37,508 nucleotides of DNA, from the NCBI RefSeq assembly GCF_012034385.1, contig NZ_JAAVJB010000026.1:1-37508 (forward strand). Direction: 5' to 3'. The notes beneath the pieces were generated by a model. It searched no databases. It was not told where the DNA came from and saw only the letters and a program-made list of their open reading frames with translations. Shown piece after piece: positions 1 to 37,508 of this stretch (within the stretch, counting starts at the first letter, position 1; every line of letters starts with the position of its first letter). Both the position numbers and the translations under genes were made by a program. The stretch is from Streptomyces spiramenti. GTDB taxonomy: Bacteria; Actinomycetota; Actinomycetes; Streptomycetales; Streptomycetaceae.

Positions 1-1
1 G

Positions 2-3000
2 GTCCCGCCCGCGCCCGGCGGCAAGGTCACCGACATCACCGGCGGCGGCGGTCTCGGCCACATCGACCTCGCCGCGCTCGCCCTGGGACGCCCGGGTCGC
101 GTCGGCCCGCCGACGACGGCGGCGCCCACCACCACGGGCGGCACACCGACGCCCGCGGTGCCCACCCCCACCGCCAAGGACGCCCCGGGCACCGTCGGCG
201 CCCCCGGCGTCAACGGCCTCAGCCCGGAGCTGCGCGACCTCCTCGGCCTGGGGAAGCCGCGTACCGGCGACGAGTTCGTGCAGCAACTCCGCCAGACCCG
301 CCCGGACCTGTTCCAGCCGCAGGTGTGGACCGTCCTCGACGGCACCCCGCAGGTCACCCCCGGCCGCACCGACGGCGGCCCTTCGGGGACCACCGTCGGA
401 GAGACCGGCGGGACCCCGCTGGACATCCGCCCCGAGGGCACCGAACTCACCACCGTGACCCGCCCCGGCGGCGCCCCCGTCTCCGGCGGCGACGTGGCGG
501 CACCGCCGCCCCCGGCGGGCGGGCCGCTCCACGCCGCGGGCGAGGGCCCCCCGAACCTCTCGGTCTCCGTCGGGCGCCACGACGTCACGGTCGGCATGGG
601 CACCTCGGGCCACCCCGAACTGCTCGGCGGCACGCCCACCATGCGGCCGGAGACGCTGCCCGGCGGTGGTTTCCGCATCGTCGACGAGTTGGGTCCGCGT
701 GCCACCCGCAGCTGGGACGTCGTCCCCGGCACGGGGAACAACCCCGTCACCGTCACCGGCCACACCGACCTCCGCCTCGCGCACCCGGGCGGGGAGGTCC
801 GGATCACCGCGCCGATCAACCAGACCGGCGACCTCACCGACGCGTGGCGCGTCAGCGACCACGGCGACCTCACCGCCGCGCCCGCCGTCCGCACCGTCGA
901 CGGTCAGCTCAGCCTCTCCACCGGCCCCGGCACCTCCCGCATGTTCGACCCGGCGACCGGCAACCACACCTTCGACGTCACCACCCTCACCGGCGGCATC
1001 GGCGACCTGCGCATCCTCCGCTCCGCCGCCGACGACGGGCTGCACCTGCGGGGCTCCGACGGCGTCCCCACGGGTGGCTGGCTGGTCACGCCCGAGGGCG
1101 GCCACTGGGTCGTCACCCCCAACCGCGGCCCCGGCGCCCCCGCGGGCGGCGAACTCCACGTCCACGCGATGGACGGCTCCCTGGTGCAGCACGCCGTCCG
1201 CACCACCGGCGGCGACCTCCCCGGCGGCTTCCTCCGGTTCCCGGAGGCACCGGGCGGCGCCCACGTCCTGACCCACCTGGACGGCACCCCCGTTCCCGGC
1301 CAGCACATCGACCCCATGCCGGGCGGCGCCCACCGCGTCGACGTCACCCACGACGGGAACGCGCGGACGCTGGTCCTGGACGGCGGCGGCCGGCACACCC
1401 ACGACGTCAACGCCCTCCCGCAGTTCGGGGCGAACGATCCCGTCCGGTTCCTGCACCGGCCCGTCGACGGCGGCGGCCCGACCGTGCACACCGGCGCGGG
1501 CGTCCCCGTGCCGCACCGCGAGATCGTGCCGATGCCCGGCGGCGGGCACCGCCTGCACTTCGGCGACACCCACATCGTCGTCGGCCCCGGCGGGCGCCAC
1601 ACCCACGACGTCACCGTCCTCACCGGCGGCGGCGGAGCACCCCACCACGTGCACACCGCCGTCGGCGACGGCTCCCTCCACCTGCTGCGCGGCAACGGCA
1701 CCGCCCCCGGCGCGACGGTCGCCCTCGACAACGGCGTCCTCCACGTCTCCCGCCACGGCACCGACCTCGTCGACGTCCACGCCCCCGGCGGCGCCTTCAA
1801 CCAGCACGCGCTCCCGCTGCGCGGTGACCTCCACGGCCAGTACGTCCAGCCGCCCACCGGCGGGAACCCGCCCCGCCTCACCGACCCCGGCGGCGCACAG
1901 GTCGGCGGGTCCTCGGTCACCCGCCTCGACGGCGACACGGGGTACCGCGTCACCCGCGCCGACCTGGACGCGGTCGTCGACGGCCACGGCGTGCGGACCC
2001 ACGACATCACCGTCCTCCCCGGCGGAGCGGGCAGCGACGTCCGCCACCTCTACCGGCCCACGGGCGACGGCCTCCCCGTGGTCCGCACCGACACCGGCGG
2101 CACCGTCACCGGCGCACATGTCGCCCCGGTCGACGGACTCGGCCACCGCATCGACTACGGCGGCGCCAACCAGGTCGTCATCGGTCCCGGCGGTCGCCAC
2201 ACCCACGACATCACGGTGCTCAAGGGAAGCGACGGCAACGACCTCGGCATGCACCTGCTGCGCCCGACCGGCGACGCCGGGGCGCCGGTGCTGCGTGCCG
2301 GGGACGGCAGCCAGCTCCCCGACAGCCATCTCACGGTCCGCCCGGGCGGCGCCGGCTTCGACATCACCGGCGGCGGCCACATCCGGCGCTTCGGCCCGGA
2401 TGGCGCCCCACAGGTCCACGCGGTACGTGCCACCGGCCTCGACGGCGCCCAGCTCAACCAGGCCGTGGAGATCATGCACGGCGGCAACACCGTGCGCCTC
2501 GTCGACAACGACCTGGTGCCGGTCCCCGACGCCCGGGCCGTCCGGGTCGACGGCGGCTACCGCGTGGACAACCCCGGTGGCGGCATCGAGTTCCGCGTCC
2601 TCTCCGACACCGGCCGTGCCACGCACGACGTCCGCGCCGGTACCGTCGACGGCACCCTCACCGTCAGGCCGAGCGGCGGCGCGGACTTCACCGTCGTCAA
2701 GCTCTCCGACGCCACCGGGAACGGCTACATCCGCCCTGGTGCCAACGGCACCAACCCCACGCTGCTCGACGGACACCTCGGCAACGTCGGCGGCGTCAAC
2801 GTCACCCGCCAGGCGGACGGCACCTTCCGCATCACCTCGAACCAGGGCGTCACCACCGGCGAGTTCAAGGTCTACGACGGCGGGGGCAAGCTCCAGACCC
2901 AGCAGGTCAACGTCCTCCACCAGGGCGCCCTCGACGGCGGCAACCTCCGACTGGAGATCACCCACGCCGCCGACGGCACCGGCACCTGGAAGGTCGCCGG

Positions 3001-5959
3001 GGCCGGTCCCGGCCTGCCGTCCTGGTACAAGTCCGGCAGCGTCGACCCCAAGGGCCTGGAGAACGGCCGCATCCGCCTCAACACCGCGGGCGACACGCTG
3101 TACTTCGAGCGCAGGTTCCTGCCCGACGGCAACCACGTGGACGTCAGGCTCCGCGGCGACGGCGGCGGGCCCGTCCGCAGCTGGCACGAGGTCGACCCCC
3201 AGGGCGGGGTGGTGCGCCACGGCGACCGCACCGTCGGCTCCACCCAGCGCAGCTGGATGGACAACGACGGCTTCATCCGCGTCCGCCACACCCAGCAGCT
3301 CCCCGACGGCGGCCACGTCGTCGCCGACGCCGGACGCCCCGCCGGACTCCTCGGCACCGGGCCCACCACCCCCTGGTACCGCTACGACGCCGACTTCAAG
3401 CTCGTCGCGCGCGGTGACCGCACCTGGGGGCCGGGCGGCGGCTTCACCGACAGGATGGTCCACCCCAGCACCGGCAACACCGTCACCGTCCACGAGAAGT
3501 GGGGCCGGCTCAACACCTTCGACAACGTCGGCCAGCTCCGCGCCGTCGAGATCAAGACCGGCGGCATCCCCTCCGACGACTTCCTGCGGCACTCCTCCCA
3601 CGGCAAGGAGACGCAGCTCTCCAAGGTGCTCGACGACGGCACCCGCCTGGACAGCATCCGGCTGTACGAGCAGCGCCCGCCGGCCTGGTGGCGGGAGATG
3701 ACCCTCTCCAACCACAACTCCCAGCTCTTCACCGAGACGCCGCACCTGCGCAACGACGGCTTCCTCCAGGTGCACTCGTGGCGCGCCACGCCCACCGGCG
3801 GCGGCGCCACCGTCGACGGCCTGCGGTTCGTCTCCCGCGACGCCGCCACCGTCGACCTCGCCGCCAACGGCGAACTCATCCGGTCCGTCCGCAAGCTCCC
3901 CGACGGCAACACCCTGACCCACGGCGACCTCGTCAAACTCCCGGACGGCGCCACCACCGTCACCCCCGACGGCGGGCGCCCCTACCGGGCCTGGTCCGAG
4001 GGCGACGGCAACCTCACCGGCCACCGCACCTTCCAGCAGGGCGACTTCACCGTCGGCCTCCCCGGCCGTGGCGACGGCGTCACCGCCAACGACATCCGCT
4101 GGCAGGACCGCTTCTCCCCGAGTGCCACGGGCGGCGGCGACTGGTACACCCCCGGTGCCCACACCGACTGGCGTGTCGCCCGCACCGGCCTCACCGACGG
4201 CTCGGTCGTGGAGTACCGCCTGCCGCCGCAGACCCGGGCCACCGACGACGCCGGCAACGCCGTGGTCATCGACCGCCGCGGCCGACTCGACCCGGCAACC
4301 GCCGACTGGACCCGGCTCGACCACCACGGCACGGTCATCGGCCGCGCCGACACCTGGGACGGCGGGAAGATCACCGCGCTGGACAACCGCACCTGGACCG
4401 ACGGCGTCAACTCCGGACCGCGCAAGCTCGCCATCGAGAACGAGATCGGCGGCAAGCGCTACTGGGACCCGGAGTCCTACCAGGACTTCACCCCCGGCCC
4501 GAACGGCGAACTCGTCCGCGAGTTCCGCATGCTCGGCGACGGCGTCACGCTCCGGGCCTGGCGCACCGCCGACGGCAACTGGACCTGGAACAAGTACGAC
4601 GCCCACGGCTCGCTGCTCGACTTCGGCGGCCACCAGGTGACGCGGGTCCGCGAGTGGACCGGCAGCCCCGGCGCCCCGGGCAGCACCTGGAAGGACGTGG
4701 TGATCGGCCCCCGCACGGGCGAGCCCGTCGTCATCCAGGAGCTGCCGGTCAAGAAGGTCACCCACACCCTCTCCGACCACCTCAGCGACCCCGCGGTCCG
4801 GCCTCGCGAGTACCACGCCACCCCGGGCGACAACCTCACCCAGAACCTGGGGGAGTGGAGGGAGTTCCACAACGGGACCGTCATCCGCTCCATGAAGAAG
4901 CAGCCCGACGGCAGCTTCCTGGAGCAGGAGATGTTCCACAACCAGCTGCGCCGCTACGCGCCGGACGGCACGGACAACGCGCTCCCCGGCTTCGTCATCG
5001 GCGAGCGGACCATCTCCGGGATCGTGCGCGAGGTCGACACCTTCGGCCGCATCACCATCCGCACCGACGGCACCGCCCCCGGCGTCAGCCAGCTCGGCGA
5101 CTCCCAGCCGGGCCTGTCCGGCATCGGCCGGGACAACTCGCCCGACACCTTCTTCCAGGAGTACCGGGCCCACAACCGGAAGTTCAAGGACCCCAACCGC
5201 CAGCAGTGGTCCTCGCCCACGCCGGGGGAGTCCGCCTACACGCCGTTCGCGCCGAAGGTCGGCTCCACCCTGGCGTCGGAGTTCGTCCAGGAGTGGATCA
5301 CCGACTTCACGATGTCCCTGGCGGTCTACGGCATCGTCGCCGCCGTCACCGGCAGCGAGTTCACCCACAACGACGTGCTCAAGGCGCTGTTCGGCGCGAC
5401 CGTCGGCGCCACCATCAAGACGGGCCTCTCCGGCATCCACTTCGCCGCCAACCGCGGCGGATGGCGCAACACCATGTCGCAGAACGACACCGGGTTCCAC
5501 CCCAACCGGCCCACCGGTGACGACAACTTCATCGGCGAGTGGGGCGGCCGTGAGAAGCCCGGCCGCTGGCGCGGTGCCACCTACGAGTTCGGCCTCGGTA
5601 TCGCCTCCGGCGCCATCGGCGGCCTCGTTGTCGGCAGCGCCAACGCGGCGATCTTCGGCGTCAAGGACGCCAACGGCAACGTCGTCTACCTCACGGGGCT
5701 CGACGCGCTCCGCGAGGGCGGCTTCGCCGCCGCCTCCGGCGTCATCGGCGGCCTGTCGACCGGCCTCGGGCGCACCGTCTTCCAGCAGATGACCGCCGGC
5801 CGCCAGTGGCACCGTGCAGGGTTCTTCGACGCAATCGTCTTCCCCGCGCTCGGTAAGCTCCTCGACAAGAGCATCGGCTTCCTGTTCATCTCGCCGACGG
5901 TGCGGCTGGACAACCCGCCCGAGTGGTACGGCACCCCCGACCCGCCGGCCGGCCAGTGA
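2..5959 (+). CDS. Giant repeat protein, C-terminal part (5' end outside window)
   Basis: The frame is open from the first bases of the window to a TGA at 5957-5959, so this is the last 1985 residues of a longer protein. The GTG at 158 is not a convincing start. The visible N-terminal end is a Pro/Thr/Gly-rich linker. From about 960 to 2640 Gly/His/Asp-rich modules follow, each with a strand reading R-H-T-H-D-V/I-x-x-L (962, 1391, 1595, 1991, 2195, 2615). From about 3000 to 5100 Trp/Gly/Asp modules follow that resemble YD/RHS-like beta repeats. The last 230 residues hold three Ala/Gly-rich hydrophobic stretches (about 5310-5350, 5590-5660, 5725-5775) and a short polar tail. No catalytic motif was recognised. 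It is followed after 63 nt by the beta-helix AAA gene. A secreted or surface protein linked to type VII-like secretion is my inference. The missing upstream part could hold the decisive domain. Confidence 0.8.
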   Translation, partial: VPPAPGGKVTDITGGGGLGHIDLAALALGRPGRVGPPTTAAPTTTGGTPTPAVPTPTAKDAPGTVGAPGVNGLSPELRDLLGLGKPRTGDEFVQQLRQTRPDLFQPQVWTVLDGTPQVTPGRTDGGPSGTTVGETGGTPLDIRPEGTELTTVTRPGGAPVSGGDVAAPPPPAGGPLHAAGEGPPNLSVSVGRHDVTVGMGTSGHPELLGGTPTMRPETLPGGGFRIVDELGPRATRSWDVVPGTGNNPVTVTGHTDLRLAHPGGEVRITAPINQTGDLTDAWRVSDHGDLTAAPAVRTVDGQLSLSTGPGTSRMFDPATGNHTFDVTTLTGGIGDLRILRSAADDGLHLRGSDGVPTGGWLVTPEGGHWVVTPNRGPGAPAGGELHVHAMDGSLVQHAVRTTGGDLPGGFLRFPEAPGGAHVLTHLDGTPVPGQHIDPMPGGAHRVDVTHDGNARTLVLDGGGRHTHDVNALPQFGANDPVRFLHRPVDGGGPTVHTGAGVPVPHREIVPMPGGGHRLHFGDTHIVVGPGGRHTHDVTVLTGGGGAPHHVHTAVGDGSLHLLRGNGTAPGATVALDNGVLHVSRHGTDLVDVHAPGGAFNQHALPLRGDLHGQYVQPPTGGNPPRLTDPGGAQVGGSSVTRLDGDTGYRVTRADLDAVVDGHGVRTHDITVLPGGAGSDVRHLYRPTGDGLPVVRTDTGGTVTGAHVAPVDGLGHRIDYGGANQVVIGPGGRHTHDITVLKGSDGNDLGMHLLRPTGDAGAPVLRAGDGSQLPDSHLTVRPGGAGFDITGGGHIRRFGPDGAPQVHAVRATGLDGAQLNQAVEIMHGGNTVRLVDNDLVPVPDARAVRVDGGYRVDNPGGGIEFRVLSDTGRATHDVRAGTVDGTLTVRPSGGADFTVVKLSDATGNGYIRPGANGTNPTLLDGHLGNVGGVNVTRQADGTFRITSNQGVTTGEFKVYDGGGKLQTQQVNVLHQGALDGGNLRLEITHAADGTGTWKVAGAGPGLPSWYKSGSVDPKGLENGRIRLNTAGDTLYFERRFLPDGNHVDVRLRGDGGGPVRSWHEVDPQGGVVRHGDRTVGSTQRSWMDNDGFIRVRHTQQLPDGGHVVADAGRPAGLLGTGPTTPWYRYDADFKLVARGDRTWGPGGGFTDRMVHPSTGNTVTVHEKWGRLNTFDNVGQLRAVEIKTGGIPSDDFLRHSSHGKETQLSKVLDDGTRLDSIRLYEQRPPAWWREMTLSNHNSQLFTETPHLRNDGFLQVHSWRATPTGGGATVDGLRFVSRDAATVDLAANGELIRSVRKLPDGNTLTHGDLVKLPDGATTVTPDGGRPYRAWSEGDGNLTGHRTFQQGDFTVGLPGRGDGVTANDIRWQDRFSPSATGGGDWYTPGAHTDWRVARTGLTDGSVVEYRLPPQTRATDDAGNAVVIDRRGRLDPATADWTRLDHHGTVIGRADTWDGGKITALDNRTWTDGVNSGPRKLAIENEIGGKRYWDPESYQDFTPGPNGELVREFRMLGDGVTLRAWRTADGNWTWNKYDAHGSLLDFGGHQVTRVREWTGSPGAPGSTWKDVVIGPRTGEPVVIQELPVKKVTHTLSDHLSDPAVRPREYHATPGDNLTQNLGEWREFHNGTVIRSMKKQPDGSFLEQEMFHNQLRRYAPDGTDNALPGFVIGERTISGIVREVDTFGRITIRTDGTAPGVSQLGDSQPGLSGIGRDNSPDTFFQEYRAHNRKFKDPNRQQWSSPTPGESAYTPFAPKVGSTLASEFVQEWITDFTMSLAVYGIVAAVTGSEFTHNDVLKALFGATVGATIKTGLSGIHFAANRGGWRNTMSQNDTGFHPNRPTGDDNFIGEWGGREKPGRWRGATYEFGLGIASGAIGGLVVGSANAAIFGVKDANGNVVYLTGLDALREGGFAAASGVIGGLSTGLGRTVFQQMTAGRQWHRAGFFDAIVFPALGKLLDKSIGFLFISPTVRLDNPPEWYGTPDPPAGQ
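1391..2590 (+). repeat. Two tandem 600-nt coding superunits
   Basis: The R-H-T-H-D-V/I motif occurs at 1391, 1595, 1991 and 2195. The spacings are 204, 396 and 204 nt, so motif pairs recur exactly 600 nt (200 codons) apart. Each 68-codon half ends in a V-V/I-G-P-G-G strand before the next motif. Looser copies lie at 962 and 2615. This is in-frame internal duplication of a beta-rich module, with protein-level identity already well decayed. Confidence 0.7.
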
Positions 5960-6022
5960 GCCGCACGAGCCCGTGAGCCACGCACCCACCCGCACCACCG
6001 AAGTCCCGAAAGGCGGTGACCG

Positions 6023-8833
6023 ATGGCCCTCACCGTCCCCACCACCCAGATAGCGGCCGATCTCACGCTGACCGTCGCCCCCCGAGGCCGCTCAGCGCAC
6101 CGGACCATCGCCCGCGCGCTGGCTGCCGCACCCACCACCGGTTCCGTCGCCGTGTCCGTCGCGGCGGGCGAGTACCACGAGAGCCTGCGCCTGGACCGCC
6201 GCGTCAGCATCTACGCAGCCGACGGCCCCGGGACCGTCACCCTCACCGCCCCCGAGGGGCGCCCGGCGATCACCGTCGCCGCCCCCGGCTGCCTCGTCAC
6301 CGACCTGATCGTCCACGGCACCGACCCCGGCGACCCCGTCGTCGTCGTCACCGACGCCGCCGGCCTCATGCTGGAGGACTGCCTGGTGCGGCACGGCCGT
6401 GTCACCGTCGCAGGCAGCCCCGCCGCCCGCGCCGCCGACCCCGGCCCCGAGATCGACCCGCCCGACCTCCGCGCCCTGCTGGAGGCCGACACGGCGGCCG
6501 GCGAGGACAGCCTCGCACCGGCGCTGGCCGCGGCGCTCGACGACCCCGTCGACGGCGGCGTCCTGGTGCTGCGCCGCACCCGGCTCCGCAACGCGCGCCA
6601 CGCCGCGCTCCACCTCGACGGTGACGCCCGCGCCCGCCTGGAGGAGGTCGTCGTGGAGTCCGTCGACGGCCTCGGGGTCGTCCTCGCCGGCGCCGCCCGC
6701 CTCACCGCCGACGGACTGCTCACCCGCCACGTCTCCGGCACCGCCCTGCGCACCCGCGGCCGGTCGCTGCTCGCCGCGCGCGAGGCGCGGCTCCTGGCGC
6801 CGGGCCGCAACGGCCTACTGTCGCAGGACGGTTCGGCCGCGCTGCTCCTCGACGGCCGCATCCACGCCGCCGGGCGCTCCGGCGTCCAGGCCGAGCACGA
6901 CTGCGAGGTCGAGATCGCCGGGACCCGGGTCGACGGTTCCGTGGGCAGCGCGTTGGCGGCCACCGACCGCGCGCGGCTGACCGCGCGCGACTGCCGGCTG
7001 CGGGAACCCGGCGCCAACGGGCTGGTCGCCCTGGGCGACGCCGACGCCCGGCTGGAGGGCACGACCGTCTCCGGCAGCGGCTACAGCGCGGTCCACGCCG
7101 CCGACCGCGCCCGCGTGACCCTCCGCGCCTGCCGTCTGGAGACCAGCGCCGAGCACGGCCTGGCCGCCTCCGACGAAGCCGGTGTCGAGGCTGAGGAGTG
7201 CGCGGTGACGGAGGCCGCCATGAGCGGGGTGCAGGTCGAGAGCGACGCCCACGTGACGCTCGCCGCGACCTCCGTCGACGGCGGCGAGCACGGCGTCCGG
7301 CTGCTGTCGAGCGCGCCCGCCGTGCTCACCGACTGCGCGGTCCGCGGCCAGCGCCGCAGCGGCGTCGAACTCGGCAGCGGCGCGGACGCCACCCTCACGG
7401 CGCTGCGGGTCGGCGACACCGGCAGCGCCGGGCTGGTCGCCACGGCCGGTTCCCGACTGGTCCTGGACGGCGGCGACATCACCGGCACCCACGGCACCGG
7501 GCTGGTGGTGTGGAAGGGGGCGGAGGCCCGCGTGCGCGGGCTGCGGGTCAGGAAGCCCGGCAAGAACGCGATCCTCGTCGCCGACGGCGCCGCCGGCAGC
7601 TACGACCACTGCGACCTGCACGGCGGCGGCTTCCCGGCGCTGCACGTCGGCGCGGACGCCAAGCCGCGCTTCACCGGCTGCCGCGTCTTCGACTGCTCCC
7701 GCGACCTGACGGTCGCGGACACCGCCGCCCCCGTCTTCGCCGACTGCCGTTCCATCCGCGTGACCACGCCCGCGATGCCCACGGACAGCCCCGACCCCGA
7801 CGGCCCGGACGGACCCACCCGGCCCGGCGCTCCCGGCGCGGCGGGACCCACCGCGCCCACCGGCGACGGCCACCGCGACGGGAACGGCCCCACCGGGGGC
7901 ACCGGCCCCTCCGACACCCGCCGCCCCTCCGGTACCGGCCGCCCATCCGGTACCGGCCGCCCATCCGGCGCCGCGCCCGCCGCCGAGGACCCGGCGGACG
8001 CGGGCGAGAGCGAGCCGCCGGCCGAGACCCTCGCGGACCTGCTGGCCGAGCTCGACGAACTCGTCGGCCTGGAGGGCGTGAAGCGGGACGTCGGCGGCAT
8101 GGCGAAGCTGATGCAGACCGTGCGGATGCGGCAGGACGCCGGCCTGCCCGCGCCGCCGCTCAGCCGCCACCTCGTCTTCGCGGGCAACCCCGGTACCGGC
8201 AAGACGACCGTGGCCCGGCTGTACGGCCGCCTGCTGAAGGCGCTGGGCCTACTGGAACGCGGCCACCTCGTCGAGGTCGACCGCAGCGCGCTCGTCGGCG
8301 AGTACGTGGGCCACACCGGCCCCAAGACGGCGGAGGCGTTCCGCCGTGCCCACGGCGGCGTCCTCTTCATCGACGAGGCGTACGCCCTGGTGCCCAGCGG
8401 CGTCGCCAGCGACTTCGGACAGGAGGCGGTGGCCACCCTGGTGAAGCTGATGGAGGACCACCGCGACGAGGTCGTCGTCATCGCCGCGGGCTACCCCGAG
8501 GACATGGGCCGGTTCGTCGCGTCCAACCCCGGCCTGTCGTCCCGTTTCACCCGCACGCTCCACTTCGCGGACTACTCCACCCCGGAGGTCGTCAGCATCG
8601 TCGAGCACCACGCGCAGCAGCACCAGTACGCACTGAGCCCGGCCGCCCGCCAGGCGCTGTCGGCCCACGTCGCGGCGATCCCGCGCGACGCGGCGTTCGG
8701 CAACGGCCGCACCGCCCGCCAGCTGTTCCAGGCGATGACGGAGCGGCAGGCCGTGCGGATGTCCGAACTGGTCACTCCCCAGGCCGACCAGCTCATGACA
8801 CTTGACGTCCAGGACGTCCCCGGCGGACCCTGA
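6023..8833 (+). CDS. Beta-helix repeat protein fused to CbxX/CfqX-type AAA ATPase
   Basis: This 936-residue protein starts at ATG 6023, 8 nt after a GAAAGG-type ribosome site. Residues about 20-580 are short repeats of the right-handed parallel beta-helix (pectate-lyase-like) kind, with recurring G-x-A-L/V and D-x-R-L-x-x-x-x-C rungs. Residues about 590-665 are a Pro/Gly/Thr linker with an 18-nt tandem repeat. The C-terminal 270 residues are an AAA module of the CbxX/CfqX/SpoVK family. Its Walker A is GNPGTGKT near residue 721, Walker B is VLFIDEAY near 780, and an arginine-finger region follows. EccA ATPases of type VII secretion carry the same AAA family but behind TPR repeats; here a beta-helix takes that place. 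It probably remodels or escorts a partner encoded by the neighbouring genes (inference). Confidence 0.85.
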   Translation: MALTVPTTQIAADLTLTVAPRGRSAHRTIARALAAAPTTGSVAVSVAAGEYHESLRLDRRVSIYAADGPGTVTLTAPEGRPAITVAAPGCLVTDLIVHGTDPGDPVVVVTDAAGLMLEDCLVRHGRVTVAGSPAARAADPGPEIDPPDLRALLEADTAAGEDSLAPALAAALDDPVDGGVLVLRRTRLRNARHAALHLDGDARARLEEVVVESVDGLGVVLAGAARLTADGLLTRHVSGTALRTRGRSLLAAREARLLAPGRNGLLSQDGSAALLLDGRIHAAGRSGVQAEHDCEVEIAGTRVDGSVGSALAATDRARLTARDCRLREPGANGLVALGDADARLEGTTVSGSGYSAVHAADRARVTLRACRLETSAEHGLAASDEAGVEAEECAVTEAAMSGVQVESDAHVTLAATSVDGGEHGVRLLSSAPAVLTDCAVRGQRRSGVELGSGADATLTALRVGDTGSAGLVATAGSRLVLDGGDITGTHGTGLVVWKGAEARVRGLRVRKPGKNAILVADGAAGSYDHCDLHGGGFPALHVGADAKPRFTGCRVFDCSRDLTVADTAAPVFADCRSIRVTTPAMPTDSPDPDGPDGPTRPGAPGAAGPTAPTGDGHRDGNGPTGGTGPSDTRRPSGTGRPSGTGRPSGAAPAAEDPADAGESEPPAETLADLLAELDELVGLEGVKRDVGGMAKLMQTVRMRQDAGLPAPPLSRHLVFAGNPGTGKTTVARLYGRLLKALGLLERGHLVEVDRSALVGEYVGHTGPKTAEAFRRAHGGVLFIDEAYALVPSGVASDFGQEAVATLVKLMEDHRDEVVVIAAGYPEDMGRFVASNPGLSSRFTRTLHFADYSTPEVVSIVEHHAQQHQYALSPAARQALSAHVAAIPRDAAFGNGRTARQLFQAMTERQAVRMSELVTPQADQLMTLDVQDVPGGP

Positions 8834-8888
8834 CCACCTGTACCCGCCACGCGAACGACCCGCCTCCCCTCGCCCCGAAAGGACGCCG

Positions 8889-9818
8889 GTGGACACCACC
8901 CCGCCCACCCCCGAGCACCGGGCACCGAAGCCGGGCCCCGGTGGCAGTTTCTCCGAGACGTTCGCCGGCAGGCCCGCGCGTCCCCGCCGCGGCCTGGCGC
9001 CGGGACGGCGGGTGTACAGCGCGCTCGCGTCCGCCGTCGCCGTCGTCGCCTGCACCGCCGCCGCGTTCACCCTCGTCGGCCACATCCCCGGCTTGAACGA
9101 CTCGCCCGCCGAGGCGTCCTCCCCGGCCACCGGACCCGCCGGCTCCGCCACCGACGACCGCGAGCCGGCTCCGCTGCCGCCGCCGGAGGTCGAGGACGAG
9201 GACGAGGAGGAAGAGGAGCCGGAGGACGAGGAGGAGGAAGAAGAGGCCGAAGAGGAGGAGGCGGAGGAAGAACCGCCGCCCCCCGCGGAGAAGCCCGCCT
9301 CCGCCGAGACGGACGCCGAGGAGGAGACCGAGGCCCCGCCCGAGGAGGACCGGGAACCGCCGCAGAAGGGCCCCGCCCCGCCCCCGCCCGTCCAGGCGCC
9401 CCCGGTCTCCGAGGAGCCCGCGCGGGAGCAGTTCCCCACCGTCAAGGGACGGCTCGTGGGCCTCAACGGCACCTGCGCCCAGCCGCGCGACGGCGGCATC
9501 GGCAGCGGCGTCATGATCACCGGCTGCAACGGCGGCGGTGCCCAGCAGTGGACCTTCCACGCCGACGGCACACTCCGGAACGGCGGACGCTGCCTGTCGC
9601 TCTCCGGCGGCTCCACCGCCGACGGGACCTCCGTGGTCATGGACAACTGCCAGGGCACCTCGGACCGGTTGCAGTGGCGCTACTCGCCCGCCTGGGACGT
9701 CGTCAACATCGCCTCCAACCAGTGCCTCGACGTCGCCAACGGAAACGCCTCGCACGGCACCCACCTCCAGATCGCCTGGTGCTCCGGCAACCCCGCCCAG
9801 AAGTGGGAACGCAGCTGA
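8889..9818 (+). CDS. Membrane-anchored acidic-stalk protein with ricin-type beta-trefoil lectin domain
   Basis: I chose GTG 8889 because GAAAGGA lies 6 nt upstream. An earlier in-frame start at 8802 would overlap the AAA gene. The product is 309 residues. A Pro/Arg-rich cytoplasmic tail leads to one membrane helix at about residues 45-66. Next comes a low-complexity stalk of Glu/Asp (coding 9190-9350) and Pro-rich sequence. The last 125 residues are a ricin B-like (QxW) lectin domain with Q-Q-W, L-Q-W and Q-K-W motifs and three C-rich loops. Such domains bind galactose-type or other glycans. The predicted topology is N-in/C-out, with the lectin held off the membrane. It is the third gene of the cassette and probably co-transcribed, 55 nt after the AAA gene. 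Confidence 0.82.
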   Translation: MDTTPPTPEHRAPKPGPGGSFSETFAGRPARPRRGLAPGRRVYSALASAVAVVACTAAAFTLVGHIPGLNDSPAEASSPATGPAGSATDDREPAPLPPPEVEDEDEEEEEPEDEEEEEEAEEEEAEEEPPPPAEKPASAETDAEEETEAPPEEDREPPQKGPAPPPPVQAPPVSEEPAREQFPTVKGRLVGLNGTCAQPRDGGIGSGVMITGCNGGGAQQWTFHADGTLRNGGRCLSLSGGSTADGTSVVMDNCQGTSDRLQWRYSPAWDVVNIASNQCLDVANGNASHGTHLQIAWCSGNPAQKWERS

Positions 9819-9954
9819 GACCGACCTGTCGAACCGCGCAACCGGACGACCGCCCGACGGGTAGCCTGAACCCCGGATTTCAGCGACACGCCGAGGCTTC
9901 CGACACGACCGGAGGTCCGCTGAAAAGCCCGCCCGCCCCAGCGGTGTACGGGGA

Positions 9955-10293
9955 GTGTCCACCGCCTACACCGGCTGGTCCGGCGTCGCCTACGCCTCCC
10001 ACTCGAGCGAGCGCAGCCTTACAACCGACGAGCTGGTCGCCTTCGAGCTGACCGTCCAGGCCCTGTGGTGTTTCACCCGCCACATCCAGCAGATGGTCGA
10101 GGACGGCCAGGACCCCTCCATGCCGGAGCGGTACGGCTGGCGATTCCTGCGTGCCGCCACCTCCCGCCTCACCACCGCCCGCGCTCAGGAGACCGCGCAA
10201 CACGTCCTGATGAGGGAGGCCATCATGAGGACCAGCGGATTGGCCGAACGGCTGCGCACCGCGCAGGAAGCTCTGCGCGAGAGCGCCGGTTGA
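9955..10293 (+). CDS. Small helical protein of unknown function
   Basis: This 112-residue protein starts at GTG 9955; the upstream Shine-Dalgarno is poor, so the start is uncertain. The composition suggests an all-helical soluble protein with no membrane segment, and a Trp/Phe-containing central helix followed by Arg/Ala-rich helices. I do not recognise the family. It ends 27 nt before the next gene's start at 10321 on the same strand, so it may share a transcript with the hydrolase and flavoprotein. The stretch 9819-9954 before it contains no gene I can support and presumably holds the promoter. Confidence 0.55.
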   Translation: MSTAYTGWSGVAYASHSSERSLTTDELVAFELTVQALWCFTRHIQQMVEDGQDPSMPERYGWRFLRAATSRLTTARAQETAQHVLMREAIMRTSGLAERLRTAQEALRESAG

Positions 10294-10320
10294 GAACGGG
10301 CAGGAGTGAAAGCCAAGCCA

Positions 10321-10890
10321 ATGGACATCAGCAATGCCGCACTCGTCGTGATCGACATGCAGAACGGCTTCGTGAACCACCACAGTCGCCACGTCGTGCC
10401 CGCAGTCGCCGACCTCGTCGCCAGATGGTCCGCCGCCGCGCGTCCTGTCGTCTTCACTCGGTACTTCAACTATCCCGAGAGCCCCTACGAGCGCTTCTTC
10501 CGATGGAGCCGGCTCCAGGAACCACCCGAGACCGACATCGTTCCCGAGCTCGCCGAGGCGGCCGGCCACGCGCACGCAGGCGTCGACAAGACCGGGTACA
10601 CGCTGTTCACACGTGAGGCCGCAGAGCTGATGCGCCGGGCCGGCTGGTCCGACCTCGTCTTCTGCGGAATCGCCACAGAGAGCTGCGTCCTGAAGTCGGC
10701 CGCAGACGCCTTCGAGCACGGATACGCGCCCTGGATCGTCGCGGACGCCTGTGCCAGCGACGCGGGCCCGGAGGTCCACGCCGCCGGTCTTCTCGTTGCC
10801 CGGCGCCTGATCGGAACAGGCCAACTCGTGCACGCACAGCATGTGATGGGCCAACTCGCCACACATCTGACGGGCCCGGTGCTGGAATAG
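10321..10890 (+). CDS. Isochorismatase-family cysteine hydrolase (nicotinamidase-like)
   Basis: The 189-residue product is full length for the isochorismatase/nicotinamidase fold. The catalytic triad is visible: Asp12 in V-I-D-M-Q-N-G-F, Lys90 in V-D-K-T-G-Y, and Cys122 in G-I-A-T-E-S-C-V, preceded by the usual cis-peptide region. The family hydrolyses amide or vinyl-ether bonds of small molecules such as nicotinamide, isochorismate, ureidoacrylate or N-carbamoyl compounds. The substrate cannot be read from the sequence. An alternative start is GTG 10306; an AGGAG at 10302 sits somewhat far from ATG 10321, so the start is a judgement. It lies 4 nt from the next gene, which points to translational coupling with the flavoprotein. 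Confidence 0.85.
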   Translation: MDISNAALVVIDMQNGFVNHHSRHVVPAVADLVARWSAAARPVVFTRYFNYPESPYERFFRWSRLQEPPETDIVPELAEAAGHAHAGVDKTGYTLFTREAAELMRRAGWSDLVFCGIATESCVLKSAADAFEHGYAPWIVADACASDAGPEVHAAGLLVARRLIGTGQLVHAQHVMGQLATHLTGPVLE

Positions 10891-10894
10891 CCTC

Positions 10895-11809
10895 ATGGCC
10901 GACTCACCGCTCGACTCCGACCTGATCATCATTGGCGGAGGGCCGGCCGGCTGTGCCGCCGCCCGCATGGCCGCCGGCGTGGGCATGCGCACAATCCTGG
11001 TCGAGCCGGACCGTCTGTGCCGCAATCTCTACCGTATCCCCGCCCTGAACAACGTCCTCGGCGGCCACACCAACGGAACCGACCTGGCCGATGCCATCGT
11101 GGCGGAACTGAAGGGCACCGCGCTGTGCCATCTCGAACTCGGTAGACGTGTCACCGAAATTCGGGCTGACGACGGCAATGTGACCGTCACGATCGACACT
11201 GGTGCGCGTCTCGTGGCTCCGTACGCCGTCGTCGCCACCGGCGTCGGCCCCGTCCAGCCTCACGACGTCACCTGGATCACCGCCCCCGGCCTCCTCACCC
11301 TGCCTCCGCTCTGGGAGGTGAAGGCCGACGACATCCAGGGGCGCACCCTCCTCGTTCTGGGCGGTGACCGCCCGATCGGAACGTTCCTGCGGGCCCACCC
11401 GACCACAGACGCCCGCCTGTTCGTGGTGTACCCGGCAGCCGACGCGTACAAGATCGACGAGATACGGGACGATCCCCGCGTCGTTCTTTCCCTTGTCAAG
11501 CACCTGACGTTGAAGGCCGCGGGGGGTGCCCTGGTGTCGGCGGACGCAGTTGGCCAGGACGGAACCTGCCGGACGATCACAGCGGACACGGCCTGCCTCA
11601 GTATCGGCAATGCCCCGACCGCCCCACCCGGTGACTTGACCCGGGGCCCGGACGGGTACTGTCCGCCGGCCGGCCAGCACCCCCGCGTCATTGTCGCCGG
11701 CGACCTCCGCTCCGCTCGCTTCCAACGGATCATGACCGCCCTGGGATCAGGCAGCGAAGCTGCGCTACACGCTTACTACGCGACCAGGGACGTGCCCACC
11801 AAGGGCTGA
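10895..11809 (+). CDS. Thioredoxin-reductase-like FAD/NAD(P) oxidoreductase lacking the CxxC pair
   Basis: This 304-residue protein starts only 4 nt after the hydrolase gene. Residues 11-25 form the FAD Rossmann motif I-I-G-G-G-P-A-G-C-A-A-A. The A-T-G-V-G motif near residue 117 and a C-terminal A-G-D-L-R segment near 269 complete the two-dinucleotide-binding-domain flavoprotein pattern. The redox-active CxxC of true thioredoxin reductases is absent. The NAD(P)-binding motif in the middle (L-G-G-D-R-P-I-G) is divergent. It is therefore an oxidoreductase of unknown substrate, perhaps acting on the same metabolite as the hydrolase (inference). An inverted, about 88% identical fragment of this gene lies at 12498-12615. 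Confidence 0.78.
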   Translation: MADSPLDSDLIIIGGGPAGCAAARMAAGVGMRTILVEPDRLCRNLYRIPALNNVLGGHTNGTDLADAIVAELKGTALCHLELGRRVTEIRADDGNVTVTIDTGARLVAPYAVVATGVGPVQPHDVTWITAPGLLTLPPLWEVKADDIQGRTLLVLGGDRPIGTFLRAHPTTDARLFVVYPAADAYKIDEIRDDPRVVLSLVKHLTLKAAGGALVSADAVGQDGTCRTITADTACLSIGNAPTAPPGDLTRGPDGYCPPAGQHPRVIVAGDLRSARFQRIMTALGSGSEAALHAYYATRDVPTKG

Positions 11810-11846
11810 GCACGCCGGGTTGCGCGCGGCGCGGCCTTCCGTGGGA

Positions 11847-12398
11847 TCAGCGCCGGTCGCGGCGGAGGGAGGCGTCCAGGAGGCTCATCAGCTGTGCCGT
11901 GCGGTTCTTGCCCGTCGGGGCGAGGGGGTACCGGTTGAGGACGTCGATCACGGTCGGTGTGGCGCGCAGGCGTGCTTCCTCGATCAGGGCGAGCCCGACG
12001 GCGGGGTCATCGCCGGTCAGGAGCTCGCCCACCCGCGCCGCGCTCGCGGCGGCGCGCAGGATGTGGCCGACCTGGGTGGCCTTGGCGATGGGGTGGAGGT
12101 AGGCGGCGGAGGCGGCGTCGCCCGCCGCACGGGCGGCGAGCCGTGCGGGCTCGGCGTCCGCCTCTCGGGCGGCGCGGTGCGCGTCGAGCGAGGTGACCCG
12201 CTGGAGCTTGGTTCTGCGCTCGCCGTCGACGAAGGCGCGGGCGGCGTCGACGGCCGCGCGGGGCCGGGCGTCGTCCCGGTGCGCCGACTCGAAGACCGGC
12301 AGTACCTCATCCGCGCTGTGCAGGGCGAAGCGCGCGACCGCGCGAAGCTCGTCCATGGTCAGATCGAAATCGCCGGAGCCGGTCGTCACGACGCCCAT
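11847..12398 (-). CDS. Putative immunity protein, Imm-5-like
   Basis: I placed the start at the ATG reading down from 12398, where conserved-looking sequence begins; GTG at 12404 is an alternative. An extension to 12482 is open, but it lies within a repeated 67-bp element and looks non-coding. The product is 183 residues and almost all helical. Its N-terminal part reads like the family annotated as putative immunity protein (Imm-5-like): a D-E-L-R-x-V-A-x-F-A helix, then V-L-P-V-F-E, R-P-R-A-A-V-D-A-A-R-A-F and repeated Ala/Arg helices. Immunity proteins normally sit beside a toxin gene. None is visible here, so it is an orphan or has been separated by rearrangement. It converges on the flavoprotein gene. 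Confidence 0.65.
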   Translation of the reverse strand: MGVVTTGSGDFDLTMDELRAVARFALHSADEVLPVFESAHRDDARPRAAVDAARAFVDGERRTKLQRVTSLDAHRAAREADAEPARLAARAAGDAASAAYLHPIAKATQVGHILRAAASAARVGELLTGDDPAVGLALIEEARLRATPTVIDVLNRYPLAPTGKNRTAQLMSLLDASLRRDRR

Positions 12399-12416
12399 TC
12401 TCACACCGACTCGACC

Positions 12417-12483
12417 CGGCGGCCCGGACGGCCCTGTGCCCGGCGGCTTCGGCGCGCCGGCTCGACTGGCCGTCACCACCATG
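12417..12483 (+). repeat. 67-bp direct repeat, copy 1
   Basis: This is nearly the same as 15113-15180, with about 87% identity by eye and one single-base indel. Both copies begin CGGCGGCCCGGACGGCCCTG and end in a CCATG. Both lie just upstream of a minus-strand gene. Confidence 0.75.
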
Positions 12484-12497
12484 AACGAGGCTCCTAC

Positions 12498-12615
12498 CGG
12501 CGGGGAGGTGGCAGAGCTCGGTCCCCTTCAGTTCCGCCACGATGGCGTCGGCCAGGTCGGGGCCGTTGGCGTGGCCACCGAGGACGTTGTTCAAGGCCGG
12601 GATCCGGAAGAGATC
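12498..12615 (-). pseudogene. Inverted fragment of the flavoprotein gene at 10895-11809
   Basis: Read on the minus strand this stretch encodes L-F-R-I-P-A-L-N-N-V-L-G-G-H and continues through L-A-D-A-I-V-A-E-L-K-G-T. It matches residues about 46-80 of the flavoprotein encoded at 11029-11140 on the plus strand. About 95 of 108 bases agree by eye. Neither the FAD motif before it nor the rest of the gene after it is present, so this is a dead fragment. The short open frame that covers it continues into unrelated sequence. Confidence 0.8.
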
Positions 12616-12634
12616 GAGTCGTCTGTGCTGGGGT

Positions 12635-13057
12635 TCAGGCCGCAGCCGGCTCAGGTTCCGGCTCGGGGTCGGTGGCGGCGGGTACCGCGAGCTGGAGGCG
12701 GCTGCCCATGTTCAGCCGGACCTCGCCGTAGGGCTGGATGTGCATCCAGAACAGCGGGGTCAGGGCCCGCTTGTCCTCGTCGGTCAGGACGTCGGCCCAC
12801 TCGGGGTCGGCGAGCATGTCCTGGATCATGAGGGTGTTCACGAAAACGAGCGCCATGTGCAGGAGATGGAGCGCGAGGACGGAGAGTTCCTGCTGGTCAC
12901 GGCGGTTGCTGCTGAGCTCGCAGCTCGTGCCGAAGAAGATGATGTCGTTGGCGCCGTTCCAGCCCTCGACGACGTTGAGGCCCTCCTGGACCTCGCGCCG
13001 GAGGTCGCGGTCGCGCAGGTAGCGGGCAACGAAGACGGCCTTCTGGGCTGTGGCCGG
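12635..13057 (-). pseudogene. Tn3-family transposase, C-terminal remnant
   Basis: On the minus strand a continuous frame from 13057 to a stop at 12635 encodes about 140 residues. They carry the end of an actinobacterial Tn3-type transposase: K-A-V-F-V-A-R-Y-L-R-D-R-D, then E-G-L-N-V-V-E-G-W-N, then S-N-R-R-D-Q-Q-E, then V-N-T-L-M-I-Q-D and L-T-P-L-F-W-M-H-I-Q-P-Y-G. The glutamate in N-V-V-E is at the place of the last acidic catalytic residue of the family. The remaining roughly 850 residues of a full transposase are missing. The remnant begins directly after the stop codon of the monooxygenase gene and in the same frame, and ends about 20 nt from the flavoprotein fragment. Confidence 0.82.
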
Positions 13058-13060
13058 GGG

Positions 13061-14200
13061 TTACGGGGCCGCCGGTCCGGTGGTGAAGAGCGCCGTCATC
13101 TCCTCCAGGCCCTGCGGGCCGAACATCGTCTCCAGGCTCTGGGCGGAGTCGGCGGCGGAGGCCTCGCTGCGCGGGAAGAGGGCCTGCTCGTAGGCGGTCA
13201 GGGCCGCCTCGGTGTCGCCGGGATGGGCGGCGATGGCCAGGGCGAGTTCGGCGCCGTCGAACATGGCGAGGTTCGCGCCCTCTCCGGCGAAGGGCGACAT
13301 CACGTGGGCGGCGTCGCCGAGCAGGGTCACGCCCGGCACGCGGTCCCAGCGGTGGCCCACCGGCAGCGCGTGGATACGGCGCGGGGTCATGGTGTCCGCG
13401 TCGGCGATCAGGCCGCGCAGGGTCTCGTCCCAGCCCTCGAAGCGGGCGAGCACAGCCTGCTTGGCGGCCGGCGGGTCGGTGAAGTCGACCGTGTCCAGCC
13501 AGCCCTCGTCCGCTGTGAGGGCGGTGTAGACGTGGACACTGCCGTCGGTCTCCTTGTGGGCGAGGAAGCCGTGCTCGTCGCCGAGGCAGATGAAGAACCC
13601 GCGGCCGACGACGGCCGCGCTGCGCGGGTGGTGAGTCTCGGCCTCCAGCAGGTCGGTCTCCACGAAGGAGATGCCGGTGTAGGCGGGCACAGCCTCGGAG
13701 AGCAGGGGACGTACGCGTGACCAGGCACCGTCGGCGCCGATCAGCAGGTCGGTGGTGATGGTGGAGCCGTCGGCGAAGGTCACTTCGTGGCGTCGGCCCT
13801 CCTGGGCGCGGGCTCCGGTGACCTTCCTGTCCCAGTGGACTGCGCCGTCGGGCAGGGAGTCGAGGAGCAGGTCGCGCAGGTCGCCGCGGTCGACCTCGGG
13901 CCGGCCGCCGGTACCGTCGTCCTCTTCCTCGACGTGGACGGTGCCGTCGGGGCCGAGTAGGCGCATGGCCTGGCCGCCCTCGCGGATGATCTCGAGGAAG
14001 CCGTCGTGGAGGTCGGCGGCGTGCAGGGCCTTCTGGCCGTTCTCCTCGTGGATGTCGAGCATGCCGCCCTGGGTGCGGGCCTCCCTGGACGGCTCCAGCT
14101 CGAAGACGGCCGCCTCGATGTCGTTCACGTGCAGAACGCGGGCGGCGGTGAGGCCACCGAGACCTCCGCCGATGATCGCGATGGGGTGGTGCGTGCTCAT
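13061..14200 (-). CDS. TetX-like FAD-dependent monooxygenase
   Basis: I chose ATG 14200 because AGGAGG sits 4 nt upstream (14205-14210). The product is 379 residues, the usual size for single-domain flavin hydroxylases of the PHBH/TetX type. Motifs in order: G-G-G-L-G-G-L near residue 10 (FAD Rossmann); G-G-M-L-D-I-H-E-E-N-G-Q near 45, very like the same region of TetX; D-L-L-I-G-A-D-G-A-W-S in the middle; and G-D-A-A-H-V-M-S-P-F-A-G-E-G-A-N near 290. It should hydroxylate an aromatic or polyketide substrate with NAD(P)H and oxygen. The substrate is unknown; tetracycline-type inactivation is possible but unproven. A TetR operator at 14262-14281 lies over the likely promoter. The 3' end abuts a transposase remnant. 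Confidence 0.87.
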   Translation of the reverse strand: MSTHHPIAIIGGGLGGLTAARVLHVNDIEAAVFELEPSREARTQGGMLDIHEENGQKALHAADLHDGFLEIIREGGQAMRLLGPDGTVHVEEEDDGTGGRPEVDRGDLRDLLLDSLPDGAVHWDRKVTGARAQEGRRHEVTFADGSTITTDLLIGADGAWSRVRPLLSEAVPAYTGISFVETDLLEAETHHPRSAAVVGRGFFICLGDEHGFLAHKETDGSVHVYTALTADEGWLDTVDFTDPPAAKQAVLARFEGWDETLRGLIADADTMTPRRIHALPVGHRWDRVPGVTLLGDAAHVMSPFAGEGANLAMFDGAELALAIAAHPGDTEAALTAYEQALFPRSEASAADSAQSLETMFGPQGLEEMTALFTTGPAAP

Positions 14201-14261
14201 GGGGGCCTCCTGGGGATGGGGGACGATGCAGCAGGCGCCCTCGCCAGCCTGCTCCTCCACC

Positions 14262-14281
14262 GTAACGAACGCGTTCGTTAC
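14262..14281. promoter_or_regulatory. TetR-type operator 1 (perfect 20-bp palindrome)
   Basis: GTAACGAACGCGTTCGTTAC reads the same on both strands. It lies 61 bp upstream of the monooxygenase start, where the promoter is expected. A near-identical site precedes the tetR-like gene, so both are probably bound by that TetR. Confidence 0.85.
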
Positions 14282-14366
14282 GAACAAGTTCTTCGCCGTG
14301 TGTCGCGACCCTCCCGCGCGGCCTTCGCACGCGAACCGTCTGTCGGCAGCGGGAATCCGCGAGGGC

Positions 14367-15062
14367 TCAGCCAGTGGTATCCGGGACGGGGGTGTGGATG
14401 ATCCCGTTGATCACGACGTTGAGGCCCCAGGACAGGCGGGCATCCTGGGTGCCGGACAGCAGTGTCGGCAGGTGCGCCTTGATCATCGGGTGCTCGGCCT
14501 CGTCCACCCCGTGCGCGGCACGGGTGAGCGCGTCCCAGTCGTCCTGGCTCATCGGCTTGCGTTCCTGGGTACCGTGCTCCGCCGCGGTCGCGGTCGCGTA
14601 CTGCAGGAGGCTGTCCACGCCCCAGGCGACCTGCTCCCGTGGGGCGCCGCCGCGGGAGAGCAGCAGCAGAAGGCGTTCAACCAGGTTGAGGTAGTTCGCG
14701 CCGCTGGGGCGTGCGACCAGGGCGGAGCGGGCCAGTTGAGGATGCTCGAAGAGCAGGCGGGTGTAGGAGGTGAGGACCGCGACGAGGCCCTCGCGCCAGT
14801 CGATCCCAGGCGGGTCGGTGGACGGCTCCACCTCCCCCAGGAGCGCGTCCAGTACCGCCGCGTGCAGCTCGGCGGTGCTGGCCATGTAGACATATAGCGA
14901 GGCGGGGCCGGTATCCAACTCCTGGGCCAGGCGCCGCATGGTCACCTTCTCCAGTCCCTCGGACCGCATGACCCGCACCGCCACATCGACGATCCCGCGC
15001 CGCGTCAGGGCCGGCTTCGCGGGTCGTTCACGCCGGCTGATCGGTTCTCGCTTCGCAGTCAT
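14367..15062 (-). CDS. TetR-family repressor with TetR_C-type domain
   Basis: Start at ATG 15062, which follows a CGGGGT-type ribosome site; the product is 231 residues. Residues about 19-70 hold the TetR helix-turn-helix, including V-T-M-R-R-L-A-Q-E-L and S-L-Y-V-Y-M. The remainder is helical and resembles the C-terminal ligand/dimer domain of the TetR_C group. Its own operator copy lies 9 bp upstream of its start, and a second lies before the downstream monooxygenase gene on the same strand. The simplest reading is autoregulation plus ligand-controlled repression of the monooxygenase. Confidence 0.88.
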   Translation of the reverse strand: MTAKREPISRRERPAKPALTRRGIVDVAVRVMRSEGLEKVTMRRLAQELDTGPASLYVYMASTAELHAAVLDALLGEVEPSTDPPGIDWREGLVAVLTSYTRLLFEHPQLARSALVARPSGANYLNLVERLLLLLSRGGAPREQVAWGVDSLLQYATATAAEHGTQERKPMSQDDWDALTRAAHGVDEAEHPMIKAHLPTLLSGTQDARLSWGLNVVINGIIHTPVPDTTG

Positions 15063-15071
15063 ACCCCGATC

Positions 15072-15091
15072 GTAACGAACACGTTCGTCAC
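15072..15091. promoter_or_regulatory. TetR-type operator 2
   Basis: GTAACGAACACGTTCGTCAC differs from operator 1 at only two positions. It lies 9 bp upstream of the tetR-like start codon, which suggests autorepression. Confidence 0.83.
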
Positions 15092-15112
15092 CCAGAGGGG
15101 TGCGGGGCGACG

Positions 15113-15180
15113 CGGCGGCCCGGACGGCCCTGTGCTCGGCGGCTTCGGTGCACCGGCTGGGGACGGCCGTCACCGCCATG
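15113..15180 (+). repeat. 67-bp direct repeat, copy 2
   Basis: This is the second copy of the element at 12417-12483, in the same orientation. It overlaps the last codons of the 135-residue minus-strand gene and lies upstream of the tetR-like gene. Confidence 0.75.
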
Positions 15181-15577
15181 GCGGGGGCGGGGTCGGACGC
15201 AGGATCGGACGGGCGGAGAGGGAGTAGAGGACCTCGACGTCGTCCGCACCGCAGATGCGGTCGGGGCCACGAGCGTTGGCGCTGACGCGGCGCCCCGCTG
15301 CCAGGGCCGCGCACTGCACGGCGCGGAACGACGCGTCGCGGGTCCATTCGCGGAAGACGGCGGCGACCGGGGTGGCGTAGCTGCGCGCGTGCCGGCTCTG
15401 CTCGCCCTCGACAGACTCCAGGACGGCTGCCAGCTTCTCCGCCTCGCGGTGGAGCCAGGCGACGGCCTCCTCCGGAGTGTCCGTCCAGGTGCCCGAGAGG
15501 TACCACTCCCCGCCGGCGTCGGGCGACCGGACGACGGCCTCCGCCCAGTAGCCGTCCACGTGACCGTGGCCGGTCAC
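15170..15577 (-). CDS. Conserved-looking hypothetical protein, last of three overlapping genes
   Basis: Starts at GTG 15577, overlapping the stop of the gene before it by 4 nt (GTGA), and encodes 135 residues. The N-terminal part has a Trp-rich beta pattern (Y-W-A-E, E-W-Y-L-S-G-T-W), then a helix with A-V-A-W-L-H-R-E-A-E-K-L. The C-terminal end is Pro/Arg-rich. No membrane segment or known motif was found. Its last codons fall in the 67-bp repeat, so the original C-terminus may have been altered. It is probably translated together with the two genes upstream. Confidence 0.55.
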   Translation of the reverse strand: MTGHGHVDGYWAEAVVRSPDAGGEWYLSGTWTDTPEEAVAWLHREAEKLAAVLESVEGEQSRHARSYATPVAAVFREWTRDASFRAVQCAALAAGRRVSANARGPDRICGADDVEVLYSLSARPILRPTPPPPWR

Positions 15578-15753
15578 GGTGCGGCCCCGCTTCGGAGGCA
15601 GTCGCGACGCGGTCCGGCCGGCGGCGTCATCGCGGCGGCGGCGCCGTCACCCCGGTGGGGATTTTCCATTGCGGGTTCGCACAGTCGCCCGTGAGTCACC
15701 GGCAGCCCGCCGATGGCGGGCCCGTATCTGTCGACCGGGCGCGTCGCGCTCAT
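15574..15753 (-). CDS. Small hypothetical protein, middle of three overlapping genes
   Basis: ATG 15753 overlaps the stop of the preceding gene (ATGA), with a GGGGAAG ribosome site just upstream. The TGA at 15574-15576 overlaps the next GTG start. The 59-residue product is Pro/Arg/Gly-rich and has no recognised motif. The main evidence that it is real is the pair of stop-start overlaps. A longer reading of this frame to 15927 would cover the upstream gene and is not favoured. Confidence 0.45.
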   Translation of the reverse strand: MSATRPVDRYGPAIGGLPVTHGRLCEPAMENPHRGDGAAAAMTPPAGPRRDCLRSGAAP

Positions 15754-15929
15754 CGCTTCCCCAGCTCCTCGAAGTGAGTGTCGATGCTCCGCCGCAGGTC
15801 GGCCGCTATGCGGCGTAGTGTCCGGAGGGTTGCGATCGCGTCGGAGTCGGGTAACTCGGCTTTCGGTCGGGGCACGTGGGGCGGGTCGTGCGGCGGGCGG
15901 GCGCCGTGGGAGGTCTCTCCGGCACACAC
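15750..15929 (-). CDS. Small hypothetical protein, first of three overlapping genes
   Basis: GTG 15929 has GAGGAG 5 nt upstream (15935-15940), a strong ribosome site. The 59-residue product has a Pro/His-rich start and a C-terminal amphipathic helix with regular Leu/Ile and Arg spacing (I-A-T-L-R-T-L-R-R-I-A-A-D-L-R-R). That helix could mediate protein or nucleic-acid contact. It is divergent from the DUF5753 regulator, with about 80 bp between the two starts. Confidence 0.55.
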   Translation of the reverse strand: MCAGETSHGARPPHDPPHVPRPKAELPDSDAIATLRTLRRIAADLRRSIDTHFEELGKR

Positions 15930-16009
15930 GGCAGCTCCTCTCTGTGACGGTGCAACTACCACCGAGGTCGAGATTGGCCTAGGGTCGGGGAGTCTTCAAC
16001 GTTGCAGCG

Positions 16010-16861
16010 ATGGAGGACACGTTGGTCAATCGCAAGCAGCTGAATCCGGAGGCGGGGCCGGAAGCGGCGTACGGAGCGCGACTGCGTAGCGTGCGCGAAC
16101 GACGGGGGTGGAAACAGGACGAACTGGCGGCGGAGATCGGCTACTCGGGGCGACACATCTCCGCCGTCGAAACCGCGCGGAAGCCGCCGACCCGTCAGTT
16201 CTCGACGGCAGTGGACGTCGTGCTCAAGCTCGACGGAACAGCCGAGTCCTTCGTGCGGGAGTGGGGCGAAATCCGCCACGGGGTACTTCTCGAAGGTTTC
16301 CCCGAGTACCTGCACCAGGAGGCGCGGGCGACGGAGGTCCGACTGTTCGAGGTGGGGGTGATTCCGGGAGTTCTCCAGACCCGGGAGTACGCGAGCGCCA
16401 TCGAGTCGAACAGCGTCCGGTGCGGCGCGATCACGGCGGATCAGGCCGCCGAGCGGGTGCAGGCCCTCGTGGAGCGGCAGGCCGCGCTGGAGCGGCACAA
16501 CCCGCCGATGATATTCGCGGTCCCGGACGAGAGTTGCATCCGGCGGCCGATCGGGAGCGCCACGGCAATGGAGGCCCAACTGGACCACCTGGTCGCGTTC
16601 GCCGAACTGCCGCACACCGTGCTCCAGATCGCGCCGTACGAGATGGGGGAGCGGCGGTCCTTCAACCGATCGGTCAACCTCCTGACGTTGCCCGACCGCG
16701 CCGTGGTCTCCTACGTGGAGTCGGAAACCCAGGGGCACTTGGACCGGGAGCTGGCTTCCGTGGTGCCCCTGGTGAGGACATACCATCGGCTGCAAGCCGA
16801 AGCGCTGTCGCAGGCAGCGTCGGTGGAGATGATCCACCAAGCTCGAAAGGGAACCTCATGA
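16010..16861 (+). CDS. XRE-family regulator with DUF5753 (Scr1-type)
   Basis: The 283-residue product has an N-terminal helix-turn-helix at about residues 24-60 (L-R-S-V-R-E-R-R-G-W-K-Q-D-E-L-A then S-G-R-H-I-S-A-V-E). A DUF5753 domain follows, with the typical E-V-G-V-I-P-G-V-L-Q-T-R-E-Y-A and P-H-T-V-L-Q-I-A-P-Y. It overlaps the following DUF397 gene by 4 nt (ATGA). This XRE/DUF397 pair is abundant in Streptomyces; one characterised pair is Scr1/Scr2 of S. coelicolor, which affects antibiotic production, and pairs are annotated as toxin-antitoxin-like. ATG 16010 lacks a good ribosome site. A TTG at 16022 follows GGAGGA and is an alternative start. Confidence 0.92.
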   Translation: MEDTLVNRKQLNPEAGPEAAYGARLRSVRERRGWKQDELAAEIGYSGRHISAVETARKPPTRQFSTAVDVVLKLDGTAESFVREWGEIRHGVLLEGFPEYLHQEARATEVRLFEVGVIPGVLQTREYASAIESNSVRCGAITADQAAERVQALVERQAALERHNPPMIFAVPDESCIRRPIGSATAMEAQLDHLVAFAELPHTVLQIAPYEMGERRSFNRSVNLLTLPDRAVVSYVESETQGHLDRELASVVPLVRTYHRLQAEALSQAASVEMIHQARKGTS

Positions 16862-17070
16862 CGACCGGTTCTTCCCCCCTCACCTGGGTCAAGTCCTCCT
16901 ACAGCGGCAACGGTGGCACGTGTGTCGAGTGGGCCCCGGACGCGGTGTCCGCCACCGGTACCGTCCCCGTGCGCGATTCCAAGCAGAGCTCGGGACCGGC
17001 CATAACGGTCTCGCCCGCCGCCTTCGCCGCGTTCGTCACCGGGGTCAGCTCCGGCGAACTGCGCGGCTGA
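16858..17070 (+). CDS. DUF397 protein, partner of the XRE regulator
   Basis: This 70-residue protein starts inside the stop of the regulator gene, with GAAAGG 8 nt upstream. It shows the DUF397 hallmarks: W-V-K-S-S-Y-S-G-N-G-G-T-C-V-E-W near the start, V-P-V-R-D-S-K in the middle, and F-A-A-F-V-T-G at the end. The length is normal. DUF397 proteins are thought to bind their cognate XRE regulator. It is followed by a strong terminator hairpin, so the pair forms a two-gene unit. Confidence 0.92.
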   Translation: MTTGSSPLTWVKSSYSGNGGTCVEWAPDAVSATGTVPVRDSKQSSGPAITVSPAAFAAFVTGVSSGELRG

Positions 17071-17090
17071 GGCCGAACGGTTCGCCCGAC

Positions 17091-17138
17091 GGGGCGCCAC
17101 CGCCCGCCGCTTCGGCGGCCCGAGGGCGGTGGTGCCCC
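17091..17138 (+). terminator. Terminator after the DUF397 gene
   Basis: GGGGCGCCACCGCCC pairs with GGGCGGTGGTGCCCC (15 bp, one G:U), enclosing a smaller GCCGC/GCGGC stem. It lies 20 nt after the stop codon. No T-run follows, as is common in high-GC hosts. I see no gene in 17139-17306. Confidence 0.8.
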
Positions 17139-17306
17139 GTCGTCGGCCTCATACGTCGCCCGCCTCACCCTGTTGCGTCGTCTCGCGGCCCGCTCAGGGG
17201 ACGCCGGCAGCCACGCCCGCCCATCGGACGGAGTCCGGCGCCCGCTCGTGTCGCGCTCCCGCACCACTGCCGGGGCCCGCAGCCGACCGGCCGACCGAGC
17301 CGGGCG

Positions 17307-18275
17307 TCAGTCGGCGGCGGTCGTCGGGATGTCGGAGCCGTAGAGGGTCGTCGAGGGCGGGACGCCGTAGACGCTCCGGTAGACGGCGGCGAAGCGGCCG
17401 GGGTGCGGGAACCCCCATGTCGCGGCGACCGAGGTGACGCTGGCCTCCGGGCCCGCCGCCCGCAGCGCGGCGTGGGCGCCGGCCAGTCGGACCCGCCGCA
17501 GGTAGCCGAGCGGTGTGGTCCCCGCGTGGCGGCTGAACGCGTACTGCGCGGCGCGCGGCGTCACGAACGAGGCCGCGGCGATCTCCTTCAGGCCGATGTC
17601 GCGGTGGGCGTTCTCGTCGATGTACGTCATCGCCCTGCGCAGGGTGTCGCTGTTGGCGTCGCGGCTGTCCAGCCGGTGGGGTTGTTCACCCGACAGCGTG
17701 GTCGGCAACGAGTGGAGGGTGACCGCGGCCAGGTGCCGCACCGCGGTGGCGACGACCAGGCTGTTGTCCTCGGCCGTGGTGAGGACGTTGTCGCGCAGAT
17801 AGGCGAGGGTCGCCCCCAGCCGCCGGTTCGCCGCCGCGTCGACCGCCCGGTTGCCGGTGATGCGGACCGGGCCCCGCGAACCCGCGCCGAGGTCCGCCAC
17901 CTCGGTCAGCAGGGCGGGGTCGAACATCGCGACGGTGTAGCGGGCCGCTCGCACCTCGCCGGTGTACGGCTCGTCGGGCTGCGTGATCAGGAAGGTCTCG
18001 CCCGGCCCGTACACCTCCTCGCGGCCACCGGTGGTGTCCACCACGCTGCCGGAGTGGATGGTCAGCAGCGTGACTCTGTTCAGCACGCCGGCGTCGTACG
18101 CCATGGTGTACCCGAGGGACAGCTCGTCGAGGCTGATCCCTTCCGCCGCCGAGCGGACGACTGTGGCCCGGGTGTCGCGTGGACTGCCGCTGATCCGCAT
18201 CGGCGTGTACGCCCGTGACATGAATGCCTCGGTCTGCTCCAGGTCGTCGCTGTCGAAGCGCAGGGTCTCCACCAC
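17307..18275 (-). CDS. AraC-family transcriptional regulator
   Basis: GTG 18275 has GGAGGA 5 nt upstream, which fixes the start; the product is 322 residues. Residues about 30-190 form a cupin-like ligand-sensing half of the type seen in activators of aromatic catabolism (AraC-binding-like domain), with Y-G-P-G-E-T-F-L-I. Residues about 215-315 hold the two helix-turn-helix motifs: D-I-G-L-K-E-I-A-A-A-S-F-V-T-P-R and V-A-A-T-W-G-F-P-H-P-G-R-F-A-A-V-Y-R. The target is unknown because no catabolic operon is adjacent. Confidence 0.87.
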   Translation of the reverse strand: MVETLRFDSDDLEQTEAFMSRAYTPMRISGSPRDTRATVVRSAAEGISLDELSLGYTMAYDAGVLNRVTLLTIHSGSVVDTTGGREEVYGPGETFLITQPDEPYTGEVRAARYTVAMFDPALLTEVADLGAGSRGPVRITGNRAVDAAANRRLGATLAYLRDNVLTTAEDNSLVVATAVRHLAAVTLHSLPTTLSGEQPHRLDSRDANSDTLRRAMTYIDENAHRDIGLKEIAAASFVTPRAAQYAFSRHAGTTPLGYLRRVRLAGAHAALRAAGPEASVTSVAATWGFPHPGRFAAVYRSVYGVPPSTTLYGSDIPTTAAD

Positions 18276-18440
18276 GATGTTCCTCCGTGTCTTCCTCGCA
18301 CAGCGCGCCTGCCCGTCCTCGTTGGTCGTACGCCTGTCTGTCCGGGACGAACGGTGCGTCGACGCACCGAGCGGTCGCGTCGGCGGCCGAGGTGGGGAAG
18401 GCCCCTGAGCCGGGCACGCCGCGGTGTCGCGCGCGAAAGC

Positions 18441-18479
18441 GCCCCGCCCCGGCACCTGTGGCAGGCGCCGGGGCGGGGC
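18441..18479 (-). terminator. Terminator after the STAS gene
   Basis: The arms GCCCCGCCCCGGC (18441-18453) and GCCGGGGCGGGGC (18467-18479) are a perfect 13-bp inverted repeat. They lie 37 nt beyond the stop of the STAS gene on the minus strand. Confidence 0.8.
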
Positions 18480-18515
18480 TGGGGATCTCGGGGTGCGGTG
18501 GAGTGGCCGGTCAGG

Positions 18516-18836
18516 TCAGGCGGTGTCCGTGGACCCGTGTTCGTCGATCTCGAACATCGGCAGGGTGCCCGTGAGGTCGAGCAGTCGGAAGAGCTGCTCC
18601 GGCAGAGGGCCGCGCAGTGTGAAGGGGCCGTTCTGCCGCAGTTGGAGAAGCAGGTTGACAGCGGTGGAATCGGCGAAGGTGACGCGCCGCACGTCGAGGA
18701 CGAGACGGCTCGCGCCGCTCGCCCTGAGCTCGGCGGCCCGCGCTCTCACGCCCGGGACGCTGTCCATGTCCAGTTCGCCGTCGAACGGCAGCCGGGCGAC
18801 GTCGGTGGTCGACCCGGCGGGTGCTGGTAGTGACAC
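18516..18836 (-). CDS. STAS-domain anti-sigma factor antagonist
   Basis: GTG 18836 follows AGGAGG by 4 nt; the product is 106 residues, full length for a single STAS domain. The key strand-helix L-V-L-D-V-R-R-V-T-F-A-D-S-T-A-V-N contains the D-S serine that SpoIIAA/RsbV-type proteins use as phosphorylation site. Proteins of this type bind an anti-sigma kinase in partner-switching stress or development circuits. No cognate kinase gene is adjacent, so its partner must be encoded elsewhere. The 290-bp region 18837-19129 upstream holds no gene I can support. Confidence 0.88.
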   Translation of the reverse strand: MSLPAPAGSTTDVARLPFDGELDMDSVPGVRARAAELRASGASRLVLDVRRVTFADSTAVNLLLQLRQNGPFTLRGPLPEQLFRLLDLTGTLPMFEIDEHGSTDTA

Positions 18837-19129
18837 AGTGCCTCCTGTAATGCAAGACCAGTTGGCACGGGGCCCGCTCGCGGCCCCCTGCACGGCACCG
18901 GACCGTGGACGGGACCTGCGTCCCGGTGTCGCTGCGCGGTGGTAACGCGGCAGCGGAGCGGTGATGCCGGTGCGGCCTTGACCATCCATCATCACGAAGA
19001 CCCCGGCCGTTCGGCAGCACCTCAGACGAACAGTGGAGGGCCGCACTATCCGGGAACCGAAACCGGTCCGTACCGAGAGCGCTTCGGGCAGGGCCAGGCC
19101 GCAAGGTGCGGTGGCGTAACCTCCCGGGC

Positions 19130-20317
19130 ATGATCCGGTCCCTGCGCGCCCGTCTCCGCCTGCGTCACGCCCTGATCGCCCCCGCGGTCGCGCTTCTGCT
19201 CGTGCTGCTGTTCCTGGAGGCGGCGAACCCACCTGCCTGGGCGGTGCGCGTCGGCTACCTGGCCGCCGGGGCCGGCGTGCTGGGGGCGTTGCTCGTGCCC
19301 CGCTACCACCTCGCGCGGGCGGCCACCGGTGCTGTGCTCGTCTCCGGCGCGGTGACCCTCGTGGCGGGCGGGTTGCAGAACCGCGCGGACAACACCCCCG
19401 GCATGACCGAGCTGCTGCTGCTGCTCTGCCTGGGGGTCCGCGTGGTGCGGCAGCTCCGACCGGCTCGCGCCACCGCGCTGATGGCCGGGGTGGCCGCCGC
19501 GGTCGTGCTCATGCCGCTGCGGTTGCAGGACTGGGGCGACGGCAGGATCGAGATCCTGCTGCTGGTACTGGTGCTGGTCATGCCGCTGGTCGTCGTCCTC
19601 GGGCTCTGCCTGCGCCTCTACGACGCGCTGCGGGCCCGCCAGCGGGAGGCTGTGCTCCAGGCGCAGCGGATCGAGTACGCCCGCGACCTGCACGACTTCG
19701 TCGCCCACCATGTGACCGCCATCGTCGCCCGTACCCGCGCCGCGCGGTTCACCGCCGAGTCGCAGTCGCCGGAGGCGATCGACCGCATGCTCGCCGAGAT
19801 CGAGGACGCCGGCTCCCAGGCGCTGGGGTCGATGCGCGCCATGGTCTCCCACCTGCGGGACACCGCGGCCCCGGCCGGGCCCGCCCCCGCGGAGCTGGCG
19901 GCGCTGCGGGAGCTGACCGACGAGTTCTCGGCGGGAGGAGTGCTGGCGACCCTGCACATCGGCAGTGGCCTCGGCGCCCGGGAGGTCCCGGCGGAGATCG
20001 CGGGCGTCGCCCACCGCGTCGTCCGCGAGGCACTGACCAACGCGCGGAAGTACGCGAGGGGCGCGCGCCACGTCGGGGTGGCGGTGGACCGCGCGGCCGA
20101 CTCACCCGACCGGCTCGTGGTCGAGGTCACCGACGACGCCGCCGCCACCGACAACGCCACCGACGACGGCGCCCCCGCCGGGAGCGGCGGCGGCTTCGGG
20201 CTCATGGGGCTGACCGAACGGGTCGCGGCGGCCGGGGGCACGTTGACCTCCGGGCCGCGCGAGCGGGGCGGCTGGAGCGTCCGCGCCGAGCTTCCGCTCC
20301 GGGCGCGCGGACGCTGA
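19130..20317 (+). CDS. Membrane sensor histidine kinase (HisKA_3/NarL type) without partner regulator
   Basis: I chose ATG 19130; TAACCT about 6 nt upstream resembles a -10 box, so the transcript may be leaderless. The 395-residue product begins with about six membrane helices (residues 12-165). A dimerisation/phosphoacceptor motif follows, R-D-L-H-D-F-V-A-H-H with His188. The N box is E-A-L-T-N-A-R-K-Y-A (Asn304), and a G box G-G-F-G-L-M-G-L lies near 352. This is the kinase class normally paired with LuxR-type response regulators. No response regulator is present within the window. Confidence 0.87.
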   Translation: MIRSLRARLRLRHALIAPAVALLLVLLFLEAANPPAWAVRVGYLAAGAGVLGALLVPRYHLARAATGAVLVSGAVTLVAGGLQNRADNTPGMTELLLLLCLGVRVVRQLRPARATALMAGVAAAVVLMPLRLQDWGDGRIEILLLVLVLVMPLVVVLGLCLRLYDALRARQREAVLQAQRIEYARDLHDFVAHHVTAIVARTRAARFTAESQSPEAIDRMLAEIEDAGSQALGSMRAMVSHLRDTAAPAGPAPAELAALRELTDEFSAGGVLATLHIGSGLGAREVPAEIAGVAHRVVREALTNARKYARGARHVGVAVDRAADSPDRLVVEVTDDAAATDNATDDGAPAGSGGGFGLMGLTERVAAAGGTLTSGPRERGGWSVRAELPLRARGR

Positions 20318-20323
20318 GGCCGC

Positions 20324-20354
20324 CCCCGCGGCGGTCACGCGACCACCGCCGGGG
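20324..20354. terminator. Hairpin between convergent kinase and sigma genes
   Basis: CCCC-GC-GGCGGT pairs with ACCGCCGGGG with a 2-nt bulge. It is placed between the converging stops at 20317 and 20374 and could serve both strands. Confidence 0.6.
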
Positions 20355-20373
20355 AAGGCGCGCCGCACGGCCG

Positions 20374-21081
20374 TCAGTCCGCGCGCTCCCGGGCCTTCCC
20401 GACCGCGCAGACCGGCGCCGCCGCCTCGGCGGCCGTCAGCAACCGCAGCAGCTCGGCGCGGGCGCGCGCCACGCGGGACCGGACGGTACCGACCGGGCAG
20501 TCGCAGACCGCCGCCGCCCGGTCGTAGGGCAACCCCAGGAGCTGGGTGAGGACGAACGCCTCGCGGCGCTCGGCCGGGATCAGTTCGAGCAGTTCGCGCA
20601 GGGCCACGCCCTCCTCGAACCCGGGAAGGGCCCCCGCGCACTGCCTGTGCTCGGCGACCTGCCGCCAGTCCGGCACATCGGTGAACCGGGGTCGGGCCGA
20701 CGCCTGGCGCACGCTGTCGACGACGGTCCGCCGGGCGATGGACAGCAGCCAGGTCCGGGCGGAGGACCGCCCCTCGAACCGGGGCAGGCTCGCGATGGCC
20801 CGCAGCAGCGTCTCCTGGGTGAGGTCGTCGACCCCGTCGGTGTCGGGACGGAGGAAGGTGATGTACCGGCGGACGTCCGGCTCGAACGCGGCGACGAACC
20901 GCGCGACGTCCTCCGTGGCACCGGATCGCGCCGCGCGCAGCGCGATCTCGGTGCGGTCGCCCGCCTCGCGCGGGGCGGACGGCCGGGTCGCAGGGGCGCC
21001 GGGGCGACGGCTCCGGCGGGAGTGGGGGAGGCTGGGGGAAACCGGTGCGGGGGCAGGCTGGAGCGGAGTGGGGGTGCTCAC
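20374..21081 (-). CDS. ECF-type RNA polymerase sigma factor
   Basis: I favour GTG 21081, preceded by ACGAGG; GTG 21126 is possible. The product is 235 residues, with an Arg/Pro-rich N-terminal extension of about 45. Region 2 includes D-G-V-D-D-L-T-Q-E-T-L-L-R-A and R-T-W-L-L-S-I-A-R-R. Region 4 includes R-R-E-A-F-V-L-T-Q-L-L-G-L-P-Y and V-G-T-V-R-S-R-V-A-R-A-R. No zinc-binding anti-sigma gene lies downstream. The membrane protein gene just upstream on the same strand may supply regulation (inference). Confidence 0.88.
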   Translation of the reverse strand: MSTPTPLQPAPAPVSPSLPHSRRSRRPGAPATRPSAPREAGDRTEIALRAARSGATEDVARFVAAFEPDVRRYITFLRPDTDGVDDLTQETLLRAIASLPRFEGRSSARTWLLSIARRTVVDSVRQASARPRFTDVPDWRQVAEHRQCAGALPGFEEGVALRELLELIPAERREAFVLTQLLGLPYDRAAAVCDCPVGTVRSRVARARAELLRLLTAAEAAAPVCAVGKARERAD

Positions 21082-21199
21082 GGGGACCTCGTCACGGTCG
21101 GGGTGTCCGGCCCTCGGGGCGGACACGGGGGAACCGCCGGGCCGCGGGTGCGGCCAGGCCCGCCGGCGCGGCGACCGCGCCGGGTGGTGCCCGCTGTCG

Positions 21200-21805
21200 T
21201 CAGACGACAGCCCGCGCGCGGGGTGGGCCGCGTGAGATCAGGGAGTGCAGCAGCAGCCGGGTGGGCCTCGGCCGCACCGCGATGGGCGTCCGGGAGCCGA
21301 GCGGGCGGGGGAGCACGGGGAGCGGGGCCCGCGGACGGCAGAACACCGTCAGTCGCGCACCGGTGTGCGCGACCAGTCCGAACACCGCCCGCTCGCCCTG
21401 TGCCAGCCACCATCCGGAGACCACGGCCGCCAGCAGGTGCGCCGCCACCATGGTGAGCGAGAGCTCCAGCGGGCCGCCGACCGCCGCGTCGTGTGCGCCC
21501 GGCGGATGAGCCGCCGTCCCGTGATGGGACGCCGCCTCGACCGGCGAACCGTGACCGGGGGCGCCGACCGCGAACAGCAGATGCAGCCCCGCCTGGGTGG
21601 CGACGGCCGCGCAGGTGACGGCCCACGGCCCCCTGCGGCGGCCCGCCAGGGCCCAGGCGACCACCGTGAGCGCCGGCAGCACCGCGCACACGAGCGCGAG
21701 GGGGACCGCCGCACCACCGTGGGCGTGGCCCACCCCCGCGAGCACCACGCAGACGGCGGCGAAGGTCGCCGCCCTGATGCCGCGCAGTGCCCGTCCCGGT
21801 CGCAT
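21200..21805 (-). CDS. Membrane protein with His-rich loop, upstream of the sigma gene
   Basis: This 201-residue protein starts at ATG 21805. Four hydrophobic segments are visible (about residues 10-28, 33-53, 59-80 and 113-133). The loop between the third and fourth carries five histidines within about 25 residues (H-G-S...S-H-H-G...H-P-P-G-A-H-D). The C-terminal 60 residues are Arg/Pro-rich and cytoplasmic in prediction. The His-rich loop suggests metal binding at the cell surface. It is co-directional with the ECF sigma gene and divergent from the PepSY gene, so the three may form one metal- or redox-responsive group (inference). Confidence 0.65.
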   Translation of the reverse strand: MRPGRALRGIRAATFAAVCVVLAGVGHAHGGAAVPLALVCAVLPALTVVAWALAGRRRGPWAVTCAAVATQAGLHLLFAVGAPGHGSPVEAASHHGTAAHPPGAHDAAVGGPLELSLTMVAAHLLAAVVSGWWLAQGERAVFGLVAHTGARLTVFCRPRAPLPVLPRPLGSRTPIAVRPRPTRLLLHSLISRGPPRARAVV

Positions 21806-21915
21806 GATGCGGACATGCTCCCCACATCCCGCCGCCGACTCAACCTCCCGAGTGCCGAAAACTGAACCGGTCGCGCTCCGCCCGCCGCCGGGAGCGCCCC
21901 GTCACGCCAGGGAGT

Positions 21916-21929
21916 GTGATCTGCGCCAC
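21916..21929. promoter_or_regulatory. Crp-like site upstream of the PepSY gene
   Basis: GTGATCTGCGCCAC fits the GTG-N6-GNCAC pattern reported for S. coelicolor Crp. It sits in the divergent region between the membrane protein and PepSY genes. The pattern is short, so a chance match is possible. Confidence 0.4.
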
Positions 21930-22031
21930 AGAACACCAGTCGTGGGAACGTACACCTGTTCGCGACCGACCACCACCGACGACGCGTCGAGCAGAACCAG
22001 TCGGCTCGCGCGGAGTTGAAGGAGTCAGGCC

Positions 22032-23525
22032 GTGTCAGCAACCCCCCACCTGCGCGAGGTCGGTGAAGAGCCCCCGCCCGAGCGTTCCGGCACCAGACGG
22101 CGCTCCCGCTCCGGATTCCGGGCCCTGGTGCTCCGTCTCCACTTCTACGCCGGGCTCCTCATAGCCCCCTTCCTCGTCATCGCCGCCCTCACCGGCATGC
22201 TCTACGCCGCTGCCGTCCCCGCGGAACGGGTCATCTACGCGGACCACCTGCGCGTGCCGGTGGGGGAGCGGGTGCTCTCCGTCGACGAACAGGTCGCCGC
22301 GGCGCGGGCGGAGTACCCCGACGGCGCCATCAGTGGCATCCGCCCCGGCGCCGAACCGGGCGACACCACCCGGGTGCTGCTGACCATGCCCGACCTCGGG
22401 CCCTCGCACCGCCTCGGCGTCTTCGTCGACCCCTACACCGCCGACGTGCTCGGCGCCCTGGAGGTCTACGGCGGTTCCGGGGCGCTGCCCGTCCGCTGGT
22501 GGATCGACGAGATGCACCGCGGCCTCCACCTCGGCGACTTCGGACGCCTCTACAGCGAACTCGCAGCCAGCTGGCTGGTGGTCGTCGCCGCCGGCGGGAT
22601 CGTGCTGTGGGTCGGCCGCCGCCGGGAGTCCGACCGGCTGCGCCGCACGCTGCTTCCCGAACGCGGGCTGCGGGGTCGCCGGGCGACGCTCACCTGGCAC
22701 GGCGTCGTCGGACTGTGGATCTCCGTGGGGCTGATGGCCCTCGCCGCGACCGGCCTGACCTGGTCCCAGTACGCCGGTTCCAACGTCACCGACCTCCGCG
22801 CGTCGCTCAGCTGGCAGACGCCGACCGTGGCCACCACGCCGGACGGCGGCGGCGCCGGTGACCACGGGGACCACGGCGGGCACGGGGACCATGGCGGGCA
22901 CGGCGACCACGGCGGCGATGCCGGCCAGGAGACGGACGCCGGGAGCGACGCCCCCGACATCGGCCCCGAACTGGCGCGCCAGGCGGCCGAGGGGCAGGGG
23001 CTCCGCGCCCCGGTCGAGATCGTCTACCCCACCGAGCCCGGCGCCGCCTACGTCGTCAAGGAGATCAAGCCCGACTGGCCGATCCGCCACGATGCCGTCG
23101 CCGTGGACAGCGCCAGCGCGGTCGTCACCGACACCGTGCGGTTCGACGACTGGCCGCTGGCCGCCAAGCTCGCCCGGGTCGGCGTCGACGGCCACATGGG
23201 GCTGCTGTTCGGCCTGCCCAACCAGCTGGCGCTGATCGCGCTGACCGGTGCCCTGATCGCGGTTGCCGTCATGGGCTACCGGATGTGGTGGCAGCGGCGC
23301 CCCACCCGCGAGCCCCGCGGCTGGGGCCGTCCCCCGGCCCGCGGTGCGTGGCGCCGGGTGCCACTGGCCGTGCTGCTCCCGGGCGCGGTGGTCACCCTGC
23401 TGATCGGCTGGTTCGTCCCACTCCTCGGGATCTCCCTGCTGGTCTTCCTCGCCGTCGACGCGCTGCTCGGCCTACGGGCTCGCCGACGCCGGGAGACCGG
23501 AGCGACGGCCCCGCCCGTCGCCTGA
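22032..23525 (+). CDS. PepSY-associated TM protein with His/Gly/Asp repeat
   Basis: GTG 22032 follows GAAGGAG, giving 497 residues, normal for the PepSY_TM family. Membrane helices lie near residues 33-58, 178-196, 227-247, 400-418 and 440-475. The first helix pair is preceded by the family motif L-H-F-Y-A-G-L. Matching signals are L-H-L-G-D-F-G before helix 2 and W-H-G-V-V-G-L-W before helix 3. An extracytoplasmic loop at about residues 277-298 (22858-22920) is a run of G-D-H and G-G-H units with about six histidines, a probable metal-binding repeat. PepSY_TM proteins are linked to iron or copper handling and ferric-siderophore reduction; the metal here is unknown. Confidence 0.87.
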   Translation: MSATPHLREVGEEPPPERSGTRRRSRSGFRALVLRLHFYAGLLIAPFLVIAALTGMLYAAAVPAERVIYADHLRVPVGERVLSVDEQVAAARAEYPDGAISGIRPGAEPGDTTRVLLTMPDLGPSHRLGVFVDPYTADVLGALEVYGGSGALPVRWWIDEMHRGLHLGDFGRLYSELAASWLVVVAAGGIVLWVGRRRESDRLRRTLLPERGLRGRRATLTWHGVVGLWISVGLMALAATGLTWSQYAGSNVTDLRASLSWQTPTVATTPDGGGAGDHGDHGGHGDHGGHGDHGGDAGQETDAGSDAPDIGPELARQAAEGQGLRAPVEIVYPTEPGAAYVVKEIKPDWPIRHDAVAVDSASAVVTDTVRFDDWPLAAKLARVGVDGHMGLLFGLPNQLALIALTGALIAVAVMGYRMWWQRRPTREPRGWGRPPARGAWRRVPLAVLLPGAVVTLLIGWFVPLLGISLLVFLAVDALLGLRARRRRETGATAPPVA

Positions 23526-23531
23526 GCGAGC

Positions 23532-23567
23532 GGCGTCCGGGTGTGCGCCGCCGCGCACCCGGACGCC
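23532..23567 (+). terminator. Terminator after the PepSY gene
   Basis: GGCGTCCGGGTGTGC (23532-23546) pairs with GCGCACCCGGACGCC (23553-23567), 15 bp with one G:U. It starts 7 nt after the stop codon. Confidence 0.82.
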
Positions 23568-23705
23568 GGTGAAGCCGTTACCTGCCCGGTCGGCAGTCTT
23601 CCTGCCGCGGTGGCAGCGCGGTCCGTCGTGGGCGCTGCGCGCGCGGGACCGTCGACACGTGCCGCGGCGGCAGGCGACCCTGGCAGGCCGAGCGGGAGAA
23701 GTGGA

Positions 23706-24353
23706 TCACGGCACGCCCTGCCCCCCGCCCGACGGTCCGGCGCCGTCCACACCGGCACTCGGCCCCGCGACGGCACCGAGCAGCCGGTGCCGTCGCCCGC
23801 CGGCGATGTCGCTCGCCTGTGTCACTGGCGCGTAGAGCAGGCCACGCGCGCTGTCTTCGCTCACGAACAGGTGCGCGGTGCCCATGCCGGCGGGCGGAGC
23901 CGCCCGCAGCCGCGCGGCGGTGAGCTCGGCCCATCGCACGGCATCGGACGCCGACCCGCCCTCGGTGCGCGCGACGACCACGTCGGTCGTGTCGTCGCCC
24001 GCGCCGGCCGGCTCTACGGTGTGCGTCAACCGGTAACGGATCGGCCCGGGGCGGCGGATCCCCGGGATCTCGCGGTCGATGCGGTCGACCATCCCAGCCC
24101 GGTGTTCGCGGACGAAGGCCAGGTGGGCGTCGTCGCTGGTCCACTGCGCGACGTTGAGCAGCACACGCCCGTCCGCGCTTGCGAAGCAGCTGAGCCGCAG
24201 GAAGGCCTGGGGGCGGAACCTGGCCGACAGCTCGCCCCACTCCCCGAGCAGGGCACGGCCCGCCCGGTCCTGCCGGTCAGGCGTATCCACGATCCACTCG
24301 CTGATCAGCGTGGTCCCGGCGTCGGGTCGGGCCGGATCGGGTGACTGAAGCAC
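23706..24353 (-). CDS. Antibiotic-biosynthesis-monooxygenase (ABM) domain protein
   Basis: GTG 24353 has AGGAGG 5 nt upstream; the product is 215 residues. The N-terminal 105 residues fit the dimeric alpha-beta-barrel ABM fold: a starting strand T-T-L-I-S-E-W-I-V, the R-L-S-C-F-A-S-A-D-G-R-V-L-L-N-V-A-Q-W-T-S central strands, and D-A-H-L-A-F helix. The C-terminal half looks like a second, more degenerate copy of the fold. Such proteins act as cofactor-free monooxygenases or as heme/quinone-binding proteins. The start codon lies inside a perfect inverted repeat (24345-24384), which could control translation. Confidence 0.75.
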   Translation of the reverse strand: MLQSPDPARPDAGTTLISEWIVDTPDRQDRAGRALLGEWGELSARFRPQAFLRLSCFASADGRVLLNVAQWTSDDAHLAFVREHRAGMVDRIDREIPGIRRPGPIRYRLTHTVEPAGAGDDTTDVVVARTEGGSASDAVRWAELTAARLRAAPPAGMGTAHLFVSEDSARGLLYAPVTQASDIAGGRRHRLLGAVAGPSAGVDGAGPSGGGQGVP

Positions 24354-24384
24354 ACGAACCTCCTGGGGTCGTCGTGTGCTTCAG
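24345..24384 (-). promoter_or_regulatory. Perfect 13-bp inverted repeat around ribosome site and start of the ABM gene
   Basis: CTGAAGCACACGA (24345-24357) and TCGTGTGCTTCAG (24372-24384) are exact reverse complements, separated by 14 nt. In the minus-strand mRNA the AGGAGG lies in the loop and the GTG start is inside the 3' arm. The hairpin would lock the start codon. It could also be a DNA operator. Confidence 0.75.
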
Positions 24385-24633
24385 CATGGAAGGTCAAGCG
24401 CGGTCGAGGTCAAGACGGGGCTCGGCAACCGAGTTGCCGAAGCGATGACGCTCCGCCGGTGGACGTCAGGACGCCGGGCCGCGGTAACGGCACGCAGCTG
24501 TGCCCGATGCTTCTCGACAGCGCCGGTGGTCGCCTCGGCGCTCGATACCGCACGCCGACTCCGGACAGCTCCGAGGCAACCCTGGAGGACCCGCGAACTC
24601 GACCACGCAGGCGCGCGGCGGTGCGGTGCGGGC

Positions 24634-25353
24634 TCAGGCCAGGCAGTCGCAGGGCACCCGGTCGCCGACCGGGTCCACCCCGTCCGCCGCCTCGCCCGGC
24701 ACCCCGCCGGCCGGCTCCACGGGCGGCGGGGCGGCGGCGGGCAGCGAGGCGGGACGCAGCGCGGCCATCACCGCGTCCAGCCGGTCGCCCACGTCCGCCG
24801 GGTCCGGGCCGCGGACCGCGTGCGAGATCGCCGTCTGGAGGCAGCACAGCGCGGAGCCGACCAGGGCGCAGAGCAGCATCTCCTCCGGGCCGGGCGGGAC
24901 GCATCCCGTCCGCCGACGGTGGCGCACCCCCACGGTCAGCCGCTGCTGGAGGCGCTCCATCTGTTCGAGGTAGGCGGCCAGCAGCGTCGGGCTGCCCTGC
25001 ACGATCCGCTGGAGCGCCGCGCCCCGGGCGCGGTCCCCCGGGTCCTCGAACTCCCGGACCGCGAGGTCGAAGGTGCGGCGCAGCGCCTCCCAGTCGTCCT
25101 CCGCCGCCGGGCGGGCCAGCAGCCGCTCCTCGAAGCGCTCGCCGAGCCGCTCGTACGGATGGAGGACCACGTCCTCCTTGCTGGCGAAGTAGCGGAAGAA
25201 GCTCCGCTTGGACATGCCGACGCGTTCGGCGATCGCCTCGACCGTCGTCGCCTCGAACCCCTCGGTGGCGAACATCTCCTCGGCCACCTCGGCGATGCGG
25301 GAACGCACGGTGCGGCGCGTCAGTTCACGCAGACCGGTGGGCTGTCCTGGCAT
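24634..25353 (-). CDS. TetR-family regulator divergent from the DHA2 exporter
   Basis: I chose ATG 25353; a TACCAT-like -10 box about 7 nt upstream suggests a leaderless message. The product is 239 residues. The helix-turn-helix at about residues 15-60 contains I-A-E-V-A-E-E-M-F, T-V-E-A-I-A-E-R-V-G-M-S and R-S-F-F-R-Y-F. The helical ligand domain follows, then a Pro/Ala-rich tail ending in two cysteines. It is divergent from the exporter gene with an imperfect palindrome in between, so it most likely represses that exporter. The stretch 24385-24633 holds no gene I can support. Confidence 0.87.
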   Translation of the reverse strand: MPGQPTGLRELTRRTVRSRIAEVAEEMFATEGFEATTVEAIAERVGMSKRSFFRYFASKEDVVLHPYERLGERFEERLLARPAAEDDWEALRRTFDLAVREFEDPGDRARGAALQRIVQGSPTLLAAYLEQMERLQQRLTVGVRHRRRTGCVPPGPEEMLLCALVGSALCCLQTAISHAVRGPDPADVGDRLDAVMAALRPASLPAAAPPPVEPAGGVPGEAADGVDPVGDRVPCDCLA

Positions 25354-25377
25354 GGGGCGATGGTAGCAAGTGAATTG

Positions 25378-25396
25378 TGTGGCACCTGGTGACACG
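25378..25396. promoter_or_regulatory. Imperfect palindrome between tetR and exporter genes
   Basis: TGTGGCACC-T-GGTGACACG has half-sites that agree at 7 of 9 positions. It lies 24 bp upstream of the TetR start and in the exporter's leader region, a typical TetR operator place. Confidence 0.6.
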
Positions 25397-25516
25397 ATTC
25401 GCGTAGGGTGTCATCCGCCCCCGCGTCGGTCCCACGGGACCCCGGGAGAGCCACCGCGCCGCCGGCCGTCCGGCCGGCGCAGACGCACCGCACGCACACC
25501 CGGAAAGGCCCTCCGC

Positions 25517-27061
25517 ATGTCCGCTGACAGCGGCGCTCCCGTCGCCGGCCCCGACGCGCCGGAAACGAAGCCGCAGGACGACGCGATACCCCGCGAGATC
25601 AAGACCGTCATCGCCCTGCTGGTCGTCTCGGCATTCGTCGTCATCCTGAACGAGACCATCATGTCGGTCGCGCTGCCGCGACTCATGGAGGACCTCGACA
25701 TCACCGCCGCCACCGCGCAGTGGCTCACCACCGGGTTCCTGCTGACCATGGCGGTCGTCATCCCGACCACCGGACTGGTCCTCCAGCGGTTCTCGACCCG
25801 CACCGTCTTCCTGACGGCCATGGGGCTCTTCAACGTCGGCACGATCATCGCCGCCTCGGCGCCCGGGTTCGAGGTGCTGCTCTTCGGCCGCATCACCCAG
25901 GCGACCGGCACCGCGCTCATGATCCCGCTGCTGATGACCACGGTCCTCAACTTCGTGCCGGTCTCGCGCCGCGGCCGGACCATGGGGCTCATCTCCATCG
26001 TCATCGCGGTGGCCCCGGCGATCGGCCCCACCTTCTCCGGTCTGATCCTCTCGGTGCTCTCCTGGCGCTGGCTGTTCCTGGTGGTCGTGCCGGTGGCGCT
26101 GCTGAGCCTCGCGCTCGGCGCGGTGCTCGTCCGCAACATCACCACCCCACGGGCGGTGCGGTTCGACGTCCTCTCGATCCTGCTCTCCGCCCTCGCCTTC
26201 GGCGGGCTGATCTACGGCCTCAGCAGCATCGGGAAGGCGGCCGACGGCGAGGTGCCGGTGCCGCCGCTGCTCCCCGTGGGCGTCGGTGTTGCCGCGCTCG
26301 TCCTGTTCGTGCTGCGGCAGACCGTGCTCCAGCGCGTCGACCGCGCCCTGCTGGACCTGCGTACCTTCACCCAGCGGACCTTCGCGGTGGGCGTGCTGAT
26401 GATGGTGCTGTGCATGGGCGCGCTCTTCGGCTCGCTCATCCTGCTGCCGATCTACCTGCAGAGCGTGCTGAACCTCTCCACGCTGGACACCGGGCTGATC
26501 CTGCTTCCCGGCGGGCTCACCATGGGACTCATCGCGCCGCTCGTCGGCAGGCTGTTCGACCGCCACGGTCCCCGGCCGTTGGTGATCCCCGGAGCGTTCG
26601 GCATGACCGCCGCGCTGGTCGCCATGACCACCCTCGGCGCCGGCTCCTCGCCGGCCACGGTGGTGGCGATCCACGTCTTCCTCTGCGTCTCGCTGGGCTT
26701 CATGATGACCCCGCTGATGACCTCGGCGCTCGGCTCGCTGGAGCCCTCGCTGTACTCCCACGGCAGCGCCATCGTCAGCACGCTCCAGCAGCTCGCCGGC
26801 GCCGCCGGCACCGCGCTCTTCGTGACGATGATGACGCGCGGCACCGCGGCCTCCGCCGACGAGGGCAACGGCCCGGTCGCCGCGCTCGCCGACGGCATCC
26901 ACGGCGCCTTCCTCATCGGCGCCGGACTCGCGGCGATCGGAGCGGCTGCCTCGTTCCTGGTCCGCAAACCCCCGGCCCCGCCCACCCCGCCGCCCCTCGC
27001 CGAGAAGGCCGCCGCCCCCGGCGGCGAGCCCGAGACGGCCCGGGTCGGCGCCGCCGACTGA
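25517..27061 (+). CDS. DHA2-family (EmrB/QacA type) MFS multidrug exporter
   Basis: ATG 25517 follows GGAAAGG. The 514-residue product has about 14 membrane helices, as expected for drug:proton antiporters of the DHA2 group. Motifs include L-N-E-T-I-M-S-V-A-L-P in helix 1, A-T-A-Q-W-L-T-T-G-F-L-L-T-M-A in helix 2, G-R-I-T-Q-A-T-G-T-A near helix 4, and A-P-A-I-G-P-T-F-S-G in helix 5 (motif C). A Pro/Ala/Glu cytoplasmic tail ends the protein. It should export hydrophobic drugs or a home-made metabolite under control of the divergent TetR. Confidence 0.93.
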   Translation: MSADSGAPVAGPDAPETKPQDDAIPREIKTVIALLVVSAFVVILNETIMSVALPRLMEDLDITAATAQWLTTGFLLTMAVVIPTTGLVLQRFSTRTVFLTAMGLFNVGTIIAASAPGFEVLLFGRITQATGTALMIPLLMTTVLNFVPVSRRGRTMGLISIVIAVAPAIGPTFSGLILSVLSWRWLFLVVVPVALLSLALGAVLVRNITTPRAVRFDVLSILLSALAFGGLIYGLSSIGKAADGEVPVPPLLPVGVGVAALVLFVLRQTVLQRVDRALLDLRTFTQRTFAVGVLMMVLCMGALFGSLILLPIYLQSVLNLSTLDTGLILLPGGLTMGLIAPLVGRLFDRHGPRPLVIPGAFGMTAALVAMTTLGAGSSPATVVAIHVFLCVSLGFMMTPLMTSALGSLEPSLYSHGSAIVSTLQQLAGAAGTALFVTMMTRGTAASADEGNGPVAALADGIHGAFLIGAGLAAIGAAASFLVRKPPAPPTPPPLAEKAAAPGGEPETARVGAAD

Positions 27062-27084
27062 CGCGCCGCCTCCATCCGCCTCAC

Positions 27085-27124
27085 GACGGCCGTCCGCACC
27101 CCGCGCGGGGAGCGGGCGGCCGTC
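27085..27124 (+). terminator. Terminator after the exporter gene
   Basis: GACGGCCGTCCGC (27085-27097) pairs with GCGGGCGGCCGTC (27112-27124) with one mismatch, 24 nt after the stop codon. Confidence 0.75.
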
Positions 27125-27309
27125 GGTGCGCGTCCTCGCCCCGGGCCGGCCGGACCCCGCCGAGACCGGCCCGACACGCCGCGGTTCCGCCGAACCGCCC
27201 AGAGACTGACCTCCGTTCGGGTGTCGTACCGCGAGAGGAGGTTGCGAACGGCCGCCGTCACGGGAAGTGTTGCCCTCGTACCTTTCCGTACACCATGGAG
27301 GTCTCTCTC

Positions 27310-27540
27310 ATGCGTCTTCGCTCCGCAGTCGTGGCCGGCACCTTCGCCGTCGCCGCCCTCGCCGGCTCCGCCGGTACCGCCTTCGCCGGTGACCACGGTC
27401 ACCTCAAGGCCGGCTACGCCTACGAAACCGAGCTCGAGGGCTTCACCTACAAGAACATCGGTGGCCCCTGGGGCATCACCGAGATCACCTCGTTCGAGTA
27501 CGAGAACGAGGGCGCGGGCTACATCAACTGGAAGCGCTGA
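27310..27540 (+). CDS. Small secreted protein, unknown family
   Basis: ATG 27310 has GGAGGT about 7 nt upstream; an in-frame ATG at 27295 would overlap that site. The 76-residue product begins with a clear signal peptide (M-R-L-R-S, hydrophobic core, cleavage after A-F-A near residue 28). The mature part is about 48 residues with no cysteine. It starts G-D-H-G-H and is rich in Gly, Tyr, Glu and Phe, with an acidic middle and a basic W-K-R end. It sits alone between two terminators, so it has its own promoter in 27125-27300. The function is unknown. Confidence 0.72.
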   Translation: MRLRSAVVAGTFAVAALAGSAGTAFAGDHGHLKAGYAYETELEGFTYKNIGGPWGITEITSFEYENEGAGYINWKR

Positions 27541-27553
27541 CCCCACGCGTTCA

Positions 27554-27592
27554 GGCCCGGCCCCGCGGCAACGCCCGCCGCGGGACCGGGCC
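27554..27592 (+). terminator. Terminator after the small secreted protein gene
   Basis: GGCCCGGCCCCGCGG pairs with CCGCGGGACCGGGCC (14 of 15 positions), 14 nt after the stop codon. Confidence 0.82.
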
Positions 27593-27683
27593 TTCGCCAT
27601 GCCCGGCCCCGGAACCGAAAGGCTCCGGCGGGCGTCCCCCGGGTGTCGGTGACGTCCACCGGCCGCCGCGCGAGGAGGACGCC

Positions 27684-27968
27684 ATGACCACTCGACGCCC
27701 CCGACGCAGGGTGCGACGCCTCCGGCTGCTGATGTGGGGCGCCGGACTGCTCGCCCTCGGCCTGTGCCTGTGGGTGGTGGTCACCGCCGGCGGACCGTTC
27801 GCCTCGCTGCCCGCGGTGGCCGCCACGCTCGTCGCCGCCCACCTCGCGGTGCTGTCGGCGGCGCCGTTCTTCCACCGCGACGGCATCGACTTCTGGCTGT
27901 GCGCCGCGGAGGACGCCGCGGCCGTCGCCGGGGTGGACGGCGCCTCCGGGGCCTCCCTCACGGACTGA
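27684..27968 (+). CDS. Small two-helix membrane protein
   Basis: ATG 27684 follows GAGGAGG by about 5 nt. The 94-residue product has an Arg-rich N-terminus (nine Arg in the first 14 residues), then membrane helices at about residues 15-36 and 42-60, and a short acidic tail. The positive N-terminus predicts both ends in the cytoplasm. No family was recognised. It converges on the LysR gene. Confidence 0.68.
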   Translation: MTTRRPRRRVRRLRLLMWGAGLLALGLCLWVVVTAGGPFASLPAVAATLVAAHLAVLSAAPFFHRDGIDFWLCAAEDAAAVAGVDGASGASLTD

Positions 27969-28008
27969 GCGCCCGCCCCGCCCAGCGGCGGCGTTCACGC
28001 CTGCCGCC

Positions 28009-28884
28009 TCACAACTGCCGCAGCAGCGCGTGCAGCGCGGGGTTGTCGTTGGCGGCACGCCACACCAGCGCCAGCTCCACGGGCCGGGGGTCCGGCAGGT
28101 CGAGCGGCAGGAACCTCACCCCGGCGAACCGCATCCGGCGCGCCGACTCCGGGACCAGGGCGACCCCCCACCCGGCGTCCACCAGCGCGAGGATGCTGTG
28201 CACCTGGCTGAGGTACTGGGTGAAGACCGGCGCGACCCGAGCCGCGCGGAAGAGGCTGATCAGCAGCTCGTGGAAGTAGCGCGCCTCGACCGGCGAGTAC
28301 ATCAGGACCTCCTGGCCGTGGAAGTCGGCCACGCCCAACGGCCCCTCGCCCTCCGCCAGCGGATGGGCCAGCGGGACCGCCGCCAGCAGCGCCTCCCGTG
28401 CGGCGGGCCGACTCCGCAGGTCGGTCCCTATCGCGGTGGGGCGGACCATGCCCAGGTCCAGCGCCCCCTCGGCGAGCGCCTCCAGCTGGTCGCGGGTCAC
28501 CAGCTCGCGCAGCGCCACCTCCGCGTCGGGCATCGCCCGCCGCGCCACCCCGAGCAGGTCGCCCAGCCCGGCGTGGGCGCTCGCCGCGGTGAAGCCGACG
28601 GCCAGCCTCCCGCCCTGCCCGGTCGCGACCTGCCGGACCGCGACGGTGGCGTGCTCCGCCTGCCGCAGGACCCGCCTCGCCTCGCTGAGGAAAGCGCGGC
28701 CCGCCGGGGTCAGCCGTACTGAGCGGTTGGTGCGCTCCAGCAGCCGCACCCCCAGGCTCTGCTCCAGCTGCTGTATCTGGCGGCTGAGCGGCGGCTGCGT
28801 CATCCGCAGCCGCTCCGCGGCGCGCGTGAAGTGCAGCTCCTCCGCGACGGCGACGAACCCCGTGAGCTGCGCGAGCGTGAACAC
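28009..28884 (-). CDS. LysR-family regulator of the galactarate/talarate genes
   Basis: GTG 28884 is preceded by GGAGG at 6 nt and gives the standard LysR beginning F-T-L-A-Q-L-T-G-F-V-A-V-A-E-E-L-H-F; GTG 28905 is less likely. The product is 291 residues. The helix-turn-helix includes A-A-E-R-L-R-M-T-Q-P-P-L-S-R-Q-I. The remaining 200 residues are the usual two-lobed effector domain. It is divergent from the dehydratase gene with 216 bp between starts, the normal arrangement for a LysR activator and its target. Confidence 0.92.
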   Translation of the reverse strand: MFTLAQLTGFVAVAEELHFTRAAERLRMTQPPLSRQIQQLEQSLGVRLLERTNRSVRLTPAGRAFLSEARRVLRQAEHATVAVRQVATGQGGRLAVGFTAASAHAGLGDLLGVARRAMPDAEVALRELVTRDQLEALAEGALDLGMVRPTAIGTDLRSRPAAREALLAAVPLAHPLAEGEGPLGVADFHGQEVLMYSPVEARYFHELLISLFRAARVAPVFTQYLSQVHSILALVDAGWGVALVPESARRMRFAGVRFLPLDLPDPRPVELALVWRAANDNPALHALLRQL

Positions 28885-28929
28885 GACCACCTCCGGGAGG
28901 GCCACCGTGATGCCGGGTGGGTATCACCG

Positions 28930-28975
28930 CATGCAAAAACAATGTTGGACGTGGATCATCACCCGGACCTAGGTT
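28930..28975 (+). promoter_or_regulatory. Probable promoter/LysR region for the dehydratase gene
   Basis: TTGGAC at 28945-28950 and TAGGTT at 28970-28975 form a sigma-70-like pair with a 19-nt spacer. Just before it lies an A-rich patch, CATGCAAAAACAATG at 28930-28944, which stands out in this GC-rich DNA and has matching ends (CAT/ATG). It may be the LysR site. Confidence 0.5.
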
Positions 28976-29100
28976 CGGGGACAAGCCCCGCGGCGCGCCC
29001 CGTTCCGCGGTCGGCCCCCGCACGTCGGCGGCATCGCCGTCCGGCCGGGTCGCCACCGCTCCCGGGGCCGCACGCCACCGCACGGACCGAAGTGGTGACC

Positions 29101-30273
29101 ATGACGCTCACTCCCACCAACGCCGCCCAGGTCGTCGGCGAGGCGACCCTCGACCGCATCGCCTGGATCAGGCTCTCCTCGGTCCAGCTGCCGCTGGCCA
29201 CCCCCATCAGCGACGCCAAGGTCCTCACCGGCCGCCAGAAGCCCATGACGGAGGTCGCCTTCCTTTTCGTGGAGCTCGGCACCGAGGAGGGGCACGAGGG
29301 CATCGGCTTCAGCTACTCCAAGCGCGCCGGCGGCCCCGGACAGTTCGCCCACGCCCGGGAGATCGCCCCGGTGCTGGTGGGGGAGGACCCGAGCGACATC
29401 GGGAAGCTGTGGACCAAGCTCGTCTGGGCCGGCGCCTCGGTCGGCCGCAGCGGCCTCGCCACCCAGGCCGTCGCCGCCTTCGACATCGCGCTGTGGGACC
29501 TCAAGGCCAAGCGCGCCGGGCTGCCGCTGGCCAAGCTGCTCGGCGCCCACCGGGACTCGGTGCGCTGCTACAACACCTCCGGCGGCTTCCTCCACACCCC
29601 GATCGAGGAGGTGCTGGAGAACGCCACCGCCACCCTGGAGAACGGGATCGGCGGCATCAAGATCAAGGTCGGCCACCCGGAGGCCGGCGTCGACCTCGCC
29701 CGGGTGAGCGCCGTCCGCGAGCACATCGGGGACAACGCGCCGCTGATGGTGGACGCCAACCAGCAGTGGGACCGGCCCACCGCCCAGCGGATGGGCCGCG
29801 CGCTGGAGGAGTTCGGCCTCGTCTGGATCGAGGAGCCCCTCGACGCCTACGACGCCAAGGGCCACGCCGCGCTCGCCGCCTCCCTGGACACCCCGATCGC
29901 CACCGGCGAGATGCTGGCCAGCGTCGCGGAGCACTACGAGCTCATCCGCCACGACGCGGCCGACATCATCCAGCCCGACGCACCGCGCATCGGCGGCATC
30001 ACCCAGTTCCTCAAGCTCGCCACCCTCGCCGAGCACCACAACCTGCAGCTGGCGCCGCACTTCGCCATGGAGATCCACCTCCACCTTGCGGCCGCCTACT
30101 CCAGTGAGCCGTGGGTCGAGCACTTCGACTGGCTGGAGCCGCTGTTCAACGAGCGGCTGGAGACCCGCGACGGCCGCATGTGGGTCCCGTCCCGCCCCGG
30201 TCTCGGCGTCACCCTCACCGACCAGGCGCGCGCCTGGACGACCGAGACCCACGAGGTCGGCGTCCGCCGCTGA
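29101..30273 (+). CDS. L-talarate/galactarate dehydratase (enolase superfamily)
   Basis: ATG 29101 gives 390 residues, full length for the mandelate-racemase subgroup. Visible catalytic residues are K187-x-K189 in I-K-I-K-V-G-H, metal ligands D218 (M-V-D-A-N-Q-Q-W), E244 (W-I-E-E-P-L-D-A-Y-D) and E270 (T-G-E-M-L), and H320 (A-P-H-F-A-M-E-I-H-L-H). The segments around D218, E244 and the C-terminal F-N-E-R-L-E-T-R-D-G-R-M-W-V read very close to Salmonella TalrD/GalrD. It removes water from galactarate or talarate to give 5-keto-4-deoxy-glucarate, which the next enzyme uses. Confidence 0.87.
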   Translation: MTLTPTNAAQVVGEATLDRIAWIRLSSVQLPLATPISDAKVLTGRQKPMTEVAFLFVELGTEEGHEGIGFSYSKRAGGPGQFAHAREIAPVLVGEDPSDIGKLWTKLVWAGASVGRSGLATQAVAAFDIALWDLKAKRAGLPLAKLLGAHRDSVRCYNTSGGFLHTPIEEVLENATATLENGIGGIKIKVGHPEAGVDLARVSAVREHIGDNAPLMVDANQQWDRPTAQRMGRALEEFGLVWIEEPLDAYDAKGHAALAASLDTPIATGEMLASVAEHYELIRHDAADIIQPDAPRIGGITQFLKLATLAEHHNLQLAPHFAMEIHLHLAAAYSSEPWVEHFDWLEPLFNERLETRDGRMWVPSRPGLGVTLTDQARAWTTETHEVGVRR

Positions 30274-30372
30274 CCCGCGGTCCCTGCCGCAACGGCGCCC
30301 GGCACCGCACGGCGCCCCCCCGCTTCGCACCCGCCTCTGTTCCGACCTCCGACTCCCGAGGAGCACCCCGCC

Positions 30373-31293
30373 ATGACCCTGGCCCCCGACGAGCTCGCCC
30401 GCCGCATCGGCTCCGGCCTGCTGTCCTTCCCCGTCACCCACTTCCGCGAGGACCTGAGCTTCGACGAGGCCGCCTACAAGGAGCACGTCGCCCACCTCGG
30501 CCAGTACGAGGTCGGCGGGCTGTTCGCCGCCGGCGGCACCGGTGAGTTCTTCTCCCTCACCCCGGCCGAGGTGGAGCAGGTCACCACCGCCGCCGTCGAC
30601 GCGGCGCCCGCCGGCACCCCGATCCTGGCGCCGGCCGGCTATGGCACCCGCACCGCGATCGAGCTGGCGCAGTCCGCCGAGCGCGCCGGCGCCGACGGCA
30701 TCCTGCTGTTCCCGCCCTACCTCACAGAGGCCGGCCAGAACGGCCTGGCGGACCACGTCGAGGCCGTCTGCAAGGCGACGAACCTGGGCGTTGTCGTCTA
30801 CTCCCGCGCCAACGCGGTCTACGCGCCGGACACCCTGGAGCGGTTGGCGGAGAGCTGCCCCAACCTCGTCGGGTACAAGGACGGCCGCGGCGACATCGAG
30901 GCGATGACCCGCATCTACGCCCGCCTCGGCGAGCGCTTCACCTACATCGGCGGTCTGCCCACCGCGGAGCTGTTCGCCCTGCCCTACCTGGAGCTGGGCG
31001 TCACCACCTACTCCTCGGCGATCTTCAACTTCCTGCCGGAGTTCGCGCTCGACTTCTACACCGCCGTCCGTGAGCGCCGCCACGACACCGTCCTGAGCCA
31101 CCTGCGGGAGTTCGTACTGCCCTACACGGAGATCCGCAACCGGGAGGCCGGCTACGCGGTGAGCATCGTCAAGGCAGGACTGACCGCCGTCGGCCGCACC
31201 GCCGGCCCGGTCCGGCCGCCGCTCACGGACCTCACCGAGGCCGAGCTGGCCGAGCTGACCGCACTGGTCGGCAAGCTGCCCAAGGCGGCCTGA
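30373..31293 (+). CDS. kdgD: 5-dehydro-4-deoxyglucarate dehydratase (KDG dehydratase)
   Basis: ATG 30373 follows GAGGAGC. The 306-residue product belongs to the DapA/NAL class I aldolase-like TIM barrels. It shows [16 protein letters not shown] and the Schiff-base lysine K169 in V-G-Y-K-D-G, the form typical of KDG dehydratases. It converts 5-keto-4-deoxy-glucarate to 2-oxoglutarate semialdehyde with loss of water and CO2. It lies 99 nt downstream of the dehydratase gene and is probably co-transcribed. The final semialdehyde dehydrogenase and a sugar-acid transporter are not in this locus. Confidence 0.9.
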
Positions 31294-31321
31294 CCCGCCG
31301 TCCCGCGCCCCCGGCGCGAAC

Positions 31322-31384
31322 GACCCGCTCAGCGGGTCCGGGCCACGGGCGTTCCCGGTGGCCCCGCCCGGAAGGGGGGCCACC
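31322..31384. terminator. Nested hairpins between convergent genes
   Basis: GACCCGC/GCGGGTC at 31322-31338 is followed by GGTGGCCCC (31357-31365) and GGGGCCACC (31376-31384), a perfect 9-bp stem. The cluster lies between the converging stops of kdgD and the AztD-like gene and can serve both. Confidence 0.65.
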
Positions 31385-31392
31385 GTCGCGGG

Positions 31393-32607
31393 TCAGTGAC
31401 CGGCGACCACGCCGGTCAGCTCGTTGGCGGCTGCCGGCAGCGTCACCGACGCGGTGACCTCGCCCGAGGCCAGGTCCACCGCGTGCAGTTCCTCGGTGGC
31501 CGGCTCGGTCACGTAGGCGGTGCCGCCGCGGACGAACAGCGCCGGGCGAGGCTGCTGCCAGTCGAGCGGCTCCTCCCAGGAGTCGACCACGGCGACGGAG
31601 TCGGTGACCTCGCCGGACTCCGGGTCGATCACGTGCAGCGCGCCGTCGGTGCCGAGCACCAGGGCCTCGCCGGCCGGGCCGCGGCCCAGCGAGCGGAAGG
31701 TGTAGCTGGTGCCGAGGTCGACCAGTCGCAGGTCGCCGGTGGTGGTGTCCACCAGCGCCACGCGCTCCGGGCGCTCCAGTTCGGCGTCGGGGTCGCTCTT
31801 GTAGTCGCCGAGCACCACCGGGGAGGCGTCGCTGCCCGCCTGGTTGCCGATGCGCCCGTAGTCGTCCGGGCTGTCGATCTTGGTGAACTCGCCGTCCTTG
31901 TAGAGCAGCAGCCCGTCCTGGCAGCCGACGACGAGCGCCTCGTCCTGCGCCGCCGCCTCGCCGTGGACGCCGGGGCAGTCCTCGTTGCGGGCGAGCTCCT
32001 CGCCGTCCGCGTCGAGCACCATGGCGCCGACACGGGACTCGGGGTCGCCGAGGGTGGTCAGCAGTTCGCCGTTGGCGAGTTCGACGGCGACGCCGTGGTG
32101 CGGCTCCTCGGAGGTGTAGGTGCGGCTGGGCTCGGGGTCGCCGTCGGCCAGCTCGGCCGGGTCGAAGACGATGACCTCGCCGGTGCCGTCGAAGAACAGC
32201 ACGGCCTTGTCCGCGTGCCGCACGACGTGGCCGGGGGCCTCGCCGGGGAACTCCGTCCCGGTGAACTCCCCGGTGGTGGCGTCCAGCACCCGGAAGCCCG
32301 CCGAGGTGGAGACCATGACGTGCCGGTCGTCACCGGCGGGGTTGAGGCGGTTGAAGCCGTCGAGCTCGATCTCGGCGGCGACGTCCAGGGTCTCGCCGTC
32401 CAGGACGAGCAGGCCGCCGTCGAAGGTGGCGACCAGCGGCTCCGTGACCGCGTCGGTGACCGGCGAGGCGGTCTCCTCGCCGGTGGAGGAGTCGTCGGCC
32501 GCGGGGGCCGCGTCGTCCTCGCCGCTGCCGCAGGCCGACAGCAGCAGCGCGGTCAGGGCGGTCAGAGCGACAGCCGGTACGGCGCGACGGCGTGGGGTGG
32601 TGTTCAC
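31393..32607 (-). CDS. aztD: AztD-like zinc chaperone lipoprotein (beta-propeller)
   Basis: GTG 32607 with GAGAGGAAA upstream gives 404 residues. A lipobox L-L-S-A-C places the modified Cys at residue 26, so it is a surface-anchored lipoprotein. After an acidic linker, repeated short strands (L-V-L-D, F-R-V-L-D, V-I-V-F-D, L-H-V-I-D, L-H-A-V-D) suggest a seven- or eight-bladed propeller as in AztD. Candidate zinc ligands are the histidines in E-P-H-H-G and C-P-G-V-H-G-E. AztD hands zinc to the AztC binding protein. It lies 186 nt downstream of aztC, separated by a modest hairpin at 32723-32743. Confidence 0.72.
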   Translation of the reverse strand: MNTTPRRRAVPAVALTALTALLLSACGSGEDDAAPAADDSSTGEETASPVTDAVTEPLVATFDGGLLVLDGETLDVAAEIELDGFNRLNPAGDDRHVMVSTSAGFRVLDATTGEFTGTEFPGEAPGHVVRHADKAVLFFDGTGEVIVFDPAELADGDPEPSRTYTSEEPHHGVAVELANGELLTTLGDPESRVGAMVLDADGEELARNEDCPGVHGEAAAQDEALVVGCQDGLLLYKDGEFTKIDSPDDYGRIGNQAGSDASPVVLGDYKSDPDAELERPERVALVDTTTGDLRLVDLGTSYTFRSLGRGPAGEALVLGTDGALHVIDPESGEVTDSVAVVDSWEEPLDWQQPRPALFVRGGTAYVTEPATEELHAVDLASGEVTASVTLPAAANELTGVVAGH

Positions 32608-32793
32608 GGTGGGTTTCCTCTCGGACGGCCGCGGGGTCCCGCGGCAGGTGTGGTGGGCGCGTCGGCGCAGGGGAGGGCGCCGTCCGCCGCCGGTGGCGGC
32701 GTCGGTGGACGCGCGGGTGCTCGGACCGGCCTGTCGGCCGGCCGTGGGTGTCGGTGGTCGGAGCGGGGGAGTGGTCGGTGCCCGCTCGGTCGG

Positions 32794-33753
32794 TCAGCCG
32801 GTGCCGGTGCCGGTCCGGGTGAGGCCGTCGGTGATGGCGGCGGTGTTGGCGCGCATCATCTCCAGGTAGGTGCCCGCCCCCTCGCCGGGTTCGGTGAGGG
32901 ACTCGGTGAAGAGCGGGACGACCTCGACCGTGCCGCCCAGCTCCTCGCGGAGCACCTGGGCGAGCCGGTCCGGCTGCGAGGAGTCGGCGAAGACGGCCCG
33001 CACCCCCGCCTGCCGCATGGCCTCGGTGAGCGAGGCCAGGTCGGAGGAGCTGGGCGAGGCGAGCGTGGTCCCGCCCGGCACGATGGCGCCGATGACCTCG
33101 AAGTCGAAGCGCTCGGCGAGGTACCCGAAGACGTGGTGGTTGGTGACGAGCTTGCGGTCCTCCTCGGGGATGGCGCCGAAGGCATCGGTCATCTCCTCGG
33201 TGAGCTCGGCCAGTTCCGCGTCGTAGCTCTCGGCGTTGGCGCGGATCGTGTCGGCGTCCACGTCGGGGACGTGCTCCAGCACCTGCTCGGTGATGACGGC
33301 GGTGGCGGTCCGCATCCGGTCGGGGTCGGTCCAGAAGTGCGGGTCGGGCGCGCCCGACCCGTCCTCGCCGCGGTAGGGCAGCGGGTCGGCGGCCTCCCCG
33401 ACGGCGACGGTCGCGACACCGGCGCCGGCGGCGGCCTCGACATGGCGGACGACGTTCTCCTCCAGCCCCATGCCGTTGTGGACGACGAGGTCGGCCTCCT
33501 CCAGCATCGCCGCCTCCACGGCGGAGAGGCCGAAGGAGTGCGGATCGGCGCCCGCGCGCATCAGCACGGTGACCTCCGCCTCGTCGCCGATCACCTCGCG
33601 GGTGACGTCACCGAGGATGTTGGTGGTGACGACCACCCGGGGCCGTTCCTCGCCGGGCGCGCCGCACCCGGCGGCCGTGGCGCCCAGGACCGCCGCCGTC
33701 AGGACCGCCGCGAGCAGGTGCCGGCGCCGGGTACCGGTGGTTCCGCGCGTCAT
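32794..33753 (-). CDS. aztC: Zinc ABC transporter substrate-binding lipoprotein (AztC-like)
   Basis: ATG 33753 overlaps the stop of the preceding gene by 4 nt. The 319-residue product has lipobox A-A-G-C (Cys30). It carries the cluster A-I metal-site residues: H72 in A-D-P-H-S-F, H139 in D-P-H-F-W and H206 in T-N-H-H-V-F-G-Y, with an acidic ligand expected in F-A-D-S-S-Q. The long His-rich loop of ZnuA proteins is absent, as in AztC. It should deliver zinc (possibly manganese) to the permease. Confidence 0.87.
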   Translation of the reverse strand: MTRGTTGTRRRHLLAAVLTAAVLGATAAGCGAPGEERPRVVVTTNILGDVTREVIGDEAEVTVLMRAGADPHSFGLSAVEAAMLEEADLVVHNGMGLEENVVRHVEAAAGAGVATVAVGEAADPLPYRGEDGSGAPDPHFWTDPDRMRTATAVITEQVLEHVPDVDADTIRANAESYDAELAELTEEMTDAFGAIPEEDRKLVTNHHVFGYLAERFDFEVIGAIVPGGTTLASPSSSDLASLTEAMRQAGVRAVFADSSQPDRLAQVLREELGGTVEVVPLFTESLTEPGEGAGTYLEMMRANTAAITDGLTRTGTGTG

Positions 33754-35000
33754 CGTCCCGCCTCCGCCATCAGGGCCGGCGTCGGGCCGACGCCGAACGA
33801 ACGGGCCACCCGGAGACCGTCGTTGTGGTCGATCTCGTACACCGTCCCCGAGGCGGCGTCGTTGACGTAGGCCCGGGAGGCGGTGATCTCAACGACCGGC
33901 GCCGGGGCGTCCGCCCCGCCGGTCGCCGGTGACGTCAGCGGTTCGCCGGTCGCCAGCAGCGAGCCGTCGGCGGTGTCGTAGGAGGAGAGGGCGCCGTCGT
34001 CGGAGAGCGCCAGCAGCGGGCCCTCCTCCCCGGCGGTGGTGGCGGCCACCACCGGCCCGGTCTCGACCCGCCGCCAGTCGCGCTCCGTCAGGTCCAGCAA
34101 CCAGACGGCCTCCGGCCCGGCGAGCGCGGCCACCGCGTTGGAACCGGCGCGGTGGTGGAACGATTCGGCACGGTCGGCGGCGTCGGTCCCCCCGGGGTAG
34201 GGGATCTCCTCGACGGCGAACCCGCCCTCCGCCTCGGTGACCAGCAGTGCGCCGTCCGCGCAGCCCAGCACCACGCCGCGGCGGGTCACCGCGTCGCCGC
34301 GGGGCTCCTCGCAGGCGGCGTCCAGCCGGGCGGTCTCGTCGCCCTCCCGGGAGAGGACCGTCACGACGGGCTCGCCGCCGGTGGCGTCCAGCGCCACCAG
34401 GTGCTCGCGGAACGGCACCACCGGCGCGGCGAACCGTCCGTCGAGCTGCCGCGCCTCCGGCAGCTCCGTCGCGTCGTGCTCCTCCAGCGGACGACGCGGC
34501 AGCACCCGGGCGCCGCCGTCCTCCGCCGTGGTGACCAGGACCCCGGCGTCGGCACGCACCGCGAGGGGCCCGTCGCCCGGCAGCTCGCCGAACTCGCGTA
34601 CCGCCGCCCGGTAGTGGTGGACGTGGTCGCCGTGGTCGGTGGTCCACGCGCCGGTGTCCACCAGCGCGGCGCCGTCGGCGGTGTGGAGGTGGACGAAGCG
34701 GCCGTCGCCGGTGACACCCGTCAGGCCGTCCACCGCTCCCAGCGGGTGGAACTCCTCGGATATCAGGTCCAGCACGCCGGCCTCGCCCGTGGACGGGTCG
34801 GCGAGCAGCAGCCGGGTCTGCTGCTCCGCTGTCTCCTCGGCGCCCTCGACGTAGCCGTGGGGCTGCTCCTCGGTCGCGGCGGTCTCCTCGGGGGGATCGG
34901 TGGTGTCCTCGCCGGCGCAGCCGGCGGCCAGCAGCGCGGTCAACGCGACGGCGGCTGCCGCTGCGCACCGGCGTCGGGGGGAACGGTCGGTGGATGTCAT
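33750..35000 (-). CDS. Second AztD-like lipoprotein with His cluster
   Basis: ATG 35000 overlaps the permease stop by 4 nt, and the 3' end overlaps the aztC start by 4 nt, so it is translated between permease and binding protein. The 416-residue product has a lipobox A-A-G-C (Cys28) and then a Glu/Thr-rich linker. Repeated strands suggest the same propeller fold as the 31393-32607 product. It carries D-H-G-D-H-V-H-H near residue 122 and F-H-H-R near 280. Sequence similarity to the first AztD-like protein is low but the layout is alike. It may be a specialised zinc chaperone or reservoir (inference). Confidence 0.65.
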   Translation of the reverse strand: MTSTDRSPRRRCAAAAAVALTALLAAGCAGEDTTDPPEETAATEEQPHGYVEGAEETAEQQTRLLLADPSTGEAGVLDLISEEFHPLGAVDGLTGVTGDGRFVHLHTADGAALVDTGAWTTDHGDHVHHYRAAVREFGELPGDGPLAVRADAGVLVTTAEDGGARVLPRRPLEEHDATELPEARQLDGRFAAPVVPFREHLVALDATGGEPVVTVLSREGDETARLDAACEEPRGDAVTRRGVVLGCADGALLVTEAEGGFAVEEIPYPGGTDAADRAESFHHRAGSNAVAALAGPEAVWLLDLTERDWRRVETGPVVAATTAGEEGPLLALSDDGALSSYDTADGSLLATGEPLTSPATGGADAPAPVVEITASRAYVNDAASGTVYEIDHNDGLRVARSFGVGPTPALMAEAGR

Positions 35001-35884
35001 GCGGGCTGCCTCACAGCGGCGGATCGGGGGGTGGAGGAGTCGGTCCCGGTCACGGACGTCGGGCGGACCAGCCGGTCGCGGACGGCCGAGACGGAGACGG
35101 AGACGAAGAACTGCGCGACGGCGACCGCCGCCACGGTGGCACCGGCGGCGGTGCCGAGATGCCAGGAGAGGAGCAGGCCCAGGAAGGTCGCGCCGACGCC
35201 GAGCGCCGCGGCCCCGGCCATCACCGTGCCGACACCCCGCGCCCAGGGGAGCGCCGCCGCGGGGGGCGCGATCAGCAGCCCCAGCACCAGCAGCGTGCCG
35301 ACGATGTGGAAGGAGGCGACGATCGCCAGGGTCAGCAACCCCAGCAGGGCGGCGTGCGCGAGGCGGGGCCGGAGCCCCAGCGTGTGCGCGGTCCGTTCGT
35401 CGAAGGCCAGGGCGAGGAAGGCGCGGTGCCCGGCTGCCGCCGCGATCGCGGCCACCGCCAGCGCGACGGCCAGGTGCACCAGGTCGCGCTCCCGCACCGC
35501 GAGGACGTCACCGAAGAGGAAACCGGTCAGGTCCACGGCGAAGGACTGGGACCGCGAGACCACGATCACACCCAGGGCGAGCATGCCGACGAAGAGCAGC
35601 CCGATCCCGGTGTCGCGGGAGAGCCGCCGCACCCGGGCGAGCCCGGTGACACCCGCGGCCATCACGGTGGCGCTCGCGGCGGCCCCGACCAGGGGGCTCC
35701 CCCCGAGCAGCGCGGCGATCGCGACACCGGGCAGCAGCCCGTGCGCCATCGCGTCGCCGAGGAAGGCCATGCCGCGCAGCACCACCCAGGTGCCGGCCAG
35801 CGCGCAGATCAGTGACACCAGCACGCCGCCGAGCAGCGCGCGTTGTACGAAGGCCACCTCGAAGGGGGCGGTCAACCACTCCAT
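34997..35884 (-). CDS. aztB: Zinc ABC transporter permease (AztB-like)
   Basis: ATG 35884 gives 295 residues. TATTGT at 35892-35897 ends 7 nt before it, so the mRNA is probably leaderless. The protein has about 8-9 membrane helices and belongs to the ZnuB/ABC-3 family. Motifs include M-A-F-L-G-D-A-M-A-H-G-L-L-P-G near the start, R-D-T-G-I-G-L-L-F-V-G, and F-H-I-V-G-T-L-L-V-L-G-L-L-I-A-P-P-A-A-A near residue 200. It is the first gene of a run with two more stop-start overlaps. Confidence 0.9.
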   Translation of the reverse strand: MEWLTAPFEVAFVQRALLGGVLVSLICALAGTWVVLRGMAFLGDAMAHGLLPGVAIAALLGGSPLVGAAASATVMAAGVTGLARVRRLSRDTGIGLLFVGMLALGVIVVSRSQSFAVDLTGFLFGDVLAVRERDLVHLAVALAVAAIAAAAGHRAFLALAFDERTAHTLGLRPRLAHAALLGLLTLAIVASFHIVGTLLVLGLLIAPPAAALPWARGVGTVMAGAAALGVGATFLGLLLSWHLGTAAGATVAAVAVAQFFVSVSVSAVRDRLVRPTSVTGTDSSTPRSAAVRQPA

Positions 35885-35891
35885 GCCCGGC

Positions 35892-35915
35892 ACAATACAA
35901 TGAAAATGATTATCG
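35892..35915. promoter_or_regulatory. Zur-like box and aztB -10 element between aztA and aztB
   Basis: TGAAAATGATTATCG (35901-35915) matches the actinobacterial Zur consensus TGAAAATGATTTTCA at 13 of 15 positions. It overlaps the promoter region of both divergent genes. The minus-strand TATTGT at 35892-35897 is the likely aztB -10. Zinc-loaded Zur should repress both directions. Confidence 0.78.
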
Positions 35916-35935
35916 ATTACAAGAGGGGTCCCCGC

Positions 35936-36670
35936 ATGGCCACGACACCCGCCTCCGCCACCACCGCGCCGACGACCCGCCCCGCCCGCGTCGAGATCTC
36001 CGGACTCCACGCCGGATACGCCCGGCGTGCCGTGCTGCACGACGTCACCGCCACCGTCCCCGGCGGCGCCACCACCGCACTGGTCGGACCCAACGGATCG
36101 GGGAAGTCGACCCTGCTCTCCGTCCTCGCGGGAGTGCTCCGGCCCACCGCCGGCACGGTCCGTCAACCGGACGGCAGCCGACCCGCGTTCGTCCCCCAGC
36201 GCGGCACCGCCGCCGAGGCGCTGCCGCTGACCGTCCGGCGCACCGTCGCCATGGGGCGCTGGGCCGAACGCGGACCCTGGCGACGCCTGAACCGCAGCGA
36301 CCACGCCGCCGTCGACGCCGCCATGGAACGCCTCGGCATCCGCGGTCTGGCCGACCGCCAGCTCAGCGAGCTCTCCGGGGGGCAGCACCGCCGCGCTCTC
36401 ATCGCGCAGGCACTGGCCCAGCGCTCCGACCTGCTGCTGCTCGACGAACCCGGCACCGGACTCGACGCCGACGCCCGCGCCGGGATCGACGAACTGCTGC
36501 GCGACCTCGCGGTCGAGGGCGTCACCGTCGTCCAGGCGACCCACGACCTCGCCGCCGCCCGCCGCGCCGACCACGTCCTCCTGCTCCGCGAGGGCCGCCT
36601 CCACGCGGACGGGCCGCCCCGCACCGCCCTCACCGCCGACACCCTTACCGCGCTCTGGCTCGACGGCTGA
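35936..36670 (+). CDS. aztA: Zinc ABC transporter ATP-binding protein (AztA-like)
   Basis: ATG 35936 follows GAGGGG by 7 nt. The 244-residue product is a complete single ABC ATPase domain. Walker A is G-P-N-G-S-G-K-S-T (residues 51-59), a Q-loop lies in F-V-P-Q-R-G, the signature is L-S-G-G-Q near 147, Walker B is L-L-L-L-D-E-P (D170, E171), and the H-loop is in A-T-H-D. It is divergent from the permease and shares the Zur-like box. Confidence 0.9.
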   Translation: MATTPASATTAPTTRPARVEISGLHAGYARRAVLHDVTATVPGGATTALVGPNGSGKSTLLSVLAGVLRPTAGTVRQPDGSRPAFVPQRGTAAEALPLTVRRTVAMGRWAERGPWRRLNRSDHAAVDAAMERLGIRGLADRQLSELSGGQHRRALIAQALAQRSDLLLLDEPGTGLDADARAGIDELLRDLAVEGVTVVQATHDLAAARRADHVLLLREGRLHADGPPRTALTADTLTALWLDG

Positions 36671-36684
36671 AACCGTCCGTACCC

Positions 36685-36704
36685 GCGGTCGAGCCGTCGA
36701 CCGC
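36685..36704 (+). terminator. Hairpin after aztA
   Basis: GCGGTCGA-GCCG-TCGACCGC is a perfect 8-bp stem with a 4-nt loop, 14 nt after the aztA stop. Confidence 0.65.
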
Positions 36705-36894
36705 TCCCCGCACCGCCGCCGACCTGCCCGAAGTGGTCCTCCTCACGCCGCCGACGGCCTGACGGCCGCCGACGACCTGGAAGAGTGGATGGCATGTCCA
36801 GGAGAACGGAAACGCCCGCCGCCGCCCCACCTCGCACCGGTCCCGACCGCCACCCCGGCCGCGGCCTCCCGGACACGGCACCCCGGCGCCCGCG

Positions 36895-37508
36895 GTGAGG
36901 GCCGGTTACGCCGTCTGGCTCGCCGCGCTCCTGGCCTACGTCATGGCGGTGTTCCACCGCACCTCACTCGGCGTCGCCGGACTGGAGGCCGCCGACCAGC
37001 TCGGCGTGGGCGCCGCCGCGCTCTCCGCGTTCGTCCTGCTCCAGGTCGTCGTCTACGCCGCCGGGCAGGTGCCCGCGGGCATCGCCGTCGACCGGTGGGG
37101 AGCGCGAGCGGCGCTCACCACCAGCGGCCTGCTGCTCTTCCTCGGGCAGGGCACGCTCGCCTTCTCCGACTCCTTCGCGCTCGCCGCGATCGCCCGCGTC
37201 CTGGTCGGCATGGGCGACGCCCTGGTGTTCGTCTCCGTGCTCGGGCTCATACCGCAGTGGTTCCCCGCCGCCCGGGTGCCCGTCCTCACCCAGGTCACCA
37301 CCTTCCTCGGCCAGACCGGCCAGGCGCTCTCCGCGGTACCCTTCCTCGCCCTCCTCCACGGCATCGGCTGGAGCCGCGCCTTCACCGTGGCCGCGGTGGC
37401 GAGCCTGGTGACGGCCGCCTTCGCCTGCGCCGTGGTCCGCCGCGGTCCCTACGCCGCCGTGCGTGCGACGCCGCCCGCCGAGCCGCCTCCGGTGCCGGGG
37501 GCCGCCGC
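36895..37508 (+). CDS. MFS transporter, N-terminal part (cut by window end)
   Basis: The frame from GTG 36895 stays open to the window end (204 residues). It encodes at least five to six membrane helices of an MFS transporter: V-F-H-R-T-S-L-G-V-A-G after helix 1, G-Q-V-P-A-G-I-A-V-D-R-W-G-A-R between helices 2 and 3, and R-V-L-V-G-M-G-D-A in helix 4. The layout resembles nitrate/oxalate-type MFS proteins, but the substrate is unknown. GTG 36895 lacks a clear ribosome site. A 34-codon frame from ATG 36794 ends at 36898 and overlaps it (GTGA). Either that short peptide couples translation or one frameshift hides a longer N-terminus. Confidence 0.78.
   Translation, partial: MRAGYAVWLAALLAYVMAVFHRTSLGVAGLEAADQLGVGAAALSAFVLLQVVVYAAGQVPAGIAVDRWGARAALTTSGLLLFLGQGTLAFSDSFALAAIARVLVGMGDALVFVSVLGLIPQWFPAARVPVLTQVTTFLGQTGQALSAVPFLALLHGIGWSRAFTVAAVASLVTAAFACAVVRRGPYAAVRATPPAEPPPVPGAA

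What the first reader, a model, noticed from the sequence alone, without database searches (positions are those of the whole stretch)
2..9818. Three-gene cassette: giant repeat protein, beta-helix/AAA ATPase, membrane-tethered lectin
The three genes are co-directional with gaps of 63 and 55 nt. They combine a very large beta-repeat protein with hydrophobic C-terminal segments, an EccA/CbxX-class AAA motor carrying a beta-helix, and a glycan-binding protein on an acidic stalk. This could be a cell-surface or secretion system in which the ATPase handles the giant protein. I know no described system with exactly this trio.
Basis: partly seen in the sequence, partly recalled or inferred. Interest (0 to 1): 0.7.

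Follow-up and report, generated by a model that had tools for sequence, protein, structure and literature searches.

The report
Streptomyces secretion locus for giant proteins
The three genes are the tail end of a conserved gene cluster in Streptomyces and its relatives that looks like an undescribed version of the type VII protein-export machine, apparently dedicated to one giant protein per cluster, some of which end in a toxin domain.

Summary
The trio is real and belongs to a larger unit. The window begins at a contig edge inside the giant gene. Contig C12 of the same genome carries the missing N-terminus; the intact S. lonarensis orthologue (3156 aa) shows about 22 residues between the two pieces. 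Upstream on C12 lie an EssC/EccC-type FtsK ATPase (1564 aa), a 467-aa protein of no known family, two small ESX-like proteins (one above the Pfam WXG100 cut-off) and a 321-aa protein. The giant's N-terminus resembles the Pfam "putative T7SS secretion signal". The arrangement recurs across Streptomycetaceae. In 26 of 26 loci where the giant's 3' end could be seen, the beta-helix/EccA-type ATPase follows it; 22 of 26 also have the ricin-type lectin. EccB, EccD and mycosin queries hit none of the 34 compared loci. The ATPases form one clade apart from canonical EccC. Related giants reach 6.4 kaa, and five end in a Scabin-like ADP-ribosyltransferase. Best reading: an undescribed T7SS variant exporting one giant effector per locus, with the beta-helix ATPase as dedicated chaperone/unfoldase and the lectin as membrane-tethered envelope component. 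Export and roles are inferred.

The parts
2..5959 (+). C-terminal 1985 aa of the giant T7SS-signal protein: beta-rich repeats, then YD-like repeats (both by eye), then the conserved C-terminal domain. The N-terminal 1143 aa are on contig C12 (L031:13132-16560) and about 22 aa are missing between contigs
5234..5956 (+). Conserved hydrophobic/Gly-rich C-terminal domain (class I) of the giant, including RWRGATYEF and several GxxxG motifs
   Evidence: matched in 16 other loci; class II/III giants end differently
6023..8833 (+). Beta-helix/EccA-SpoVK-type AAA+ ATPase, 936 aa
6023..7762 (+). Right-handed beta-helix half of the ATPase (residues 1-580, approximate), in the place of the TPR domain of classical EccA
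8042..8818 (+). AAA+ and lid domains (residues 674-932); Walker A GNPGTGKT, Walker B FIDEA and the GY sensor-1 signature are present (read by eye)
   Evidence: signature described in PMC10659427
8889..9818 (+). Membrane-tethered ricin-type lectin, GTG start preceded by GAAAGGA
8946..9017 (+). Juxtamembrane motif SFSETFAGRPARPRRGLAPGRRVY, shared with lectins of other loci
   Evidence: by eye
9012..9068 (+). Single transmembrane helix of the lectin
   Evidence: hydropathy
9069..9446 (+). Acidic stalk; replaced by collagen-like or Pro/Ala-rich stalks in orthologues
9447..9806 (+). Ricin-type beta-trefoil domain

Best explanation
The trio is the substrate-side half of a type VII-like secretion locus, a variant found so far in Streptomycetaceae. 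Machine (on C12): an FtsK/EssC-type membrane ATPase, a 467-aa partner with one predicted TM helix and ESX-type hairpin proteins. Substrate: the giant (about 3150 aa). It carries an N-terminal helical hairpin with FxG at the turn (a T7SS-type signal), a hydrophobic segment, a Pro-rich region of repeated PGA-type motifs, long beta repeats and a C-terminal effector or anchor domain. The beta-helix/AAA protein is this locus's EccA-type chaperone. Its beta-helix replaces the TPR as substrate-binding domain, and the AAA ring keeps the giant export-competent or releases it to the EssC-type pore. The lectin sits in the membrane, its conserved cytoplasmic juxtamembrane motif facing the machine and its ricin head on a wall-spanning stalk. 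It holds or guides the exported giant at the envelope, or binds a target glycan. In this clade the C-terminal domain is possibly membrane-active; in a sister clade it is a Scabin-like ADP-ribosyltransferase. Shown: gene content, synteny, family matches, ATPase phylogeny. Inferred: export, chaperone action, lectin topology and role, effector activity.
For:: the upstream contig C12 ends within the same giant gene. WXG100 31.0 bits (cut-off 27.3) for one small protein; two FtsK_SpoIIIE stretches in the ATPase. EssC 481, EccCa 352 and EccCb 286 bits. T7SS_signal in 15 of 20 giant N-termini at E <= 0.01 (best 9.7e-10; above the gathering score in S. clavuligerus); invariant F56 and G58; a helix-turn-helix hairpin with FxG at the turn (weak model). 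ATPase gene downstream of the giant in 26 of 26 loci and lectin in 22 of 26; the G-genome loci were found with an independent query (the 467-aa protein). ATPases of 28 loci form one group (SH-aLRT 99); no EccB, EccD or mycosin in 34 loci, with the same queries finding them in control loci; 5 of 5 class II giants end in a Scabin-like domain above cut-off; in 10 of 10 annotated plasmids that I opened (picked from 30 listed of 268 records with a match), the beta-helix/AAA gene lies near EccC/FtsK-type T7SS genes. PMC10659427 passages name EccA a T7SS chaperone with alternative TPR or beta-helix N-domains.
Against: No secretion data. The N-terminus of the window's own giant scores only 18.8-20.8 bits for T7SS_signal (cut-off 27), and the Embleya one gave no match at E <= 0.1. 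The WXG100 protein is below the stricter NCBIfam cut-off (27.2 against 44.9 bits); the second small protein has no Pfam WXG100 match; the 321-aa and 467-aa proteins match nothing. The own genome has another beta-helix/AAA next to encapsulin genes, so the fusion is not exclusive to T7SS. The lectin was not seen in 4 of 26 loci. No immunity gene was identified. The class I C-terminus is conserved rather than polymorphic, which does not look like an antibacterial toxin. Both structure models were poor.
Confidence: 0.77

Rival explanations
1. It is an ordinary T7SSa (ESX) locus of Streptomyces with unusual cargo.
For: Beta-helix/AAA genes also sit in canonical EccC/EccD/EccB/mycosin loci on Streptomyces plasmids. 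EccD occurs elsewhere in 12 of 12 carrier genomes tested and EccB in 11 of 12, so sharing in trans is possible (12 of the 28 carriers were tested).
Against: No EccB, EccD or mycosin in 34 loci, while the same queries found them in control loci. The ATPase is closer to EssC than to EccC models and splits from 10 canonical EccC with SH-aLRT 100 (long-branch warning). One near-complete carrier genome, G079, gave no EccB match.
Confidence: 0.12
2. The trio is a stand-alone adhesin or surface system that only neighbours a T7SS; the giant leaves by another route.
For: Beta-repeat giant with Pro-rich region, a lectin and hydrophobic segments. A related T7SS without beta-helix/AAA and lectin exists, so the trio is separable from the ATPase.
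Against: The giant's N-terminus carries a T7SS-type hairpin, and giant, ATPase and ESX-type genes are neighbours in the informative loci. A Sec signal was not tested with a predictor.
Confidence: 0.08
3. The FtsK-type ATPase is a DNA translocase (TraB-like) and the cluster serves plasmid transfer or DNA handling.
For: Several relatives lie on large plasmids; FtsK_SpoIIIE domains; weak TraB match of 17.9 bits.
Against: EssC 481 bits against TraB 17.9 bits; WXG100 and T7SS-signal partners; in six genomes the locus lies on a contig of 8-10 Mb.
Confidence: 0.03

Closest known systems
Mycobacterial-type T7SSa/ESX (EccA-EccE, MycP)
   Same: FtsK/EccC-type ATPase, ESX/WXG100 hairpins, an EccA-clade AAA+ protein encoded with the machine
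   Different: No EccB, EccD or mycosin at the locus (EccE not tested); EccA TPR replaced by a beta-helix; ATPase in a separate clade, its EssC/EccC-like part beginning only at about residue 270; giant substrate and usually a lectin as neighbours
T7SSb and T7SSc-j variants (Garrett, Higginson and Palmer 2024, PMC11217815)
   Same: EssC-type ATPase plus WXG100 partner, modular substrates encoded beside the machine, lineage-specific accessory proteins
   Different: 'Streptomyces' does not occur in the main text of that survey; the only new actinobacterial variant there, T7SSd, is built on a kinase and a large Ig-like protein; the accessory set here (467-aa protein, beta-helix/EccA, ricin lectin) matches nothing in the abstract, sections and passages read
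EccA / SpoVK / CbbX clade of AAA+ chaperones (PMC10659427)
   Same: AAA and lid domains, GY sensor-1 signature; a beta-helix N-domain in EccA is mentioned in that paper
   Different: Below the curated EccA cut-off (232 against 467 bits); here tied to one giant partner
Actinobacterial 'putative T7SS-secreted' proteins with T7SS_signal (PF21725) and polymorphic toxins
   Same: N-terminal signal of the DPTPGD type; Scabin-like tips in one clade
   Different: Length 2-6.4 kaa, linked to its own chaperone and usually a lectin; class I ends in one conserved domain instead of exchangeable toxins

Membership tests
Type VII secretion system (any) | Membrane FtsK-type EccC/EssC ATPase | tested here: met
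   two FtsK_SpoIIIE stretches; EssC 481 bits (below the equivalog cut-off 778)
Type VII secretion system (any) | WXG100/ESX small hairpin protein | tested here: met
   PF06013 31.0 bits against cut-off 27.3 for L031:11128-11442; but NCBIfam TIGR03930 27.2 against 44.85, and the second small protein has no PF06013 match
Type VII secretion system (any) | ATPase-dependent export of substrates | not testable with these tools
   needs an experiment
T7SSa (ESX) | EccB, EccD and mycosin in the locus | tested here: not met
   0 hits in 34 loci and none in the own locus; hits in canonical control loci. EccE not tested. Some of the 34 stretches are short
T7SSb | EssB, EsaA, YukD in the locus | tested here: inconclusive
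   no hits, but with queries from a single Enterococcus locus and no second T7SSb locus as positive control
T7SSd (actinobacterial variant) | Membrane Ser/Thr kinase and large TsdI protein | tested here: inconclusive
   a kinase-like hit in 3 of 34 loci and no match to the Rothia large protein; single-sequence queries
EccA (TIGR03922 equivalog) | Score above curated cut-off, N-terminal TPR plus AAA | tested here: not met
   232.4 against 466.65 bits, only the AAA half matches; the N-terminal half is a beta-helix
EccA/SpoVK/CbbX AAA+ clade | AAA plus AAA_lid_6, GY sensor-1 | tested here: met
   GY read by eye, signature from PMC10659427
T7SS_signal proteins (PF21725) | Profile match in the giant's N-terminus | tested here: met
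   15 of 20 orthologues at E <= 0.01; own copy 20.8 bits (below gathering 27); S. clavuligerus 28.6 bits, above it; Embleya no match
Polymorphic toxin | Exchangeable C-terminal toxin and adjacent immunity gene | tested here: inconclusive
   three C-terminal classes, five Scabin-like; no immunity gene identified, class I conserved
Ricin-type lectin | Beta-trefoil Ricin_B_lectin domain | tested here: met
   79.3 bits against cut-off 29; sugar binding untested

The most novel reading that the evidence does not exclude
A distinct T7SS subtype of Streptomycetaceae that works without its own EccB, EccD and mycosin: an EssC-type ATPase and one new membrane protein export a single giant effector per locus, threaded by a beta-helix AAA+ chaperone and received or displayed by a stalked membrane lectin, with toxin-tipped (ADP-ribosyltransferase) and membrane-active versions of the giant.
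Probability: 0.55. Interest if true: 0.76.

Novelty: new variant of a known kind. Interest (0 to 1): 0.63.

Why it matters
A recurring locus with one machine, one giant cargo, one chaperone and usually one lectin gives a simple system for asking how a type VII machine handles proteins of 2,000-6,400 residues, what an EccA-type ATPase actually does (its function is called unknown in PMC11217815, passage), and whether streptomycetes use type VII export for contact-dependent antagonism or for building the hyphal envelope. It would also add a subtype in a genus that the 2024 survey of T7SS variants does not mention in its main text.

Tried and rejected
Structure prediction of the giant's C-terminal 985 aa (three close sequences) was useless (mean pLDDT 26.5), so no fold search was run. 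The N-terminal 480 aa gave mean pLDDT 38.6; the hairpin at residues 18-112 has blocks of 46-77. A PDB profile search with the 467-aa family found nothing (best E 0.24). PADLOC gave AAA/FtsK-type matches only (ATPase: mad8 140 bits, SspH 115 bits, both FtsK/HerA-like by my reading), so a defence system was not pursued. Canonical T7SSa membership was rejected because EccB, EccD and mycosin are missing from the loci; that they serve in trans is not excluded. Distribution: 28 of 150 family genomes, the own one included, carry the 467-aa protein, but only 2 of 197 class genomes (the own one and G056, same genus); a single-sequence query is insensitive, so 'Streptomycetaceae only' is not claimed. 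The literature was searched (open-licence PMC papers only). No paper describing this locus was seen in the listings, but most subscription papers are not held. Of PMC11217815 I read the abstract, sections 5, 7 and 9 and found passages; of PMC10659427, PMC7456083 and PMC12419801 only found passages; of all others the search listing.

The downstream part of the window was annotated only in part (20 ORFs between 9955 and 36604 scanned) and shows no T7SS gene among them. The gene calls after the lectin differ between the window, S. lonarensis (L007) and S. bohaiensis (L008), so the lectin is taken as the locus boundary.

In the tally the script marked G138 as covered although its giant ORF stops at the contig end; I count it as cut. 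In S. clavuligerus no lectin was found in the 11.5 kb before the 467-aa gene either; in G089 the contig begins at that gene, so a lectin upstream could not be seen.
Full report
WHAT IS THERE. The window is contig C188 of a draft genome of 474 contigs; its nearest named relatives found are Streptomyces lonarensis and S. bohaiensis, 92-94% identical over pieces of the ATPase. The three ORFs exist as described: a 1985-aa C-terminal fragment of a giant, a 936-aa beta-helix plus AAA protein and a ricin-type lectin with one TM segment and an acidic stalk. Codon-position differences against S. lonarensis favour the third position in all three, most strongly in the ATPase. The lectin start at GTG 8889 is preceded by GAAAGGA and gives the 55-nt gap.

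THE MISSING UPSTREAM PART. The EccC model found three large FtsK-type proteins with long matches in the own genome, on C113, C435 and C12, besides weaker partial hits. C12 (16,561 bp) ends inside the giant gene, 1143 aa after its start MPRPDDWSALG. S. lonarensis has the whole protein in one ORF, 3156 aa from the same start. C12 reaches position 1150 of it and the window resumes at 1173, so the two contigs flank one gene of about 3150 aa. C12 also carries, in order, a 467-aa protein with one predicted TM helix (no family), a 1564-aa FtsK/EssC-type ATPase and, on the opposite strand, two small ESX-like proteins and a 321-aa protein whose start resembles theirs by eye. One small protein passes the Pfam WXG100 cut-off (31.0 against 27.3 bits) but not the NCBIfam one (27.2 against 44.85); the other has no Pfam WXG100 match. 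The ATPase scores 481 bits for EssC, 352 for EccCa and 286 for EccCb, all below equivalog cut-offs, whereas the C113 and C435 proteins pass the EccCa and EccCb cut-offs easily.

THE GIANT'S N-TERMINUS. It aligns with 19 other loci (20 of the 29 N-termini at hand were aligned) with invariant W7, D15-P16, P18-G19-D20, F56 and G58. Fifteen of these 20 match PF21725 (T7SS_signal) at E <= 0.01, best 9.7e-10; the window's own copy scores 20.8 bits, below the gathering score of 27, S. clavuligerus 28.6, above it, and Embleya has no match. A weak AlphaFold model of the S. lonarensis N-terminus (mean pLDDT 38.6) has helices 18-55 and 59-112 with FxG at the turn, the position of WXG in ESX proteins (recalled). 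A hydrophobic segment (residues 171-189) and a region rich in PGA-type motifs follow.

CONSERVATION. The 467-aa protein was used as an independent probe: 28 of 150 genomes of the family, the own one included, have it. Of the 37 places outside the own genome I fetched 31 loci (covering 32 places; five places were left out) and mapped them together with Embleya NBC_00888, S. clavuligerus pCLA1 and Streptomyces NBC_00019, which came from a plasmid search with the ATPase of the trio, 34 loci in all. Typical order: 467-aa protein, ATPase, then small ESX proteins and mostly a 321-aa-type protein on the other strand, giant, beta-helix/AAA, with the lectin near. The giant's 3' end lies inside the sequence in 22 fetched loci, the three named ones and the own locus, 26 in all; in two of the 22 (G098, G082) the gene is split between frames and in one (G012) giant and ATPase are degraded. 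In 26 of 26 the beta-helix/AAA gene follows on the same strand. The lectin is present in 22 of 26: downstream in the same direction in 14, downstream in the opposite direction in 4, elsewhere in the locus in 4; not seen in S. clavuligerus, G089, G004b and G031b (NBC_00019; in G089 the upstream side is not covered). Of the other nine loci, six are cut by contig ends, two (G103, G022) carry the giant's start in another orientation running out of the stretch, and one (G088b) is degraded. In a class-wide sample 2 of 197 genomes matched, the own one and one of its genus.

THE MACHINE IS NOT CANONICAL ESX. EccB, EccD and mycosin queries hit nothing in the 34 loci or the own locus but found their counterparts in canonical Streptomyces and Mycolicibacterium loci; EccE was not tested. 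In a tree of 43 ATPases the 28 from these loci form one group (SH-aLRT 99), next to a second Streptomyces type without beta-helix/AAA and lectin, and apart from the 10 canonical EccC (100) (quick method, long-branch warnings, so the exact relation to EssC is open). Of 12 carrier genomes tested, 12 also have canonical EccD and 11 EccB (none in G079), so help in trans cannot be excluded except perhaps for EccB in G079.

THE BETA-HELIX/AAA PROTEIN belongs to the EccA/SpoVK/CbbX group. In 10 of 10 annotated Streptomyces plasmids that I opened (picked from the 30 listed of 268 records with a match), such a gene lies near T7SS genes, in canonical loci too. [quoted passage not shown] so the fusion itself is in print. 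Against exclusivity: the own genome has a second one beside two encapsulin genes, and an EccA-like protein with a match to the N-terminal part of the EccA model on C43.

THE LECTIN. By eye, most of the lectins share a juxtamembrane motif of the kind FARRPxxPRRGLLPGRRVW (LLKPGRR in one group) before the TM helix, while the stalk varies: acidic (window, G098, partly G056), collagen-like (Embleya, G004a, G020a, G031a) or Pro/Ala/Gly-rich. For G056 and G093 the script found no TM helix, and the G088b row and the second G098 row look unrelated. The conserved part faces the cytoplasm if N-in topology holds (inferred), which suggests docking to a machine part.

THE GIANT'S C-TERMINUS. Three classes among the 26 loci. 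Class I (17, the window's included) ends in one conserved hydrophobic, Gly-rich domain. Class II (5: NBC_00019, G085, G051, G106, G063) ends in a Scabin-like ADP-ribosyltransferase domain, 5 of 5 above cut-off. Class III (3: G079, G094, G055) is unassigned (only G079 was scanned, no family); G012 is degraded. So the giant is an effector carrier at least in class II. TspA (PMC7456083, passages) is a precedent for a T7SS substrate with a membrane-depolarising C-terminal domain; that class I acts so is a guess (the two members scanned, G088a and the window's, matched no Pfam family).

COMPARISON AND NOVELTY. PMC11217815 lists T7SSa-j; the word Streptomyces does not occur in its main text, and the abstract, sections and passages read describe no beta-helix/EccA, ricin lectin or 467-aa partner. 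Within the searches named, I saw no description of this locus. I rate it a new variant of a known kind: a T7SS-type locus with its own membrane partner, EccA variant, lectin and giant cargo. Functional steps (export, chaperoning, lectin role, toxicity) are inferred from anatomy and family knowledge.

Noticed in passing
G000:C66 (L123:9247-14932): A second beta-helix/AAA ORF (851 aa) in the same genome lies divergently beside two SrpI-like family 2 encapsulin shell genes with cyclic-nucleotide-binding domains; an EccA-type chaperone near an encapsulin would be worth a look.
   Followed up: partly
L015:3461-36490 (S. coelicoflavus NBC_00357 plasmid): A single 33-kb gene for an 11,009-aa protein in a T7SS locus (EccCa, WXG100, beta-helix/AAA); other T7SS plasmids carry giants of about 3,000-8,700 aa.
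   Followed up: no
window 11847-12856: Imm5-like putative immunity protein gene (PF21805) beside a Tn3-transposase remnant, downstream of the locus.
   Followed up: no
G012:C1:2705000-2744999 (L105, L106): A degraded copy of the whole locus: ATPase and giant are split over several frames while the beta-helix/AAA and lectin ORFs remain.
   Followed up: no
L111, L112, L114 (Streptomyces plasmids): A sister type of FtsK-ATPase T7SS locus with a divergent relative of the 467-aa protein (aligned, 22-23% identity) and, in two of the three, a 'putative T7SS-secreted protein', but no annotated beta-helix/AAA or lectin.
   Followed up: partly
L031:1497-3902 and L009:1-1002: Large transporter-like membrane protein (MMPL-like by eye) upstream of the locus both in the own genome and in Embleya; possibly chance.
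   Followed up: no
Genomes G004, G020, G031: Two or more divergent copies of the 467-aa gene, and of the locus where fetched, in one genome.
   Followed up: no
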